From positions 1-64,000 of the forward strand of contig JAGQYM010000005.1 in assembly GCA_020436085.1 (NCBI GenBank): a stretch of 64,000 bases of DNA, written 5' to 3'. Origin of the DNA: Cyclobacteriaceae bacterium. Its GTDB lineage: Bacteria > Bacteroidota > Bacteroidia > Cytophagales > Cyclobacteriaceae. The notes under the pieces were generated by a model. It was not told the DNA's origin. It saw only the letters and a list, made by a program, of their open reading frames with translations, and ran no database searches. The position numbers and the translations under genes are program-made. Positions 1-64,000 of this stretch are shown here, in pieces; within the stretch, counting starts at the first letter, position 1; every line of letters starts with the position of its first letter.

Positions 1-838
1 CCTGATCGGCCTTCGCTTAAAAAGAAAATTTCCGAACATTAAATGGATTGCCGACTTCCGCGATCCATGGAGTGAGTGGGATTTGCTTGATACGCTTTCG
101 CTTTCAGGCTGGGCGAAGTCCCGTCATCAGAAGTTAGAAAATGAAGTGTTAACCACTGCAGATCGAGTAATCACTATTGCGCCATATCATGTTGCTCGGT
201 TTGAGGAGTTGGGAAATCGTAAAGTGGAATTGATTACTAATGGTTTTGATGAAGAAGATTTTCTTCAGACTCAATCAGTCACGAACACAAAGTTCACCAT
301 TCGACATATTGGGGTAGTGGATGAGTTACGCGACCCAAAACCCTTTATCGAAGCATTGAAAATTTCAATGGAGCAGAATCCGGATATGGGGAAAAATGTT
401 AGTGTGGAATTTATTGGAAATGTAAATTCTCGCTTTCAGAAACTAATTGCCGATGATCGCGGACTTTCACAAATCGTCACGTTTACTCCAAACATTCCAC
501 ATTCCGAACTCCTTGCAGTGTATAGTCAGACCGACCTGATGCTATTGGTGCTGGCACATACTACTATCGCACCCGGCAATCTTCCTGGTAAGTTCTTCGA
601 ATACCTTGCATCGGGCAAACCAATTCTTGGAATAGGTCCAACCGAAGGAGATGCAGCTGAAATTTTGAAACAAACGAACGCGGGCGTAATTCTGGAAAGA
701 CCGGATGTTCAACAAATAGCAAACGCCATCGATCGGTACTACAAGCAATGGGCAGCAGGTGAGCTGGCCAAAACTTCGGACATGGAAAAGTATACCAGGA
801 GAGCCCTAACAGATCAGCTGGTTCAACTACTGAACTGA
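1..838 (+). CDS. Glycosyltransferase family 4, C-terminal part (5' end outside window)
   Basis: The frame is open from base 2 to the TGA at 836-838, so the gene begins upstream of the window. The first residues include WIADFRDPWSEW, typical of the N-terminal domain of GT4 (GT-B fold) enzymes that move sugars from nucleotide donors onto surface glycans. The C-terminal domain has LPGKFFEYLASGKPIL, the conserved EX7E-like donor-binding region, at about nt 580-630. An apparent TTG start at 83 is internal to the conserved domain and is not the real start. It converges with the DoxX gene, overlapping it by 12 nt. Its donor and acceptor cannot be told from sequence; the neighbouring glycosyltransferases, flippase and epimerase suggest exopolysaccharide or O-antigen synthesis. 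Confidence 0.85.
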   Translation, partial: LIGLRLKRKFPNIKWIADFRDPWSEWDLLDTLSLSGWAKSRHQKLENEVLTTADRVITIAPYHVARFEELGNRKVELITNGFDEEDFLQTQSVTNTKFTIRHIGVVDELRDPKPFIEALKISMEQNPDMGKNVSVEFIGNVNSRFQKLIADDRGLSQIVTFTPNIPHSELLAVYSQTDLMLLVLAHTTIAPGNLPGKFFEYLASGKPILGIGPTEGDAAEILKQTNAGVILERPDVQQIANAIDRYYKQWAAGELAKTSDMEKYTRRALTDQLVQLLN

Positions 839-1210
839 TTTCGTTTTTAGATTAGCCACTATTGTTGCGACAAAACCAACGACAAGCAAAACACTATATT
901 CCATCCCATTTCTTCCGGCCCCAACAACGAACCAGCCACTTTGCATATGAACCAGAAAAATTCCTGTTAACAATTCCAGACAAAACAAAATAGATAGTGG
1001 TACTACCCATCGATTGATGATGATTGAGACTGCCGCTAGAATCTCAAAAAAAGTAATAACCCAGGCGGTGTAGCCAGGAAACCCGATGGTGGACAAGAAC
1101 GTATCGAATGGGTTGACTCCATCTATCGCAATGCGGGCTATACCATGAATGAGCATGTTGCCAGCTACTGCAATTCGAATTATAGATAATGCGATACTTT
1201 GTTTACTCAT
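827..1210 (-). CDS. DoxX family membrane protein
   Basis: A 127-residue protein with about four hydrophobic segments. It has the DoxX-family features IHGIARI near residue 22 and GRNGMEYSVLLVVG near residue 100. DoxX proteins are small inner-membrane proteins whose biochemical role is poorly defined; some take part in quinone or thiosulfate redox reactions. The ATG at 1208-1210 overlaps the end of the flippase gene (stop at 1203), so it is probably the last gene of the minus-strand operon that runs from 4473 to 827. Its link to polysaccharide export is positional only. Confidence 0.75.
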   Translation of the reverse strand: MSKQSIALSIIRIAVAGNMLIHGIARIAIDGVNPFDTFLSTIGFPGYTAWVITFFEILAAVSIIINRWVVPLSILFCLELLTGIFLVHMQSGWFVVGAGRNGMEYSVLLVVGFVATIVANLKTKSVQ

Positions 1211-2705
1211 CGGATTTGAATTTCAGACCAACAAATACCAACGCGCGCTGAAAAACTTTGTTACCATCAGGAGATGCTTTGGCAAGTACGATCAAGCTCG
1301 CGTAGATTAGAGTTATCACAATAGATCTGATAATAATATCAATAAAAACACTATCCAAACGAGGAATCAACGTGCTGATCCATGCTGTGACAGCTCCAAT
1401 TACTACAACATAAAACGTGGCCATGTTGAAGGGCTGCATCTTTAGTTTAAAGGCGACAAAAGCATATTTGAGCATGTTGAAAAGAACTAAGGCAATGGCT
1501 GATCCTATTGCTGCTCCATTAATGCCGTAGATTGGTATGAGAAGATTATTGGCTGCGATAATGGTGAATGCAAGAACAAGGATGAGAACAATATTGAAGC
1601 TGTAATATTTCGACAGGACGATAATTTCGCTGTTAGGTCCGAACAACATGTCGGTTAACTTGCCAAGCCCGATGATGATCACCACCCATTCGCCAGCTTT
1701 GTAAATGTCTCCATTTGGCATAAGCGCAAAGAGATTGTGAAGGTTAGCCCAAATGCCAATCAGAATCAAGCCACCGACTATGAACTGATTGATGGAAGTC
1801 TTTTGGTAAATAGTTTTAATGTCTTGAATATCATTTTTCTCGAATGCCCTTGAGATCAACGGCATAGCAATTTGTGTAAGGGCACGTTTAGGAATTTCGA
1901 TGACGGTGGCCATATAGAAGGCCGTGGTGTAAACCGCATTGGCCGACAGCCCAAGCAACCCTGACACCATAATGCTATCTACTTTTCCGATGATGATAAG
2001 TCCGGCCATGCCGGCAAAACTCAATAAACTGTACTTCAACAAGCCAGGGATTTCAGAGCGATCAAGGTTTTGAGTACTGGCATTTAGCTTGAGTTGCCCT
2101 TGTGTAGCTAGATAGATGGCGAGAATGGCTAAACAGAATAAATAGGCCAGCGCTGTGCTGATGATAAATTGATTAAATGATAAGTATTCAAGGAAATATG
2201 CCGTTACTAAAATTGCCAATAATAGTCTCGCTACAATTTCACGAAGCAGATTGGGAACGATTGTTTGTAGTAGCGATCGAGAATAGGCCTCTAGGATTGC
2301 AGTGATCAGTAAAATCAACGTGAGCCATAACACTAGAGTTGAATATCCGATGATCTCTTGCGCGTTGGTTTCAAAGTATCCGAGAATTGAATTTTCGAAA
2401 ATTTTGAATGCCACAAAGAAAACTCCAAAACCTATCAAGGCGAGCAACAGCATTAGTCTAATGAAACTTCCTGATGCTTCCTGATTGCTCACCATTCTTG
2501 GATAGAACCTTAATATACTTTGGGCCAGTCCGAATTGTGCGAAGGGAGTGAATAGTATTGCCGCATCTTGTATGGTACGCATCAACCCGATCTGGTCAGG
2601 GCTCAAAAACTTTGGATACAGGTAAAGAAGGTTAATGTAGCCAATGGCTACCCCGCAGTACGAGATGATTGTAGTGAAGACGCTTTGTCGAAAGACGAGA
2701 CCCAT
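1203..2705 (-). CDS. Polysaccharide flippase (Wzx/MATE-like, MOP superfamily)
   Basis: About 500 residues forming some 12-14 hydrophobic helices, the size and layout of MOP-superfamily oligosaccharide flippases that turn undecaprenyl-linked repeat units across the inner membrane. The N-terminus (GLVFRQSVFTTIISYCG) and the conserved KVDSIMVSGLLG stretch near residue 240 fit this family. I chose the ATG at 2705; a TTG two codons upstream (2711) would overlap the stop of the methyltransferase. It lies in one minus-strand operon with a glycosyltransferase, a methyltransferase and DoxX. The exported substrate is unknown. Confidence 0.8.
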   Translation of the reverse strand: MGLVFRQSVFTTIISYCGVAIGYINLLYLYPKFLSPDQIGLMRTIQDAAILFTPFAQFGLAQSILRFYPRMVSNQEASGSFIRLMLLLALIGFGVFFVAFKIFENSILGYFETNAQEIIGYSTLVLWLTLILLITAILEAYSRSLLQTIVPNLLREIVARLLLAILVTAYFLEYLSFNQFIISTALAYLFCLAILAIYLATQGQLKLNASTQNLDRSEIPGLLKYSLLSFAGMAGLIIIGKVDSIMVSGLLGLSANAVYTTAFYMATVIEIPKRALTQIAMPLISRAFEKNDIQDIKTIYQKTSINQFIVGGLILIGIWANLHNLFALMPNGDIYKAGEWVVIIIGLGKLTDMLFGPNSEIIVLSKYYSFNIVLILVLAFTIIAANNLLIPIYGINGAAIGSAIALVLFNMLKYAFVAFKLKMQPFNMATFYVVVIGAVTAWISTLIPRLDSVFIDIIIRSIVITLIYASLIVLAKASPDGNKVFQRALVFVGLKFKSDE

Positions 2706-2707
2706 AG

Positions 2708-3265
2708 TCAAAGTTTCGTATTTTTCCGCACGGCCTCAATAATATAATATCTGTTAGTGATCAATCTGAGAAGTGGTCGAATACCCAGTTTGCTGATTGG
2801 ACTCGCCCACTTTTCCCTGCGAACGACTTTCCAGCCAGCTTTATCTAGCAGCCAGTCAAATTGCCAATCTTCGAATTCGTGGTAGTGACGATCCCATTCA
2901 TCGGACGGATGTCGGTACGCTTTTGCAAACCACAATCTTAGAGGAACGCTGGCGATTAGCTTATCACCAGGGAGGGCCTTGATCACGGACAAAGGATTTA
3001 ACAGGTGTTCAAAAATTTCAAAAGCAGTCACGACATCAACTTGATGTCCGGATACTGATTGAGGCGACTCGTCAAGATCTTCTCCACCAGTATTGACTAT
3101 CTCAAAGCCTTTTGACGCTAACAGTTGTGAGAGAGGATTTTGAATTCCCAAATCCAAAATGCGAAGTGGTGGCTGAAGGGATGCCTCCACAAACTTAATG
3201 GTTCGCTCATATCTCCTTTTGAGTGAAGCGTTTTTACCGAGATCGTATCTTTCGGTGCTATCCAT
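2708..3265 (-). CDS. Class I SAM-dependent methyltransferase
   Basis: A 185-residue protein with the SAM-binding motif I ILDLGIQN near residues 36-43 and the motif DVVTAFEIFEHL near 77-88, as in UbiG/Methyltransf_11-like enzymes. The ATG at 3265 overlaps the TGA of the upstream glycosyltransferase as TGATG, which supports this start over a reading frame running back to 3313 inside that gene. Placed between a glycosyltransferase and the flippase, it may methylate a sugar or lipid-linked intermediate; this is inference from context. Glycine spacing in motif I is looser than in well-studied members (DLGIQN rather than DxGxGxG). Confidence 0.75.
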   Translation of the reverse strand: MDSTERYDLGKNASLKRRYERTIKFVEASLQPPLRILDLGIQNPLSQLLASKGFEIVNTGGEDLDESPQSVSGHQVDVVTAFEIFEHLLNPLSVIKALPGDKLIASVPLRLWFAKAYRHPSDEWDRHYHEFEDWQFDWLLDKAGWKVVRREKWASPISKLGIRPLLRLITNRYYIIEAVRKNTKL

Positions 3266-4473
3266 CAGGCGCTTTTGTACAGTTTTACTAGTTCTGCCTG
3301 TGTCGTTTCCCAATTAAGTTTGCCATGAATTGTGGCTGTAGTTCCGTTCGCGCCCAATTTCTCACGCAATTGTTTGTCGTTATAAAGTGTTTCAACCTTG
3401 GCCGCAAAATCAGTTGGATCATCCGCTTGAAAAATTAAACCGCTTTGATACTCCTTCACAAGTCGTTGCAGAGGGGCGCAAGTGCTCACGAGCAACGGCT
3501 TGCCCGCCATCATGCCTTGAAATAGCTTATGAGGTACAGTGTTGTCTGTATGTCCGTTCGATTGATGTGGAATTACATTAACATCAGCAAGGTGCATGTA
3601 GGAGTAAAACTTTTCAAAAGGTTGATAACCCTCAAAATATACATTTTGTAGACGTAATTCCGCAGTGAGGTTTTTCAAGCTATTCATTACCGATGGACTT
3701 CCGAAACCAACGATTGCCAGATAAATTGGTTTATCCATTAGATGAGCCATTCCTCTGATTGCCGTGTCAACACCCCGATGAGGCCCTATCCCGCCTGAGT
3801 AAGTGATGATAAAGCCGTTTGGAATATTCCTGTAAACACTTTTATCTAGTTTCTGCTCAATAAAATGTTTGTCCTCTGTATTGGTGATTACTGTAATCTT
3901 ATCCGACCTCACTCCTGAACTGGCGATTAATCTTGACTTCATTTCATCAACCACGGCAATCACGTGGTCAGCCTCAACACAAGCTTTCGTTTCGTATTTC
4001 GACCATCGATTCGGGTTGAGAAATAGTTTGTTCTTCAGACGTACGATCAAGTTCTTCTTCCATTTGAACCAGGTTCGCAGTGCTTCTGGATAGTTTTCGT
4101 GCAGATCAACGATGACCTTTATCTTGAATTTGTCGCGCAGCGTTAAAGCGGTGCCAGCAAGTGGGAGATCATGAACGTGAACAAGTTGAATCTCTTCTTT
4201 TGATATTAAATTCGCAAGCGCCCGCTTGAAGCGGGGATGCACGAAAGTGATCGACATGATGACATCCCAAAACGCAAGCACATAATTATTTTTTCCTGCA
4301 TCAATTCTAGTGATTTTGATGCCATCGACATTCTCAGCGTCAGGCTGATGTTTCTTGCGAAGGCAAATCAGATAAATCTCAAACCCAGCTTTTACTAGCG
4401 CGTCCGTCTCTTTTTTTACCCTAATGTCAGCAGGATAGGGTGCATTGAGAAGCATCACCACTTTTTTGGTCAT
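3265..4473 (-). CDS. Glycosyltransferase family 4
   Basis: A 402-residue GT-B enzyme. It starts with KKVVMLLNAPYPADIRVKKE, the usual N-terminal strand and loop of GT4 enzymes. The C-terminal domain carries the donor-site features GGIGPHRGVDTAIRGM, EGYQPFEKFYSYM and VPHKLFQGMMAGKPLL. It probably adds a hexose to a lipid-linked surface glycan at the cytoplasmic face of the inner membrane. It is the first gene of the minus-strand operon with methyltransferase, flippase and DoxX, and diverges from wecB across about 60 bp. Exact sugar specificity cannot be read from the sequence. Confidence 0.85.
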   Translation of the reverse strand: MTKKVVMLLNAPYPADIRVKKETDALVKAGFEIYLICLRKKHQPDAENVDGIKITRIDAGKNNYVLAFWDVIMSITFVHPRFKRALANLISKEEIQLVHVHDLPLAGTALTLRDKFKIKVIVDLHENYPEALRTWFKWKKNLIVRLKNKLFLNPNRWSKYETKACVEADHVIAVVDEMKSRLIASSGVRSDKITVITNTEDKHFIEQKLDKSVYRNIPNGFIITYSGGIGPHRGVDTAIRGMAHLMDKPIYLAIVGFGSPSVMNSLKNLTAELRLQNVYFEGYQPFEKFYSYMHLADVNVIPHQSNGHTDNTVPHKLFQGMMAGKPLLVSTCAPLQRLVKEYQSGLIFQADDPTDFAAKVETLYNDKQLREKLGANGTTATIHGKLNWETTQAELVKLYKSA

Positions 4474-4534
4474 GGGTTTTTTTTGAATTTCTGCAAAGAA
4501 AGGGAATTTTTGTACCCGTTTTCAATTCCATCCT

Positions 4535-5623
4535 ATGAAGGTCATTCTAGTTGCAGGTGCGCGTCCCAATTTCATGAAGATAGCGCCCATCATTCGCGCG
4601 ATCAATGTTGCCCAAAGAAACGGGCAGGATATGGAATATAGATTAGTGCACACGGGCCAGCACTACGATGATAAGTTAAGCAAGGTCTTTTTCGAAGAAC
4701 TGCAAATTCCTGAACCCGATATTAACCTTGGTGCTGGGTCAGGCACCCAGGCAGAGCAGACTGCTAAGATCATGGTTGAGTTCGAGCGGTACTTAACAAG
4801 TAATCCAGTGGATATCGTGATCGTAGTTGGTGATGTCAATTCAACAATGGCCTGCACCATTGTTGCCAAAAAATTAGAAACAAAAGTAGCCCATGTCGAA
4901 GGAGGTATCCGATCATGGGATATGTCGATGCCGGAGGAGATAAACAGGATTGCAACCGATGCGTTGGCTGATTATTTCTTCACCACATCAAGAGTGGCAA
5001 ACGAAAATCTGAAAAAAGAAGGGAAGTCAGATGATCAGATTTATTTTGTAGGTAATACTATGATTGACTCGCTATTGCTCAACCTCACAAAAATTAAAAA
5101 ACCAAAGATTTTCGATGAGCGTGCTTTGACGACTGGCTATTACTATGTCCTTACATTGCATAGGCCGTCCAATGTTGATCGGCTTGAGTCTTTTGCTAAT
5201 CTTATCGGTGAGATAGATTCATCAGCAGAGGCACCAGTAATATTTCCAGTTCATCCACGCACTCGTAAAAACTTTAATCTTTTAAAGCAAGCACCAAAAC
5301 ATATCCAGCCAACTGATCCCTTAAGCTACCTTGAATTCATTTTTTTGGTGAAAAATTCGAAAGGTGTAATAACCGACTCAGGTGGTGTGCAGGAGGAAAC
5401 TACCGTTCTTGGTGTCCCTTGCCTTACGCTAAGAAACAATACCGAGCGTCCTGAAACGGTAACTGTTGGAACCAATGTGATGATAGGAGATGATATGACT
5501 GCCTTGCGCAATACTTTGCATAAGCTAAATGCCGGTGATTGGAAGAAGGGTGAAATTCCTGAACTCTGGGATGGGAGAACGGCTGAAAGAATTGTAGATG
5601 TTCTCGCTAAACTGAAGGCATGA
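4535..5623 (+). CDS. wecB: UDP-N-acetylglucosamine 2-epimerase (non-hydrolysing)
   Basis: A 362-residue protein matching WecB/MnaA from end to end: GARPNFMKIAPI at the N-terminus, HVEGGIRSWD, MPEEINRIATD, LTLHRPSNVD and TDSGGVQEE. The enzyme interconverts UDP-GlcNAc and UDP-ManNAc, supplying ManNAc-type sugars for surface polysaccharide. That fits the glycosyltransferases and flippase on either side. It converges with ruvC with only 1 bp between the two stops. The gap upstream (4474-4534) contains T-rich stretches but no clear TAnnTTTG box. Confidence 0.92.
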   Translation: MKVILVAGARPNFMKIAPIIRAINVAQRNGQDMEYRLVHTGQHYDDKLSKVFFEELQIPEPDINLGAGSGTQAEQTAKIMVEFERYLTSNPVDIVIVVGDVNSTMACTIVAKKLETKVAHVEGGIRSWDMSMPEEINRIATDALADYFFTTSRVANENLKKEGKSDDQIYFVGNTMIDSLLLNLTKIKKPKIFDERALTTGYYYVLTLHRPSNVDRLESFANLIGEIDSSAEAPVIFPVHPRTRKNFNLLKQAPKHIQPTDPLSYLEFIFLVKNSKGVITDSGGVQEETTVLGVPCLTLRNNTERPETVTVGTNVMIGDDMTALRNTLHKLNAGDWKKGEIPELWDGRTAERIVDVLAKLKA

Positions 5624-5624
5624 A

Positions 5625-6182
5625 TTATTTAACTCTCCCCGGATTGTCCTTTATAAATGCCTCCCAGCTTTTTTTCTTCTGCTTTGGAGCCCCGTTTTGA
5701 TAATGGTGACAAATCGCAACTGCAAGCGCATCTGTTGCGTCCATAAGTTTTGGTGTCTCCTTAAACTTGAACAGCGTCATCAGCATTTTGGCGACCTGTT
5801 CCTTACTGGCGTTGCCGTTTCCGGTCACCGACTGTTTCACCTTTTTAGGCGCGTATTCTACAATTGGAATTTGTCGAAAGAGCGCTGCAGACATTGCCAC
5901 CCCCTGAGCCCGCCCAAGCTTTAGCATCGACTGAACGTTCTTTCCATAAAATGGCGCCTCAAGAGCCACTTCATCAGGACTGAACTCATCAAGGATAGAC
6001 AAGACCCTTTCAAAAATTTTTTTAAGCCGGAGTTCGTGACTGTCAAACTTATCTAAGTGAATCACTCCAAATTGAAGTAGCTTGATGGCGGAACCTTTCA
6101 CCAGGATAATACCATACCCCATAATGTTAGTGCCCGGATCAAGTCCAAGGATAATTTTTTCTTTAATGACTTTTTTCTCCAT
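5625..6182 (-). CDS. ruvC: Holliday junction resolvase RuvC
   Basis: A protein of about 185 residues with the RNase H-like fold of RuvC. It has the catalytic aspartate in LGLDPGTN (D15), the glutamate in EAPFYGKN, and the C-terminal acidic pair in DATDALAVAICHH. RuvC cuts Holliday junctions symmetrically with RuvAB to finish recombination. The ATG at 6182 (MEKKVIKEK) is preferred over a GTG at 6194. ruvA and ruvB are not in the window. The lysine-rich tail (PKQKKKSW) is usual for DNA-binding members. It is a housekeeping gene within the polysaccharide region. Confidence 0.93.
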   Translation of the reverse strand: MEKKVIKEKIILGLDPGTNIMGYGIILVKGSAIKLLQFGVIHLDKFDSHELRLKKIFERVLSILDEFSPDEVALEAPFYGKNVQSMLKLGRAQGVAMSAALFRQIPIVEYAPKKVKQSVTGNGNASKEQVAKMLMTLFKFKETPKLMDATDALAVAICHHYQNGAPKQKKKSWEAFIKDNPGRVK

Positions 6183-6217
6183 TTTGCCAGTCACTGCAAT
6201 TTAACGACAATGCGCGA

Positions 6218-7339
6218 ATGAGCACATTGGTTACGATCACACTGACACTTTATTTTCTCCTTCTACTGTTTTTAAGAATGGGATGGAGTAGATCACTTCG
6301 TGTAAAATACCTTGGGGGAAAGTTGCATCAAATGTCGATCGTCATTCCATTTCGAAATGAGGGGCAAAATGTAAGTCGACTTATTGAGTCGTTATGTAAG
6401 GTGGATTACCCCACTAATCATTTTGAAGTCATATTAGTTGACGATCACTCCTTGGACAGTTCATTGTCGAAGGCGAGAGACTTAATCGAGCGTCTGGAAA
6501 ATTTCAAAGTCATTCAACTGGACGAAAATAGTGAAGGTAAGAAGCAGGCTTTAACGAAAGGAGTGACTAATGCTAGCGGTGAAATAATTGTAACCACGGA
6601 TGCTGACTGCGTAGTGCCTGCATACTGGCTAACGGAGTTTAATAATGCATTTGGCGAACAGCATCACCAACTGGTTTTCGGAGCCGTGACACTGAAGGGA
6701 TCAAACTCTTTTTTCGCCCGACTTCAGACAATGGAGTTTTTGAGTCTGATAGGTTCAGCTGTCGCGACTATGGGTTTTGGTTGGTTTACAATGTGTAACG
6801 GGGCAAACCTGGCCTTTAGAAAAGAAGCATTTCAAAAGGTGAAAGGCTATGAAGGAAATGTGAATGTTCCTTCCGGAGATGATGAGTTTTTAGCAAGAAA
6901 GATTCTTAAAGCCTTCCCGGGTTCAATTGGTTTCTTAAATGGAGATGAAAGTGTAGTTGTTACACCAGCGCAGCCCTCACTTAGAGACTTTGTAAGTCAG
7001 CGGATAAGATGGGCCGGTAAGTGGAGATACAATCAGGCTCCGACCACCAGGCTGTTGGCAGTTTTTATTGCGTGCGTTCAAATGATTTGGTTATTTACCT
7101 TGCTAAGTATTCCGTTCAATTGGTTGCCCGTGAGGCTCTCAATTGGCTTGATTCTCACCAAGTTACTATTTGAGATGATTGTCTTGATTCCGGTTCATCG
7201 GTTCACCAGGGCAAATTGGCACCATGTTGCATTCATTGTGCTACAATTTGTATATCCTCTTTACGTTTTAGCAATCGGTTTGGCTTCTATGGTAAGTGGC
7301 TATCGATGGAAGGGAAGAAGTTTGACACATAAGATGTGA
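6218..7339 (+). CDS. Membrane glycosyltransferase family 2
   Basis: A 373-residue enzyme with an N-terminal helix (about residues 4-21), a GT-A domain and two or three C-terminal helices. Catalytic motifs are VDDHS (74-78), TDADC (127-131, the DXD metal site), GDDEF (220-224) and QRIRW (261-265, the QxxRW acceptor motif). This architecture marks processive or membrane-bound GT2 enzymes such as poly-GlcNAc or ceramide-type transferases. It begins about 25 bp from the divergent ruvC. The SpoIIE-type phosphatase, NodB deacetylase and GT28-like transferase follow on the same strand and could form one transcription unit. Product unknown. Confidence 0.88.
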   Translation: MSTLVTITLTLYFLLLLFLRMGWSRSLRVKYLGGKLHQMSIVIPFRNEGQNVSRLIESLCKVDYPTNHFEVILVDDHSLDSSLSKARDLIERLENFKVIQLDENSEGKKQALTKGVTNASGEIIVTTDADCVVPAYWLTEFNNAFGEQHHQLVFGAVTLKGSNSFFARLQTMEFLSLIGSAVATMGFGWFTMCNGANLAFRKEAFQKVKGYEGNVNVPSGDDEFLARKILKAFPGSIGFLNGDESVVVTPAQPSLRDFVSQRIRWAGKWRYNQAPTTRLLAVFIACVQMIWLFTLLSIPFNWLPVRLSIGLILTKLLFEMIVLIPVHRFTRANWHHVAFIVLQFVYPLYVLAIGLASMVSGYRWKGRSLTHKM

Positions 7340-7371
7340 GACAGATTCGGAATTCCTATTTTTGTTAACCG

Positions 7372-8598
7372 ATGACCACCCAGGATTCGATCTTACAAAA
7401 GAAAGTCGAGAAGAAGGAGCTTGAACTTAATGCACGTCTTGAGATTACACAGGCGATTAACAATAGTGTGCCTGAAGAATCGCTTTATAAAATTTTCAAC
7501 TTCACACTCCGTTCAAATCTTCAAATCAACAAGTTGGCCCTGTTCGTGCTCGATGAGATATGGAACTGCAAAGTCAACTTCGGTACCAAGAAAAGTTTTT
7601 TGAAAATGCGACTTGAAGATCATTTTAAAATGATCAAGCGGGTTCATTTGATGAGTGAATTCGAGAAATGTGATTTTCATGAATTCGATATTGTAATACC
7701 TGTGGCCCACAAAGAGAATACGTTGGCGTTGGTATTTGTTGGAGGCACGGAGAACAATCAATCAAGTCACGACAGAGACGAAGGGATCAAGTTTATTCAG
7801 GCGTTAAGCAATATCATTATCGTTGCAATAGAAAATAAAAAGTTGGCGAGGCGGCAACTCGAGCAGGAAGCCTTCAGAAAGGAACTTGAGATTGCCAGCG
7901 ATGTACAACAATTTTTGTTTCCGGAAAAGCTGCCCAACACCGACCGGCTAAAAATCGAGGCTAGCTATCTGCCACACGATCTGGTAGGCGGTGATTACTA
8001 CGACTACATTCCCATTAACAAAAATCAGTTTTTGATTTGTGTGGCTGATGTTAGTGGAAAAGGGGTGCCCGCTGCGTTGATGATGTCCAACTTTCAGGCG
8101 TCATTACGAACATTGCTGCGACAAACACCGAATCTTAAGGAAATTCTGGAGGCCTTAAACTATCAGGTACTAGAGAATACAAAAGGTGAGAAGTTTATTA
8201 CCTTCTTTGGAGCGATTTATGACATCAGCCTTAAGACGATGTTGTATGTAAATGCGGGACATAATCCACCGATTCTTTATACCAAGAAGAATGGCATTCA
8301 GCTGCTGGAAGATGGCTCGACCGTGGTGGGAGCCATGCATCCGCTTCCTTTTATCAACGAAGGATTCATTACTAACCTGGATGAGTTTCTACTTTTCGCC
8401 TACACTGATGGACTCACCGAAACCACAAATGAAAATGATGATGAGTTTGGTCAGCAAGCGTTAGTTGATTACCTGATCAAAAATCACAACAAGGATTTGA
8501 AAATGATTCACCAGGATATCATCGTAGCGCTTGATGGGTTTAAAGGTAACAATGGTTACAAGGACGACATCACTATGCTCACTTGTAGAGTATTATAG
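7372..8598 (+). CDS. PP2C/SpoIIE-type protein serine phosphatase with GAF-like N-terminus
   Basis: A 408-residue protein. Residues 20-160 look like a divergent GAF sensory domain, followed by a coiled linker and a PP2C-type SpoIIE/RsbU domain. Metal-binding and catalytic motifs are present: GGDYYDYI, VADVSGKGVPAALMM, YTDGLTETT and a C-terminal DDITMLTCRVL. Such phosphatases usually dephosphorylate an anti-sigma-factor antagonist in partner-switching pathways, but no RsbV/RsbW-like gene is in this window. A TATTTTTG sequence lies a few bases before the ATG, too close for an ordinary leader. Its signal and target are unknown. It may control the surrounding polysaccharide genes, which is inference. 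Confidence 0.85.
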   Translation: MTTQDSILQKKVEKKELELNARLEITQAINNSVPEESLYKIFNFTLRSNLQINKLALFVLDEIWNCKVNFGTKKSFLKMRLEDHFKMIKRVHLMSEFEKCDFHEFDIVIPVAHKENTLALVFVGGTENNQSSHDRDEGIKFIQALSNIIIVAIENKKLARRQLEQEAFRKELEIASDVQQFLFPEKLPNTDRLKIEASYLPHDLVGGDYYDYIPINKNQFLICVADVSGKGVPAALMMSNFQASLRTLLRQTPNLKEILEALNYQVLENTKGEKFITFFGAIYDISLKTMLYVNAGHNPPILYTKKNGIQLLEDGSTVVGAMHPLPFINEGFITNLDEFLLFAYTDGLTETTNENDDEFGQQALVDYLIKNHNKDLKMIHQDIIVALDGFKGNNGYKDDITMLTCRVL

Positions 8599-8603
8599 AT
8601 CAC

Positions 8604-9218
8604 GTGATTTTTAGAACGCCATTCTTTCTTCCTCTTCTTTACCCGGGTTTATTGTGGCGAGTGCCAACCAATGAAAAAAAATTGTATCTCACCTTTGATG
8701 ATGGACCTGTAAACGGCCCGACTGAATTTGTCCTGGAAGAACTGAAACGATTTGATGCCAAGGCAACTTTTTTTTGCATTGGTAACAATGTTGAACAACA
8801 TCCACAAATTCATCAGAGAATTTTGCAAGAGGGGCATGCCGTGGGTAATCACACTTTCAACCACATCAAAGGTTGGAACGTGTCTGTTGACTCTTATTTA
8901 AAAGATGTCGAGCGCTGCCAAAATCTCGTTGGGCCAACAAAATTGTTCCGCCCACCTTATGGAAGAGCCAAGAGGAGCCAGCTAAAAAAGCTATCCGATT
9001 ACAGAATCGTGATGTGGGATGTTTTATCCTATGACTATTCAAATTCGGTGGCGAAGGAAACCTGCCTCAAAGGAGTGATACGTGCATCGAGATCAGGTTC
9101 GATTATCGTTTTTCACGACAGTTATAAAGCCGAGAAGAACATGATGCATGCTTTGCCGAGGGTTTTGGATCATTTCAAACAAAGTGGTTATCAATTTGAA
9201 TCACTTTCCGACCTTTGA
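8604..9218 (+). CDS. Polysaccharide deacetylase (NodB/CE4 family)
   Basis: A 204-residue carbohydrate esterase 4 domain with all five catalytic motifs: TFDDGP (30-35, catalytic and metal Asp), the metal histidines H83 and H87 in HTFNH, RPPYGR (116-121), WDVLSYDY (138-145) and VFHDS (169-173). It removes N- or O-acetyl groups from glycans such as chitin-like polymers or peptidoglycan. The GTG at 8604 lies 5 bp after the phosphatase stop, so the two are probably cotranscribed. There is no clear cleavable signal; the first 20 residues are hydrophobic (FFLPLLYPGLLW) and may anchor or export it. Substrate unknown. Confidence 0.88.
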   Translation: MIFRTPFFLPLLYPGLLWRVPTNEKKLYLTFDDGPVNGPTEFVLEELKRFDAKATFFCIGNNVEQHPQIHQRILQEGHAVGNHTFNHIKGWNVSVDSYLKDVERCQNLVGPTKLFRPPYGRAKRSQLKKLSDYRIVMWDVLSYDYSNSVAKETCLKGVIRASRSGSIIVFHDSYKAEKNMMHALPRVLDHFKQSGYQFESLSDL

Positions 9219-9229
9219 TCCGAGGTTAA

Positions 9230-10291
9230 ATGAAAAATAAAAATGTACTGGTTGCCCCCTTGGATTGGGGACTTGGACACGCCACGCGATGCATCCCGGT
9301 GATCAGAGAATTGATCTTGAATGATTGCGTTGTTTCTATTGCCACCAGTGGGAGCGCTTATACACTGCTTAAGTCTGAGTTCCCGTCACTTCAATTTTTT
9401 GAACTTCCATCATACCGAGCGAACTATAGTCAACACATTCCATTCATGCTGAATGTACTACTTCAGTTGCCAAAATTTCTAAAAGTAATCAGAGAGGAAA
9501 GAAAAGAAACTCAGAAAATCGTTGATGAGTGTGATGTTGACATTATCATATCCGATAATCGGTATGGATGTCGATCAGAAGAGGCGACTTCCGTTTTTGT
9601 AGGACATCAGTTGCACATTATCATGCCCTTTTGGCTAAAATGGTTGCAACCGATTGTAAATTATTTCAATCGACAGTATATAAAGAAGTTTGATGTCAAC
9701 TGGATTCCTGATTTTGAAAATGACGGCTATGCTGGCAAACTATCGCATCCGCGTCTTACCAATTCCAAATATGTTGGAGTTTTATCGAGATTCACTCCGG
9801 TAACAAAATCTGCTGAAGGGTTTGAGCTTGCTGTGATCCTCTCCGGTCCTGAACCACAAAGGACATTACTAGAAAAAGCGGTTATGACTCAGCTGGGACG
9901 TTCAGGTATAATGGCAATAATTGTCAGAGGCCTTCCCGCAGCAACTTCATTACCTATGATTCCCGGAATCGCGGTTGTTAACCATCTGCCAGCTGAGAAA
10001 TTACAGTCCGTTATTGCAAACTCGTCTGTGATACTCGCCAGATCGGGTTACAGCACAGTAATGGATTTAAGTCGCCTTGGTAAGAAAGCAATTTTTATTC
10101 CTACCCCAGGTCAAACTGAGCAAGAATACCTTGCCCAAGCTTTAAAGAAGAAGGCTGTAGCATTTTGTCAAAAACAGAATGAGTTTGATCTTGCGAAGGC
10201 ATTGAAGGAAGTGGAGGGTTATAAAGGATTTACAAACGATGATCAACATGATAATTTGTTGGCCGGTGCAATTCAACAATTAATCAAATGA
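9230..10291 (+). CDS. GT28/MurG-like glycosyltransferase
   Basis: A 353-residue GT-B protein starting with LVAPLDWGLGHATRCIPVI, the GHATR motif typical of MurG/GT28-type enzymes widespread in Bacteroidota. The C-terminal domain has RSGYSTVMDLSRLGKKAIFI and PTPGQTEQEYLA, which correspond to the donor-nucleotide binding region. It probably transfers a UDP-sugar (MurG-like enzymes use UDP-GlcNAc) at the cytoplasmic face of the membrane. The ATG at 9230 follows the deacetylase stop by 11 bp, and its stop overlaps the tatD start as ATGA. It is not MurG itself, because the usual cell-wall neighbours are absent. Confidence 0.75.
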   Translation: MKNKNVLVAPLDWGLGHATRCIPVIRELILNDCVVSIATSGSAYTLLKSEFPSLQFFELPSYRANYSQHIPFMLNVLLQLPKFLKVIREERKETQKIVDECDVDIIISDNRYGCRSEEATSVFVGHQLHIIMPFWLKWLQPIVNYFNRQYIKKFDVNWIPDFENDGYAGKLSHPRLTNSKYVGVLSRFTPVTKSAEGFELAVILSGPEPQRTLLEKAVMTQLGRSGIMAIIVRGLPAATSLPMIPGIAVVNHLPAEKLQSVIANSSVILARSGYSTVMDLSRLGKKAIFIPTPGQTEQEYLAQALKKKAVAFCQKQNEFDLAKALKEVEGYKGFTNDDQHDNLLAGAIQQLIK

Positions 10292-11070
10292 GCTATTGGG
10301 TTGATACACATGCTCACATCTATTCAAGTGATTTTGATGGGGAAAAGGAAGATGTAATCAAACGTTGTAAAGAAGCTGGCGTAAAAAAAATCTTTATGCC
10401 AAACATCGATCACACGTCCATAGATGCAATGATGGAGTGGGAGACAACCAAAGATCCCGTATGTATTTCCATGATGGGATTGCATCCATGTTCGGTAAAA
10501 AAGGACTTCGAAAAAGAATTGTATTTGGTTGAGAGTTGGCTTTCGAAAAGGACATTTGCAGCCGTTGGCGAAATGGGTACCGATCTTTACTGGGACAAGT
10601 CGTTTTGGGAAGAACAGAAGGAAGCTTTCAAAATTCAGGTGGCTTGGGCGAAGCACTATGATTTGCCGATAGTCATCCACTGTCGTGAATCAATTGACGA
10701 AACAATAGCACTTGTTGAAGAACTTAAAACGGAAAAACTAAGAGGAGTTTTTCATTGCTTCACAGGAACAGTCGAGCAGGCGGCACGAATAAATAAACTT
10801 GGATTTTATTTGGGCATAGGTGGGGTAGCGACATTCAAAAACTCTGGCATGGACAAAGTGATTCCGAAACTTGATTCAGAATACATAATTCTGGAAACGG
10901 ACAGCCCGTACCTCAGTCCAGTACCTCACCGAGGAAAACGAAACGAACCATCGTACATTCCTCTTATCGCTGAAAAGGTTGCTCAACTGATGAACAAACA
11001 GCTGGACGAAATTCAAAACACAACAACTAAAAATGCTCTGAAGCTTTTTGAGAAAAGGAATGAATTATAA
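10288..11070 (+). CDS. TatD family metal-dependent hydrolase
   Basis: A 260-residue amidohydrolase-fold protein with the TatD metal ligands: THAHIY near residue 6, GEMGTDLY near residue 93, VIHCRES, FHCFTG and LETDSPYLSP. TatD proteins are 3'-5' deoxyribonucleases or exonucleases acting on DNA or RNA. The ATG overlaps the stop of the glycosyltransferase by 4 nt. The asparaginase start lies 11 nt inside its 3' end, so the genes are translationally coupled. The exact paralogue (TatD, YcfH or YjjV) cannot be decided by eye. Confidence 0.88.
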   Translation: MSYWVDTHAHIYSSDFDGEKEDVIKRCKEAGVKKIFMPNIDHTSIDAMMEWETTKDPVCISMMGLHPCSVKKDFEKELYLVESWLSKRTFAAVGEMGTDLYWDKSFWEEQKEAFKIQVAWAKHYDLPIVIHCRESIDETIALVEELKTEKLRGVFHCFTGTVEQAARINKLGFYLGIGGVATFKNSGMDKVIPKLDSEYIILETDSPYLSPVPHRGKRNEPSYIPLIAEKVAQLMNKQLDEIQNTTTKNALKLFEKRNEL

Positions 11071-12124
11071 AAAGATCAATGTTAATACAGCTCTTCCGTC
11101 AAATCCCAGAGCTAGAGTGATGATTATCTACACGGGCGGAACATTGGGTATGACCCACGATGAAAATGGTGTGTTGATTCCGTTTGATTTTCAGCACATA
11201 TTAAATCATCTGCCAACACTCAAAAGCCTTCGACTTGATGTCACCGTTATCTCGTTTGAAACGCCCATCGATTCTTCCAATATTCAACCTGAACATTGGC
11301 AGGCGATAGGTCAAATCATTTTTGATAATTACTCCGAGCAGGATGGCTTTGTTGTCCTTCACGGAACGGATACGATGGCATTCACTTCATCTGCATTGAG
11401 TTTTATGCTGCGTGGTTTGACCAAGCCCGTGATCTTTACAGGTGCACAGCTACCAATAGTCGAACCCAGATCAGACGCTCGCGAAAATTTGATCACTGCG
11501 TTAGAGATTGCTTCCGATACGTTGAATGGAAAGCCTCGCGTACCTGAGGTTTGTATTTACTTTGATTACGAACTAATCCGCGGCTGTCGCGCCAAAAAAG
11601 TAGAAAGCATGCATTTCGATGCATTCCAATCGGAGAATTACCCGGTGTTGGCGAAGGCGGGAGTGAAGATTGATTATGAAGTGGATGCAATCTCAACCGC
11701 GGCCACAAAGCCATTGGAACTATGGTCCAGGTTTGATACAAATGTTTCACTCCTTAAACTTTTCCCTGGAATACGTGCTGAAACAGTTCAGTCTATTTTG
11801 GACACGCCCGGCCTGAAAGCCTTGGTGCTGGAAACTTACGGATCTGGAAATGCTCCTAATGCCGAGTGGTTTTTAGAACCTCTTGCCACCGCTATAAAAA
11901 ATGGAATACTAGTAGTCAATATTTCACAATGCCCAGGAGGGATGGTGATGCAAGGCAAATATGAAACCAGCAAAGCGCTGAGCGATATCGGAGTAATTAG
12001 TGGAGCAGATATGACCACCGAGGCCGCAGTGACGAAACTGATGCTGCTGCTGGGACAATTTGGTGCTGATCGCGCCAAGGAGTTGATCAGCCAATCGCTC
12101 TCCGGAGAGTTAACATTAACTTGA
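11060..12124 (+). CDS. ansA: Type I (cytoplasmic) L-asparaginase
   Basis: About 354 residues matching cytoplasmic asparaginases. The first catalytic threonine lies in YTGGTLGM near the N-terminus, the second in LHGTDTMAFTSSAL, with GAQLP following. It hydrolyses asparagine to aspartate and ammonia. No signal peptide is visible, which fits the type I enzyme rather than the periplasmic type II. The ATG at 11060 follows an AAAAGG stretch and is preferred over a TTG at 11048; either way the start lies inside tatD. Two hairpins directly follow the stop codon. Confidence 0.88.
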   Translation: MNYKKINVNTALPSNPRARVMIIYTGGTLGMTHDENGVLIPFDFQHILNHLPTLKSLRLDVTVISFETPIDSSNIQPEHWQAIGQIIFDNYSEQDGFVVLHGTDTMAFTSSALSFMLRGLTKPVIFTGAQLPIVEPRSDARENLITALEIASDTLNGKPRVPEVCIYFDYELIRGCRAKKVESMHFDAFQSENYPVLAKAGVKIDYEVDAISTAATKPLELWSRFDTNVSLLKLFPGIRAETVQSILDTPGLKALVLETYGSGNAPNAEWFLEPLATAIKNGILVVNISQCPGGMVMQGKYETSKALSDIGVISGADMTTEAAVTKLMLLLGQFGADRAKELISQSLSGELTLT

Positions 12125-12128
12125 TGTT

Positions 12129-12166
12129 ACTGCCGCAATCTGGGGCAGTGTAGGTCATCAACCTAC
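12129..12166 (+). terminator. Two adjacent hairpins after ansA
   Basis: Bases 12129-12149 form a near-perfect hairpin (ACTGCCGCA pairing with TGGGGCAGT, one mismatch, 3-nt loop). About 12150-12166 form a second (GTAGGT, loop CATCA, ACCTAC). There is no U-tract, so this may be a 3'-end stabiliser or a weak terminator rather than a classical intrinsic terminator. It lies between the ansA stop and the 3' end of the tRNA gene on the other strand. Confidence 0.4.
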
Positions 12167-12195
12167 CAAGTGTAAGGTTGAAAGATTTGCAGAAG

Positions 12196-12283
12196 CGGAG
12201 AGGGAGGGATTCGAACCCTCGATACCCTTTTGGGGTATACCCGCTTTCCAGGCGAGCCAATTAAGCCACTCTTGCACCTCTCC
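12196..12283 (-). tRNA. tRNA-Ser (anticodon GGA)
   Basis: The minus strand folds into an 88-nt serine tRNA. The acceptor stem is GGAGAGG/CCTCTCC with discriminator G. The D-arm is AGTGGCTTAATTGGC-like, the anticodon loop CTGGAAA gives anticodon GGA, and a long class II variable arm (GGGTATACCCC...GGGTATC) is characteristic of Ser. The T-loop is GGTTCGAATCC. CCA is not encoded. With its flanks it occupies the gene-poor stretch 12125-12528; the remainder, 12284-12463, shows no other feature I can support. Confidence 0.95.
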
Positions 12284-12463
12284 GAAAAATGAGGCACAAA
12301 GAAATAGATAATATCTCCGATGAACAAGATTGATACATTTTTCAAGTAGTGATTAAGAAATTTATTCAACAAAGAAAATTTTGTGTGACCAAGGGAATGA
12401 TAAAGCATTGTATGGTCAGGCTTGAGATAACTTGCAGAGAATTTCGGATTTTTTTTTGGAAAT

Positions 12464-12496
12464 TTTGCTTCTAAATCAACAAATCGTTTAATTTTG
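12464..12496 (+). promoter_or_regulatory. Bacteroidota-type promoter for the exbB cluster
   Basis: TTTG at 12464-12467 and TAATTTTG at 12489-12496, separated by 21 nt, match the Bacteroidota -33 TTTG / -7 TAnnTTTG pattern. The exbB ATG follows 33 nt downstream. Seen directly; activity is inferred. Confidence 0.65.
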
Positions 12497-12528
12497 GCCA
12501 CTTCAAGTAATATCTTAAACCTTAAACC

Positions 12529-13350
12529 ATGAAAAAACAATTTGCTATTCTCGCTCTATTTGGGGTCTTGACTTTTGGCTCCTACTCTGTTGCTCTGGCG
12601 CAGGATGGAGACTCTACTCAGACTGAGAGCGTGCAGGAAGAAGCGGCTGTAGCTTCAGAACAGGAGGCTCCTATGACTGAAGACATGTCTGCAGAAGTAG
12701 CTGCTGCTGACGATGCCGGCTTCCATCAAAGAATTAAAGAGAAATTTATCGAGGGTGGTGCCAGCTTTATGTGGCCAATCCTTATCTGTCTCATATTCGG
12801 TTTGGCTGTATCCATCGAGAGGATCATCACATTGAACCTTGCTACAACCAACACCAAAAAACTTTTGAGCCAAATTGAAGATGCACTTGCTAAAGGCGGC
12901 ATCGAGGCGGCAAAAGATGTTACTAAAAACACAAAAGGTCCTGTTGCATCTATCTTCACTCAAGGTCTTATGAGATCTTCGGAAGGAATGGAAATGGTTG
13001 AGAAGTCAATCGTTTCTTATGGAGGTGTTGAAATGGGTCGCCTTGAAAAAGGACTTATCTGGATCTCACTTTTTATATCACTCGGACCGATGCTCGGATT
13101 CTTCGGAACTGTAATCGGGATGGTGGGTGCCTTCGATGCGATCGAGGCAGCTGGTGATATCTCTCCTCAAGTTGTGGCCGGTGGTATGAAGACTGCCTTG
13201 TTGACAACAGTAGGAGGTTTGATTGTGGGTATGATCCTACAAGTATTCTATAACTATCTGGTTTCTAAGATCGACAACCTGGTAAACGACATGGAAGATG
13301 CTTCTATCTCGTTGGTTGATATTCTTGTGAAACACAAAATTGTAAAATAA
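12529..13350 (+). CDS. exbB: ExbB/TolQ/MotA-type proton channel subunit
   Basis: A 273-residue protein. A signal-peptide-like N-terminus (MKKQFAILALFGVLTFG...VALAQ) leads into an acidic, low-complexity linker (about residues 25-65). Three membrane segments follow, the first in SFMWPILICLIFGLAVSIER and the other two in the conserved MotA/TolQ/ExbB block (SLGPMLGFFGTVIGMVGAF and TTVGGLIVGMIL). With ExbD it forms the inner-membrane motor that uses proton motive force to energise TonB-dependent outer-membrane transporters. The extended, apparently cleaved N-terminus is common in Bacteroidota ExbB. It is first of four genes in a row; the TonB partner is not in the window. Confidence 0.9.
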   Translation: MKKQFAILALFGVLTFGSYSVALAQDGDSTQTESVQEEAAVASEQEAPMTEDMSAEVAAADDAGFHQRIKEKFIEGGASFMWPILICLIFGLAVSIERIITLNLATTNTKKLLSQIEDALAKGGIEAAKDVTKNTKGPVASIFTQGLMRSSEGMEMVEKSIVSYGGVEMGRLEKGLIWISLFISLGPMLGFFGTVIGMVGAFDAIEAAGDISPQVVAGGMKTALLTTVGGLIVGMILQVFYNYLVSKIDNLVNDMEDASISLVDILVKHKIVK

Positions 13351-13351
13351 C

Positions 13352-13669
13352 ATGGAAGACATTGGATTGTATGTAGGTTACGTCCTGTTCATAGTAGCAG
13401 TAGGCGCAGCCGCTATCCTTCCACTAATCTCTGCTCTTAAGTCACCCAAAGACCTGATGAAATCATTGATGGGCGTGGGTGCACTTTTAGTGCTGTTCCT
13501 CGTTTCTTACGCTCTTGCGGGATCTGAAGTAACAGCAAAATATGTAGCGCAGGGAGTAGGAGAAGGAAGTTCAAAGTTGATAGGTGCAGGTTTAACCATG
13601 TTCTACATCGTGTTTGTCCTGGCCCTATTGGGAATAGTGTATTCAGAAATTAACAAAGCCCTAAAGTAA
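13352..13669 (+). CDS. Small three-helix membrane protein between exbB and exbD
   Basis: A 105-residue protein with three hydrophobic helices (about 5-25, 40-57, 82-100) and a glycine-rich loop (GVGEGSSKLIGAG). It starts 1 bp after the exbB stop, and its TAA overlaps the exbD ATG. I know proteins of this kind in the same position in other Bacteroidota exb clusters, but no function has been assigned. By position it could be an accessory subunit of the ExbB-ExbD motor; this is inference. Confidence 0.75.
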   Translation: MEDIGLYVGYVLFIVAVGAAAILPLISALKSPKDLMKSLMGVGALLVLFLVSYALAGSEVTAKYVAQGVGEGSSKLIGAGLTMFYIVFVLALLGIVYSEINKALK

Positions 13670-14226
13670 TGGCACGGAATACTCCTGAAATACCCAACGC
13701 GTCAATGGCTGACATCGCTTTCTTGTTGCTGACCTTTTTCTTGGTGACAACTACGATGCCCAACGACAAGGGGTTGAGTATGCAGCTTCCACCGCCACCC
13801 GAGGCCCAACCACCAGAAGATGTTAAGATTCAGGAGCGTAACCTGTTTAAAATTCAGGTTAACTCTTCTGATGCGTTGCTGGTGGAGGGAGAACCAATGG
13901 CGGATGTCGATGGACTTAAGGATATGATCAAGAAATTTATTCTCAACAATGGGCAGGATCCGAACAGTTCGGACAGCCCTGAGAAAGCGATCGTATCATT
14001 TAAGACCGACCGGGGAACTACGCACAAAAGATTCGTAGAGATTTTGGATATTATACAAGCCTCCTATTACGACATCTATGCTGAACAAGCTGGTGTTACA
14101 AATGAGGAATTCCGAAAAATCGCTTCGGATCTGAACAACCCAGATAATAAACGAATCTATGACAAAGGCCGTGAAGGTATCCCTATGGGTATCTCCATCG
14201 CTGAGCCAACAAAGATTGGAAACTGA
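13669..14226 (+). CDS. exbD: ExbD/TolR family protein 1
   Basis: A 185-residue protein with a short cytoplasmic N-terminus, one membrane helix (SMADIAFLLLTFFLVTTTM) and a periplasmic domain. The helix carries the conserved proton-path aspartate in MADIAFLLL. It is longer than typical ExbD (about 140 residues), with an insertion in the periplasmic part (NGQDPNSSDSPEKA) and a longer C-terminus, as often seen in Bacteroidota. It overlaps the preceding gene by 1 nt and is followed by a second ExbD copy 12 bp later. Confidence 0.9.
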   Translation: MARNTPEIPNASMADIAFLLLTFFLVTTTMPNDKGLSMQLPPPPEAQPPEDVKIQERNLFKIQVNSSDALLVEGEPMADVDGLKDMIKKFILNNGQDPNSSDSPEKAIVSFKTDRGTTHKRFVEILDIIQASYYDIYAEQAGVTNEEFRKIASDLNNPDNKRIYDKGREGIPMGISIAEPTKIGN

Positions 14227-14238
14227 TAAAATTGAGCT

Positions 14239-14703
14239 ATGTCAAAGTTTAGGAAGAAAACCAAAGTAAAGCAGGACATCCCAACCTCATCAATGCCTGA
14301 TGTGGTGTTTATGTTGCTGTTTTTCTTCATGGTGACCACTGAATTGCGCAAGACAGCCGTAGATGTGATGCAGAGAATTCCTCAAGCTACACAACTCAGG
14401 AAGTTGCAGCGTAAGTCGCTGGTGACCAATCTATACATCGGAGAGCCTAAGAAATCCGAGCAGTTTGGAACTGAACCCAAGATTCAGGCGGAAGATGTTT
14501 TTATCGAAGCCAACGATATTATCCTTTGGGTAAACCGCGAGAAGGATAAATTGCCTGAAAACGAAAGAGAACAGCTAACTGTAGCGTTGAAGGTTGATGC
14601 AGAGGCAAAAAGAGGAATCATTGCCGATGTTGAAACACAACTTAGGAAAGCAAATGCAAGGAAGATACTTTACTCTACCTTGCAGAAATCGGACAAAAGA
14701 TAA
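14239..14703 (+). CDS. exbD: ExbD/TolR family protein 2
   Basis: A 154-residue protein with a basic N-terminus (SKFRKKTKVKQDIP), one helix with the conserved aspartate (SMPDVVFMLLFFFMVTTEL) and a periplasmic domain. It is a second, diverged ExbD; motors with two ExbD types are usual in Bacteroidota and may form heterodimers inside the ExbB pentamer (inference). It is the last gene of the exb unit and is followed by an intrinsic terminator. Confidence 0.9.
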   Translation: MSKFRKKTKVKQDIPTSSMPDVVFMLLFFFMVTTELRKTAVDVMQRIPQATQLRKLQRKSLVTNLYIGEPKKSEQFGTEPKIQAEDVFIEANDIILWVNREKDKLPENEREQLTVALKVDAEAKRGIIADVETQLRKANARKILYSTLQKSDKR

Positions 14704-14728
14704 ATTGTTTTTTCACTTGAAATAGTTG

Positions 14729-14764
14729 GAGCCCCTTCCGGTAATTCACCGAAGGGGTTCTTTC
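14729..14764 (+). terminator. Intrinsic terminator after exbD2
   Basis: CCCCTTCCGGT, loop AATTC, ACCGAAGGGG form a strong stem (one mismatch) followed by TTCTTTC. It separates the exb unit from the UMF1 transporter gene, whose ATG lies a few bases further on. Confidence 0.75.
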
Positions 14765-14768
14765 ATTT

Positions 14769-16079
14769 ATGACCTCTATTGCTCTACCTCAACTGAACGA
14801 TTCGAGGATCGTAAGAGCCTGGTGTATGTACGACTGGGCCAATTCAGTTTATTCACTGGTAATTACTTCAGCCATCTTTCCTATTTACTACAAGGCTGTT
14901 GCAGTTACTGACAACGGTGATATGGTAAATTTCCTTGGCTTCACACTTGAGAACTCAGTCCTTTATACCTATGCGTTGTCTTTTTCTTTCTTAGTAGTCG
15001 CTGCTATCCTTCCGCTTCTGTCGGGAGTAGCTGATTATGCGGGCAAGAAAAAGGCATTCATGAAAGTATTCGTAGTCACTGGAAGTGCTGCCTGCATGGG
15101 TCTATTTTTCTTTAGGGATATCAATAGCCTGGAGTGGGGAATATTTTGTTCGATCATGGCGAGTATCGGGTATTCGGGGAGTCTCGTGTTCTATGACGCA
15201 TTCCTTCCGGAGATCGTAACTCTGGACCGATATGACGCAACCAGCGCACGAGGATATTCGATGGGCTACTATGGCAGTGTAATATTGATGGTCATCTGTT
15301 TGCTTATAATTACCTACTCAGCTTCGTTTGGTTTTCCGACTGAGGGACATGCAGTTAGATTTACATTTCTGCTAGTTGGGCTCTGGTGGATAGGCTTCTC
15401 AAGCATTACATTCCGTTTCATGCCTGAGAATCCTTATGGTAGAAAACCAGAGGGAAATATCTGGACGAAAGGATATGCTGAGTTGCTAAAAGTTTGGCAA
15501 AGCCTCAAGGCATCTCCCGATCTTAAAAGGTACCTATTGGCCTTCTTCTTTTTCAACATGGGAGTGCAAACCGTGATGTATCTGGCCACATTGTTTGGCA
15601 CCGATGTACTTCAACTCGACAGCTCTAAATTGATACTCACAATCCTACTTATCCAATTAGTCGCCTCGGTGGGAGCATGGCTGTCAGCAAGGTTTTCGGC
15701 AAGGTATGGTAACAAAACGACCTTGTTGCTGATGATCGCAATTTGGATTGTGGTATGCGTTGCAGCATATTTTATTGCTACGGAGTTTCAATTCTACGCG
15801 CTGGCGTTTGTAGTAGGGATGATCATGGGTGGTGTGCAGTCATTGGCTCGAGCAACTTACACCAAGTTGATTCCGGAAAACGCCATCGATCATGCATCCT
15901 ATTTCAGCTTCTTCGATGTGACCTATAACCTCTCCATAGTTTTTGGTACGTTCTCCTACGGTTTGATCAATCAAATTACCGGAAGTATGAGAAACAGTGC
16001 GTTGGCTTTGGCGGTGTTTTTTGTGATCGGCATGATCGCGCTCACTCAAGTGAAGTCTACAAACCTTAGGAAGACTTAA
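14769..16079 (+). CDS. MFS transporter, UMF1 family
   Basis: A 436-residue protein with about 12 membrane segments. It begins with the UMF1/ATG22-like signature RAWCMYDWANSVYSLVITSAIFP, and later has GYSGSLVFYDAFLP and RGYSMGYYGS, typical of the family. UMF1 proteins are related to the fungal vacuolar amino-acid exporter Atg22; the bacterial substrate is unknown. The ATG lies immediately downstream of the exbD2 terminator, leaving little room for a separate promoter. It converges with the AMP nucleosidase gene with a 4-nt overlap. Confidence 0.85.
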   Translation: MTSIALPQLNDSRIVRAWCMYDWANSVYSLVITSAIFPIYYKAVAVTDNGDMVNFLGFTLENSVLYTYALSFSFLVVAAILPLLSGVADYAGKKKAFMKVFVVTGSAACMGLFFFRDINSLEWGIFCSIMASIGYSGSLVFYDAFLPEIVTLDRYDATSARGYSMGYYGSVILMVICLLIITYSASFGFPTEGHAVRFTFLLVGLWWIGFSSITFRFMPENPYGRKPEGNIWTKGYAELLKVWQSLKASPDLKRYLLAFFFFNMGVQTVMYLATLFGTDVLQLDSSKLILTILLIQLVASVGAWLSARFSARYGNKTTLLLMIAIWIVVCVAAYFIATEFQFYALAFVVGMIMGGVQSLARATYTKLIPENAIDHASYFSFFDVTYNLSIVFGTFSYGLINQITGSMRNSALALAVFFVIGMIALTQVKSTNLRKT

Positions 16080-16846
16080 TAGCGTAGGTGCTTTACCGTA
16101 ATGCCTTTGTTGATCAGTTGCTTTAGCGACTCGATACCGATCTTCAAATGCAAATCAACAAATTTGGATGTTACCTGCTTGTCACTCTCCTGCGTTTTCA
16201 CTCCCTCCGCAATCATCGGCTGATCGGATACCAGTAACAAGGCTCCAGCCGGAATTTCGTTGAAAAAAGCAGTGGAAAAGATGGTGGCTGTTTCCATGTC
16301 GATTGCCATTACTCGAATCTTCCGAAGATACTCTTTGAATGGCTCGTCCCATTCCCATACTCTTCGGTTGGTAGTATAAACTGTTCCCGTCCAATAGTCT
16401 TGATCATGATCACGAATAGTGGTGGAGATCGCCTTCTGCAAAGCGAAAGCTGGCAATGCCGGCACCTCTGGTGGTAAATAGTCGTTGGAGGTACCTTCTC
16501 CTCGAATAGCTGCAATCGGCAAAATGAAGTCGCCAAGTTCATTTTTTTTCTTCAAGCCTCCGCACTTGCCCAAAAACAGGACGGCAGAAGGTTTGATGGC
16601 AGAAAGGCAATCTATGATCGTGGCCGCGTTAGGACTACCCATACCGAAGTTAATAATAGTAATTCCTTCAGCTGTTGCACTCATCATCGCCTTATTCTCA
16701 CCCAGCACAGGCACATTGTGCCACTCCGCAAACTTATAAACATAGTTGTCGAAGTTGGTAAGGAGAATATCATTGCCAAAATCGCTGAGCTTCATGCCAG
16801 TATACCTCGGCAGCCAGTTTTCTACAATTTCCTGCTTGGTTTTCAT
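16076..16846 (-). CDS. amn: AMP nucleosidase
   Basis: A 256-residue phosphorylase-fold protein with INFGMGSPNAATIIDCLSAI, LFLGKCGGL, VYTTNRRVWEWDEPFKEY and the substrate-site AIDMETATIFST. It corresponds to the short Bacteroidota AMP nucleosidases that hydrolyse AMP to adenine and ribose 5-phosphate. The E. coli enzyme has an extra N-terminal domain that is absent here. It stands alone and converges with the UMF1 transporter. A general purine nucleoside phosphorylase is the alternative, but the WEWDEPFKEY region favours Amn. Confidence 0.85.
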   Translation of the reverse strand: MKTKQEIVENWLPRYTGMKLSDFGNDILLTNFDNYVYKFAEWHNVPVLGENKAMMSATAEGITIINFGMGSPNAATIIDCLSAIKPSAVLFLGKCGGLKKKNELGDFILPIAAIRGEGTSNDYLPPEVPALPAFALQKAISTTIRDHDQDYWTGTVYTTNRRVWEWDEPFKEYLRKIRVMAIDMETATIFSTAFFNEIPAGALLLVSDQPMIAEGVKTQESDKQVTSKFVDLHLKIGIESLKQLINKGITVKHLRY

Positions 16847-16940
16847 AGTCTGCAGTTTAATTCAAAGTTACGATTCTTCGAATTACCAAAATGTCAATAA
16901 ACCACTCTCAAGACGTTCATTAATCTTTATTTTGCGGTCC

Positions 16941-17384
16941 ATGACGCCACTAAACCTCCCGGCCATAGAACCTAATCTGAGAAAGGAGGAGGGGAGAGTC
17001 TGGATATTTGACGTGGTTCGAAAGAAGTATGTTGTACTTACTCCAGAGGAATGGGTGCGACAGCATTTCCTCCAGCACCTTATCCAAAACCTAAAATATC
17101 CCAAGTCTCTTTTTCGGATCGAAAGCAGCCTGACCTATAACAAGGTTCAGAAACGCTCGGATATCCTCGTACATGATCGTTTGGGTAAGCCCTGGATGTT
17201 GATTGAATGTAAGTCTTCTTCGATCAAACTCACGCAGAAGGCCTTCAATCAAATTGCAGTTTATAATATGACAGTAGGCGCTACTTACCTTGCCGTAACC
17301 AATGGAATGATACACTATTGTTGGAAAGCCCCGAAGCCTGGCGAAGAGCCTGTATTCCTAGATAGTTTTCCTACATTCCAATAG
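16941..17384 (+). CDS. HsdR N-terminal-like (type I restriction nuclease domain) protein
   Basis: A 147-residue protein with a PD-(D/E)XK-type core like the HSDR_N_2 domain: RSDILVHDRLGKPWMLIECKSSSI, where D and ECK are the catalytic residues. No helicase, HsdM or HsdS partner is nearby, so this is a stand-alone nuclease-domain protein, a form common across Bacteroidota and of unknown role. The ATG at 16941 is preferred; upstream codons in the same frame run into the divergent amn gene. It ends 26 bp before a bidirectional terminator shared with ald. Confidence 0.75.
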   Translation: MTPLNLPAIEPNLRKEEGRVWIFDVVRKKYVVLTPEEWVRQHFLQHLIQNLKYPKSLFRIESSLTYNKVQKRSDILVHDRLGKPWMLIECKSSSIKLTQKAFNQIAVYNMTVGATYLAVTNGMIHYCWKAPKPGEEPVFLDSFPTFQ

Positions 17385-17410
17385 ATCTGAAAAAAACGAT
17401 TTTGCAATAA

Positions 17411-17434
17411 AAAAGCCCCGATGTCGGGGCTTTG
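17411..17434. terminator. Bidirectional intrinsic terminator
   Basis: AAAGCCCCGA, loop TG, TCGGGGCTTT makes a perfect 10-bp stem flanked by A-rich and T-rich runs on both sides. It therefore works for the HsdR-like gene on the plus strand and for ald on the minus strand. Confidence 0.85.
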
Positions 17435-17440
17435 AAAATT

Positions 17441-18553
17441 TTAGTTTAAAAACTCGGAGACATCTGTGAACGGCAGATTAAATGCATCTGAGACTGCTTT
17501 ATACACGACCTTACCATTGATAACATTCAGTCCTTTTTTCAAATCTTCATTCGACTGACAGGCTTTCTTCCATCCTTGACCTGCTAGTTTAATAGCGTAG
17601 GGTAGCGTGGCATTTGTCAATGCTAGAGTGGAGGTATAAGGAACAGCTCCAGGCATGTTAGCTACGCAGTAATGCACCACATCGTCAATAATGTAAGTTG
17701 GATCCTCGTGGGTAGTCGGTTTACAAGTTTCGATACAACCCCCTTGATCAACAGCTACGTCCACCAGCACAGTGCCTGGTCTCATGGTTTTCAGCATATC
17801 TTTGGTGATCAGTTTAGGTGCCTTTGCACCTGGAATTAAAACTGCACCCACAATCAAGTCGTGGGTTTGAACCAGTTCGCGCAGTACATATTCATTGGAG
17901 GCCATTGTGCTTACGTTTTTGGGCATTACATCATCGAGATAGCGCAAGCGGTTTAAATTCAAATCTGTTATGATAACATCAGCACCCATCCCGGCTGCAA
18001 TTTTTGCCGCATTGGTACCCACCACTCCTCCACCAAGTATCAGCACTTTAGCGGGCATTACTCCTGGAACACCACCTAACAAAATTCCACGTCCCTTCAA
18101 TGGCTTTTCTAAGTACTTGGCGCCCTCTTGTATTGCCATACGGCCTGCAACTTCAGACATTGGGACCAACAATGGTAACCCGCCATCTTTTTCTACCGTT
18201 TCGTAAGCTAGACATATTGCACCTGTTTCGATCATCGCTTTAGTCAACGGCTCATATGATGCGAAGTGAAAGTAGGTAAAAACCAACTGATCCTTTTGGA
18301 TGAGTTTATATTCCGATTCAATAGGCTCCTTTACTTTAATGATCATTTCAGCGATTTCGAAAACTTCCTTTGCAGTCGCTAAAATTTGAGCACCAGCTCC
18401 AGCATATAACTCGTCAGTAAAACCGCTGCCATCTCCAGCTGTCGATTGAACGTAGACGGTGTGCCCACGTTTTGTCAATTCCTTTGTGCCCGCAGGTGTT
18501 AGCGCTACCCTGTTTTCGTTATTTTTTATCTCTTTAGGAACACCAATTATCAT
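17441..18553 (-). CDS. ald: Alanine dehydrogenase
   Basis: A 370-residue protein matching Ald: MIIGVPKEIKNNENRVALTP at the N-terminus, KVKEPIESEYKL, the NAD-binding VLILGGGVVGTNAAKIAAGMGADV, and DVAVDQGGCIET. It interconverts L-alanine and pyruvate with NAD(H) and ammonia, and usually serves alanine catabolism. Length and motifs are standard. It is monocistronic, bounded by the bidirectional terminator downstream and a likely own promoter at 18591-18619. Confidence 0.95.
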   Translation of the reverse strand: MIIGVPKEIKNNENRVALTPAGTKELTKRGHTVYVQSTAGDGSGFTDELYAGAGAQILATAKEVFEIAEMIIKVKEPIESEYKLIQKDQLVFTYFHFASYEPLTKAMIETGAICLAYETVEKDGGLPLLVPMSEVAGRMAIQEGAKYLEKPLKGRGILLGGVPGVMPAKVLILGGGVVGTNAAKIAAGMGADVIITDLNLNRLRYLDDVMPKNVSTMASNEYVLRELVQTHDLIVGAVLIPGAKAPKLITKDMLKTMRPGTVLVDVAVDQGGCIETCKPTTHEDPTYIIDDVVHYCVANMPGAVPYTSTLALTNATLPYAIKLAGQGWKKACQSNEDLKKGLNVINGKVVYKAVSDAFNLPFTDVSEFLN

Positions 18554-18590
18554 CGTATTTTTAATTTATTGTAAACTTTCAAAAACCCCG

Positions 18591-18619
18591 TAAATATAGC
18601 ATTCGGTTACGATTGCAAA
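18591..18619 (-). promoter_or_regulatory. Candidate promoter of ald
   Basis: On the minus strand, TTTG (18616-18619) and TATATTTA (18591-18598, 7 of 8 positions of TAnnTTTG) are 17 nt apart. That spacing is slightly short for the class. The ald ATG lies about 38 nt downstream. Confidence 0.4.
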
Positions 18620-18646
18620 GGCCCTCAGAGGCATTTTTGACACTTT

Positions 18647-19021
18647 ATGCCAGAATCGGATTTATTCGCTTTTTACGGCTCGCTAAGGATTGGAATGTCC
18701 AATTATGATCAGTATGCCTCTTCGATGAGTTATCAGCGCGCTACTCGTATTTCTGGCTATAGAATGTATTCACTGGGCGACTATCCATATATAGTGAAAA
18801 GCGAAAACCACGGAGATAAAATTGTCGTTGAAATCTTTAAGTCTGATAATGAGGATATAAAAATGAAGATTCACAAACTCGAAATTGACGCAGGCTATTT
18901 CTACGAGATCATTAACCTCGATGGTGATGACGTGGGAATATATCTTTTTGAGCAACCCGGAAATGATCCTTGGGTAAAAAGTGGGAATTGGGTTCAATTC
19001 TTTCGACAAGGCAACAAATGA
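18647..19021 (+). CDS. Gamma-glutamylcyclotransferase-like (AIG2/GGCT fold) protein
   Basis: A 124-residue protein with the GGCT-fold signature FAFYGSLRIGMSNYD at the N-terminus (YGSLR binds substrate in the family) and GYRMYSLGDYPYIV after it. Members cyclise gamma-glutamyl amino acids to 5-oxoproline, or act on gamma-glutamylamines. The catalytic glutamate of the family may lie in KLEIDAGYFYE near residue 80 (inference). It stands alone upstream of the E1 gene. Confidence 0.75.
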   Translation: MPESDLFAFYGSLRIGMSNYDQYASSMSYQRATRISGYRMYSLGDYPYIVKSENHGDKIVVEIFKSDNEDIKMKIHKLEIDAGYFYEIINLDGDDVGIYLFEQPGNDPWVKSGNWVQFFRQGNK

Positions 19022-19079
19022 GAGGATAAAATTTTGGCGTAAAAGTAATTTTTGAACCCGCGTCTAATTTTGGTTATTT

Positions 19080-21503
19080 TTGAAAGCAACCGATTCAGCC
19101 TTGACACAAGTAAAATCCACAAAAGCCGGAATCACCGCTAAAAAGGCTACATCCATTCTAGCCGACTATCGTCTTGCGTGCGAAAGCAGAGAAGCAAGCA
19201 TCATTGGTCGGAAAGAGGTTTTCATGGGCAAGGCAAAATTTGGAATATTCGGTGACGGTAAGGAAATACCTCAGATTGCTATGGCAAAGGTTTTCCGAAA
19301 TGGTGATTGGCGATCGGGTTACTATCGCGACCAAACCTTCATGCTTGCTATCGGTGAGCTCACACTTAAGGAATATTTTGCTCAACTATATGCCCACACC
19401 GATGTGCTGGCGGACCCAGCTTCGGCTGGCCGCCTGATGAATGGGCACTTTGCCACTCGCATCATTGACGAGAATGGCGAGTTTAAAAAGTTGTCACAAC
19501 TGAAAAACAGTAGCGCAGACATTTCGCCAACGGCAGGTCAGATGCCGCGTCTTGTTGGATTGGCGTATGCATCCAAGCTTTTTAAAGAAAATCCCGGCCT
19601 CGCAGATTTAACTGATCTTTCCAATCAAGGAAACGAGATTGCTTTTGGTACCATTGGTAACGCATCCACTTCTGAAGGGGCATTTTTTGAGGCGATCAAT
19701 GCAGCGGGGGTTTTGCAGGTGCCAATGCTCATGGCGGTGTGGGATGATGAGTATGGAATCTCTGTTCCGGCCTCGTATCAAACAACCAAAGGAAGTATTT
19801 CAAAAATTCTACAAGGATTTCACCGCACACCTGATGAAAAAGGATTTGAGATCTTGACCGCAAAAGGCTGGGACTACCAAGGTTTGTGCGAGGTATTTGA
19901 GCGTGCAGAAAAAATTTGCAGAGAAGAACATGTGCCAGTACTACTACACGTAGTTCAGGTGACTCAGCCGCAGGGGCACAGTACTTCAGGCTCTCACGAA
20001 CGTTATAAAAGCAAGGATAGACTCGACTGGGAGAAGGAACATGATTGTATCCGAAAGATGCGAGCGTGGATAGTGGAGCAGGAGATAGCGACTTCCGATG
20101 AACTTGATCAAATTGAGAAGGAAGCGAAAGCAACCGCACGCGAAGCCAAGGAGGCAGCCTGGAAAGAATTTAATAGAGATATTCAGGAGACACAGCAGGC
20201 TTTAAGTGGAATCCTTGATAAACTTTGCCGTGTGAAAGAGGAGATTGTGGAGATCAAACAGGAGTTGGATGCCACAATTAATCCATTGCGATTAGATGCC
20301 GTCAAGGCGGCAAAAAAAGCTGCTCGCCTTTTAAGAGGTGAAGAGTCAGAAGAGCGCAATGAGTTGATTGCGTGGATTCGTAAGAACGAAGACGATAATC
20401 TTGAAAGATTCAGTTCACATCTTTACAGCCAATCTCGATATGCGGCTGCCAAGATTGAAGGCGTGCCTGCTCAATACAATGATAACTCTCCATTATTGGA
20501 CGGCCGTGAGGTATTGCAAGCGTGCTTTGACGCCATGTTGAATAGAGATCCAAGGGTATTTGCGATAGGAGAGGATGTTGGAAAGATTGGCGATGTGAAT
20601 CAGGCGTTCGCGGGCTTGCAGAAGAAATATGGTGAGTTAAGAGTAACAGATACCGGAATCCGCGAGGCCACAATCATTGGTCAGGGGATAGGAACAGCTT
20701 TGAGAGGGCTTCGGCCAATTGCCGAAATTCAGTATCTCGATTATCTGCTTTACGCGATTCAGGTATTGAGTGATGACCTTGCCTGCCTGCAATACAGAAC
20801 AAAGGGCGGCCAAAAAGCTCCTTTGATTATTCGCACACGAGGTCATCGACTCGAAGGTGTTTGGCATTCCGGATCGCCAATGGGTATGATCCTTAATAGC
20901 CTCAGAGGTATTCCGGTGCTTGTACCGCGCAACATGACGCAGGCGGCTGGATTTTACAACACAGTTTTGAAATCCGATGAGCCAGCACTGATCATAGAGT
21001 GCCTCAATGGCTATCGGCTGAAGGAGAAGTTACCCGATAATATTGGTGAGTTCTGTGTGCCATTGGGAGTTCCAGAGATTTTGAGAGAAGGTGCGGATGT
21101 GACGGTTGTTACTTACGGATCGATGTGTCGCATCGTCATGGAGGCGGCTGCTGATCTTGAGAAGGTGGGCATATCAATAGAGGTTATTGACGTGCAGACC
21201 TTGCTGCCCTTCGATATTAACAATTCTATCATCGATTCGATAAAGAAGACGAGCAGAGTAGTATTTGCTGACGAAGATGTGCCTGGTGGAGCTTCAGCCT
21301 TTATGATGAAGAAGGTGTTGGAAGACCAGGATGCTTATCAATATCTTGATTCGAAACCGCTCACCATTACTGCCAGGGAGCACCGTCCTGCTTACGGGTC
21401 AGATGGTGACTATTTCTCCAAACCGAATCCTGAGGAAGTTTTCGATGCGATCTACGAGATGATGTGTGAGGCAGCCCCAGACCGGCTTCCCCCGATTTAC
21501 TAG
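19080..21503 (+). CDS. Branched-chain 2-oxoacid dehydrogenase E1, fused alpha and beta subunits
   Basis: An 807-residue fusion. Residues 1-430 are the alpha (ThDP-binding) part, ending in a charged coiled stretch; residues 480-807 are the beta part (FAIGEDVGKIGDVNQAF, EIQYLDYLLYAIQ). It decarboxylates branched-chain 2-oxoacids and passes the acyl group to a lipoyl E2, giving precursors of iso-fatty acids. The alpha ThDP/Mg motif reads G193-N-A...W221-D-D-E-Y225 where relatives have G-D/E-G...N-N-x-Y (see findings). The start is TTG at 19080; the first ATG, codon 49, lies within the conserved region. A TAATTTTG box at 19065-19072 lies just upstream, implying a very short leader. E2 and E3 are not nearby. 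Confidence 0.88.
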   Translation: MKATDSALTQVKSTKAGITAKKATSILADYRLACESREASIIGRKEVFMGKAKFGIFGDGKEIPQIAMAKVFRNGDWRSGYYRDQTFMLAIGELTLKEYFAQLYAHTDVLADPASAGRLMNGHFATRIIDENGEFKKLSQLKNSSADISPTAGQMPRLVGLAYASKLFKENPGLADLTDLSNQGNEIAFGTIGNASTSEGAFFEAINAAGVLQVPMLMAVWDDEYGISVPASYQTTKGSISKILQGFHRTPDEKGFEILTAKGWDYQGLCEVFERAEKICREEHVPVLLHVVQVTQPQGHSTSGSHERYKSKDRLDWEKEHDCIRKMRAWIVEQEIATSDELDQIEKEAKATAREAKEAAWKEFNRDIQETQQALSGILDKLCRVKEEIVEIKQELDATINPLRLDAVKAAKKAARLLRGEESEERNELIAWIRKNEDDNLERFSSHLYSQSRYAAAKIEGVPAQYNDNSPLLDGREVLQACFDAMLNRDPRVFAIGEDVGKIGDVNQAFAGLQKKYGELRVTDTGIREATIIGQGIGTALRGLRPIAEIQYLDYLLYAIQVLSDDLACLQYRTKGGQKAPLIIRTRGHRLEGVWHSGSPMGMILNSLRGIPVLVPRNMTQAAGFYNTVLKSDEPALIIECLNGYRLKEKLPDNIGEFCVPLGVPEILREGADVTVVTYGSMCRIVMEAAADLEKVGISIEVIDVQTLLPFDINNSIIDSIKKTSRVVFADEDVPGGASAFMMKKVLEDQDAYQYLDSKPLTITAREHRPAYGSDGDYFSKPNPEEVFDAIYEMMCEAAPDRLPPIY

Positions 21504-21505
21504 CC

Positions 21506-22231
21506 CTACTTAAACTGAAATTCGGGCGTTTCGATTACGTTGCTTTTGTTGAGCAACCGATCTTGAATTTGAACACGAAGTTTTAGTGTCTTGATACTAA
21601 ACTGAAACTTAAATCCGGTACTCAACATCGCATAACGAAGTGTTCCTTCCAGTGGTGTTGCTTTAGAAAGATCTTTTTCCTTGGCAAGAATAGGAAAGCG
21701 ACCGTCATAAGTGGTACAGAACTCCTCTCGCCAATCAAACTCTTCGAATGTTCCATCTGGTTGCTTAACCAAAAAATCAACAAAGATATTGTAGTGATTC
21801 TCGTTTAGCTCAAAATAAAGAGTGTCCTGCGGTTGACTTGCGTTATCGTATACAATTTCCCAATTGATACAGTCGAATGGTTTCACATAGTCAGGCAGGT
21901 CGGCCAGGTTGGGGTTGGTTCGTTTGTCTTCGTAATTTAGATAGTGCCCATCCTGCAGGCTAAAAAAGTAGTTCTTCTCATTGAAGCATATAGTATCACC
22001 ACCGGCAAGATAGCATCCGGTTTCGTTGGGTTGAAGCCCAAGGTTTCCGTCACCATCTCTAAACTTAATAAACAGCAGGAGGGAGTCGGGCTCGGATGCG
22101 TCAGGCACATCGACAAAGACAAGATTCTGATATTCAATTTCGGGAGTAAGGGGGTATTCAGGCGGATCAAAGCAAGAGAACAGACCCAATCCCACAACTA
22201 CCGCAATCAAAAACCCCGATATGAGCTTCAT
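21506..22231 (-). CDS. Predicted lipoprotein of unknown function
   Basis: A 241-residue protein with a lipoprotein signal peptide (MKLISGFLIAVVVGLGLFSC, Cys20). The mature part contains FRDGDGNLG near residue 56 and a mainly beta-strand composition. I do not recognise a family with a known activity. FRDGDGNLG-containing lipoproteins are frequent in Cytophagales and probably sit in the outer or inner membrane facing the periplasm. It converges with the E1 gene with 2 bp between stops and diverges from the LuxE-like gene. Confidence 0.65.
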   Translation of the reverse strand: MKLISGFLIAVVVGLGLFSCFDPPEYPLTPEIEYQNLVFVDVPDASEPDSLLLFIKFRDGDGNLGLQPNETGCYLAGGDTICFNEKNYFFSLQDGHYLNYEDKRTNPNLADLPDYVKPFDCINWEIVYDNASQPQDTLYFELNENHYNIFVDFLVKQPDGTFEEFDWREEFCTTYDGRFPILAKEKDLSKATPLEGTLRYAMLSTGFKFQFSIKTLKLRVQIQDRLLNKSNVIETPEFQFK

Positions 22232-22266
22232 TTTATATTTTTATGAGTCTGTAAATTACCTAACGC

Positions 22267-23256
22267 TTGTCAACATTTAAAAGTTTTGAGGAGAGTTTGT
22301 CCACTCTTAACGCTGACAATTTCGAAGATATTGCTTTGTCATTGTTCCACTTTCAGGCAAAAGAAAACAAGGTGTATAAGAGTTATCTCACCTATCTCGG
22401 GGTAAATTCTGAACAGATTAAAGAGTTCGATCAAATTCCATTTTTGCCGATTTCATTTTTTAAGTCCCACGATGTGGTAACCGGAGATTGGACTTCGAAA
22501 ACGGTATTTGAGAGCAGCGCTACCACAGGTTCTATCACATCCAAGCACAGTGTGAAGGATTTGTCATTTTACCTGCGGAACAGTAAGAGGATATTCAATC
22601 AGTTTTATGGACCGTTAACAGATTACAATATTCTTGCACTGCTGCCGTCCTACCTTGAAAGGAACAACTCTTCTCTAATCGCCATGGTGGATTATTTTAT
22701 TCAAGAGACGCAGTCACCTTTCTCGTCATTTTTTTTACATGACAAGAGCGCCCTGCTGAAGGCCATAACTGATGCGAAGGGGGATGGGAGAAAAACAATT
22801 TTGTGGGGAGTCTCGTTTGCATTGTTGGAACTCGCAGAAGATCAAGAGGTAGATCTTGGAGGCTGTACCGTGATGGAGACTGGTGGCATGAAGGGCAGGA
22901 GAGAGGAGATTACCAGAGAGGAATTACATCGGTTTTTGTGCGAGCGTTTTAACGTTGACACGATCCATTCGGAGTATGGAATGACGGAGCTCTTTTCGCA
23001 GGCTTATGCAACCAGAGGAGGTTACTTTAAAACCTTTCCAGGGATGAAAGTCGTTGTGAGGGATCTTAATGATCCGTTTGAGAGGTTGCAAATGGGTAAG
23101 ACCGGGGCTTTGAATGTTATGGATTTGTCAAATATTCATAGCTGTGCGTTCGTTGAAACTCAAGATTTAGGCAGGATACGCCAAGATGGTAGTTTTGAGG
23201 TACTTGGGAGGGTCGACAATTCGGACATCCGTGGGTGCAACCTGCTCGTTGGATAG
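22267..23256 (+). CDS. LuxE-like acyl-protein synthetase / adenylate-forming enzyme
   Basis: A 329-residue protein related to LuxE (acyl-protein synthetase) and PaaK-like adenylating enzymes. It has FESSATTGSITSKHSV, a Ser/Thr/Gly-rich ATP-binding loop, then EYGMTELFSQAYA and a C-terminal GRVDNSDIRGCNLLVG, all typical of this branch. LuxE activates fatty acids as acyl-AMP and carries them on a cysteine. No luxC or luxD reductase and transferase genes are nearby, so bioluminescence is not implied. The start is TTG at 22267, within the short gap shared with the divergent lipoprotein. Substrate unknown; stand-alone LuxE-like genes are common in Bacteroidota. Confidence 0.72.
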   Translation: MSTFKSFEESLSTLNADNFEDIALSLFHFQAKENKVYKSYLTYLGVNSEQIKEFDQIPFLPISFFKSHDVVTGDWTSKTVFESSATTGSITSKHSVKDLSFYLRNSKRIFNQFYGPLTDYNILALLPSYLERNNSSLIAMVDYFIQETQSPFSSFFLHDKSALLKAITDAKGDGRKTILWGVSFALLELAEDQEVDLGGCTVMETGGMKGRREEITREELHRFLCERFNVDTIHSEYGMTELFSQAYATRGGYFKTFPGMKVVVRDLNDPFERLQMGKTGALNVMDLSNIHSCAFVETQDLGRIRQDGSFEVLGRVDNSDIRGCNLLVG

Positions 23257-23263
23257 CTTAAAT

Positions 23264-23283
23264 AGCCGTTAAACGGCCGTTTG
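23264..23283. terminator. Short palindromic hairpin after the LuxE-like gene
   Basis: GCCGTTAAACGGC (23265-23277) and the overlapping perfect palindrome AAACGGCCGTTT (23271-23282) can form alternative small hairpins, 9-27 nt after the LuxE-like stop. No long U-run follows, so its role as a terminator is uncertain. Confidence 0.35.
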
Positions 23284-23295
23284 AAGAGGATTAAA

Positions 23296-23326
23296 TTTGC
23301 TTGGTTAGAAAAGATTGATAATTTTG
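23296..23326 (+). promoter_or_regulatory. Bacteroidota-type promoter of the 39-residue lipoprotein
   Basis: TTTG at 23296-23299, 19 nt spacing, then TAATTTTG at 23319-23326 is an exact match to the TTTG / TAnnTTTG pattern. The ATG follows at 23348. Confidence 0.7.
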
Positions 23327-23347
23327 ATACTTACTAATTCCACTAAA

Positions 23348-23467
23348 ATGAAGAGAATTTTAGCTTTTGTGGCGCTAATCGCTTTCTTGAGTGCTTGCAG
23401 CCAGTACACTTGCCCTACTTACAGCAAGAAAGAGGTTAAGAAAAGCAGCACAGAGAATAGGATTTAA
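23348..23467 (+). CDS. 39-residue predicted lipoprotein
   Basis: ATG at 23348 to TAA at 23465-23467 encodes 39 residues. A short lipoprotein signal (MKRILAFVALIAFLSAC, lipobox LSAC with Cys17) leads into a mature peptide of about 23 residues starting CSQYTCPTYSKKEV and ending in a basic, polar tail. It is preceded by an exact TTTG-N19-TAATTTTG promoter, which supports expression. I recall similar tiny lipoproteins with a CPTY motif in other Cytophagales, of unknown function. It converges with the response regulator gene, 5 bp between stops. Confidence 0.7.
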   Translation: MKRILAFVALIAFLSACSQYTCPTYSKKEVKKSSTENRI

Positions 23468-23472
23468 GGGTT

Positions 23473-24633
23473 TTAGAGGTATTTTTTGACCTCTTCCACC
23501 CCAATTTTTTCTCCGCTCATTATTACCAATCTCTCTACCACGTTCCTCAGTTCGCGGATATTTCCTGTCCAGTTATAACTCTGAATTTCCTTTAACGCCT
23601 TTGGGTCAATCGCCTTTGCCATAGAACCATGTTCTGTGCCTAGGTCCTGAAGGAACTTTTCTACAAGTAGTGGAATGTCATCTCTCCTTTCATTTAGCGC
23701 TGGCACTTTTATAATGATTACTCCAAGTCGGTGATAGAGGTCTTCCCTAAACCGGTTTTCTTCTATCTCTTTTTTCAGATCCTTGTTGGTAGCCGCAAGT
23801 ACTCTCACATTTACTGAGATATCCTTATCTCCACCTACTCTTGTAATCTTATTCTCCTGTAGCGCTCTCAGTACTTTGGCCTGTGCGGCCAAACTCATGT
23901 CACCGATTTCATCGAGGAAAATGGTTCCGTTGTCCGCCTGCTCAAATTTTCCAATTCTTTGCTTCACTGCCGAAGTAAAGGAACCTTTCTCGTGACCAAA
24001 CAACTCACTCTCGATGAGTTCTGATGGTATGGCTGCGCAGTTGACTTCTATAAATGGCGCGCCAGCTCGATTACTCTTTTCATGAATCCATCGAGCGACC
24101 AGTTCCTTTCCAGATCCATTTGGTCCCATGATCAAAACGCGCGCATCGGTAGGTGCCACCTTTTCTATCATCTCCTTCACTTGCTTGATAGGCTCCGATT
24201 CACCTACCATATCGAATTTGTGGGCGATCTTCTTTTTCAACGTCTTAGTTTCTGCAACCAATGAGGTTTTGTCCAGCGCGTTTCTCAGCGTGATAAGTAG
24301 CCGATTAAGGTCAGGTGGTTTTTGTAAAAAATCGTATGCCCCCATCTTCGTAGCATCAACTGCCATCTCTGTGGTGCCGTGTGCGGAAATCATAATAAAG
24401 GTTGAGCCAATGCCTTGCTCCCTCGCCTTCTCTAATACTTCCATGCCATCCATTTTTGGCATTTTGATGTCGCAGAACACGACATCGTACTGATCACTTT
24501 CCAACATCGCAAGTCCCTCAACACCATCTTTAGCCTCATCCACTTTCAGTTTCAGCTCTTTCTGATCCGATAGTATATCTTTTAAGACAGCTCTTATGCT
24601 GGCTTCATCTTCAATCAATAAAACTTTGGGCAT
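23473..24633 (-). CDS. NtrC-like response regulator (receiver + AAA+) lacking a DNA-binding domain
   Basis: A 386-residue protein: a receiver domain (residues 1-120, phospho-acceptor D55 in FCDIKMPKMDG) and a sigma-54-interaction-type AAA+ domain (140-380) with Walker A GPNGSGKE (170-177) and Walker B GTIFLDEIG (236-244). The loop that normally reads GAFTGA and contacts sigma-54 is GSFTSA (217-222). The protein ends at GVEEVKKYL, straight after the AAA+ domain, with no Fis-type helix-turn-helix. No histidine kinase is adjacent. It may act from solution, through a DNA-binding partner, or not on sigma-54 at all. Known relatives with the full domain set are activators. Confidence 0.85.
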   Translation of the reverse strand: MPKVLLIEDEASIRAVLKDILSDQKELKLKVDEAKDGVEGLAMLESDQYDVVFCDIKMPKMDGMEVLEKAREQGIGSTFIMISAHGTTEMAVDATKMGAYDFLQKPPDLNRLLITLRNALDKTSLVAETKTLKKKIAHKFDMVGESEPIKQVKEMIEKVAPTDARVLIMGPNGSGKELVARWIHEKSNRAGAPFIEVNCAAIPSELIESELFGHEKGSFTSAVKQRIGKFEQADNGTIFLDEIGDMSLAAQAKVLRALQENKITRVGGDKDISVNVRVLAATNKDLKKEIEENRFREDLYHRLGVIIIKVPALNERRDDIPLLVEKFLQDLGTEHGSMAKAIDPKALKEIQSYNWTGNIRELRNVVERLVIMSGEKIGVEEVKKYL

Positions 24634-24678
24634 GTGGATTAATTCTAGAGTACAGAATAGGATAGAAAAATAAAAAAA

Positions 24679-25073
24679 GCAAGCCTGTAAGCCGGGTTCT
24701 GTTCCTAACGTTGCCGTCAGGCTCTTATCATTTATCTGGTACTGATGTCGCCATCAGCATCAATCAGCCTACCCGCCTCGACAGACTCGCGTCTTGGTGA
24801 GAGCGCACCAAAGATCGGGGCTTATTTGGCCTTTCAGCTCGTAAGGTTTACCGTGCCTTTGATGTCACCATCAAAGCGGTGAGCTCTTACCTCACCTTTT
24901 CACCTTTTCTCCGCCCGAAAAAATCGGTCGAGAGTAGTTTGTTTTCTGTGGCACTTTCTGTCCCTGACGGTTAACGTCAAGGCCTTCCTGTTAGGAAGTA
25001 CGATGCTCTATGCTGCCCGGACTTTCCTTCCCGACCTCGAGTTGCATCGAGACGAGACGATAAGACGGCTTGC
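24679..25073 (-). ncRNA. rnpB: RNase P RNA (bacterial type A)
   Basis: The minus strand carries the conserved RNase P RNA core. Stem P1 is formed exactly by GCAAGCC at the 5' end and GGCTTGC at the 3' end. The 5' conserved region reads GAGGTCGGGAAGGAAAGTCCGGGC, given here only as its key blocks GAGGTCGGG and GGAAAGTCCG. Near the middle is GACAGAAAGTGCCACAGAAA, and close to the 3' end GGGTAGGCTGATTGATG followed by AACAGAACCCGGCTTA. It is the catalytic RNA that trims tRNA 5' ends. With its promoter it fills most of the 24634-25111 interval between protein genes. Confidence 0.96.
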
Positions 25074-25078
25074 GATTG

Positions 25079-25086
25079 CAAAGCTA
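25079..25086 (-). promoter_or_regulatory. -7 box of rnpB
   Basis: TAGCTTTG on the minus strand is an exact TAnnTTTG match. It lies 5 nt before the inferred 5' end of the RNase P RNA, which is the expected distance. No clear -33 TTTG is visible. Confidence 0.55.
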
Positions 25087-25111
25087 AGAAATAACGTGGA
25101 TTGAAACGGTA

Positions 25112-25510
25112 TTAGTGAACGTCTGCGCCTGTGAGCTTGTATTCGTATTGGTCCGCCAGATTTGCCACTTCCTGAATCATTTCTTTGACAGCGACTTCTG
25201 ATGTACCCTCCAGAGCCGTAACGGCCTCCATCTGCAGGTATTCATCACTGATGATAAAGCGGGCGTAATTAAAGTTGGCACTTTGCTCTAACAGATCTTT
25301 TAATGCCAGCCCCGGATGATAGGAGGCAACCTTAGAGGTGAAGGTTACCATCTTCCGATTATACAATTGATTTTCTTTGATAGCTCCTATGACAGACTGG
25401 AAGCGACCATCGGACAACGGGACAACGATGATCGAGTGAGTATTATCATAACCGGAATATTGTCCGCCTATTTCATCAGAATAGGTTTTCATGAATGAAA
25501 CTAAATCCAT
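25112..25510 (-). CDS. Conserved protein of unknown function (YbjN/CesT-like fold suspected)
   Basis: A 132-residue soluble protein with no signal or membrane segment. The alternating pattern (HSIIVVPLSDGRFQSVIGAI, then helices ending VKEMIQEVANLADQYEYKL) resembles small alpha/beta proteins of the YbjN or type III chaperone-like fold, but I cannot assign a family with certainty. The ATG at 25510 follows a 59-bp gap from the DUF2279 gene stop and may be in the same minus-strand unit as tamB. No active-site motif is visible. Confidence 0.55.
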   Translation of the reverse strand: MDLVSFMKTYSDEIGGQYSGYDNTHSIIVVPLSDGRFQSVIGAIKENQLYNRKMVTFTSKVASYHPGLALKDLLEQSANFNYARFIISDEYLQMEAVTALEGTSEVAVKEMIQEVANLADQYEYKLTGADVH

Positions 25511-25569
25511 AACGGTAGGGTTGGTTAGGTGCTTTGAAGGTACAAAATGAAAAGGAATTTTCTTGTGAC

Positions 25570-26466
25570 TCAGAAGTAGAAGGCGTGAGCTTTTACCCTC
25601 CCTCTTGAAAATTCAAGCGTGGGTGCAGGTAATTTCACAAGATTTGCTACATACAAAAGCCCTTTAACCAACTTAGATCTCGTCTTGATTCCGCTTAGGT
25701 CAAAATCCAGCCCAATGTAATATTGTCGAAACGGTTCAACTCCATTTTGAATGTTGGAGTCGTTACTTGCATAAAGCATACTATGGGCACCGTATCCCAC
25801 GGCAATATTCAGCCATTTTGGAAATCTCGTGAACTTATCGACATCGGTGCAGAGCCAATACGTTTGTCCATTGTAGTCCTTGATGATTTCTTCTCCGAGA
25901 TTACTACCTAAAATGTCAGGGCGGAGAGGGGCAAAGTAGGTTTGGTGAAACGAGAACTTGGGAATTATCCGCGTTTCGTTCCACAGTGATTGTTGACCAA
26001 CGTACAATGATGCGCCAATTGCATTGGCAGCAAGATCTGAAACGGACGCCCCATAACCGGAAGATCGGCCATCAAAAAGTTCAATTGAGCTGATGACGAA
26101 GAAGCTAGAAATGGCCGCAATCTTGTCGGACTTCTTCTTGGGTAACCCGGCCCATTGAAATGCTCTTGGCCCGAATGCTGCGATTTGAAATGTAAAGTAG
26201 GAGTGTCCCAATTTGTCCAGCTGATTCCACTCTTTTGAGTCATTAAAAAAGCGAAACGATTGCTTGTCAAAATCTGAATACCAGATTTTGCTCAGCGCGA
26301 TCATGCTGCCAGTGTATCCAATTGCCGATGTTGCAATAATTGTTTTTAATCTTTTTCTGTTTACGGAGTCAGCTGTTTGACCATTGACTAGTGAAAAGGA
26401 CAAACTCAAAACCACAAAAACAATGTAACGTAACTGGGCGAAGACCCTTCTATCCGCCATCATCAT
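25570..26466 (-). CDS. DUF2279 family protein
   Basis: About 298 residues with a signal peptide or N-terminal anchor (YIVFVVLSLSFSLVNGQ). The DUF2279 features are SKIWYSDFDKQSFRFFND, QLDKLGHSYFTFQ and SSGYGASVSDLAANAIGASLY. These YfiM-like proteins are predicted to be envelope proteins of unknown role. Several starts are possible (ATG codons at 26466, 26463 and 26460, or 26487 further out). All but a start at or below 26449 overlap the end of the tamB-like gene, which suggests translational coupling with it. Confidence 0.75.
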   Translation of the reverse strand: MMMADRRVFAQLRYIVFVVLSLSFSLVNGQTADSVNRKRLKTIIATSAIGYTGSMIALSKIWYSDFDKQSFRFFNDSKEWNQLDKLGHSYFTFQIAAFGPRAFQWAGLPKKKSDKIAAISSFFVISSIELFDGRSSGYGASVSDLAANAIGASLYVGQQSLWNETRIIPKFSFHQTYFAPLRPDILGSNLGEEIIKDYNGQTYWLCTDVDKFTRFPKWLNIAVGYGAHSMLYASNDSNIQNGVEPFRQYYIGLDFDLSGIKTRSKLVKGLLYVANLVKLPAPTLEFSRGRVKAHAFYF

Positions 26467-29400
26467 CTTCTTTAAGGGCTTCTTCATTTGGCGGATTTAA
26501 CGCTTCTTCCTTTTGTTTCCGCTCCCTCGCTGATGTCCACAAATCTTTCAACTCATTGAAGTTTTGTGTGTGCAGCAAACTTACCCCTGTAGTGACCGCA
26601 CTCTGAGTGCCAAGCGTATTGGTTAGCTGATTGAAATTAGATCGGCTGTACATCTTCACTTTGAATTTGCCGTCAGGTGTGAGGAGGTAGTCCACAGTCC
26701 AGTCCCCGGCAATTGATGAAATATTATCAGAAGGTCGATATTGATTGCTGAAAGTTCCATCTCGCGTCACGCGTAGGCGTCCGTTCAGGAAAGAGTAAGA
26801 GAGTCTTAACTGAAACGTGTTAAAAGCTTCCTGGTCCAAAGTGCCCAAGTCCAAATCAATCTCCAGGTTCTGATCCACTTGTGTGAGCCAATAGCTAAGC
26901 TGGTTTGAGAGGAACTCACTCACACTGTTATATAGTGTTCCGCTGGTGCTAAAAGCATCCGGGGGAGAAAATCGTCTTAGGATAATTAGACTGAATACTT
27001 GTCGCTTCAATTCCTGTTCATCAATTCTGGACTTGAAGGCATCAAATTCAAACCCAAGCCTCACAGGAGGCCTTCCTTCAACAAGAATATTGTCGGGCAC
27101 TTCATCAACGGCTATATCAAAATTGATACGAGGCGACAGCATTTGACCTTCGAGCTTCAACTCGACTTTAGTGGGATACTTCCTCTTCACCTGAGGATTG
27201 GAGACCACTTCTTCTGATTGGTCGGGGAGAAGTGGAATTAGTGATGCCATTTGACGATAGCTTGCGTTGATATCCATCACTCCCTCATATGGACTGCCAT
27301 ACCATGTAATTCGGCTTCCCGGTTCAATGTCAAACTCTTTGTTGATGATATCATACAATGTGAAGTTGTATGCACCCTGAGTAAATTCCACTGCGCCAAA
27401 CATGAAGAAATCACCCTTTGTATCTAGTTGTAATTTGATATCTCCATTACCACGTCCGCGAATGATGTCTCCGGATTTTATGTCGAATATGATTTCAGTA
27501 TATGCATCAGGTGTGATATCCAGATTAATGTCCATCGACAAACCGCTGGATGTTGGATTTCGCTTTACCTGGTGCTTGTCGTTTTCTGCGATGGCGACCG
27601 TGTCTGTAAAGTGTACAAAGTTGATGTAGTCTTTCTTTTCAACGCTTTCAGAGCTGGTCATGGGGATAAATATCCTTGTGTTTCTTTCGGTGCGAGCCGT
27701 GGCAGAAATTTTCAGGTTGTCAGATGGTCCAAACAAGTTCGCATTTCCGGAAGCATACCCCTGGCCATAGAACAGGGAATTGTCCCGGCTGGTCGTGTTG
27801 AGAAGTTGAAAATTGTTGAAGGTTGCATCCAGATTTAACCTGAACTCATTGAAGTTTCTGTGCGCAATAAAACCATTTAGAGTCCCCTTGTTGTGCAATA
27901 CATCGTCTAAAGAAAAATTGTTAAATACTAGCTGTGAAGGTGTCATTTCAAACTCTCCGGTAAATGTGTAAAGCGTTTTGAGATAATTGATCATAATCTG
28001 ACCCTTTTCGATCTCTCCTTTGCCTTTGATTTTTGGCTGACTGAATGTGCCGCTGATATCGTATGTGCCCGTGAGTTCGCCATCCATTTGTGAAAAGAGA
28101 TGTTGGAGCAATGGCTCTGCTATTTTTAGGTTGGCCTTATTTAACTTGGCTTGCACATGCAAGGGATTGTCCTCCCTGGGATTATAAAACCCTTTAAGTG
28201 CAACGGTCCTTGTGTTAAGCCGATCGATTGAAAAATCGATATCAAACCTTTGATCTTGCTGATTCCAAACGTTGACACCAGAAATATCACCAATGAGAAA
28301 ATCATCTATCGTAAGTGCTTTGATACTAATATCATTTTGAACGTATGGATTATTGTAGAGGTCACGAGCTTCAGCTGATCCATTCATCACTCCTGTAAAT
28401 TTTTCACCACTCACGGTATTCAAAAAGTCGAGATTCAAATTCTCAACCTTAAGTTCAAGGGTCTTAACAGGATCTCTCGATATGTCGCCTTCTAAAAGGA
28501 TTGACTGATCACCATTGTTCACGGCTAGCTGGCGGATGTTCCATTCCTGATCGTGGAATAGGGTAAAGTTGTTTTGACTGACAGTCCATATCTCATCCAA
28601 GGCTCGAAATCTTGATGGTAAGAATTTGATACGGGTGCTGTCGTTGAGAAAGTCAATTGCCGCCTTTGCCGTTACATAGTTGTTGGTTTTGGTTTGATCA
28701 AAATCTAATCCCAATTCGATATGATCGGAATTCCAAATGGCCTCAGCTATCATGTGCTCGGTGTTAAATGCCTTTGACAAAGACTGTTTATCTGATATCA
28801 CAGTAAGCATAGCAAGGACATCGGTACTGTCGCGCACCTTCGATCCATTGAATTCAATAGTGTTGTGAATGAATTCCTTCCCCTGATAATAAACCGTATC
28901 CACCTCACTGTAGGTATTAAATATTGAAGTAACTCCGTTTGAGAACTGACCTTCAATTAGTGTGTTTCTTGAAAGTTTCAGATCAAAACCTGCTACTTCA
29001 ATCACAGGATTAACATCTCTCAGTATGATGTTGAAATTGGCATTGTAATCTTGAGGCCGTTTTGATTTGTTTTCGTAGTGTTTGGCCAGAGCCTCTTTGT
29101 CGTTCCGTATTGTAAGGTAGAATTCCTTAAACAGGTTGCTGACGTCATTAAAAAGTGAGGAATAGTAATATTCTCCATGGAGGTTCACATCAGCCAAAGT
29201 ACTTTTTAGTAAAAGACTACGACCATTATCAAACTTGCTGGAAATAAGATAAACAGAGTCTATTGTTAGAGACTGATCTTTGTAACTAACTTCAGTATTA
29301 GTGAATGAGGCCTGACCGAAGAGGCTGTCAATCTTTAATCCGCGCGAGTCGATGTCGATATCAGACCTAACAAAAAATAATTCTTTTGAAAGTCCCAGAT

Positions 29401-31015
29401 TATGAAGCAGAGCTGTGTCCAGCTTCATTTTTACTTTGACAAGTTTTTGAGGATCGCTGAAGTCAATCGACCCTTCCGCATTGAGTTTTAGATTGGGATC
29501 GTCAATCGTAACTGTTCCATTGAAAAACTGTGACCGAAACCGTGCATCTGTTATAATGTTTTTATAGTCGTAGTTCTTGATGGCAAGGTGAGATATTTCT
29601 CCGTTTAGCTTAAAGTCTGCAGCGTCTTCAGTAAATCCTCGCCCGTCAATATGTCCTTTCAGTGATACACTCTTGAATAACGTAGTGTCTTTTAGGTAAG
29701 TGTTAAGTCTGAAGTTGGTGAGTTCTATATTGCCACGATATTGCGATAGTTCAGGGTTATTGCTGTTGATTTTAAGGTTCACGTCAGAAGATATTTTTCC
29801 GAAATTTCCATTGAACACTCCGTTGGCAACGAAGTCGTTAATGAACCCTGTGAAATTGCCGGAAAGTTGAAATTCGCCCAACGGTTTGATGCCTCTAAAA
29901 GTCCTTGGTGGAAAAGCAAAGGCAAGATCATTGATGTTGACATTGGAGGGCTGCAGTGAGAGATTGATAAATGTTTCATTGATATAGGGTAGACCATCCA
30001 TATCCACTTTTCCGTTCAAGCGAGTGTTTCCAATTGCTAATCGAAGCTCTCTCGCATATAATCTGCTCACTTTTCCAGAAATTTTACCTGCGATATTGAT
30101 TGGGTCACGTATTTTCTCGACTCCAGGTGCGAAGTAGGCAAGGTCTTTTGGGTAGATAGTCGTGTTCTTGAGGTTTACATTAATATTGACCTTGTTGTTG
30201 AAGTCACTGAGAGCAAGTTGATTGGGGTATGTGAATATAACGCTGTCTTCTATGTGGCTGCTCCCTGCATCGAGTTTGAGGTCGACAAACTCCATTGATC
30301 GCTGCGATATGCGAAACGATGTGCTTATGTTCTTGACGTCAAACTGCGTTTGCTCATCTACAGCAGCCAGAGAATTCACCTTGAACTGAATTGTGTCACC
30401 AATCACTTTGAAATTGTTCAATTCTCCATCATCCAGTGTCAGACGAAAATGATTGTAATCAAATTTTGGTGCGAGTGAATCTTTCCACGGATCGCTGTAA
30501 CTGAACTTTGATTTGGAAAGAATGATTTCACCGATGTTTACCTTGGCACCGCCTTGCTGGCCAGTCGATTGTTTTTTACTCAACCGGCTAATAAAAATAT
30601 TAATGTTTAGATCCCTGGTCGAATCACTTTCCTGCAGCTTCACCAGGTTGACGTCTGCGCCATCTACAGTGGCGGCATCAATGTTGATATCTTTGTCGTC
30701 AAACAGGTAGCTGATTCTAAAATTGATCGCTAATTTTTTAGCAGCGATCATTTTGTTTCCTTCTGGGTCGCTAATCGATAGCCCTTCGATAGTGAGTCGG
30801 TCGTACCAAACCAGGTAAAGAGACTCGAAGGTGGTGGTGAAGCCAGAGGCTACGGAAAGGCGATCACTAAAGTATTTTGCGGCTGTTCTTTGAACCGCAG
30901 GAATTTGAAAAACTCCAAAGCTCAACAGAAAAAAAACAAGGGTGAAGTATAGGGTATATAAGAACACCCTCTTCAACCAAGAAAGAATCCGAATTTTGAT
31001 AACTTGCAGGTTCAT
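26450..31015 (-). CDS. tamB: TamB-like translocation/assembly protein (DUF490)
   Basis: A 1521-residue protein with one N-terminal membrane helix (LKRVFLYTLYFTLVFFLLSFGVF), a very long beta-rich body with repeated (hydrophobic-polar) strands, and the C-terminal DUF490/TamB domain (about 1150-1480), including PTKVELKLEGQMLSPRINFDI and QELKRQVFSLIILRRFSP. TamB is a periplasm-spanning groove that takes part in outer-membrane protein assembly with TamA/BamA and in phospholipid movement to the outer membrane. Its length is similar to other Bacteroidota homologues. The start codon lies only 10 bp from the tsaD start on the opposite strand. No tamA/BamA-like gene is in the window. Confidence 0.88.
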   Translation of the reverse strand: MNLQVIKIRILSWLKRVFLYTLYFTLVFFLLSFGVFQIPAVQRTAAKYFSDRLSVASGFTTTFESLYLVWYDRLTIEGLSISDPEGNKMIAAKKLAINFRISYLFDDKDINIDAATVDGADVNLVKLQESDSTRDLNINIFISRLSKKQSTGQQGGAKVNIGEIILSKSKFSYSDPWKDSLAPKFDYNHFRLTLDDGELNNFKVIGDTIQFKVNSLAAVDEQTQFDVKNISTSFRISQRSMEFVDLKLDAGSSHIEDSVIFTYPNQLALSDFNNKVNINVNLKNTTIYPKDLAYFAPGVEKIRDPINIAGKISGKVSRLYARELRLAIGNTRLNGKVDMDGLPYINETFINLSLQPSNVNINDLAFAFPPRTFRGIKPLGEFQLSGNFTGFINDFVANGVFNGNFGKISSDVNLKINSNNPELSQYRGNIELTNFRLNTYLKDTTLFKSVSLKGHIDGRGFTEDAADFKLNGEISHLAIKNYDYKNIITDARFRSQFFNGTVTIDDPNLKLNAEGSIDFSDPQKLVKVKMKLDTALLHNLGLSKELFFVRSDIDIDSRGLKIDSLFGQASFTNTEVSYKDQSLTIDSVYLISSKFDNGRSLLLKSTLADVNLHGEYYYSSLFNDVSNLFKEFYLTIRNDKEALAKHYENKSKRPQDYNANFNIILRDVNPVIEVAGFDLKLSRNTLIEGQFSNGVTSIFNTYSEVDTVYYQGKEFIHNTIEFNGSKVRDSTDVLAMLTVISDKQSLSKAFNTEHMIAEAIWNSDHIELGLDFDQTKTNNYVTAKAAIDFLNDSTRIKFLPSRFRALDEIWTVSQNNFTLFHDQEWNIRQLAVNNGDQSILLEGDISRDPVKTLELKVENLNLDFLNTVSGEKFTGVMNGSAEARDLYNNPYVQNDISIKALTIDDFLIGDISGVNVWNQQDQRFDIDFSIDRLNTRTVALKGFYNPREDNPLHVQAKLNKANLKIAEPLLQHLFSQMDGELTGTYDISGTFSQPKIKGKGEIEKGQIMINYLKTLYTFTGEFEMTPSQLVFNNFSLDDVLHNKGTLNGFIAHRNFNEFRLNLDATFNNFQLLNTTSRDNSLFYGQGYASGNANLFGPSDNLKISATARTERNTRIFIPMTSSESVEKKDYINFVHFTDTVAIAENDKHQVKRNPTSSGLSMDINLDITPDAYTEIIFDIKSGDIIRGRGNGDIKLQLDTKGDFFMFGAVEFTQGAYNFTLYDIINKEFDIEPGSRITWYGSPYEGVMDINASYRQMASLIPLLPDQSEEVVSNPQVKRKYPTKVELKLEGQMLSPRINFDIAVDEVPDNILVEGRPPVRLGFEFDAFKSRIDEQELKRQVFSLIILRRFSPPDAFSTSGTLYNSVSEFLSNQLSYWLTQVDQNLEIDLDLGTLDQEAFNTFQLRLSYSFLNGRLRVTRDGTFSNQYRPSDNISSIAGDWTVDYLLTPDGKFKVKMYSRSNFNQLTNTLGTQSAVTTGVSLLHTQNFNELKDLWTSARERKQKEEALNPPNEEALKEDDDGG

Positions 31016-31025
31016 TTACCCCAAA

Positions 31026-32033
31026 ATGCATCCCAAAATCCTTGCCATAGAGTCATCATGTGACGAGACTTCAGCCTCTGTTATAAGCAACGGCAAGGTA
31101 CTTAATAATGTTATAGCCTCGCAATCGGTTCATAGCAAATATGGGGGCGTGGTACCAGAGCTTGCATCTCGCGCTCATCAGCAAAACATAGTGCATGTAG
31201 TAAACGAAGCATTGGCATCGTCTGGTATAAAAGTGAGTGAACTTGATGCTGTAGCATTTACCAAAGGCCCCGGATTGCTGGGATCATTGTTGGTAGGCGT
31301 CTCTTTTGCCAAGTCAATCGCGATTGCAGAAAATATTCCTCTGATTGAGGTAAACCATCTACAAGCTCACGTGCTTTCTCACTTCATTGATGAACCAAAG
31401 CCGTCTTTTCCCTTTCTCTGTCTTACAGTGAGCGGGGGTCACACCCAAATCTTGTTGGTGGAAGATCATTTGGCGATGAAAGTAATTGGAGAAACACAGG
31501 ATGATGCCGCAGGAGAAGCTTTTGATAAAGCAGCAAAGATCATGGGTCTGCCTTATCCGGGTGGACCTTTAATCGATAAGTACGCACAAGAAGGAGATGA
31601 AAATGCTTTCTCATTTCCGGCCACTTCAATGCCGGGGCTTGACTTCTCATTTAGTGGTATCAAGACGGCCTTTCTCTATTTTATTCGTGACCAATTGGCG
31701 GTTGACGTGGACTTTGTTGAAAAAAGACGAAATGATATTTGTGCGTCTTTGCAAAAGCATCTTGTCGAGATGTTAATGGCACGCTTACGGAAGGCGGGCG
31801 AGGACTTCAATGTCAAAGAAATCGCAATCGCGGGTGGTGTCTCTGCCAATTCCGGATTACGCAAAGCTGTAGAAACACACGGAGAGAAATTTGGGTGGAA
31901 CACTTACATTCCTGAATTTCAATACTGCACCGACAATGCCGCGATGATTGCCATTGCCGCTCATTATAAATTTCTCAATGGCGATTTCGCCACACTTGAA
32001 GTCTCACCTTTGGCCCGAATGCCTCTGTCATGA
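31026..32033 (+). CDS. tsaD: tRNA N6-adenosine threonylcarbamoyltransferase TsaD
   Basis: A 335-residue ASKHA-fold protein with LAIESSCDETSASVI at the N-terminus and the metal-binding histidines in EVNHLQAHVLSH. Also present are CLTVSGGHTQILLV, GLPYPGGPLIDKYA, FSFSGIKTAF and IAGGVSANSGLR. With TsaB and TsaE it puts threonylcarbamoyl on A37 of ANN-reading tRNAs. The ATG at 31026 is preferred; the frame continues upstream into tamB but that part is the antisense of the TamB membrane helix. It begins a plus-strand run with thioesterase, smpB and NlpC/P60, where the stop overlaps the next ATG. Confidence 0.95.
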   Translation: MHPKILAIESSCDETSASVISNGKVLNNVIASQSVHSKYGGVVPELASRAHQQNIVHVVNEALASSGIKVSELDAVAFTKGPGLLGSLLVGVSFAKSIAIAENIPLIEVNHLQAHVLSHFIDEPKPSFPFLCLTVSGGHTQILLVEDHLAMKVIGETQDDAAGEAFDKAAKIMGLPYPGGPLIDKYAQEGDENAFSFPATSMPGLDFSFSGIKTAFLYFIRDQLAVDVDFVEKRRNDICASLQKHLVEMLMARLRKAGEDFNVKEIAIAGGVSANSGLRKAVETHGEKFGWNTYIPEFQYCTDNAAMIAIAAHYKFLNGDFATLEVSPLARMPLS

Positions 32034-32422
32034 AAAATATTTTTAAGATCGGTGATCAGAAAAAGTATGAGCGCACGGTCGTGCCAGAAGATCAGGCGAT
32101 CTTTCACGGAGAAGTGCTTCATGCAGTCTGTTCTACATTTGCGCTCGCACGTGATATGGAGTGGTCATCACGATTATTTTTTATTGAGATGAAGGACGAT
32201 GATGAGGAGGGAGTTGGAACACATTTGAGTATTGATCATTTTAGCCCGGCTTTTGTAGGAGAGAAGCTGGGTGTGGTAGCGACTGTGGCGAACATCAACG
32301 GAAATGAATTGATGTGTGATATTGAAGTGAAAGTTGACGATCGAATAATTGCAAAGGGTAAGACCGGCCAGCGGATGTTGAAAAAAGAGCGGTTAAAAAA
32401 GATATTTGAAAAACCGAAATAG
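32030..32422 (+). CDS. FlK-like hotdog-fold thioesterase
   Basis: A 130-residue single hotdog domain. HAVCSTFALARDMEWSSRLFF and EEGVGTHLSIDHFSPAFVGEKL fit the fluoroacetyl-CoA thioesterase-like family (catalytic Thr/Glu/His in the characterised enzyme); here candidate residues are T36, E44 and the histidine in GTHLSIDH. It probably cleaves a small acyl-CoA, but the substrate is unknown and fluoroacetate is not implied. The ATG overlaps the tsaD stop by 4 nt and smpB follows 7 bp after its stop. Confidence 0.7.
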   Translation: MKNIFKIGDQKKYERTVVPEDQAIFHGEVLHAVCSTFALARDMEWSSRLFFIEMKDDDEEGVGTHLSIDHFSPAFVGEKLGVVATVANINGNELMCDIEVKVDDRIIAKGKTGQRMLKKERLKKIFEKPK

Positions 32423-32429
32423 CAGCGAG

Positions 32430-32894
32430 GTGAAGAAGGAACGATTTTCTAATGACGTAAATATTAAAAACAGGCAAGCTACTTTTCAGTACGAGTTGCT
32501 TGACAAGTTTGTCGCTGGCATGGTTTTGAAAGGAACCGAGATAAAATCAATTCGCGAAGGAAAGGTCAATCTTCAGGACGGACATTGTTACTTCAACAAC
32601 GGTGAACTATTCGTCAAAGGAATTAACATTACTCCGTACGATCAAGGTACTCACTACAATCATGAGGCTGCACGGGAGAGGAAGCTATTATTAAAACGTA
32701 CCGAGCTAAGACGACTTGAAACAAAATCGGAGGAGAAGGGTTTGACAATGGTACCATTGCGACTTTTTATCAATGACCGAGGTTATGCTAAATTGGAAAT
32801 AGCACTTGCCAGAGGAAAGAAAGTGCATGACAAGCGACAAACCATCAAAGAACGAGACGTGAAGCGTGAACTTAACAGAATAAAAATCAGGTAG
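32430..32894 (+). CDS. smpB: SsrA-binding protein SmpB
   Basis: A 154-residue protein matching SmpB: NIKNRQATFQYELLDKFVAG, LKGTEIKSIREGKVNL, the conserved Y..H in DQGTHYNHEAARERKLLL and the basic C-terminal tail KKVHDKRQTIKERDVKRE. It binds tmRNA and brings it to stalled ribosomes for trans-translation. I chose GTG at 32430, because it begins at the family's usual (M)KKERFSND position just after the thioesterase stop. A TTG at 32406 would add eight residues and overlap that gene. The ssrA gene is not in the window. Confidence 0.93.
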   Translation: MKKERFSNDVNIKNRQATFQYELLDKFVAGMVLKGTEIKSIREGKVNLQDGHCYFNNGELFVKGINITPYDQGTHYNHEAARERKLLLKRTELRRLETKSEEKGLTMVPLRLFINDRGYAKLEIALARGKKVHDKRQTIKERDVKRELNRIKIR

Positions 32895-32895
32895 C

Positions 32896-33687
32896 ATGGA
32901 CATTGTGGATTACGGAGTTTGTCGGTTAGCCGTGGTGCCTGTACGGAAAGATCCGGACGATCGATCGGAGCAGGTAACCCAACTTCTTTTTGGGGACCAC
33001 TATGAAATACTATCATTTTCCAAAAATGGAAAGTGGGCAAACGTCAAAATATTTACAGACCACTACGAAGGGTGGATTGACCGCAAACAACACCACGCGA
33101 TTACGGTCGAGTACTTTAATCAAATCAACAACGCCAATTTCAAAATCACAACCGACATCGCCTCCAATATTCTTTACAAGAAAAGCCCGTTGACGATCGT
33201 GATTGGAAGTGTTGTGCCCATTTCTGGATCGGAGCTATTTAAGATGGAGGAGCAGTTTGCTTTTAATGGAGAATCGAAAAGCCTCGGTCAAAAACGAGAC
33301 TTTGAGTTTTTAAAGGCAGTTGCTCAAAAGTACCTGCATTCTCCATATCAGTGGGGAGGAAAAAGCCCTTTCGGGATTGATTGTTCGGGATTCGCTCAAA
33401 TGGTGTTTAAGATCAGCGGCTATTTCATTCCGAGAGATTCTTCACAACAGGCGCAGGCAGGTAGAAAAGTGGAAAGACTAGAAGATGCCGAGCCCGGTGA
33501 CCTCGCGTACTTTTCCAAGGACGGATCAATCACGCATGTGGGTATCATTCTGGAAGATCAAAAAATTATTCATGCATCGGGTCAAGTGCGGGTTGATATG
33601 ATTATCGAAGAAGGAATAATTGATCCCGAGACGAAGGTTATTTCTCACTATCTGAGTGGAATCAGACGAATTTTGTCTGAAAATTAG
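32896..33687 (+). CDS. C40 (NlpC/P60) peptidase with SH3-like domains
   Basis: A 263-residue protein. N-terminal SH3b-like repeats (residues 5-130, such as VVPVRKDPDDRSEQVTQ and GDHYEILSFSKNGKWANV) bind peptidoglycan in the family. The C-terminal NlpC/P60 domain has catalytic Cys in GIDCSGFAQMVF, His in SITHVGIIL and His in IIHASGQVR. It cleaves D-Glu-gamma-diamino-acid links of cell-wall peptides. No signal peptide is visible, so it may act in the cytoplasm on recycled muropeptides (inference). It begins 1 bp after smpB. Confidence 0.88.
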   Translation: MDIVDYGVCRLAVVPVRKDPDDRSEQVTQLLFGDHYEILSFSKNGKWANVKIFTDHYEGWIDRKQHHAITVEYFNQINNANFKITTDIASNILYKKSPLTIVIGSVVPISGSELFKMEEQFAFNGESKSLGQKRDFEFLKAVAQKYLHSPYQWGGKSPFGIDCSGFAQMVFKISGYFIPRDSSQQAQAGRKVERLEDAEPGDLAYFSKDGSITHVGIILEDQKIIHASGQVRVDMIIEEGIIDPETKVISHYLSGIRRILSEN

Positions 33688-33755
33688 CTTCAAACTGCAC
33701 TTTCCGTGACATCTCTATCTTGTGTAAAACAAGGATTGGAGTTATATTTCATACC

Positions 33756-34250
33756 GTGAATAATCGGGTATTGGTACTCAATCAGGATTTTAGCCCACTC
33801 ATGGTATGTTCTGTCCAGCGGGCTTTCATACTTGTTTATCTCAACAAGAGTGAAATGATTCGTCCTGCCAACGGTCACAAGCTTAGAACAGTTACCGCGA
33901 GTTTTGCCATGCCCTCCGTCATCCGACTCAATCGTTATGTTCGTGCGCCATATAAAGGTGTCAACCTCACCCGCCAGAATATTTTCAGGCGCGACAACAA
34001 TGAATGTCAATATTGTGGTACCCATAAAGACCTCACGCTGGACCATGTGATACCAAGCTCGAAGGGCGGACCCCACTCTTGGTTGAACCTGGTAACAGCG
34101 TGTAAAAAATGCAACGCCAAAAAAGGAGACTTTAGTCCTGAGGCAGCCGGCCTATTGCTTAAGCGTAAGCCATACAAACCGTCCTATGCATTATTCCTCC
34201 GCGACAATAGTGGATATGGGAATGATTGGGACGAGTATCTCGTCAAGTAA
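33756..34250 (+). CDS. HNH endonuclease
   Basis: A 164-residue protein with a conserved N-terminal part (NNRVLVLNQDFSPLMVCSVQ) and a C-terminal HNH domain: CQYCGTHKDLTLDHVIPSSKGG and NLVTACKKCNAKKG, giving two CxxC zinc ligands and the DH catalytic pair. Proteins of this type are conserved single copies in Bacteroidota; their DNA substrate is not established. I chose the GTG at 33756, which matches the family N-terminus; the frame continues upstream to an ATG at 33720, but that part is not conserved in character. It stands between NlpC/P60 and the broken lipoprotein gene. Confidence 0.85.
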   Translation: MNNRVLVLNQDFSPLMVCSVQRAFILVYLNKSEMIRPANGHKLRTVTASFAMPSVIRLNRYVRAPYKGVNLTRQNIFRRDNNECQYCGTHKDLTLDHVIPSSKGGPHSWLNLVTACKKCNAKKGDFSPEAAGLLLKRKPYKPSYALFLRDNSGYGNDWDEYLVK

Positions 34251-34334
34251 ACTCCGTTATTATTTTAGATCTAGTCGGCAGCCTAGCCAGGTTGCGAACA
34301 TCTCCTTTTTGTGTAATCACCAAACACCAATCAT

Positions 34335-34573
34335 ATGAACAAACACTTGTAAACGCAATCGCAACTGGGTTGATTTCGATGGCCGCAGTTTCATGTGGCG
34401 AAAAGACGTGAGTATGCACAGCATGTTGCGGCTCATCTGGGAATACGTATTGCAAAGACGGATGGACTAAAGATGAATGTAAGGAGTGGAGTGATGAAAT
34501 GGTAAATGGACTGGAATGGCACTGGCACGAAGGGCAGACATGTGCAGATAGGGGAACTCCAGCAACGCCTTAG
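34335..34573 (+). pseudogene. Decayed cysteine-rich small lipoprotein gene
   Basis: Two overlapping pieces read as one small lipoprotein. ATG AAC AAA CA at 34335 is followed, one base out of frame, by a run from 34346 reading LVNAIATGLISMAAVSCGEKT, a clear lipoprotein signal with lipobox AVSC. That run meets an in-frame TGA at 34409-34411. The same frame then continues VCTACCGSSGNTYC... with six cysteines and ends at TAG 34571-34573. One lost A in the AAA run and one TGG-to-TGA change would restore a protein of about 78 residues. It occupies the otherwise empty 34251-34577 interval. I cannot exclude sequencing errors. Confidence 0.6.
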
Positions 34574-34577
34574 GAAT

Positions 34578-35924
34578 TCAAAACTTCAACGTAAATACTG
34601 TCTTCACGTTTGGCACCGAGTCAACCGAAAGGCTACCATTGTGTAGTTGCAGGATTTGTCGTGATAAACTCAAGCCAATTCCCGAACCGGTCGCCTTCGT
34701 GGAGAAGAACGGCACAAACACTTTATCCAACGCTTCTCTGATAATGCCTGGTCCATTGTCGACTACCTGAATAACTACGTTTTCATCAATGTGCCCCGCA
34801 TGTAATTCAACTTTTGCGTCTTTCGTTTCCTGACAAGCCTCCAGGGCATTCTTTACCAAATTGATTAAAACTTGTTCGATCATCTCCTCGTCAGCTTCTA
34901 TCGTCAAAAAATCTTCAACCATGTTTACTTTAAAGGTCACTTTGGTTTTTCGAATTTCGTTTCTCATAAGGCTTTCCACTTTGTTCAGCAGATCCTTAAC
35001 CTTAATCACTTTAAAATTTGGCTGGGGAAGTGAAGTGTACTCCCGATAAGCATCAATGAACTTTATCAGACCGCGGCTTCGACTTTCGATTGTGTTTAAG
35101 CCTTCACGAAGATCATCAGCGCCCTCGTTCTTCAGTTCATAGTGTTCATTTACTCTTGTGAGGTCATGATCTAAAATCTCTCTTAGTGTGCTGGTAAGAG
35201 AGGAGATAGGAGTGATAGAGTTCATAATCTCATGTCGAAGTACACGCGTCAAATTCTGCCATGCTTCCAATTCCTGTCTTTGTAATTCCGTTTGGATGTT
35301 TTGCAAGGTTACTAGTTTCACGGTATCGCCTCGCATTCTCATCTCCGTTGCTTGAATAGTTAAAAGGAGGTCGCTACTACCTTTGTACAAGGTGCTTTTG
35401 CCTGGCTCAGTATCATAAATTGCTTTGTACAGCCGCGGGTTAATGTCAATCAACTCCTCCAGGTTAGTGATTGTTGTGACCCCCATAAACTTTTTTGCAT
35501 TGGCGTTGATCAGTTGTACTTCGCCTTCAGCATCAAATGATAGAATACCAGTCCTCACTTGCTGTACCACCGTGTTCAGATATTGCCAATGCTCTTCCTT
35601 TTCAGAACGCGCTTTTCGAAAAGCCTCAAGTACTTCATTAAACGCTTCGTTAAGTTCTTTAAAATTCTTACCGAGTTGATTGTCACTGGTGAAGCCGGAG
35701 ATGAAGTCCGAATATTTTATTGACTCAAGGAAGCGAGTAAGCTTGCGGTTGGTCTGGGAGGTGAATCGATAGAGTTCGACAAATTGAATTGCCAGTACTA
35801 CGAAAGTTAGCAGAGCCGCGAAAATCATGTTCGGCCTTGAAAGCATAAAAACAATCAAGGCCATAACAAGGCCAATCAGGGTTATCCGGAATGCAACCCG
35901 GAACCTGAAATCATTAAAGCCCAT
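34578..35924 (-). CDS. Membrane sensor histidine kinase (NtrY-like)
   Basis: A 448-residue protein: two N-terminal membrane helices (about 10-30 and 33-50) with almost no periplasmic loop, a coiled linker, a PAS domain (about 110-200), HisKA with phospho-acceptor His in VLRHEIMNSITPISS, and HATPase motifs N (LVNLVKNALEA), G1 (VVDNGPGI) and G2 (GSGIGLSLSRQI). It probably senses a membrane or cytoplasmic signal and phosphorylates the NtrC-like regulator encoded just upstream. It overlaps the regulator's stop by 11 nt, so the pair is cotranscribed. Confidence 0.9.
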   Translation of the reverse strand: MGFNDFRFRVAFRITLIGLVMALIVFMLSRPNMIFAALLTFVVLAIQFVELYRFTSQTNRKLTRFLESIKYSDFISGFTSDNQLGKNFKELNEAFNEVLEAFRKARSEKEEHWQYLNTVVQQVRTGILSFDAEGEVQLINANAKKFMGVTTITNLEELIDINPRLYKAIYDTEPGKSTLYKGSSDLLLTIQATEMRMRGDTVKLVTLQNIQTELQRQELEAWQNLTRVLRHEIMNSITPISSLTSTLREILDHDLTRVNEHYELKNEGADDLREGLNTIESRSRGLIKFIDAYREYTSLPQPNFKVIKVKDLLNKVESLMRNEIRKTKVTFKVNMVEDFLTIEADEEMIEQVLINLVKNALEACQETKDAKVELHAGHIDENVVIQVVDNGPGIIREALDKVFVPFFSTKATGSGIGLSLSRQILQLHNGSLSVDSVPNVKTVFTLKF

Positions 35925-37299
35925 ATTTTTCCAGTCTGCGATAGAGCGATGATCGGGTTAGTCCCAATTCGCCCGCGGCTTGAGTTATATTGCCGTTATA
36001 TTTTTTTAACACTTTACGAATTAATATTTTCTCAACTTCCTCAAGGTTGAATTGCTCAAGATTGAGTTGTTGGTCTGCCTCTTTTGCGTTAGAAACATTA
36101 AAGTTAAAATCTTCCGGCTGAAGTACCGATGAATTACTGAGAATCACCGCTCTTTCCAAGGCATGTTGCAGTTCGCGAATATTGCCGGGCCAATTGTGTT
36201 TGTTCAACCTCGACATGGTAGCATCACTCAGCTTATTTAGGCTTTTGCCGTATTTTGATGCGTAGTGCTTTAAAAAATGATTGGCAAGCAATGGAATGTC
36301 TTCAAAACGATCGCGAAGCGGAGGAATCTCAACTTCGATAGTATTAATTCTGTACAACAGGTCCTGGCGGAATCTGTTCTCCTTCACCATTTCGTACAAG
36401 GGCATGTTCGTGGCGCAGATCAGTCTGATATCCACCGGTGTTTCTTTATTTGATCCCACGCGACTTACCCTCCTGTTCTGAAGCACGGTCAATAATTTGG
36501 CTTGCAATGGCATCGACAAGTTTCCGATTTCATCGAGAAAAAGTGTGCCCCTGTTCGCCAGTTCAAATCGCCCGGCTCTATCTTCCTTAGCATCAGTGAA
36601 CGCGCCTTTCTTATGGCCGAATAGTTCGCTTTCAAAAAGTGTTTCAGTGATTGATCCAAGGTCCACCGATACAAAAGACTCATGTTTTCTTGAAGAATTT
36701 CGATGAATTGCTCGTGCAATTAGTTCTTTGCCTGTTCCATTTTCTCCAAGGATCAACACGTTTGCATCAGTGTGAGCTACACGTTCAATGGTTTGAAAAA
36801 TCCGCTGCATCGGTTGACTCTGACCAATGATGTCACTGAACTTCTCATTGAGGGCTTTATTGATCTCTTTGTTTTTGATTCTAAGACTTTCGATTTCGTT
36901 TCTGGATTCGCGAAGTCGGAGGGAGGAATAAAGTGTTGCCAGCAACTTTTCATTTTCCCAAGGCTTCAATACAAAATCAGTGGCCCCTGCCTTGATCGCG
37001 CGAACAGCCATTTGCACATCGCCATATGCCGTGATCAACACCACTACGGAAGAAGGATCTATTTCCAGAATTTTTTCCAGCCAGTAGTATCCCTCACTTC
37101 CGCTACTCACATCTTTAGTGAAGTTCATGTCAAGCATGATGACATCGTAGCTTTCATTGCCCATCAGATTGGGAATGGCCTCAGGATTCTTCTCTATATC
37201 TACCTGGGCGAAGTGACGTTTGAGGTACATTTTTGCCGCCTTGAGCAGGTCTTCGTTATCATCAACGATGAGCAATTTTCCGGTTTTTGTTTCTGTCAT
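35914..37299 (-). CDS. Sigma-54-dependent response regulator (NtrC family)
   Basis: A 461-residue regulator with all three domains: receiver (phospho-acceptor Asp in MLDMNFTKD), AAA+ domain with Walker A GENGTGKE, sigma-54 loop GAFTDA and Walker B GTLFLDEIG, and a Fis-type helix-turn-helix at the C-terminus (ITQAAGELGLTRSSLYRR). I chose the ATG at 37299 (MTETKTGKLLIVDDNED). It probably activates the divergent HlyD/ABC genes through the palindrome at 37468-37483 and the sigma-54 promoter at 37536-37553; that is inference from position. It is coupled to the histidine kinase gene downstream. Confidence 0.92.
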   Translation of the reverse strand: MTETKTGKLLIVDDNEDLLKAAKMYLKRHFAQVDIEKNPEAIPNLMGNESYDVIMLDMNFTKDVSSGSEGYYWLEKILEIDPSSVVVLITAYGDVQMAVRAIKAGATDFVLKPWENEKLLATLYSSLRLRESRNEIESLRIKNKEINKALNEKFSDIIGQSQPMQRIFQTIERVAHTDANVLILGENGTGKELIARAIHRNSSRKHESFVSVDLGSITETLFESELFGHKKGAFTDAKEDRAGRFELANRGTLFLDEIGNLSMPLQAKLLTVLQNRRVSRVGSNKETPVDIRLICATNMPLYEMVKENRFRQDLLYRINTIEVEIPPLRDRFEDIPLLANHFLKHYASKYGKSLNKLSDATMSRLNKHNWPGNIRELQHALERAVILSNSSVLQPEDFNFNVSNAKEADQQLNLEQFNLEEVEKILIRKVLKKYNGNITQAAGELGLTRSSLYRRLEKYGL

Positions 37300-37467
37300 A
37301 ACTTCTGAGTCAATCAAATCGGAGTGGGCTGTTCTCATAGGTTTGCTTCCCAGTACCGAATATTCCTGTCCGGCAATGGGCAATATTGATACCGAATTGT
37401 GAAATCGCACGAAACGACAAATATGCTGCATAAAGGTATATAAAATCCGTCCGCAATCGAACATGTG

Positions 37468-37483
37468 CGTTCACATGTGAACG
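37468..37483. promoter_or_regulatory. Perfect 16-bp palindrome, candidate activator site (UAS)
   Basis: CGTTCACATGTGAACG is a perfect inverted repeat. A partial copy of its core (ACATGTG, 37461-37467) precedes it in direct orientation. It lies 53 bp before the sigma-54-like element and 169 bp upstream of the NtrC-like gene's start, a normal position for a Fis-HTH activator site. Confidence 0.6.
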
Positions 37484-37535
37484 TGAAATCAGCCGAATTT
37501 GCCCAATAGATCGGGCTTTTAGCATGTTTTGGGCC

Positions 37536-37553
37536 TTGGCACGTTTGTTGGCA
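37536..37553 (+). promoter_or_regulatory. Candidate sigma-54 promoter of the HlyD gene
   Basis: TTGGCACGTTTGTTGGCA has a perfect -24 element (YTGGCACG) and a -12 element TTGGCA where TTGCA is usual, so the GG-to-GC spacing is 11 instead of 10. The HlyD ATG follows 37 nt downstream. An NtrC-type activator gene is adjacent. Confidence 0.55.
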
Positions 37554-37590
37554 AATAGCTACCCAAACTCTAAAAATTTCGCCCCTTTTC

Positions 37591-38841
37591 ATGGACAAAC
37601 AATTAAAGAAGAAGAAGTGGACAGTGAAGAAGATAGCTACCTATGGTGGTATCGCGTTGTTGGTATTTTTCATTTCCTACCAGTTCCTGTTTGCAGACAG
37701 GCGCTCTAAGCTGAAAGTTGAAAAAGAGAAGATCACAATCTCTACCGTTCAAAGGGGCGTATTTCAAGAATTTATTCCTCAAACAGGAACAGTAGAGCCT
37801 GCTCGAACGGTATATCTGGATGCGATCGAAGGTGGTAATATCAAGGCAATAGTAAAGGAAAGTGGTGCGATGGTGAAAAAGGGAGAACTCATACTCGAGC
37901 TTTCGAACCTTAACCGCGAGATAGCCGTGCTTCAGCAGGAAGCTTCTCAGGTGGAAAGTATTAACCGCTCACGCGATACACGTCTTTCAATTAACAATAC
38001 CGACCTGGCACAACGCCAGTCCCTGGCAGAAATAGATAATCAGTTGGCGATTCTCGGCCCTCAGTATGAACGCCAAAAGCAATTGTTTGCCAAAAAACTT
38101 ATTTCAAAACAGGAGTTTGAGCAAACTGAAGCAAACTACAAATACAATCTTAAGCGTAGACAAATTACCTACGAGGTATATAAAAAGGATTCACTCAATC
38201 GTATCGAGCAGCTTAGGGATATTGACATCTCAGAAAATAGAATGAGAAGCAACCTCGAAGGAGTTAGAAGAATTCTCGATAACCTAAACATCAAGGCCCC
38301 GATTGATGGTCAGCTATCGACTCCACACTGGGAAATTGGACAAGCAGTAACAACTGGTCAACGCTTGGGACAGGTTGATATCGTTGGTGCTTACAAAGTG
38401 CGTGTGCCAATCGATGAATTGTACCTTCCAAGGATTTCAACTGGCCTTCATGCTACAACTCCGTTTGCCGGAAAAGACTATTCACTTGTGATCACCTACA
38501 TCTATCCAACAATCACGAACGGTCGCTTCGAGGTGGATATGGATTTTGATGGTGAAACACCTGATGGAATTAGAAGAGGCCAATCCATGAGATTAAGAAT
38601 TGAGTTGGGGCAATCCTCAGAAGAGTTGTTGCTGCCGGTGGGTGGTTTCTACAAGGATACCGGAGGAAACTGGGTGTTTGTTCTCGAAGATGGAGACAAC
38701 AGGGCCGTACGCAGAGATATTAAGCTTGGAAGGAAGAATACTGAGAATTTTGAAGTGTTGGAAGGCCTGCAGCCAGGCGATCGTGTGATTACTTCCTCGT
38801 ATGAGAATTTTGGTAACAACGAAGTATTAATACTTGATTGA
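37591..38841 (+). CDS. HlyD/MacA-type periplasmic adaptor protein
   Basis: A 416-residue membrane-fusion protein: an N-terminal membrane anchor (about 12-32), a lipoyl/barrel-sandwich half (GGNIKAIVKESGAMVKKGELIL), a long coiled-coil hairpin (about 105-220), the second lipoyl half (IKAPIDGQL) and a C-terminal barrel domain ending VITSSYENFGNNEVLIL. Such adaptors bridge an inner-membrane ABC or RND pump to an outer-membrane factor. The MacB-like ATPase and permeases follow. A sigma-54-like promoter lies just upstream. No TolC-like gene is in the window. Confidence 0.87.
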   Translation: MDKQLKKKKWTVKKIATYGGIALLVFFISYQFLFADRRSKLKVEKEKITISTVQRGVFQEFIPQTGTVEPARTVYLDAIEGGNIKAIVKESGAMVKKGELILELSNLNREIAVLQQEASQVESINRSRDTRLSINNTDLAQRQSLAEIDNQLAILGPQYERQKQLFAKKLISKQEFEQTEANYKYNLKRRQITYEVYKKDSLNRIEQLRDIDISENRMRSNLEGVRRILDNLNIKAPIDGQLSTPHWEIGQAVTTGQRLGQVDIVGAYKVRVPIDELYLPRISTGLHATTPFAGKDYSLVITYIYPTITNGRFEVDMDFDGETPDGIRRGQSMRLRIELGQSSEELLLPVGGFYKDTGGNWVFVLEDGDNRAVRRDIKLGRKNTENFEVLEGLQPGDRVITSSYENFGNNEVLILD

Positions 38842-38977
38842 TGCAACTATTTGCGCAATCAAGCGTCTAATGAAATGAAAATAATTAATCTGAGTAACTT
38901 TTAAGGAAAATCGAAGTAAACTGACAATAGAACTTAAATCAAAACCATAAATTAACTAATTGTAAACAATCACGATT

Positions 38978-39667
38978 ATGATCAAACTTAAGAATCTGGA
39001 AAAAGTGTATTCTACTGAAGAAGTAGAAACCACCGCCCTTAACAATATCAATCTTGAGATTAAGGAAGGTGAATTTGTAGCCATCATGGGTCCTTCAGGA
39101 TGTGGTAAGTCAACACTACTTAACATCCTCGGTCTGCTGGACAATCCTACCAATGGTGAATACCATTTTGGCGAACATGAAGTAGCCAAGTACTCTGAGC
39201 GTCAGAGAGCACAATTAAGAAAAGGCTCAATCGGATTCGTATTCCAAAGCTTTAACTTGATTGATGAATTGACCGTATTTGAAAACGTAGAACTTCCTCT
39301 TTTGTATTTGAAAGTTCCTTCAAGCGAAAGAAAAACAAGAGTAGAGGAAGTATTGGAAAGAATGAACATCATGCACCGCAGAAATCACTTCCCGCAGCAG
39401 TTGTCTGGTGGTCAGCAACAAAGGGTGGCGATATCACGCGCTATCGTTGCAAAACCTAAAGTGATCCTGGCTGACGAACCTACAGGTAACCTTGATTCTG
39501 CAAATGGTGAAGAAGTAATGAAATTATTATCTCAGTTGAATGAGGAGGGAACAACCATCGTAATGGTAACTCACTCTCCTTACGATGCGAACTATGCTCA
39601 TCGCGTGGTGAACTTGTTCGATGGTAAGGTAGTAACTGAAAACATTAAAGAGCGTTTCCACGTATAG
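38978..39667 (+). CDS. MacB/LolD-type ABC transporter ATPase
   Basis: A 229-residue ATPase with Walker A GPSGCGKST, Q-loop FVFQSFNLIDELT, signature LSGGQQQRVAISRA, Walker B VILADEPTGNLDS and H-loop VTHSP. LolD/MacB-type ATPases drive mechanotransmission by FtsX-fold permeases, exporting peptides or lipoproteins rather than pumping through the membrane. It follows the adaptor gene after 136 bp that include a small inverted repeat (ATTGTAAACAAT, 38959-38970). Three hairpins follow its stop codon. Confidence 0.93.
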   Translation: MIKLKNLEKVYSTEEVETTALNNINLEIKEGEFVAIMGPSGCGKSTLLNILGLLDNPTNGEYHFGEHEVAKYSERQRAQLRKGSIGFVFQSFNLIDELTVFENVELPLLYLKVPSSERKTRVEEVLERMNIMHRRNHFPQQLSGGQQQRVAISRAIVAKPKVILADEPTGNLDSANGEEVMKLLSQLNEEGTTIVMVTHSPYDANYAHRVVNLFDGKVVTENIKERFHV

Positions 39668-39672
39668 TGGAG

Positions 39673-39715
39673 AAACCGTTAACCACGGTTTTGAAGACTT
39701 CAGGATCTGATCCTG
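39673..39715 (+). repeat. Two hairpins directly after the ATPase gene
   Basis: AAACCGT (39673-39679) pairs with ACGGTTT (39685-39691), followed by one more T. CAGGATC T GATCCTG (39701-39715) is a second, nearly loopless inverted repeat. They start 6 bp after the ATPase stop and may end or stabilise the adaptor-ATPase transcript. Confidence 0.5.
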
Positions 39716-39749
39716 ATTCGTTCTCTTAGTAGTTTAGGTTTAGGTTTAG

Positions 39750-39785
39750 AATAAGGCCCCTTTCTTCTCTTGGGGCCTTATTTTA
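39750..39785 (+). terminator. Intrinsic terminator between ATPase and permease genes
   Basis: AATAAGGCCCC, loop TTTCTTCTCTT, GGGGCCTTATTTT makes a long stem followed by T-rich sequence. Just before it lies a short tandem TTTAGG run (39733-39748). Confidence 0.8.
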
Positions 39786-39871
39786 CCTTATTTACTATGT
39801 ATTGCAAGGTACTGTAACAACACAAGCAACCATTTCAAAGTAACGACAGTCTATCACCCAAACTCCAAATC

Positions 39872-42262
39872 ATGTTTAAAAACTACCTCCTCATTACTAT
39901 CCGCAGCATGATGAAGAACAAGCTGTACATCTTCATCAACATTTTTGGAATGGCCATCTCTATTGCTGCTTGCATCGTGGCCTATTTCCATTACGATTTC
40001 AATGCAACGTTCGATTTCAATCACAAAAACAAGGATGTAGTATATCGGATAAACACCACACGTGAGTTTCAGGGTGAGTCTACCACTTATGGCTACGTGC
40101 CGATGGGGTTGGGCAACGCAATCAAAGAGAATATTGCCGATGTTGACCAGGTGATTAGGTATTCACCGTCAGGTGCAGATTTCAGAATAAAAGATGAGTT
40201 GTTTAATGGTGGATTGCAGTTTGTCGATCCCGAATTCTTTGATGCCTTTACTTTCGAATTTATTGATGGCAATTCAGCATCAATTAAAGAGAACGGCACC
40301 ATCTTATTAAGTGAGAAGACTGCGCGCAAATATTTCAACGATGTAAAAGTTGCGGGGCAACCGCTGACACAGCTTCTCGACAGCGGCAAGACCAAGGAAT
40401 ATATTGTTGGTGGTGTCTTCAAAGATCAACCTTCCAACTCCAGCTTCGGATTCGAACTGGCGTTTGCCAACTTTGCCAGCCAGTTTACCCCAGGCGATCT
40501 CGATTATAACGAAAACACATGGAAGTATCGAAATACAACCTTTGTAGTCATTTCAGATAAGTCGCGTGTGCAGGCTGTTGAAGAGCAAATCCAACCTTAC
40601 AAAGAGAACAACAACAAAATAAGAGAGGATTTTATCATTAAGAGCTTCTCCCTTGATCCATTTGTAGGTATGGCCGTCAGGGATAGTTATCAAAACAGAC
40701 CGGGCACGTGGACCCGAGAGGGCTCTCCAATTGCTGCCGTGATCGGGTTGAGTATGATGGGAATATTAATTCTCCTCCTATCATGTTTCAATCTTACCAA
40801 TACATCGATCGCGATTTCTTCAGGGAGACTGAAGGAGATTGGAGTAAGAAAAGTAATGGGGAGCGAAAGGAAACATCTTATCATGCAGTTTTTGGGCGAG
40901 ACCATTTTTGTCTGCTTCATTGCCTTGTTACTCGGTGTAATTATCGCAGAACTATTTCTCATACCGGCATTTAATAACATGTGGGTCGGAGATATCGAGA
41001 TCATAACCAACTACTTTGGCAACCCGAATTTTACCTTCTTCATGATCGGCTTACTTCTGGTAGTCGGTATCTTGGCCGGATCATATCCCGCCTTTTATAT
41101 CAGCAAGTTTCAATCAGTATCCATACTCAAAGGAAAGTTAAAGTTTGGTGGCACGAATCTATTCATGCGCGTGCTTCTTACCCTTCAATTCGCCATTTCA
41201 TTAATTGGAATAGTGTGCAGCTTTGCCTTTATCAAGAATGCAGAGTTTCAAAATAATTTTGATCTCGGGTTCAACAAAAGCGGAGTGATCTATACTCGCG
41301 TAGAAAACCGATCTGATTTTGAAACATACAGAAATGCACTGCAACGAAATCCTGAAATAACTTCAATTTCGGGCAGCGCACATCACTTCTTTTCGAACTA
41401 TTACAACGACCCAATTAAAAGTGGAGAAAGCCAGATTGAGTCAGATATTCTTGATGTGGACGAGAACTACATCAATACAGTCGGGCTGACTTTAGTTGAG
41501 GGAAGAAATTTCAACAAAAACTCAGAAACCGATCGCAACGAATCAGTGATTGTAACAGAAGAGTTTGTTAAAAAATTCGGCTGGGATAAGCCCATCGGAA
41601 AAGAAATAATCTGGATGGATACCGTGCATTTGTATGTAATCGGTGTTACCAAAAATGTTTATACAAGCGGGCTTTGGGAACCGCTTGAACCCACCATGTT
41701 ACGATATGGCAAGGAAGATCCAATACACTATATACAGGTTAGTGCGCCTGCTGACAAGATCGTTGAGATCAATAAGTTTATGGAGTCTACCTGGAAAGAG
41801 ATATTTCCCAATCGCATGTACAATGCCCGCTACATGGATGAGGAGGTAGTGGAAGCGACAACTGTGAATGTGAATATTGTCAAGATGTTTGTTTTCCTCG
41901 GCATCGTTGCTTTATTCCTTTCCGCAACCGGATTGTTTACCATGGTGTCTCTGAATATCATCAAGAGAATGAAAGAGATTGGTGTACGCAAGGTACTAGG
42001 TGCATCCATAGCGAATATTTCAAAGGTGATTAACCTTGAGTTCATCATTATCCTTTCCGCGGCTTGTGTATTAGGTGCTTTTGCTGGAGCCTTTATGGCT
42101 GAAATGTTGATGGGTAGCATTTGGAACTACTTCCAGAAAACGACAACTGAGACCATGTTGCTTTCTGTGTTCATAATGATATTCGTCTCATTCGCGTCTA
42201 TCGGTTACAAAACCTATAACACAGCACGGATGAACCCGGCAAAAACGCTAAGAGACGAATAA
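39872..42262 (+). CDS. FtsX/MacB-fold ABC transporter permease 1
   Basis: A 796-residue permease with two copies of the FtsX unit: helix, large periplasmic domain and three helices in each half. Halves start at about residue 15 (YIFINIFGMAISIAACI) and about 420 (RVLLTLQFAISLIGI). The signature MKEIGVRKVLGASIANI lies near residue 705. This FtsX/MacB/LolC-type fold uses ATPase strokes to move periplasmic domains and extract or export substrates. It is the most diverged of three consecutive permeases. It has its own short upstream region after the terminator at 39750-39785. Confidence 0.88.
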   Translation: MFKNYLLITIRSMMKNKLYIFINIFGMAISIAACIVAYFHYDFNATFDFNHKNKDVVYRINTTREFQGESTTYGYVPMGLGNAIKENIADVDQVIRYSPSGADFRIKDELFNGGLQFVDPEFFDAFTFEFIDGNSASIKENGTILLSEKTARKYFNDVKVAGQPLTQLLDSGKTKEYIVGGVFKDQPSNSSFGFELAFANFASQFTPGDLDYNENTWKYRNTTFVVISDKSRVQAVEEQIQPYKENNNKIREDFIIKSFSLDPFVGMAVRDSYQNRPGTWTREGSPIAAVIGLSMMGILILLLSCFNLTNTSIAISSGRLKEIGVRKVMGSERKHLIMQFLGETIFVCFIALLLGVIIAELFLIPAFNNMWVGDIEIITNYFGNPNFTFFMIGLLLVVGILAGSYPAFYISKFQSVSILKGKLKFGGTNLFMRVLLTLQFAISLIGIVCSFAFIKNAEFQNNFDLGFNKSGVIYTRVENRSDFETYRNALQRNPEITSISGSAHHFFSNYYNDPIKSGESQIESDILDVDENYINTVGLTLVEGRNFNKNSETDRNESVIVTEEFVKKFGWDKPIGKEIIWMDTVHLYVIGVTKNVYTSGLWEPLEPTMLRYGKEDPIHYIQVSAPADKIVEINKFMESTWKEIFPNRMYNARYMDEEVVEATTVNVNIVKMFVFLGIVALFLSATGLFTMVSLNIIKRMKEIGVRKVLGASIANISKVINLEFIIILSAACVLGAFAGAFMAEMLMGSIWNYFQKTTTETMLLSVFIMIFVSFASIGYKTYNTARMNPAKTLRDE

Positions 42263-42354
42263 AAAAAATCGAAGATCTACTGCAACATCCCGTGTAGGCT
42301 TGGCGTCTTAGGGCAGAGAACTGTTCGTTCGAAATAATTTAACCCGCTATTGGC

Positions 42355-44760
42355 ATGCTGAGGAACTACCTGAAAGTTGCGGTACGAAATATCCTTAAGT
42401 ACAAATTCTTTTCAGCCATCAATATCCTTGGCTTGTCCATCGGGATGGCGTGTTGCTTATTCATTTTCATCTACGTCAGTGATGAACTAAGCTATGATCA
42501 GTTTCACAAAGACGCGGATAAGATATATCGAATAGGATTACTAGGTAGAATGGCCGGTCAGGAGTTCAATACCTCCAATTCAAGCTGGCCAGTCACCAAC
42601 GCGATGCAGGAGGAGATTACTGGAGTAGAGTCAGGTGTTCGCACCTGGCATCGGTCGGCTGCTTTGCTTTTCAAAAACGGAGACAAAATTTTCAGTGAAA
42701 AAGACTTTGTGTATGCTGATTCCAATTTCTTTGATTTCTTCAGCTTTAAGTTGTTGGAAGGAGATCCACAGACTGCGCTGAAAGAACCTAACACTGTAGT
42801 ATTAACACCAGCTATTGCGAAAAAATATTTTGACACAATCGACCCTTTAGGTCAAATCATCACTATTGGAAATGATGAGGTTGCCTATAAAGTCACCGGA
42901 ATTGTGGAGCCAGCTCCAGGTAACTCTCACTTTCACTATAGCGCAATCGGATCATTCGCTTCGACCAAGGGTGTATTGTTTGAAGGTTGGACCGGAAATT
43001 CACTCCACTCGTATGTCAAGCTAAATCCAAATACGACTGTTGCCCAAGTCAATTCAAGACTGGATGAACTAGTCGCCAAGTACGTGAGTAAAGAAGTGGA
43101 GGAGGGGCTAGGTATCTCTTATGATGACTTCAAGAAAAACGGAGGCGAGTACAAATATTACTTATATCCCCTGATTGATACGCACCTAAAGTCTCCGACC
43201 CAGGATGACATTGAGCCAAATGGTGAGATTAAGTATGTATACATTTTCTCGATGGTGGGTGTTTTTATACTTGTGATTGCCTGTATCAATTTCATGAACC
43301 TATCAACGGCTCGTTCTGCGAGTCGCGCCAAGGAGGTGGGGCTAAGAAAGACGTTGGGTTCTGCCCGTTCGCAAATGATTGGGCAATTTCTTTCCGAATC
43401 AGTGATTTATAGTCTCGTGGGTGTAATCATAGCGTTAGGGATCACTTATTTGTTAATGCCGTATTTCAATACACTCGCAGGTAAGCAGTTGACATTCGAC
43501 TCATTGCTCAACTGGCAATTCGGAGCAGGGGTTTTGACGTTGATATTGGTGGTTGGTTTTGTTGCAGGAAGCTACCCCGCATTTTATCTGACAGCATTTA
43601 ATGCAGTGGAGGTATTGAAAGGAAAGTTGCGCTCAGGGATGAAATCAAAGGGAGTACGAAGTACACTCGTGGTAGTTCAGTTTGCCATTTCTATCTTTTT
43701 GATCATTGCAACAGCAATTGTTTTACAACAACTACAGTATCTCCAATCAAAAAACCTGGGAATGGACAAGCAGAATGTTATTGTATTGCAGAACGTGGGC
43801 AAGCTCGGAACAGACAGACCTGCATTCAAAAATGAGGTTCTTCAAATTTCTGGTGTCGAGAAGGCGAGCTTCACCAATAATAGTTTTCCTGGCGTTAACA
43901 ATACAACTGTTTTTAAAACACGCGGTTCGGAACAAGATCAATTAGCAGGCTCCTACTATGCGGACTATGATCACCTTGATGTGATGAAGTTTGAGATGAC
44001 CTCCGGTCGGTATTTTTCAAGAGATTTCCTGACAGATACCATAGCTGTTATTGTCAATGAAGCAGCAGTGAAACAATTTGGGTGGACTGACCCGATAGGA
44101 CAGGAATTGACCAACTTCAATGGGCCAGAACCACAAGTTAATAAAGTGATAGGCGTGGTGAAGGATTTCAATTTTGAATCATTGAAATCAGAAGTTCGGC
44201 CTCTGGTAATATCGTTCACTGATTATTCACGGTTCCTTCTTGTTCGTTATTCGGGCAATCCAGAAGGTACGCTCTCGGCAATAGAGTCACTTTGGAAAAA
44301 ATATGGAAGTGATAGTCCATTTGAGTATACATTTCTTGATCAGGATTTTGATGCACTGTTTCGAGCCGAGCAGAGGTTGAAAAATATTTTCCTTGTATTC
44401 GCTGGCTTGGCCATCTTCATTGCATGTCTTGGTCTGTTCGCGTTGGCAGCATTCACCACAGAGCAACGCACGAAAGAAATTGGAATCAGGAAAGCGATGG
44501 GCGCAACGGTTCCCAATCTCACTGTCCTGTTATCGAAAGAATTTAGCTTGCTAGTGATTATTGCTTTCATTCCTGCCGCTGGAGCGGCATGGTATTTCAT
44601 GAGTCAATGGTTGCAGGATTTTGCTTACCGCATTCAAATCAATCCTTTGATATTAATTTTAGGAGGTTTGATTGCCTTTGTTGTCGCTTGGCTAACTGTT
44701 GGCTTTCAAGCTCTACGAGCTGCCAAATCAAATCCAGTTACTTCTTTACGCTACGAATAA
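42355..44760 (+). CDS. FtsX/MacB-fold ABC transporter permease 2
   Basis: An 801-residue permease with the same two-unit build as its neighbours: first helix at KYKFFSAINILGLSIGMAC, central helices from about 290, second half from about 430 (RSTLVVVQFAISIFLIIAT), and the conserved TKEIGIRKAMGATVPNL near 705. It is very similar by eye to permease 3 (shared blocks include NFMNLSTARS and YPAFYLTAFNAVEVLKGKL), so the two come from a tandem duplication. The periplasmic domain following residue 45 differs more than the membrane parts, which would fit different substrates. Confidence 0.88.
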   Translation: MLRNYLKVAVRNILKYKFFSAINILGLSIGMACCLFIFIYVSDELSYDQFHKDADKIYRIGLLGRMAGQEFNTSNSSWPVTNAMQEEITGVESGVRTWHRSAALLFKNGDKIFSEKDFVYADSNFFDFFSFKLLEGDPQTALKEPNTVVLTPAIAKKYFDTIDPLGQIITIGNDEVAYKVTGIVEPAPGNSHFHYSAIGSFASTKGVLFEGWTGNSLHSYVKLNPNTTVAQVNSRLDELVAKYVSKEVEEGLGISYDDFKKNGGEYKYYLYPLIDTHLKSPTQDDIEPNGEIKYVYIFSMVGVFILVIACINFMNLSTARSASRAKEVGLRKTLGSARSQMIGQFLSESVIYSLVGVIIALGITYLLMPYFNTLAGKQLTFDSLLNWQFGAGVLTLILVVGFVAGSYPAFYLTAFNAVEVLKGKLRSGMKSKGVRSTLVVVQFAISIFLIIATAIVLQQLQYLQSKNLGMDKQNVIVLQNVGKLGTDRPAFKNEVLQISGVEKASFTNNSFPGVNNTTVFKTRGSEQDQLAGSYYADYDHLDVMKFEMTSGRYFSRDFLTDTIAVIVNEAAVKQFGWTDPIGQELTNFNGPEPQVNKVIGVVKDFNFESLKSEVRPLVISFTDYSRFLLVRYSGNPEGTLSAIESLWKKYGSDSPFEYTFLDQDFDALFRAEQRLKNIFLVFAGLAIFIACLGLFALAAFTTEQRTKEIGIRKAMGATVPNLTVLLSKEFSLLVIIAFIPAAGAAWYFMSQWLQDFAYRIQINPLILILGGLIAFVVAWLTVGFQALRAAKSNPVTSLRYE

Positions 44761-44772
44761 ACGCCAAACAAA

Positions 44773-47175
44773 ATGTTTAAAAATTACTTCAAAGTCGCGC
44801 TACGAAATATTGTAAAACACTCGTTTTACTCTACGATTAATTTATTAGGACTTGCAGCGGGTGTTACTTGCTGCTTATTCGTGATTCTTTATGTAGCTGA
44901 TGAATTGAGCTACGACAAGTTTCACTATGATGCGGAAAACATCTATAGCATCGGCCTCCATGGCAAAATAGCTGGTCAGGAAATTTTTACGGCTTCGTCT
45001 TGCCCCCCATTGCACCAGGCCATGGTTGATGAAATTCCAGGTATAGAACAAGCGACCAGAATCAGCCGCAGAGACAACATGGTTTTCAAGCAGGAAGAAA
45101 AAATTTTTACTGAAAACCGGATCATATTTGCTGACTCTAACTTCTTTCAATTTTTCTCATTCAAACTTGTCGAAGGCGATCCAGTCACCGCCTTAAAAGC
45201 GCCAAACAGTGTGGTGCTATCAGAAGAGCTGGCTCAGAAGTACTTTAACGGTGATGCATTGGGCAAGCTGATGACTATAGGCAATGACAACGAAACGTAT
45301 AAAGTAACAGGCATCGCTGAGAATACGCCACACAATTCACACTTCTTGTACAATGCACTGATCTCAACGAGTTCTGATAAACCTCAATTTGAGAATGGCA
45401 TTTGGCTGAACAACAGCCTTTATACTTACGTTCGTAAAAATCCTCAGACAACTGTCGAAAGCGTAAATAATAAACTGCAAGAGATGGTTGCCAAATATAC
45501 TGCTCCTCAAATTGAGCAGTTCATCGGTGTATCATTCGATAAGTTTCTTAAGCAGGGAAATATTTACAGCTACTTGTTGTACCCAACACTCGATACACAT
45601 CTTTACTCCGAGTGGAACGACACAATTGAAGCCAACAGTGACATCACTTATGTCTACATTTTTTCAGCAGTCGGTTTGTTTATCCTTGTGATCGCCTGTA
45701 TCAACTTCATGAACTTATCAACTGCCAGATCTTCTGGCAGAGCAAAGGAAGTAGGTTTGAGAAAGACCTTAGGATCGTACAGAGAGCAAATGGTAGCTCA
45801 GTTCCTTGCTGAATCAACTATATACGGGATGGTTGCAATAACCATCGCAGTAGGTCTGACATACCTGCTGTTACCGCAATTCAATTTGCTGGCCGGTAAG
45901 CAGCTTGCTTTTGCATCATTGGTGAGCCCGACATTCTTTGCAGGTGTTATTGGTCTGGTGTTGGTGATCGGCTTGCTGGCGGGTAGCTATCCGGCATTTT
46001 ATATGACCAGTTTTAGCGCAGTAGAAGTGCTGAAGGGTAAGGTGAGGGCTGGATTGAAAAGTAAAGGTGTGAGAAGCGGATTAGTCGTATTCCAGTTTTC
46101 ACTATCAATTATTCTCATCATAGCTACTACGGTTGTTTATCAACAGATCGAGTTTTTACAAAGCCGTAACATGGGGTTGGATAAGCAAAACGTGATCGCG
46201 CTGCGCAACACAAGAAACTTGAAGACTAATCAACAAGCGTTTAAGAACACGTTGCTTGATTTCCCGGAAATTGAAAATGCCAGTTATACAAACAATGTGT
46301 TCCCCGGCATCAACAACACGACCGCCTTCCGGTCAGCAAGTGATCAAAAAGACCATATTATGGGTCGCTACGTAGCAGACTTTGATCATAGTGCCACTTT
46401 GAAATTTGAAATCGCAGAAGGCCGCTTTTTTTCAAGAGAGTTCCCATCCGATTCCATGGCCGTGGTTGTTAACGAGGCAGCTGTAAGAGAACTCGGTTGG
46501 GCAAACCCGCTGGAAGAAGAGTTGATCGATTACAATGGAAATGATCAGGTGACGATGAAGGTGATCGGTGTTGTGAAAGACTTCAATTTTGAATCGTACA
46601 AAACCAAAGTAAGGCCCTTGGTAATCATCCTGACTAACTCTGCGAACAATCTTCTCATTCGCTACTCCGGTGATCCATCGGCAGCTGTAAAGAACGTAGA
46701 AGAGCTTTGGAAAAAATATGCATCAGGTCAGCCATTCGAGTATGTCTTCCTCGATCAAAATTTTGATCAGTTGTTTAGGGAAGAACAACGCCTGAGCACC
46801 TTATTCTCCATCTTCACAGGGTTGGCAATCTTTATTGCCTGTCTTGGATTGTTTGCCTTGGCCGCATTTACCGCTGAGCAGCGTACAAAAGAAATCGGAA
46901 TCAGAAAAGCACTTGGTGCAACAGTATTTAATATCACCAAGTTGCTATCGAGAGAATTTACCATTCTGGTGATCATCGCATTCGTTCTCGCAATAGCTCC
47001 TTCCTATTACTTGCTAAACAATTGGCTTGATCAATTTGCTTACAAGGTCGAGATCAGTGCCCTTGTGTTCGTAGTAAGTGGAGTTGGAGCATTATTAATA
47101 GCATGGCTGACCGTGGTTTTTCAGGCACTCAAAGCGGGCATGGCTAAGCCGATAAACTCGCTGCGCTATGAATAA
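44773..47175 (+). CDS. FtsX/MacB-fold ABC transporter permease 3
   Basis: An 800-residue permease, paralogue of permease 2, beginning 12 bp after its stop. Shared signatures are HSFYSTINLLGLAAGVTCC at the N-terminus, IACINFMNLSTARSSGRAKE in the middle, YPAFYMTSFSAVEVLKGKV, and TKEIGIRKALGATVFN near 705. The tandem pair probably forms one transcript; whether the permeases pair as heterodimers or are alternative homodimers on one ATPase is unknown. The gene ends before a strong terminator at 47222-47250. Confidence 0.88.
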   Translation: MFKNYFKVALRNIVKHSFYSTINLLGLAAGVTCCLFVILYVADELSYDKFHYDAENIYSIGLHGKIAGQEIFTASSCPPLHQAMVDEIPGIEQATRISRRDNMVFKQEEKIFTENRIIFADSNFFQFFSFKLVEGDPVTALKAPNSVVLSEELAQKYFNGDALGKLMTIGNDNETYKVTGIAENTPHNSHFLYNALISTSSDKPQFENGIWLNNSLYTYVRKNPQTTVESVNNKLQEMVAKYTAPQIEQFIGVSFDKFLKQGNIYSYLLYPTLDTHLYSEWNDTIEANSDITYVYIFSAVGLFILVIACINFMNLSTARSSGRAKEVGLRKTLGSYREQMVAQFLAESTIYGMVAITIAVGLTYLLLPQFNLLAGKQLAFASLVSPTFFAGVIGLVLVIGLLAGSYPAFYMTSFSAVEVLKGKVRAGLKSKGVRSGLVVFQFSLSIILIIATTVVYQQIEFLQSRNMGLDKQNVIALRNTRNLKTNQQAFKNTLLDFPEIENASYTNNVFPGINNTTAFRSASDQKDHIMGRYVADFDHSATLKFEIAEGRFFSREFPSDSMAVVVNEAAVRELGWANPLEEELIDYNGNDQVTMKVIGVVKDFNFESYKTKVRPLVIILTNSANNLLIRYSGDPSAAVKNVEELWKKYASGQPFEYVFLDQNFDQLFREEQRLSTLFSIFTGLAIFIACLGLFALAAFTAEQRTKEIGIRKALGATVFNITKLLSREFTILVIIAFVLAIAPSYYLLNNWLDQFAYKVEISALVFVVSGVGALLIAWLTVVFQALKAGMAKPINSLRYE

Positions 47176-47221
47176 CATCAAAATTTGAGCAGTTAAGATC
47201 AATTTCATATTACATTGAATC

Positions 47222-47250
47222 AAAGGCGCGGATAACCCGCGCCTTTTTTA
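47222..47250 (+). terminator. Intrinsic terminator after the permease genes
   Basis: AAAGGCGCGG, loop ATAAC, CCGCGCCTTTTTT gives a GC-rich stem with a following T-run. It closes the permease unit. Confidence 0.85.
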
Positions 47251-47318
47251 TTTCAAACCATTCTGTAATACTTTTTCTGGTGGTAAATTGACTTCCACTG
47301 AAACCAATCATTTAGAAA

Positions 47319-50300
47319 ATGAAGCGTTACTCTTTTATCCTGCTCTTAGCAATTTCTCATTTCAGTTTTTCACAGGCACTTGATCCTGCTGACTTCTCTC
47401 AATTAAAATTCCGGTTTATCGGACCTGACGGCAACAGGGCGATAGCCGTTGTAGGCGAGCCCGGTAATCCCGCTGTGTCTTACCTGGGTGCTGCGTCAGG
47501 TGGTATTTGGAAAACCGAAGACATGGGTTACAACTGGAAACCTGTCTTTGATGAGATGGATGACTCGTCCATTGGTGCATTGGCCATAGCTCCATCTGAC
47601 CACGATCAGGTATGGGCAGGAACCGGAGAGACGTTTCTAATTCGCCCGGCACATGCAGTGGGTAACGGAGTGTACAAATCATCAGATGCCGGAAAGACCT
47701 GGAAGAAAATGGGATTGGATAAAAGTTTCAGAATCAGTCGTGTAATTGTTCACCCCACTGATACTAATATAGTGTACGTAGGAGTGCTAGGGCACACACA
47801 CGGACCACAGCAGGAAAAAGGTGTTTACAAAACAACCGATGGCGGAAAGACGTGGAACCGTGTATTCTTTGTTAACGAGAATACAGGTTGCTCCGACATG
47901 GCAATCGACTCGAAGAATCCAGATATCATTTATGCTGCCATGTGGCATGTAGAAATCAAAACATGGAACCTAAACAGTGGCGGACCAGGTAGTGGTATTT
48001 ACAGAAGTAAGGATGGAGGCAAAACATGGGAACCATTAAGAAATGGTCTTGAGAGCGGCCCAGGTCATCCTATTGGTAAGACATCTGTGGATGTAGCCTA
48101 CAGTAATCCCAAAGTTTTATACGCACTTGTAGAAGACAAAGAACCTCGACTGTATCGGTCAGAGAATGGGGGAGACTCATGGAAGCTGATGCAACAGGAT
48201 CACTCCATGGCACAGCGTGCAGCTTATTACACCAGAGTGCGGGTTTCCACACAGGATGAAAATCGACTTTACACCATCAATGTATCGATGAAAATGTCGA
48301 AGGACGGTGGCAAGTCTTGGTCTAGCGAACTTGCACCGTGGGCTGCCGGAGGTGACAACCATGATATGTGGTTTGATCCCACTAATGCGAATAGAATAAT
48401 GGTTGCGCACGATGGATGTCTCAACATGTCTTTTAATTATGGTAAGACATGGGAGAACATTAATCTTCCGATTGCGCAGATGTATAATATCTCAGTTGAC
48501 AACCGCGTACCCTATTATGTCTACGGAAATCGCCAGGATGCCTGGTCGTATCGCGGACCGAGTCGCTACCTTTACCGCGGCACCATTCCGTTGGGTGTTT
48601 GGCACGGAGTAGGCGGTTGCGAAAGTGGTGATGCTAAAGTTGATCCTTTGGACAATAACATCGTTTGGTCGCAATGTTACGATGGTGGACTGGATGTATT
48701 CGACCTTACCACAATGCAGATGCGAGATGTGCGAGCCTGGCCGGAGGCTGGCTACGGATATGCTCCCGGTGATTTGAAGTACAGATGGCATTGGAATTTT
48801 CCAGTAGTGATCTCGCAGCACGTGAAAGGAAAAGTTTGGGCCGGAAGTCAGTTCGTTCACGAAACAACCAATGCTGGACAAAGTTGGAAAGTGGTTAGCC
48901 TGGATCTAACCCGAAATGACAAATCACACCAGCAGAGTTCGGGAGGAATGGCTGGAGATAACCTCATGACCTTTGATGGAGCTACACTTTTTTCTATGGC
49001 GGAGTCCCCTGTGAAAGAAGGAATACTTTGGGTGGGTAGCAATGATGGTTTGGTGCACGTAACGAGCGATGGCGGCAAATCATGGTTCAAGGCATCAGAC
49101 TTCATGCCCGGATTGCCCAAGTGGGGCACGATTCGAAACATTGATCCATCCAGTCATGATGCTTCTACCTGCTATGTGTCCGTTGATGCGCACCAGGATG
49201 GAGATTTCGGCACATATGTTTATAAGACAACTGACCTCGGCAAGACATGGACTCGGTTGGATATTTCCTTGCCGCCTTCCAACTCAAATTTTGTTCACCA
49301 AATCAGGGAAGATCCTGAACAAAAAGGTCTCCTTTGGTTAGGAACAGATAACGCACTATACTTTTCACCAGACGATGGAAAGAATTGGATGAGATACAGA
49401 CATGGTCTGCCACCCGCACCCGTATTCGGAATTGCCGTGCAGAAACACTTCAACGATCTCGTAATCGGTACGTACGGCCGAGGTATTTTTATACTCGATG
49501 ACATTACACCCATCCGCGAGTTCAGCGCAACGGTTCAAAATTCAGACGCTCACTTATTCACTCCCGGCACTGCATATCGTTTTCAGGATATCGATGGTAT
49601 TAAATCGAAGGGGGCATTCAGTGATGGAAGAAATCCACCTGAAGGAGTTTCAATCAACTTCTACTTGAAAGAAGATTCAAAAGAAGCGGCAGTCATAAAT
49701 ATTTTGGATTCCAAGGGCAATGTGATCAATCAGATTTCTGCAAAAGGAGAGAAGGGGATCAATCGCGTGTGGTGGAATCTGCGTCATAAAGAATACAATT
49801 GGCCAAGGCTGAGGACTAAACCGAGAGGCAAAGATTGGGTGAAGCTGGATGATGACGGAACACGAAATATGTTCATTTATGACCTCGACATAGGGCCAGG
49901 GATGACACCGACATTGGTTCCTCCAGGCCAATATACGGTGGTGTTAAAAGTAAATGGAAAAGAATTTAAGCAGACTGTTCAGGTACTCAAAGATCCGAAC
50001 ACAAAAGGCTCACTTGCAAACATTCAGCAGCAGTATGAATTTGGAATGGGTATTTATTCCAATGTATCTACTTGCTTGAGATTAATTGATGAAATGGAGA
50101 AAACTCGCGCCCAACTGATCTTGAAACAGAAAGATCCTAAAGCCGCGAAACAAGCAACTGCATTAGAAGAGAAAATTTATCAATTGGAAGGCAGGATATT
50201 TGACGTCTACCAAACAGGTGCCCGTCAGGATATTTTTAGAAACCCGGCAAAGATTTTGGAGAGATTTTTGGCAATAGCCAAGGAGGGACAAGCATCCAGT

Positions 50301-50429
50301 GCAGACTATCCACCTACTGATCAGCAACGAGAAGTGTATGGACTACTGAAGAAGAGATTGGATGAAGTCGAGTCCTCATTTGATCTATTGAAACAAAGTT
50401 TGGAATGGAAAAGAGCCTCTCTCAACTAA
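47319..50429 (+). CDS. Secreted Asp-box (BNR/VPS10-like) beta-propeller protein
   Basis: A 1036-residue protein with a signal peptide (KRYSFILLLAISHFSFSQ). It has about nine Asp-box motifs, among them SSDAGKTWKKM, TTDGGKTWNRV, SKDGGKTWEPL, SENGGDSWKLM, SKDGGKSWSSE, TSDGGKSWFKA and SPDDGKNWMRY, across residues 40-720. These build one or two seven- or ten-bladed propellers of the sialidase/sortilin type. The C-terminal part (about 740-1036) has a beta-domain followed by a helical region. Homologues are annotated as glycosyl hydrolases, but no catalytic residues can be shown here. No type IX secretion tail is visible. It stands alone. Confidence 0.82.
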   Translation: MKRYSFILLLAISHFSFSQALDPADFSQLKFRFIGPDGNRAIAVVGEPGNPAVSYLGAASGGIWKTEDMGYNWKPVFDEMDDSSIGALAIAPSDHDQVWAGTGETFLIRPAHAVGNGVYKSSDAGKTWKKMGLDKSFRISRVIVHPTDTNIVYVGVLGHTHGPQQEKGVYKTTDGGKTWNRVFFVNENTGCSDMAIDSKNPDIIYAAMWHVEIKTWNLNSGGPGSGIYRSKDGGKTWEPLRNGLESGPGHPIGKTSVDVAYSNPKVLYALVEDKEPRLYRSENGGDSWKLMQQDHSMAQRAAYYTRVRVSTQDENRLYTINVSMKMSKDGGKSWSSELAPWAAGGDNHDMWFDPTNANRIMVAHDGCLNMSFNYGKTWENINLPIAQMYNISVDNRVPYYVYGNRQDAWSYRGPSRYLYRGTIPLGVWHGVGGCESGDAKVDPLDNNIVWSQCYDGGLDVFDLTTMQMRDVRAWPEAGYGYAPGDLKYRWHWNFPVVISQHVKGKVWAGSQFVHETTNAGQSWKVVSLDLTRNDKSHQQSSGGMAGDNLMTFDGATLFSMAESPVKEGILWVGSNDGLVHVTSDGGKSWFKASDFMPGLPKWGTIRNIDPSSHDASTCYVSVDAHQDGDFGTYVYKTTDLGKTWTRLDISLPPSNSNFVHQIREDPEQKGLLWLGTDNALYFSPDDGKNWMRYRHGLPPAPVFGIAVQKHFNDLVIGTYGRGIFILDDITPIREFSATVQNSDAHLFTPGTAYRFQDIDGIKSKGAFSDGRNPPEGVSINFYLKEDSKEAAVINILDSKGNVINQISAKGEKGINRVWWNLRHKEYNWPRLRTKPRGKDWVKLDDDGTRNMFIYDLDIGPGMTPTLVPPGQYTVVLKVNGKEFKQTVQVLKDPNTKGSLANIQQQYEFGMGIYSNVSTCLRLIDEMEKTRAQLILKQKDPKAAKQATALEEKIYQLEGRIFDVYQTGARQDIFRNPAKILERFLAIAKEGQASSADYPPTDQQREVYGLLKKRLDEVESSFDLLKQSLEWKRASLN

Positions 50430-50513
50430 TATGCGGTAGTTTTTGAGTGTTGGGTGGGTCTCTGCTATTTCCAATTTGTTAACAATCCGTTTAGATACAT
50501 TTTGTTTACATGG

Positions 50514-50529
50514 GTTACTTTAAGGTAAC
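50514..50529. repeat. Inverted repeat upstream of the beta-barrel gene
   Basis: GTTACTTTAAGGTAAC is a near-perfect 16-bp palindrome within the 215-bp gap 50430-50644. A second small one, TCCTACTTAGGA, lies about 30 bp further on. They could be operator or transcript-end elements; no TAnnTTTG box with correct spacing is seen. Confidence 0.35.
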
Positions 50530-50644
50530 ACGTGGTTTTTGTAGTTGTTAAAATTCCTACTTAGGAGTATTTAGTACCTCAGGTATTGGGAAGTCTGAAA
50601 AATCATATATCTTGCTAAGGAATCCAAAGCAAAAATCACGGTTT

Positions 50645-51355
50645 ATGCGTGTTGTTGTTAAAAATGTCGTTGGAGTACTAATAGTATTTTTGAGTATTCA
50701 CGCGCAAGCACAAGACGAAGCACGTTATAGCTACGGAGTCAAGGCGGGTATTTCTGTGAGTAGTTTCTCCAGCAATGTTCCGCACACTGGGCCGAGAATT
50801 GGATTTACATTCGGGGGATTTGGCACGTACGTTATTACACCTGTTTTTACTCTTCTTACCGAAATTAATTACTTGCAACAAGGCGGTTCCTTGCTTACTT
50901 ACCTGGACGAAACCCGCTTCGGGGCACCTAGTAATTTCTTCACTGTAAATCAGACCCATAGCAATGTGACATTACACACCTTGGAAGTGCCGGTGATGTT
51001 GCAGTATACACTACCGTTCGAGGACCTACCGATCAAAGTGAGTGCCGGACCTTCCTTCTCGTACGTTTTTGATGCAACTGACAATTTTCAAAGGACGGGC
51101 TACACCGCGACAAACGTTATCGTGACCACCAGCGGTAGAGATAATGTGAAATCTACCTATGAGCCCTTCCAAATAGGAGCGACAGGGAACGTTGGCTTTT
51201 TTATTCCTTTTGGGGGTAAAACCATAAACATTGATGCCAGGTATATGTATGGGATCACACCGATTAGAAAAAATTATAGCTATATAACACTCAACAATAC
51301 TGAGGAAGAGATAAGAACAAATTCTATTGTTTTCACAATTGGGCTGACATTTTAA
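50645..51355 (+). CDS. PorT-like outer-membrane beta-barrel protein
   Basis: A 236-residue protein with a signal peptide (MRVVVKNVVGVLIVFLSIHAQAQ), then alternating amphipathic strands typical of small Bacteroidota barrels (YGVKAGISVSSFSSN, LLTEINYLQQGG, VPVMLQYTLP, VSAGPSFSYVF) and a final aromatic strand ending IVFTIGLTF. Members of the PorT / outer-membrane beta-barrel family are usually 8-stranded. I chose the ATG at 50645; a TTG at 50612 would add an implausible N-terminus. It precedes two paralogous lipoprotein genes on the same strand, with only 34 bp to the first. Confidence 0.78.
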   Translation: MRVVVKNVVGVLIVFLSIHAQAQDEARYSYGVKAGISVSSFSSNVPHTGPRIGFTFGGFGTYVITPVFTLLTEINYLQQGGSLLTYLDETRFGAPSNFFTVNQTHSNVTLHTLEVPVMLQYTLPFEDLPIKVSAGPSFSYVFDATDNFQRTGYTATNVIVTTSGRDNVKSTYEPFQIGATGNVGFFIPFGGKTINIDARYMYGITPIRKNYSYITLNNTEEEIRTNSIVFTIGLTF

Positions 51356-51389
51356 AAGAGAAATGCTAAAAATACTTACATCTACGGCT

Positions 51390-52562
51390 ATGAAAATATA
51401 TCGCAAATTCAAGATGACTCTGGTAGTTCCGATATGCATTACCTTGCTCGTTACATCCTGTAAAGACAAGTTTACTGAGGAAGACCTACTGAATGCACAG
51501 CAGACTATTGACTACAGCGTGGTGCTAAAAGATGTCGCTACGTTGCTTGGCATTGAAGGCGCCACAGTGTCAATTGTTCAGAATGGCGTAGAATTGACGG
51601 CAACCACGAATGCACTTGGGGTAGCAACGTTTGAGAGAATTTCCATCGGTAACGGATTTCCCCTGACGATAACGGCCACGGACTATGCGACAATTAACAG
51701 CAACGTTTTCATCTTTGCAGATTACAGGCAAGCGGAGGAGACTGAGTTTTTTTACACGCTGTCACAGACCAACGAATTGGCGACTGTGAGGGGAATTGTG
51801 GAGATCGAGACTGATGTTACAAATCAGGTTCGGGAGGTGCTCGGGTCTGCGGACGTAAGGGCGGTTTTCGTACCCAGCTCCTACAATAACTTAGACCTCT
51901 TCAATATCAACTTTACGATAACCGCCACCACTGCCGCTGATGGGACCTACTCAATGGATTTACCAACCTTTGGTGATGGGGTTGAGTACAATATTTTTGT
52001 CAATGACATAGAAGTAGCACAGACAATTGCATATAGCAGAGAGCAAGGTCAGCCATTGTTCCCCGCTACCTTACCCCAGGTGGCCGATATTCCAACTGTC
52101 TTCAGTTCTTCGTCACCTAATGATATACCATCAATCTCAACAAGTGGATTTGTACCAAGCGTTTTTGCAACCGTCAATGCCACTCCTTCAGGGGCGGGTG
52201 CTCAGGCGGCTGTCTTTGATGTGGGTGGAATCAGTGCCGCGGGAGCAATTACCTTCATTGGAATAAATAACGCTGGATTGGGCTACGCAGCTAGCACCAC
52301 GGTACCTGTTACCATTACCAGCCTTTTCGGAGGTTCCGGGGCTGTTATCACGGCAAATACCGGTGCAGGTGGGCAAATTCTTAGCTTCAATATTACAAAT
52401 GGCGGTACGGGCTATCCTGCAGGTAATCCGGACGCAAACTTCAATTTCGCTACCTCCTCACAGAATCTCTCAAGATCCAACGAATTGGTGAGGCCTGGCG
52501 ATATCAGGGTTATAGACATCTATTACGGCACAGGCACCTCACGGACATTGGATATTTTGTAA
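51390..52562 (+). CDS. Predicted lipoprotein with C-terminal GGSGY-like repeat, copy 1
   Basis: About 390 residues. A lipoprotein signal (KMTLVVPICITLLVTSC) precedes a first half with carboxypeptidase-regulatory-like beta folds (GATVSIVQNGVELTATTNA). Near the C-terminus is a glycine-rich module of two units, NNAGLGYAASTTVPVTITS and NGGTGYPAGN, similar to the GGSGY...APTVT repeats of many secreted proteins. I chose the ATG at 51390 because it gives a normal lipoprotein signal; 51363 and 51414 are alternatives. Paralogous to the next gene, 5 bp away. Function unknown. Confidence 0.65.
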   Translation: MKIYRKFKMTLVVPICITLLVTSCKDKFTEEDLLNAQQTIDYSVVLKDVATLLGIEGATVSIVQNGVELTATTNALGVATFERISIGNGFPLTITATDYATINSNVFIFADYRQAEETEFFYTLSQTNELATVRGIVEIETDVTNQVREVLGSADVRAVFVPSSYNNLDLFNINFTITATTAADGTYSMDLPTFGDGVEYNIFVNDIEVAQTIAYSREQGQPLFPATLPQVADIPTVFSSSSPNDIPSISTSGFVPSVFATVNATPSGAGAQAAVFDVGGISAAGAITFIGINNAGLGYAASTTVPVTITSLFGGSGAVITANTGAGGQILSFNITNGGTGYPAGNPDANFNFATSSQNLSRSNELVRPGDIRVIDIYYGTGTSRTLDIL

Positions 52563-52567
52563 GGTCA

Positions 52568-53761
52568 ATGACAAAAGCAGGCATGAAGCGTAAGTGGAAT
52601 TCATTCAGATACCTATCAGCCCTTCTGGTAATGGTGGCTGCTGGCTCTTGCCGTGTGGCTGATACCTTATCGGAAGACGAAATCATAGATTTTGACCGAC
52701 AGAACTGGTCTTATACTCTCCGCTTTTTAGATCCCTACCTCGATGTTGTAGTTCCTGACCTGGATGTTGAAGTTTCCGTAGGAGGTGAAGTGCTTTCTTT
52801 GACTTCTAACGCAGACGGGACGATTCACTTTCTTGCACCATTCAATAATCAGTTTGAAGTATCTGTTACAGGCCAAGGTTACTTCAGTATCAGGCGGAGA
52901 TTTACTCCTTTCAATGAAAGCAACTCAGAAAGGAGCAAGGATATCTTTGAAACGTTCGTCCTATTTCCCGAGGCCGACTATGGTACTTTTACAGTGCAAG
53001 GCAAGGCTGAGGTGCAGAGCAATTTGATAACTGCAGCAAGAGAAGCGGCAACTGGGGCAAGGTTTTCTGTAATAATTGAGACCGGCAGTGGTGACTTTGT
53101 TGTGCCGGTGGTGGCAGGTGCTGATGGTCGTTACAAAACCAAGTTACCGGCATTTCCGCAAGTCTCTTATAGATTTATTTATGAAACCTATTCTGCGAAT
53201 CAGACTCTTGCAATCAACCGATTGGCAAATCAACCGGCATTTCCCCAAACATTGCCGTCCATCGTGCAAATCGAAACAACTTTTGATCCCACTTTTGGAT
53301 CGGTGATATCAGTTCCCTTTGTTCGCCCTGTGTTTGCCACTTTGAGTGATAATCCAACCGGCCCTGGAGCGCTCAAAGCAAGTCTTGCAATAAATGGAAA
53401 CATTAGCTCTGGAGGGGTCATTACGTTTGTCTTGGTTAGTTCTTCCGGACTTGGATATCCTGCGAGCAGTACGACCCTTCCTGTCACAGTTACCTCGCTT
53501 GAAGGTGGCTCAGGAGCAATAATTACAGCAAATACGAACGTCTCCGGTCAGGTTACATCATTAAACCTTACTGATGGAGGATTAGGCTATCCAGCATTCA
53601 ATTCGAACACAAATAAGGTTAGCAATCAGTTGTTCACGGCTGACTTGCCAAATAACACGTTCCTTGGTTTCTCTGTGGTACAGACCTTCAAACCTGGAGC
53701 TATCATAGTAAACGACATCTACTACGGCACGGGTTCTTCCAGAGTGCAAGCCGTAAACTGA
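52568..53761 (+). CDS. Predicted lipoprotein with C-terminal GGSGY-like repeat, copy 2
   Basis: A 397-residue protein with a lipoprotein signal (ALLVMVAAGSC, Cys28) and the same layout as copy 1: N-terminal beta domain, a middle part with PAFPQTLPSIVQIETTF matching LFPATLPQVADIPTVF, and the C-terminal units SSGLGYPASSTTLPVTVTS and DGGLGYPAFN. Both copies end with an almost identical segment (NDIYYGTGSSR here, IDIYYGTGTSR in copy 1). An in-frame ATG at 52583 is an alternative start. It probably arose by duplication with copy 1. Function unknown; the barrel gene upstream suggests an outer-membrane role. Confidence 0.65.
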   Translation: MTKAGMKRKWNSFRYLSALLVMVAAGSCRVADTLSEDEIIDFDRQNWSYTLRFLDPYLDVVVPDLDVEVSVGGEVLSLTSNADGTIHFLAPFNNQFEVSVTGQGYFSIRRRFTPFNESNSERSKDIFETFVLFPEADYGTFTVQGKAEVQSNLITAAREAATGARFSVIIETGSGDFVVPVVAGADGRYKTKLPAFPQVSYRFIYETYSANQTLAINRLANQPAFPQTLPSIVQIETTFDPTFGSVISVPFVRPVFATLSDNPTGPGALKASLAINGNISSGGVITFVLVSSSGLGYPASSTTLPVTVTSLEGGSGAIITANTNVSGQVTSLNLTDGGLGYPAFNSNTNKVSNQLFTADLPNNTFLGFSVVQTFKPGAIIVNDIYYGTGSSRVQAVN

Positions 53762-53763
53762 TA

Positions 53764-54474
53764 TTAGGTTTTTGTTAGCGCTTTCTTAGCCCTTTGCTGC
53801 AGCTGCTCGAATATTGTCACGTTCATCAGAATGAGTAGTAACCCGTAGAAGGTATCTTCAACCGGTATAGTCCCCATCCTTATTCCTAAGTTCTCAGCAT
53901 CATTGTACCACACTACCTGGTTTTCAATTCCTGAACCTGTCAGTATTCCGTTGACAAGAAAGAAGGGTATGAGGATAAAAAGAAATGCGACATAGAACTT
54001 TGGGAGAAAAGTTACTTTCAATCGAAGACTTAGGAACAACAAGAAGCCTCCGCAAAGAAAGAAAGTTAGAGAAGTATACCATTTGTCTGTGTTGAGTGCC
54101 GCCACGAGGATGAGTAGGGAGGCTAAAATGTAGGTTATAGCCTTTTCGTATTTGTTGGAAATTCTTGAGCCTAAAAAGTATACAACAGCCTCATAAGTAA
54201 AAACGCAAGCGTAGGGAATGCAAATGAAAAATAGAATTTCTTCAAGAGGCAATGTAGAAAAGTAAATGCCCGTAAGGTAAGTTGGATTAAATCCCCATAC
54301 ACCCATCGTGGTAAACCATTCGTCCCAGATAAGGAAGAAGGTAGCTGTAAGTAGGATCGCTGGCCAAAGGCTGTTCCATTTTTTGGAAAAATTCGCGCGT
54401 GGATGAAAACTGAACATGAATGGCAGGGCAATCGAAGCCAAATCAATAAAGAGGTAGAGGTAGTTGGACTTCAA
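53764..54474 (-). CDS. crtY: Lycopene beta-cyclase, fused CrtYcd type
   Basis: A 236-residue integral membrane protein with about six or seven helices and two copies of the CrtYc/CrtYd-like repeat, the first with WDEWFTTMGVWGFNPTYLTG and LPLEEILFFICIPY, the second with NAENLGIRMGTIPVEDTFYG-like sequence. Such proteins cyclise the ends of lycopene to beta-ionone rings. The start is TTG at 54474, 4 bp after crtZ; an ATG occurs only 19 codons in. It is the last gene of the carotenoid operon. Confidence 0.88.
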   Translation of the reverse strand: MKSNYLYLFIDLASIALPFMFSFHPRANFSKKWNSLWPAILLTATFFLIWDEWFTTMGVWGFNPTYLTGIYFSTLPLEEILFFICIPYACVFTYEAVVYFLGSRISNKYEKAITYILASLLILVAALNTDKWYTSLTFFLCGGFLLFLSLRLKVTFLPKFYVAFLFILIPFFLVNGILTGSGIENQVVWYNDAENLGIRMGTIPVEDTFYGLLLILMNVTIFEQLQQRAKKALTKT

Positions 54475-54478
54475 GTTA

Positions 54479-54970
54479 CTATTGAGTTTCCTGACGTGTC
54501 TCCTTCATTTTGAATTGCCTCGGTTCATATTTGGGAGGCGCGTAGAGAAATCCAAAGGCTTCGCAATCCTCTTTGCTATGCTTGCTATGGTGAACGTAGT
54601 GAGCATTAATCATGCGCTGGAGGTACTTGCTTCTCTTCGATGGTCTCCACTTGATTCGCTGGTGTACGATAATATCGTGAAAGACCACATAGAAAACACC
54701 GTAACATAGAATACCCAGCGCTACAGCCAGTAGGTAAGGATTATAGTTTATCAGACTGGCATAATAGAAGAGACCTATGGAGGGTAAACTAAATACAACG
54801 CCAAACCAATCGTTCTTTTCCAGCGCTTGATGATGTACAGAATGATGTGATTTGTGCCATACCCATAGAAATCCGTGCATCACATATTTATGTGTAAACC
54901 AAGCCACAAATTCCCAGAAGAGAAAAGTGCCAATGGTAATGACTGCACATGCAAAAATGGTTAACCACAT
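54479..54970 (-). CDS. crtZ: Beta-carotene hydroxylase (fatty acid hydroxylase superfamily)
   Basis: A 163-residue membrane di-iron enzyme with histidine clusters THKYVMH, HKSHHSVHH, HDIIVH and HYVHHSKH, the pattern of CrtZ-type hydroxylases. It adds 3-hydroxyl groups to beta-rings, so crtY plus crtZ would give zeaxanthin. Its start lies 2 bp from the SRPBCC gene stop and its stop 4 bp from crtY, consistent with one operon. Confidence 0.9.
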   Translation of the reverse strand: MWLTIFACAVITIGTFLFWEFVAWFTHKYVMHGFLWVWHKSHHSVHHQALEKNDWFGVVFSLPSIGLFYYASLINYNPYLLAVALGILCYGVFYVVFHDIIVHQRIKWRPSKRSKYLQRMINAHYVHHSKHSKEDCEAFGFLYAPPKYEPRQFKMKETRQETQ

Positions 54971-54972
54971 AC

Positions 54973-55452
54973 CTATGAACTTTGGAGTGCTTCTTTTTCG
55001 AAATGATCTTTTAGCACACCGAATCGATAATCAAAAATAGCATTAACCTGTCGCTCAACAAATAGCCAATTGGCAAGCCTGCCCAGAATGCCGAAAGGAA
55101 TGGCGTAGTTAACTTCATCAGTCATTTCCACACCATTGCCAACTTGTTTGAAGTGATGCTGATGATGCCATAAGGCGTATGGACCAAAACGTTGTTCGTC
55201 TACAAAATAATTTGGTTCAGCTACATGCGTGATTTCAGTGACCCATTGCAAACGTATGCCAGGGGGCACAGTAACTTTGTATCTAATCAATTGACCTGCG
55301 TAGGTCTTTTCTCCCCCAGAAGCATAAAGTATTTGAAAGCCCATGCTTGATGGTGTGATCTTGCTCAAATTCATTGGTGTACTAAAAAAAGACCAGGCTT
55401 GTTCTAATGAAATAGGCAAAATTTGTTTTCGTGTGAGAGTGTAAATTTTCAT
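54973..55452 (-). CDS. SRPBCC (START/Bet v1-like) protein
   Basis: A 159-residue protein of the SRPBCC fold: an N-terminal strand (KIYTLTRKQILPISLEQAWSFF), a beta-sheet with GIRLQWVTEITHV, and the C-terminal helix FDYRFGVLKDHFEKEALQ. The fold holds hydrophobic ligands. Genes of this kind occur in Bacteroidota carotenoid clusters, where a role in carrying a carotenoid or intermediate is conceivable but not shown. The ATG at 55452 is preferred over a GTG one codon upstream. Confidence 0.7.
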   Translation of the reverse strand: MKIYTLTRKQILPISLEQAWSFFSTPMNLSKITPSSMGFQILYASGGEKTYAGQLIRYKVTVPPGIRLQWVTEITHVAEPNYFVDEQRFGPYALWHHQHHFKQVGNGVEMTDEVNYAIPFGILGRLANWLFVERQVNAIFDYRFGVLKDHFEKEALQSS

Positions 55453-55484
55453 CACTCATCTAACAACAGTGCATTCGAAATGTT

Positions 55485-56798
55485 TTATTTCGTCTGATCC
55501 AGCGCGACCTTATAGGCTTCTAAAACTCTTTCCCTTGCGAAACTATGATCGACTATCGGAGGTGGGTAATCTGATGATTCAAATTCAGGCACCCATTTTT
55601 TAATGTACTTTCTTTCCGGGTCGAATTTTTCGGTTTGGAGATAAGGATTGAACACTCGGAAGTATGGGGCTGCATCACAACCACTCCCCGCAGCCCATTG
55701 CCATCCTCCATTGTTTGCCGCCAAGTCGAAATCAAGAAGCTTTCTTGCAAAATAAGCTTCACCCCATCGCCAATCGATGAGCAAATGTTTGGTTAGGAAG
55801 CTGGCAACGATCATTCTAACCCGGTTGTGCATAAAGCCAGTCTCATTCAATTCTCTCATACCGGCATCAACAATGGGATATCCCGTTTCGCCTTTGCACC
55901 AGGCCTCAAACTCATCTTTGTCATTTCGCCACTCGATTTGGTCGTATGCCGGCTTGAAGGCTTTCTCCACTTTTGGAAAATGCCATAAGATCATATGATA
56001 GAACTCTCGCCAAATGAGTTCGTTAAGCCAGACTTCATTTTTCTTTAGCGCAATAGCAACAAGTTGTCGAATGCTCACGGTCCCGAACCTGAGATGAACA
56101 CTGAGTTTGGAGGTTCCTTCAATGCCTGGATAGTCTCTTTGCTGATGGTAATGTTTAATCACTTCAGATTTGATTACTCGTTCCGGAAAAGAACCTGCAG
56201 CTATTTCGAAACCAAGCTCATCCATTGTTGGCATCGGAAGGGGAGTCGTTTGAAAAAGGTTATCGAAGTATTTCTCTGTTGGGTACGGTTTGTAATAAAA
56301 GGGCTTAAGGGTCGCCTTCCATTTTTTGGAATAGGGGGTGAAGACGGTATAAGGTGATCCGTCATCCTTCAAAACCTCATCTGTTTCGAAAATAACCTGA
56401 TCTTTGAATGACTTGAAAGGGATATTCTTTTTACTTAGAATTTTTTCCAAAAGGAAATCTCGTTCCCTTGCATAGGGTTCGTAGTCGTGGTTGGTGTAGA
56501 CTGCGTTCGGAGAAAAGCTGTTAAAGAATTTTTCAGGGGTGTTATGAACCACCAGCAAGGAGCTGCCATGACTCTCCAGTTCAGTTTTGATATGAGCCAG
56601 AGATTGATAGATGAAGGTGATTCGTTTATCATCCTTGTCTTCCAGTTTTTCGAGAATGTTGATGTCGAAGATGAAAACACATAGAACCTTATTGTTCTCC
56701 TTGAGCGCATGATATAGGCCGGCATTGTCGGTCAGCCTCAGGTCTCGCCTTAGCCAAAAGAGGGTGGTGTCTTTTGTTATTGTTTTAGATAAGTTCAT
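55485..56798 (-). CDS. phr: Deoxyribodipyrimidine photolyase / cryptochrome family protein
   Basis: A 437-residue flavoprotein. The N-terminal Rossmann domain (TLFWLRRDLRLTDNAGLYHAL) binds the antenna, and the C-terminal helical FAD domain contains WREFYHMILWHFP, DAGMRELNETGFMHNRVRM and WQWAAGSGCDAAPYFRVFNP. It uses blue light to split cyclobutane pyrimidine dimers. It lies between the SRPBCC and idi genes inside the carotenoid operon, so pigment and light-driven DNA repair would be induced together. A regulatory cryptochrome cannot be excluded, but the sequence is of repair-enzyme type. Confidence 0.9.
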   Translation of the reverse strand: MNLSKTITKDTTLFWLRRDLRLTDNAGLYHALKENNKVLCVFIFDINILEKLEDKDDKRITFIYQSLAHIKTELESHGSSLLVVHNTPEKFFNSFSPNAVYTNHDYEPYARERDFLLEKILSKKNIPFKSFKDQVIFETDEVLKDDGSPYTVFTPYSKKWKATLKPFYYKPYPTEKYFDNLFQTTPLPMPTMDELGFEIAAGSFPERVIKSEVIKHYHQQRDYPGIEGTSKLSVHLRFGTVSIRQLVAIALKKNEVWLNELIWREFYHMILWHFPKVEKAFKPAYDQIEWRNDKDEFEAWCKGETGYPIVDAGMRELNETGFMHNRVRMIVASFLTKHLLIDWRWGEAYFARKLLDFDLAANNGGWQWAAGSGCDAAPYFRVFNPYLQTEKFDPERKYIKKWVPEFESSDYPPPIVDHSFARERVLEAYKVALDQTK

Positions 56799-56824
56799 TC
56801 AATGGATTAGTCTCCTGAATGATG

Positions 56825-57346
56825 TTACACGGTCTTAGTAAGCTCTAATATTTCAGGGCGACTAAGAATGATCTTGAACCAGTGTGAGTACTCGTGAGGG
56901 TGAGACTGGACTTTGTTTTTTAAGTCGTTGGTATCTATAAATTTCCAATCCGAAATTTCACTCTCATTGATTTGAGGTTCGCCATCAAATGACCCTATGT
57001 AGACATGGTCAAGCTCATGCTCGATCAGGTTGTTTGAAAATTGAATTTTGTACTCGAATTTGAAGGCAAACGTTGGGTTGGATACAATTCCCAGTTCCTC
57101 TTCCAGTCTTCGGCCAACTGCTTTTTCCATTGATTCAGCAGGTCTTGGATGACTGCAGCATGTATTGGACCATAGTCCTCCACTGTGGTACTTGCTTGAG
57201 GCGCGTTTTTGGATCAGCATCTCCCCACTGGAATTAAAAAGCAGCACGCTAAAAGCGCGATGCAATACTCCTTTGCGATGGGCTTCCATTTTTTCCATCG
57301 TGCCCAACTCATTGTCGTTGCTGTCTACAAGGATTACCTTCTCCAC
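56825..57346 (-). CDS. idi: Isopentenyl-diphosphate delta-isomerase, type 1
   Basis: A 173-residue Nudix-fold protein with catalytic Cys in NTCCSHPRP, the Nudix-like helix AVGRRLEEELGI, catalytic glutamate in the HELDHVYIG region and a final WFKIILSRPEI. It interconverts isopentenyl and dimethylallyl diphosphate, feeding the pathway to phytoene. The start is GTG at 57346, overlapping the TAG of crtB as TAGTG. A downstream GGPP synthase (crtE) is not in the window. Confidence 0.92.
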   Translation of the reverse strand: MEKVILVDSNDNELGTMEKMEAHRKGVLHRAFSVLLFNSSGEMLIQKRASSKYHSGGLWSNTCCSHPRPAESMEKAVGRRLEEELGIVSNPTFAFKFEYKIQFSNNLIEHELDHVYIGSFDGEPQINESEISDWKFIDTNDLKNKVQSHPHEYSHWFKIILSRPEILELTKTV

Positions 57347-58188
57347 TAGATTAAGTTAAGCTGATGTTTTAAATATGAATAAAAGAGAATCCTGAACTTA
57401 TGTCTGTTTCTTATTCTGATCCTTCTCTTCATTACATGTTCAGAAGGAGTATTTTTTATTTTCTTGAACAAAGCAAGATAGTACAGATAGGCAACATAGA
57501 CACCAAACCGTGCGCCTCTTGGCAACTCTTTGATTCCGAGGTATCCTTGATGAAAATCAGCTGCGATATCACTCTCAATTTTGGTCTTATCGCTTTCGTC
57601 AAATTTTTCCAGATCGATACCTGGAAAGTAGGATCTGCCCATTCCATTGAAATCTGCATTCAAATCTCTTAGGAAATTAATCTTTTGAAAAGCCGATCCT
57701 AGCTTCATGGCCATGGGTTTCAGCCTTTCATATATTTTTTCATCACCCTGGCAAAACACTTTCAAGCACATCAGACCGACAACTTCTGCAGACCCCAAAA
57801 TGTATTCCTGAAAAGTACTTTGATCGTATTCTTTTTGGCCTAGATCCATCTTCATGCTTGCCAGAAACTGATCAATGAGCGTACGATTGATATTGTATTT
57901 GTTGACCGTTTGTTGAAAGCTATGGAGGATGGGGTTCATGCTGATCCCTTGCTCGATCGCTTCGTAAGTGTCCTCCTGAAATTTCTTTAGCAGCGTTTCC
58001 TTTTCATGATTGTGAAAAGTGTCCACTATTTCATCAGCAAAACGTACAAAGCCATAAATACTGTAAATAGGATCGCGAAGCTTTTTTTCGAGGCAAAATA
58101 TGCCAAGGGAGAAGGAGGTGCTATAAGCGTTTGTAGTGAGCTTACTACACCTCACGGCTACTTTGTTATAGAGTGACTCGTGGCTCAT
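57346..58188 (-). CDS. crtB: Phytoene synthase
   Basis: A 280-residue trans-isoprenyl diphosphate synthase-like enzyme with both Asp-rich motifs: RFADEIVDTFHN near residue 50 and LRDLNADFNGMGRSYFPG near residue 172. It condenses two geranylgeranyl diphosphates to phytoene. It overlaps crtI by 4 nt and idi by 1 nt. Squalene synthase is the alternative family member, but the pairing with crtI makes phytoene synthase nearly certain. Confidence 0.93.
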   Translation of the reverse strand: MSHESLYNKVAVRCSKLTTNAYSTSFSLGIFCLEKKLRDPIYSIYGFVRFADEIVDTFHNHEKETLLKKFQEDTYEAIEQGISMNPILHSFQQTVNKYNINRTLIDQFLASMKMDLGQKEYDQSTFQEYILGSAEVVGLMCLKVFCQGDEKIYERLKPMAMKLGSAFQKINFLRDLNADFNGMGRSYFPGIDLEKFDESDKTKIESDIAADFHQGYLGIKELPRGARFGVYVAYLYYLALFKKIKNTPSEHVMKRRIRIRNRHKFRILFYSYLKHQLNLI

Positions 58189-59660
58189 TGTCCGATTCGT
58201 TTTATCAACTCCTGTGCTACTACCTGGCCCGAAATAAGTGACGGTGGTACTCCAGGACCAGGTACAGTGAGCTGCCCTGTATAAAACAGATTTGATACCC
58301 TTTTGTTTAGAATTGATGGCTTTAAATTGGCAGTTTGACCGATTGTGTTTGCAAGGCCATATGCATTCCCTTTAAAGGAGTGATAATCTTCTATAAAGTT
58401 GCGATGGGCATAACTCTTTTTGTAGGTGACGTGTGGCTTGATCGATTGACCAGTCAATTTCTCAAGCCTGGTCAGGATCATTTCATAATAACGCTCCCTG
58501 GTCGCCTCATCATCGGTAAGTCCTGGCGCGACAGGAATCAGTATAAAAAGATTCTCTGAGCCAACAGGAGCAACGGTCTCATCTGTTTTTGACGGACAGC
58601 AAACATAGAAGAGTGGAGCAGTGGGCCACTGGGGAGACTCATATATCTCCTGTGTATGCTGCTGAAAATCTTCGTCAAAGAATAGATTATGATGTAAAAG
58701 GTTATCCAGCTTCTTGTTCACCCCCAGGTAAAATATGATACTCGAAGGAGCGAGTTTTCGGGACTGCCAATAGGATTCAGAGTATTTGCGGAATTGACGT
58801 GGCAAGAGGTGTTGCTCGACATGGTGATAGTCAGCTCCTGCAACTACAGCATCCACCTTTACGGACTTACTTCCTTTAATTTGAATTTCCTTCACCTTGG
58901 TGCTATTCATGGTTAGAGCGCTCACTTCCGAATTGAATTCGAATCGAACTCCTTTCTCTTTGGCAAGCGAAACCATTGCGTCTACGATTTCATACATTCC
59001 ACCTTTTGGATACCAGGTCCCCAGCTTCATGTCTGCGTAATTCATGAGACTGTAAAGAGCAGGTGTATCCTGCGGGGATGCGCCCAGGAATAAAACAGGA
59101 AACTCTAATAGCTGAATTAACCGTGGAGATTTGAAATAACTCCTGATGTGTTTGCTGATGGACTGGAATACGTGAAGCTTGAAAACACCTCGTGCCAATC
59201 TAAGATCCAATAGCTCCGTCACAGAAAGACCGGGCTTGTAGACAAGATCATTTATTCCAACCTGGTATTTATACTCGGCTTCTTTAAGAAACGTCTCCAG
59301 CTTGGTGCTGCTTCCGGGCTCTTCCTTTTCGAAAAAATAATTTAAGTCCTGCGGTTTTGCGGGTATATCCCAAACGGTGTCTTTGGAGAAGAATACGCGA
59401 TAGGAGGGATCGAGTCTTACAAGATGGTAGTAGTCTGACGCCTTTTTTTCAAATCTGTTGAAGTACGACTCAAATACATCAGGCATCCAATACCAGCTAG
59501 GGCCCATGTCAAATGTGAAACCCTCAGCTGTGAACTTCCGGGCCCTGCCACCAGGCGTTGCATTTTTTTCATAGATCGTAACATCGTAGCCTTCGGATGC
59601 AAGACTAGTGGCGGCTGACAAACCAGCGAAACCAGAACCAATTACCGCAATTTGCTTCAT
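58185..59660 (-). CDS. crtI: Phytoene desaturase
   Basis: About 491 residues of the CrtI family: N-terminal FAD-binding AVIGSGFAGLSAATSLAS with the second part YEKNATPGGRARKF, and a C-terminal carotenoid-desaturase signature ending LTVPGPGVPPSLISG. It converts phytoene stepwise to lycopene. I chose the ATG at 59660, which puts the FAD motif at the expected distance; a GTG at 59681, abutting the sigma-factor stop, would add seven residues. First biosynthetic gene after the sigma gene. Confidence 0.93.
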   Translation of the reverse strand: MKQIAVIGSGFAGLSAATSLASEGYDVTIYEKNATPGGRARKFTAEGFTFDMGPSWYWMPDVFESYFNRFEKKASDYYHLVRLDPSYRVFFSKDTVWDIPAKPQDLNYFFEKEEPGSSTKLETFLKEAEYKYQVGINDLVYKPGLSVTELLDLRLARGVFKLHVFQSISKHIRSYFKSPRLIQLLEFPVLFLGASPQDTPALYSLMNYADMKLGTWYPKGGMYEIVDAMVSLAKEKGVRFEFNSEVSALTMNSTKVKEIQIKGSKSVKVDAVVAGADYHHVEQHLLPRQFRKYSESYWQSRKLAPSSIIFYLGVNKKLDNLLHHNLFFDEDFQQHTQEIYESPQWPTAPLFYVCCPSKTDETVAPVGSENLFILIPVAPGLTDDEATRERYYEMILTRLEKLTGQSIKPHVTYKKSYAHRNFIEDYHSFKGNAYGLANTIGQTANLKPSILNKRVSNLFYTGQLTVPGPGVPPSLISGQVVAQELIKRIGQ

Positions 59661-59681
59661 GGATGGCTTTTTGAAAGCCAC

Positions 59682-60182
59682 TTATAAGCTACCAATTTTT
59701 TTCTGTATTTCTTTCCTGGCATGGAAAATCCTGTTCTTAACTGTGCCAATAGGGATGTTCAGATGATCGGCAATTTCGTGGTACTTGTATCCTGTAGTAT
59801 ACATTTTGAACGGAATCTGAAGCTCATCACGGATCTCGTTCACGTTCTTCCACATTTCTTTGAACTCCACAGATTTTTCTGGGCGATTGAAAGTGTGATT
59901 ATCTGCAACGTTAAGGAAGTACAACTCCTTGGTATCGTCTGTTGAGGTCTTGGCAAGTTTCATTTTGCGATACTTGTTGATATATGTGTTTCGCATGATC
60001 GTGAAAAGCCAACCCTTTAAGTTGGTGTCCTCCCTGAACTTATCTCGGTAGGTGAGTGCTTTGAGCATAGTATCCTGAACAAGATCCTGAGATTCTTCCC
60101 GGCTTCTTGTAAATCGATAGGTAAACTGCCGTAGGGTGCTTTGAAGGCTGGTCAGTTGGCTGGAGAATTCAGTTGCCGTCAT
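59682..60182 (-). CDS. ECF sigma factor
   Basis: A 166-residue sigma-70 family protein with region 2 (RSREESQDLVQDTMLKALTY, GWLFTIMRNTYINKYRKMK) and region 4 (YKYHEIADHLNIPIGTVKNR, HARKEIQKK). It is of the short ECF type without an obvious anti-sigma gene next to it. Its start codon overlaps one of two inverted repeats between it and the CarH-like repressor gene, and it is directly followed by crtI. It probably directs transcription of light-induced genes, possibly including this operon (inference). Confidence 0.9.
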   Translation of the reverse strand: MTATEFSSQLTSLQSTLRQFTYRFTRSREESQDLVQDTMLKALTYRDKFREDTNLKGWLFTIMRNTYINKYRKMKLAKTSTDDTKELYFLNVADNHTFNRPEKSVEFKEMWKNVNEIRDELQIPFKMYTTGYKYHEIADHLNIPIGTVKNRIFHARKEIQKKIGSL

Positions 60183-60215
60183 TTGTTTAATATTTTATTT
60201 GTAAAATTAAACAAA
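60182..60215. promoter_or_regulatory. Candidate CarH operator 1 (proximal)
   Basis: Arms TTTGTTTAAT (60182-60191) and ATTAAACAAA (60206-60215) are exact reverse complements separated by 14 bp. The outer edge touches the start codon of the ECF sigma gene, so a bound repressor would block its transcription start region. Same architecture as operator 2. Confidence 0.6.
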
Positions 60216-60244
60216 AAGCTATCACAATCGGCATTAAATCTAGT

Positions 60245-60278
60245 TTTGTTTAATGAAAAATAAATAAAATTAGACAAA
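60245..60278. promoter_or_regulatory. Candidate CarH operator 2 (distal)
   Basis: Arms TTTGTTTAAT (60245-60254) and ATTAGACAAA (60269-60278) pair with one mismatch, again with a 14-bp gap and 34-bp total. It starts 63 bp from operator 1, close to six DNA helical turns, so both would face the same side. Confidence 0.6.
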
Positions 60279-60282
60279 AAGG

Positions 60283-61149
60283 CTATAGCAGGGATAGAAG
60301 GCTTCTGGCGTCCTTAAATAGCTTGAAATTGGGGTTCTCAGAATCAATTTGGTTTGAGGAGTACCCCGTAGCAAGGACCTTGATTTTAGGCAGGTTTTCC
60401 AAGGTATAATCAATGTAGGCTTGGGTCTTTTTCCCCTTTGAAGACACCGTCAGCGCGGTGACAAGAAAGTCTGGACGGTGTTTTTTACATACAGATACGA
60501 GGTCATTCTGGGGAACGTGCTGTCCGAGGTAAAACGTTTTGTAGCCATGCTTCCGAAGGATGTAATGATAGAACAGAAGGCCCAATTCATGAAGCTCATT
60601 TTCGGGTAGGAAAAGGACCACTCTCTTGGCGTCTTTGGAAGCGAATGGAAGTGAGTCGATGGCTACGATTATTTTCTGTCGTATCAGGTTGGAGATAAAA
60701 TGTTCCTGCGCAGGATCGATGTTTCCGGTTTGCCAAAGGATCCCTATTTTTTCCAGAAATGGGTAGGTGATATCGGTTATCATTTTTTCAAAACCGAATT
60801 TCACGATGAGGTGAGAAAGAATTTTTTCAAACTGTTCTTCCTCCATATCCACCATGGCAATGATCAATTGCTCAATGAAAAGATCGGCCTCTGATTTCTG
60901 TGTAGTGAGTTGCACGATCTCTGATTGTATCTGGCTGTCAGTCATCTCCGCGATCTTGGAGATCTTCATGCCGTGATTGTTTAGCACTGACACATTGATG
61001 ATTTTCTTCAAATCATCGTCAGAATAGAACCTGATATTGGTAGGCGTTCGTTGGGGAATAATCAATCGATGTCTCTTTTCCCAAATGCGTATGGTATGAG
61101 CTTTTATCCCCGATAGGGTTTCAAGCTCTTTGATTGAATATCTTCCCAT
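60283..61149 (-). CDS. CarH/LitR-like MerR regulator with B12-binding photoreceptor domain
   Basis: A 288-residue protein: MerR-type DNA-binding domain (residues 1-72, YSIKELETLSGIKAHTIRIWEKRH), a helical linker, and a cobalamin-binding domain. In the latter W139 and E149-H150 form the W-x9-EH motif of CarH, and H187 in ELHELG is the likely lower cobalt ligand (ExHxxG for the usual DxHxxG). CarH binds DNA as a dark-state adenosylcobalamin tetramer and is released when light breaks the Co-C bond, so it acts as a repressor of carotenoid genes. It precedes the sigma and crt genes on the same strand, with two inverted repeats in the gap. Confidence 0.87.
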   Translation of the reverse strand: MGRYSIKELETLSGIKAHTIRIWEKRHRLIIPQRTPTNIRFYSDDDLKKIINVSVLNNHGMKISKIAEMTDSQIQSEIVQLTTQKSEADLFIEQLIIAMVDMEEEQFEKILSHLIVKFGFEKMITDITYPFLEKIGILWQTGNIDPAQEHFISNLIRQKIIVAIDSLPFASKDAKRVVLFLPENELHELGLLFYHYILRKHGYKTFYLGQHVPQNDLVSVCKKHRPDFLVTALTVSSKGKKTQAYIDYTLENLPKIKVLATGYSSNQIDSENPNFKLFKDARSLLSLL

Positions 61150-61245
61150 TTGTAGGTTGTTTCACACAACTAACCCAAGTTTAACTAAATTGTTCAATCA
61201 AATCTTGTTTATTACTGTCATTACTTCAACTGCCTTATCTCACCC

Positions 61246-63678
61246 ATGCCTGATAGGCTTGCAATAGGTAAAAACTGGTTTCAACAAAAAGGTTGGGAAC
61301 CGTTTCCGTTTCAAACAGAGGCCTGGCAGAACTATCTCGATGGCTACAATGGGATGGTTAACGCACCCACCGGTAGCGGCAAGACCTATTCACTGATAAT
61401 TCCGATCCTGACAGAGGCGATGGAAAACCAACCCGGAGGGAATCAGGGACTGCAGGCGATCTGGATCACTCCCATCCGTGCATTGGCAAAAGAAATTCAA
61501 TACGCATCAGAAAAAGCGATCAGTGACCTCGGGTTGCCATGGGAGGTAGGCATCCGTTCGGGAGATACTTCGTTGGCCACAAGAAAACGTCAACAAGAGA
61601 AACCACCTCAGTTATTAATAACAACGCCCGAAAGTTTGCACCTCTTAATCGCTCAAAGAGGTTATCACAAATACTTTGAGAATCTAAAAGTGATCGTTGC
61701 GGATGAGTGGCACGAACTCATCGGATCGAAACGCGGTGTTCAGGTTGAGCTTGCCTTGTCTCGATTAAAAACGGTAGCAAAAAAATTGAAGGTGTGGGGA
61801 ATCTCAGCAACAATTGGCAATATGGATCAGTCCCTTCAGGTGCTCCTGGGCGACTACCATAAACGGGGCAAATTCAAAGTGGTAAAGGCTAACATCGAAA
61901 AGCGTATCGAGATACATTCAATTATGCCGACCGATCACGAGAAACTTCCCTGGACTGGGCATGTTGGTATTCACCTTTTGGACAAGGTCGTTGAAATTGT
62001 AAAAAAGAGTAGCGCGACACTGATTTTTACGAACACGAGGTCTTTTGCAGAAATCTGGTATCAGAAAATATTAGACAAGGCACCAGAACTCTCTGGGCTG
62101 ATCGCAATGCATCATGGCTCCATTAGCCAGGAGCTGCGAAACTGGGTGGAGGAGCAATTGCACTCCGGTAAAATCCGGGCCGTAGTCTGTACCTCAAGCC
62201 TGGACCTGGGCGTAGACTTCAGGCCAGTGGAGACTGTGGTCCAGGTAGGTGGCCCAAAAGGAGTAGCTCGATTTCTTCAACGGGCTGGCCGCAGCGGACA
62301 TCAACCCGGGGCAGTCAGCAAAATATATTATTTGCCAACTCATGCTCTGGAACTGGTAGAGGCCGCGGCACTGCGTGAAGCAATGAATCGCAAAATTGTC
62401 GAGCAGCGTGTACCTTACCTGCGATCTTTTGATGTGTTGGTTCAGTACCTCGTCACGCTAGGAGTAAGCGAAGGTTTTGTTGGGGATGAAATACTGAAAG
62501 AGGTGAGGGGTACTTATTCATATTCCTCAATCACAGACGATGAGTGGAAATGGATTCTAAGATTCATTACTACAGGGGGTGCTGCCCTTACTGCCTACGA
62601 TGAGTTTCGGAAGGTGAATTTTGAAAAAGGTAGATATAAAGTTGAGAACGGAAGGATCGCACATAGACATCGGCTGTCGATCGGCACCATAGTAGGTGAT
62701 ACCTCGCTGTTGGTGCAATATGTTTCGGGAAAGACACTTGGGTCGATAGAAGAATCATTCATAGCCGCCCTTAATCCCGGTGATGTATTTTGGTTTGCCG
62801 GCAGGAGCCTTGAGTTGGTAAGGGTAAAAGACATGACGGCACAAGTCAAGCGTTCGTCAAGGAAGTCCGGCAAAGTGCCTTCGTGGCAAGGTGGTCGAAT
62901 GCCCCTGTCTTCTGAGATGGGTGAAATGATCAGATTCAAAATCCATCAAAGCACAAAAGACCAATTTGACGATCCAGAAATGAAGTTTCTGCGCCCCATG
63001 CTCGAGTTGCAGAGTAAGTTGTCCCTTTTGCCCACTCAAAAACAATTCCTGATTGAATACCTGGAGTCCAAAGAAGGATATCATGTGATGATGTATCCGT
63101 TTGAGGGAAGATTTGTTCACGAAGGGATGGCAGCTTTGTTGGCTTACCGCATCGCACGTATTAGCCCCATCACCTTTTCTATCGCGATGAATGACTACGG
63201 CTTTGAGTTGCTGTCAGATCAGCCGATTCCCATTGAGGAGGCTGTCGAAACAGATGTACTCGGTTTGGATAATCTGCATTCGGATATCCAGGCAAGTATT
63301 AATTCCATCGAGATGGCGAGGCGCAAGTTCCGCGATATAGCCGCCATTGCCGGCCTTGTTTTTAAAGGATTTCCAGGGCAGCGTGTGCGGGACAGGCACC
63401 TGCAATCTTCATCCCAGTTGTTCTTCGAAGTCTTTCACGATCACGAATCGCACAATCTTCTTTTACTTCAGGCTTTTGAAGAAGTGATGGATTTTCAACT
63501 CGAGGAAAATCGACTGCGAAATGCACTGGAGCGAATCGCTCATCAAAAGATAGTGATCAAATATCCCGACAGGCCAACCCCTTTCGGACTTCCAATAATG
63601 GTAGACAGGCTCAGAGAGAAATTAACGTCTGAAAAACTGGAAGACCGGATTAAGAGAATGATTATTCAGTATGAGTAG
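61246..63678 (+). CDS. Lhr-like DEXH-box DNA helicase
   Basis: An 810-residue helicase with Walker A APTGSGKTYSLI near residue 40, TTPESLHLLI, the DEXH motif ADEWHELIGSKRG, SATIGN, and the second RecA domain with TSSLDLGVDFRPVETVVQVG and LQRAGRSGHQPG. A long C-terminal part (about 430-810) follows. It matches the ligase-associated DNA damage response helicase family, normally found next to an ATP-dependent ligase, an MBL exonuclease and PdeM. None of these is in the window. It diverges from carH and converges with the last gene. Confidence 0.88.
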   Translation: MPDRLAIGKNWFQQKGWEPFPFQTEAWQNYLDGYNGMVNAPTGSGKTYSLIIPILTEAMENQPGGNQGLQAIWITPIRALAKEIQYASEKAISDLGLPWEVGIRSGDTSLATRKRQQEKPPQLLITTPESLHLLIAQRGYHKYFENLKVIVADEWHELIGSKRGVQVELALSRLKTVAKKLKVWGISATIGNMDQSLQVLLGDYHKRGKFKVVKANIEKRIEIHSIMPTDHEKLPWTGHVGIHLLDKVVEIVKKSSATLIFTNTRSFAEIWYQKILDKAPELSGLIAMHHGSISQELRNWVEEQLHSGKIRAVVCTSSLDLGVDFRPVETVVQVGGPKGVARFLQRAGRSGHQPGAVSKIYYLPTHALELVEAAALREAMNRKIVEQRVPYLRSFDVLVQYLVTLGVSEGFVGDEILKEVRGTYSYSSITDDEWKWILRFITTGGAALTAYDEFRKVNFEKGRYKVENGRIAHRHRLSIGTIVGDTSLLVQYVSGKTLGSIEESFIAALNPGDVFWFAGRSLELVRVKDMTAQVKRSSRKSGKVPSWQGGRMPLSSEMGEMIRFKIHQSTKDQFDDPEMKFLRPMLELQSKLSLLPTQKQFLIEYLESKEGYHVMMYPFEGRFVHEGMAALLAYRIARISPITFSIAMNDYGFELLSDQPIPIEEAVETDVLGLDNLHSDIQASINSIEMARRKFRDIAAIAGLVFKGFPGQRVRDRHLQSSSQLFFEVFHDHESHNLLLLQAFEEVMDFQLEENRLRNALERIAHQKIVIKYPDRPTPFGLPIMVDRLREKLTSEKLEDRIKRMIIQYE

Positions 63679-64000
63679 ATTGAGGCTTCTCTCTTTGTGT
63701 CTGAGATTGTCGCACAAAATCGTGGTACAATTGGTAAATCCTGTGGACCAGGGTTATAATGTCTTTTGTTTCCAAAAGTATCCGCGTTTGAAGCAGTGCC
63801 ATTCGATTGCCTAACTCGTCTTTTTGAATGTCGAGAATCTGCTCGTCAAGTTTCTTATTAATATGAAGCAAAAGCTTTTCCTTCCGGCTATCGATCGACT
63901 CGCTCTTTTCAAAGTTTAATTTTGAAATAGCGCTACTTATATCGTCAATAAAATCACCGAGATCCTTATCAATCTCCTGAAGCATTGAGGCATACTTTTT
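63662..64000 (-). CDS. C-terminal part of a protein extending beyond the window (possibly a PiT-type phosphate transporter tail)
   Basis: The frame is open from the right edge, so only about the last 112 residues are seen, reading KKYASMLQEIDKDLGDFI at the edge. The segment is entirely helical, charged and coiled-coil-like (LHINKKLDEQILDIQKDELGNRMALLQTRILLETKDI). I recall similar helical tails on Bacteroidota inorganic-phosphate transporters, but cannot confirm this without the upstream part. An internal ATG at 63985 is not the true start. The stop overlaps the helicase gene's 3' end by 17 nt (convergent). Confidence 0.35.
   Translation of the reverse strand, partial: KKYASMLQEIDKDLGDFIDDISSAISKLNFEKSESIDSRKEKLLLHINKKLDEQILDIQKDELGNRMALLQTRILLETKDIITLVHRIYQLYHDFVRQSQTQREKPQSTHTE

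Follow-up and report, generated by a model that had tools for sequence, protein, structure and literature searches.

The gap between carH and an ECF-type sigma factor gene in a Cyclobacteriaceae bacterium contains two inverted repeats that, on comparative sequence evidence, we regard as a real and conserved pair of CarH operators with an unusual, inverted geometry. The most surprising part of the result lies outside the window (the 64-kb stretch of DNA that was analysed), where the same putative operator stands before many rhodopsin genes. The window had previously been given a first-pass annotation based on its letters alone, and we report below how its proposals fared.

Two inverted repeats lie between carH and the sigma gene

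Scanning the window with the pattern TTTGTYTAAT-N14-ATTARACAAA recovered two copies without a mismatch, 34 bp each and with starts 63 bp from each other, so that the design, the positions and the start-to-start distance given in the first-pass annotation were all reproduced. When up to three mismatches were allowed, the window still gave two matches, whereas 100 shuffles averaged 0.04 and never gave more than 1. On the minus strand, the arms read TTTGTCTAAT / ATTAAACAAA in the upstream site (O1) and TTTGTTTAAT / ATTAAACAAA in the sigma-proximal site (O2). Both sites are downstream of carH and upstream of the sigma gene, in a gap of 100 bp, and O2 does reach the sigma start codon as annotated, its final base being the A of the ATG (an overlap of one base). 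Genome-wide (191 contigs, 4.4 Mb), with up to three mismatches allowed, the pattern occurred at three places, compared with four for a reversed control pattern, and no copy beyond O1 and O2 rose above chance. The genome of this bacterium itself gives no support for a larger regulon, as the sole additional site (L003), with two mismatches, is located within an ORF of 345 aa and does not exceed chance.

The listed ORFs from the sigma gene to crtY overlap or are separated by at most 29 bp, and these genes presumably form a single transcript (Table 1). Over the operon, a sigma-70 promoter scan returned 12 hits, compared with 15.8 in shuffles, and a terminator scan returned 6, compared with 6.9. 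The names crtI and idi are ones that we take from family knowledge, and the crtZ label presumably applies, given the first-pass annotation and a histidine pattern. Divergent from carH is a large Lhr-type helicase gene (61246-63678), which adjoins carH in L005-L008 as well.

Table 1. Features of the carH-sigma-carotenoid locus, in window coordinates
Feature	Position	Strand	Basis
O1, upstream operator (putative)	60245..60278	-	Inverted T-nn-ACA half-sites; kept in relatives
O2, sigma-proximal operator (putative)	60182..60215	-	Pattern match; kept in relatives
carH	60283..61149	-	MerR DNA-binding domain and two B12-binding domains
ECF-type sigma factor, first gene of the operon	59682..60182	-	Pfam Sigma70_r2 and r4_2
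crtI, phytoene desaturase-like (presumed name)	58185..59681	-	Pfam Amino_oxidase/NAD_binding_8
crtB, phytoene synthase	57346..58188	-	Pfam SQS_PSY
idi, NUDIX isopentenyl-diphosphate isomerase-like (presumed name)	56825..57346	-	Pfam NUDIX
DNA photolyase	55485..56798	-	Pfam DNA_photolyase and FAD_binding_7
SRPBCC-type protein	54973..55455	-	Weak Pfam Polyketide_cyc2, below cut-off
crtZ-like hydroxylase (presumed label)	54479..54970	-	No Pfam match at 1e-3; histidine pattern
crtY-type lycopene cyclase	53764..54474	-	Pfam Lycopene_cyc

The repeats accompany CarH in related genomes

We collected 150 distinct loci that were fetched by the CarH protein alone (the CarH-only set) and counted as a site any match scoring at least 13 of 16. 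The sigma gene was the first recognised gene downstream of carH in 105 of these loci, among which 99 carried a site (15.8 expected) and 69 had at least two (1.7 expected); in total, 196 sites were found in the 150 loci, compared with 22 expected. Paired repeats beside carH-sigma-crtI, whose absence from relatives would have counted against the first-pass annotation, persist there; Algoriphagus marincola DSM 16067 (L145) and Marivirga sericea DSM 4125 (L190, with a CarH identical to that of L043) are examples of relatives that have the pair. No gap site was found in 41 of the 150 CarH-only loci. A mixed set, the counts of which are inflated by loci fetched for holding the motif, comprised 161 loci (113 sigma-downstream, 107 with a site and 74 with at least two); its site counts are superseded by those of the CarH-only set, and we use it for the arm-offset tallies, the columns from 130 anchors, and the full-promoter, -7 box and autoregulation counts. 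The 80 named loci are the best 80 among the scan matches listed.

The position of the sites was not uniform. Neither side of carH held a site in Emticicia (L150, L161), Arundinibacter (L165), Cyclobacterium (L126) or Carboxylicivirga linearis (L139), and in Spirosoma (L169) and Fibrisoma (L182) the site was located upstream of carH only. General autoregulation by CarH was considered and rejected, given that a site occurred within 300 bp upstream of carH in 15 of 159 mixed-set loci, compared with 87 just downstream.

In a sample of 395 Bacteroidia genomes, the motif (at most one mismatch) was present in 160 of the 253 genomes with a CarH profile match at 1e-25 and in 6 of the 142 without one (odds ratio 39), whereas a reversed control motif was present in 17 and 4, respectively; kinship among genomes and loci inflates such counts, and clusters formed at 65% identity still share ancestry. 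The perfect form, TTTGTTTAAYN14RTTAAACAAA, occurred in 81 of the 395 genomes and its reversed control in none. No match within one mismatch was found in 93 of the 253 CarH-positive genomes. The Markov shuffles were first order and resampled, not exact.

A known half-site in an inverted arrangement

Known CarH proteins use the half-site T-nn-ACA, and the arms carry it in inverted orientation. When sites were anchored on a perfect left arm (117 anchors in the CarH-only set, 130 in the mixed set), the four most informative columns beyond the anchor were A29, T26, A31 and C30, which together spell T-nn-ACA. Anchoring on the right arm was less clean: T5, T4, A7 and G3 led, with the top column (T5) falling on one of the nn positions, and the core's T2 was weaker. 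In the mixed set, arms in inverted orientation at offset 24 accounted for 108 pairs, compared with 0.56 per offset in shuffles, and inverted offset 3 was frequent too. Direct offsets of 11, 22 and 33 gave 5, 9 and 4 pairs (about 1 in shuffles), and tandem 11-bp direct repeats were therefore rejected as the main design. Direct offset 21 gave 45 pairs in the CarH-only set; in 28 of them a single arm had been read on both strands, and the other 17 lack this explanation. Columns located 11 bp from the cores and exceeding the information-content threshold were A/T positions only (mixed set).

Published CarH operators consist of 11-bp direct repeats, three or four of them in tandem, and the repeat nnnnTnnACAn, with its T-nn-ACA core, is shared by Thermus, Bacillus and myxobacterial CarH (PMC8156234, PMC9304148). 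This tandem arrangement is typical of the members studied and does not define the protein. The first-pass annotation had called the operator unfamiliar, which holds for the geometry but not for the half-site, since the latter is that of Thermus, Bacillus and Myxococcus CarH. The putative operators thus have a known half-site in a dominant arrangement that is not known from other CarH operators.

Paired sites are helically phased and overlap a promoter in relatives

Neighbouring sites up to 110 bp apart formed 74 pairs in the CarH-only set, of which 41 were spaced at 42-46 bp and 15 at 62-65 bp, the class to which the window belongs with its 63 bp; the remaining 18 were spaced at 20-25, 33, 53, 59 and 105-108 bp. 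With each distance counted once per 65%-identity CarH cluster over the range of 28-110 bp, and with eight periods tried, periodicity was strongest at 10.5 bp (R 0.67, n=28), compared with 0.24 at 11.5 and 0.08 at 12; assuming a uniform null across the eight periods, its probability is ~5e-5. Including overlapping sites (spacings below 28 bp) gave R 0.64 (n=34). The helical phasing proposed for the window's pair therefore recurs in relatives as a 10.5-bp period of site spacings.

A full promoter sequence, TTG-N18-22-TAnnTTTG, was located on or beside the sigma-proximal site in 60 of 107 mixed-set loci and on or beside the upstream site in 7 of 74. Of the 42 loci of the 42-46 class, 33 had the -7 box within the sigma-proximal site, near +16 (+16/17), but these represent only 4 clusters; in the 62-65 class the box overlapped the left arm of that site at -4 in 8 of 15 loci (4 clusters). 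In 40 of the 55 loci of these two main spacing classes, the -7 box followed the start of the upstream operator by 58-61 bp (32 of 40 and 8 of 15, respectively, in the CarH-only set); 3 of the other loci were placed differently, and 12 had no strict box. On this evidence, the position of the upstream site appears to be fixed, with the sigma-proximal site shifting by about two helical turns (~20 bp). Binding on one face with possible looping had been proposed from the window; the phasing agrees with the first part, but looping is not needed, because the upstream operator starts at this distance from the -7 box in most relatives of the two main spacing classes. The strict TTG-N18-22-TAnnTTTG promoter is absent from the window, and the promoter there is a candidate and not a proven one, because its -7 position reads GCTTTTTG.

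The window CarH retains cobalamin motifs but lacks the Thermus histidine

Pfam assigned MerR_1, B12-binding_2 and B12-binding, in this order, to the window CarH, the last with 31.4 bits against a cut-off of 32.1 (0.7 under). The best PDB sequence matches were 3whp (4.7e-19, 'Probable transcriptional regulator') and 5c8d (5.7e-19, CarH). A structure model built from a 24-sequence alignment (mean pLDDT 88.8) matched Thermus CarH 5c8e best (E 4.8e-17, TM 0.61 over the whole chain), with 5c8d also among the best structural matches, and chains comprising the B12 half alone reached a target-normalised TM of ~0.8. The adenosyl-capping motif Wx9EH is present, and the cobalamin ligand motif ExHxxG reads ELHELG at residues 185-190. 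The domains, motifs and structural matches all agree with the annotation of the protein as CarH-like. We surveyed these motifs in 50 of 54 family matches (G058, G037, G005 and G049:C2 were left out) and found Wx9EH in all 50 and ExH in 49; strict ExHxxG occurred in 16, and the last residue was Ser (ExHxxS) in most others.

The residue after the Trp of Wx9EH, which is His132 in Thermus CarH, is Gln in the window CarH and in 41 of the 50 family sequences, none of which has His. In Thermus, His132 forms bis-His ligation and has been linked to the light-state ligand switch; the H132A variant was mostly tetrameric after light, and the same paper cites an earlier, contrary report of disassembly (PMC10442372). 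The position varies naturally, and SasPcob, a cobalamin photoreceptor, has Gln there (PMC11796333). Judged by its sequence, the Gln leaves the light step of the window CarH uncertain. The bacterium can probably make AdoCbl, because its genome has a cobalamin adenosyltransferase, a gene also present in 9 of 14 control genomes. Two loci carry diverged CarH homologues: in L050 the His of the cobalamin motif is lost, and in L053 the motif reads EIHQLK and crtI is directly downstream without a sigma gene. Both of these homologues are possibly B12-independent, like CarA.

A putative composite operator and its competing explanations

We consider it likely that O1 and O2 constitute a composite operator of the adjacent CarH, through which AdoCbl-CarH represses the sigma-crt operon in the dark and light releases it. 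The repeats are read as CarH operators because the motif tracks CarH and the sites lie between carH and sigma, and the choice of CarH as their regulator, made already in the first-pass annotation, is consistent with co-occurrence, position, half-site and geometry. The model builds on what the genomes display directly, namely the sites with their half-site, phasing and conservation alongside carH and, in relatives, the promoter overlap; CarH binding, its oligomeric state, its release by light and the window promoter are what we infer. In the dark, AdoCbl-CarH would bind the four inverted T-nn-ACA half-sites of O1 and O2, a number equal to that of the DNA-binding domains in a tetramer. The upstream site would be just upstream of the -33 element and the sigma-proximal site over the -7 box and the start region, and RNA polymerase would be kept off the sigma-crtI-crtB-idi-photolyase-SRPBCC-crtZ-crtY operon. 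Light would cleave the Co-C bond of AdoCbl, upon which CarH would leave the DNA, and the sigma factor and the photoprotection genes would be made.

The repeats could bind a CarH that is not a light receptor but a B12 or redox sensor, or one that is B12-independent like Myxococcus CarA. The absence of His at position 132 from the whole family sample and the second B12 domain just below its Pfam cut-off point in this direction, but Wx9EH and ExH are nearly invariant in the family, and Wx9EH and ExHxxG together are said to define CarH (PMC8156234). The Gln of SasPcob (PMC11796333) and the suitability of photolyase and carotenoid targets for light argue further against this reading, which we regard as improbable. 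Were the repeats instead to serve the ECF sigma factor as targets, or to act as promoter elements for the operon, the overlap of the sigma-proximal repeat with the -7 box in relatives would be accounted for, as would the place of sigma as first recognised gene downstream of carH in 105 of 150 loci. However, a symmetric 34-bp palindrome suits a dimeric regulator and not a sigma factor, the arms hold the CarH half-site, the presence of the motif tracks carH, and sites are also found before rhodopsin genes and, in L056 and L069, directly before crtI with no sigma gene between, which leaves this explanation with very little probability.

Another regulator of the same genomes might also bind the repeats, given that the link between CarH and the motif consists of co-occurrence, position and half-site and that 6 of 142 CarH-negative genomes have the motif. 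In G347, a CarH-negative genome with 77% completeness, the motif precedes a rhodopsin gene. This proposal is highly unlikely in our view, as carH adjoins the sites in most sigma-linked loci, the half-site is that of CarH, and the motif is rare in genomes without CarH.

Comparison with known CarH and LitR systems

The class I LitR/CarH proteins of Thermus thermophilus and Bacillus megaterium share domain order, Wx9EH, ExHxxG and fold with the window CarH, and their operators share the T-nn-ACA half-site and a location over a crt promoter. These operators differ in being tandem 11-bp direct repeats, whereas the half-sites here are inverted at offset 24 and frequently come in phased pairs; Thermus CarH differs further by its His132, where the window CarH has Gln. 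To our knowledge, no ECF sigma is the first gene of the repressed operon in the Myxococcus CarA/CarH system. In Streptomyces coelicolor, LitS is reportedly an ECF sigma factor that is linked to LitR and drives the crt genes, whereas in the window the sigma gene heads the crt cluster itself. The LitR of that species is likewise a LitR/CarH-type regulator, whose role is named in PMC9758184.

In Myxococcus xanthus, the CarA/CarH operator is a composite of ~55 bp over the -35 element that was first described as two inverted repeats, as found here, but was reinterpreted as three 11-bp direct repeats and two pseudo-repeats (PMC9304148). The class II LitR proteins of Pseudomonas (PplR1, PmlR2) resemble the present case in their spaced symmetric sites, TGTACA-N12-TGTACA, with two copies per promoter, one at the -35 region and one between the start site and the ATG, and the light regulon in P. 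putida includes photolyase and GTP cyclohydrolase I (PMC9758184). They differ in that no B12 photochemistry is expected, that half-site starts are 18 apart and not 24, and that the P. mendocina regulator partners with a short LOV protein. In Chryseobacterium lacus, carotenoids are light-induced and the regulator is a matter of speculation only (PMC7064467). Searches among openly licensed papers brought up no prior report of a Bacteroidota CarH operator sequence, and PMC5045206 names CarH solely in a reference. The repeats described here provide a concrete, searchable candidate sequence for this phylum, and their inverted geometry contrasts with the direct-repeat rule derived from Thermus, Bacillus and myxobacteria.

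The same repeat precedes rhodopsin and other genes

In relatives (L057-L079 and L194-L249), the repeat precedes or flanks fasciclin, DUF4397, pterin, SRPBCC, DUF2805-SDR and photolyase genes. We surveyed the flanks of sites scoring at least 15 of 16 that had an ORF of at least 80 aa within 400 bp on either side, divergent neighbours included; the resulting 86 loci come from among the matches listed and are not a random sample, and the ORFs were grouped into single-linkage families of which only representatives were scanned. The families flanking sites were sigma (31), fasciclin (13), crtI (12), SRPBCC (6), 6-pyruvoyl tetrahydropterin synthase (6), DUF4397 (5), carH (5), rhodopsin (4), photolyase (3), GTP cyclohydrolase I (2) and DUF2805 (2), followed by two more pairs and singletons. 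The genes flanked by the repeat in relatives are likely a light regulon.

For rhodopsin, 86 PF01036 genes from 84 Bacteroidia genomes (loci L195, L200, L206, L243 and L250-L335) were scanned over ~700 bp upstream, less at contig ends. A site scoring at least 14 of 16 was present upstream of 38 of the 86 genes, compared with 2.8 expected from shuffles; as controls, 30 downstream flanks gave 1 with such a site and 779 background tiles gave 18. At thresholds of at least 13 and at least 15, the counts were 51 (16.6 expected) and 19 (0.2 expected), respectively. Other arm offsets at score 14 were matched in 11 (offsets 18-20), 4 (28-30) and 6 (33-35) of the 86 regions. The window's own genome had no rhodopsin at E 1e-15, and in G017, a genus-mate of the window's bacterium, the rhodopsin gene has no such site.

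Rhodopsin expression was constitutive in one Dokdonia strain, and its regulation in flavobacteria is said to need further work (PMC3587595); the putative operator in front of rhodopsin genes suggests an answer that can be tested. The operator shared between carH and rhodopsin loci suggests that one light switch may serve both. In its widest form, the proposal is that CarH of Bacteroidia reads an operator code particular to it, in which T-nn-ACA half-sites are inverted at offset 24 and frequently occur as helically phased pairs, and directly controls a class-wide light regulon, which would comprise many rhodopsin genes together with those of the ECF sigma, photolyase, carotenoid, pterin, fasciclin and DUF4397 groups; we judge the chances for and against this to be evenly balanced. 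If it is true, a green-light B12 sensor would set the amount of rhodopsin made. CarH was detected in 83 of the 84 rhodopsin genomes, 33 of the 38 rhodopsin sites were no more than 200 bp away from the profile match, and the 38 site-bearing genes span 17 families by family labels.
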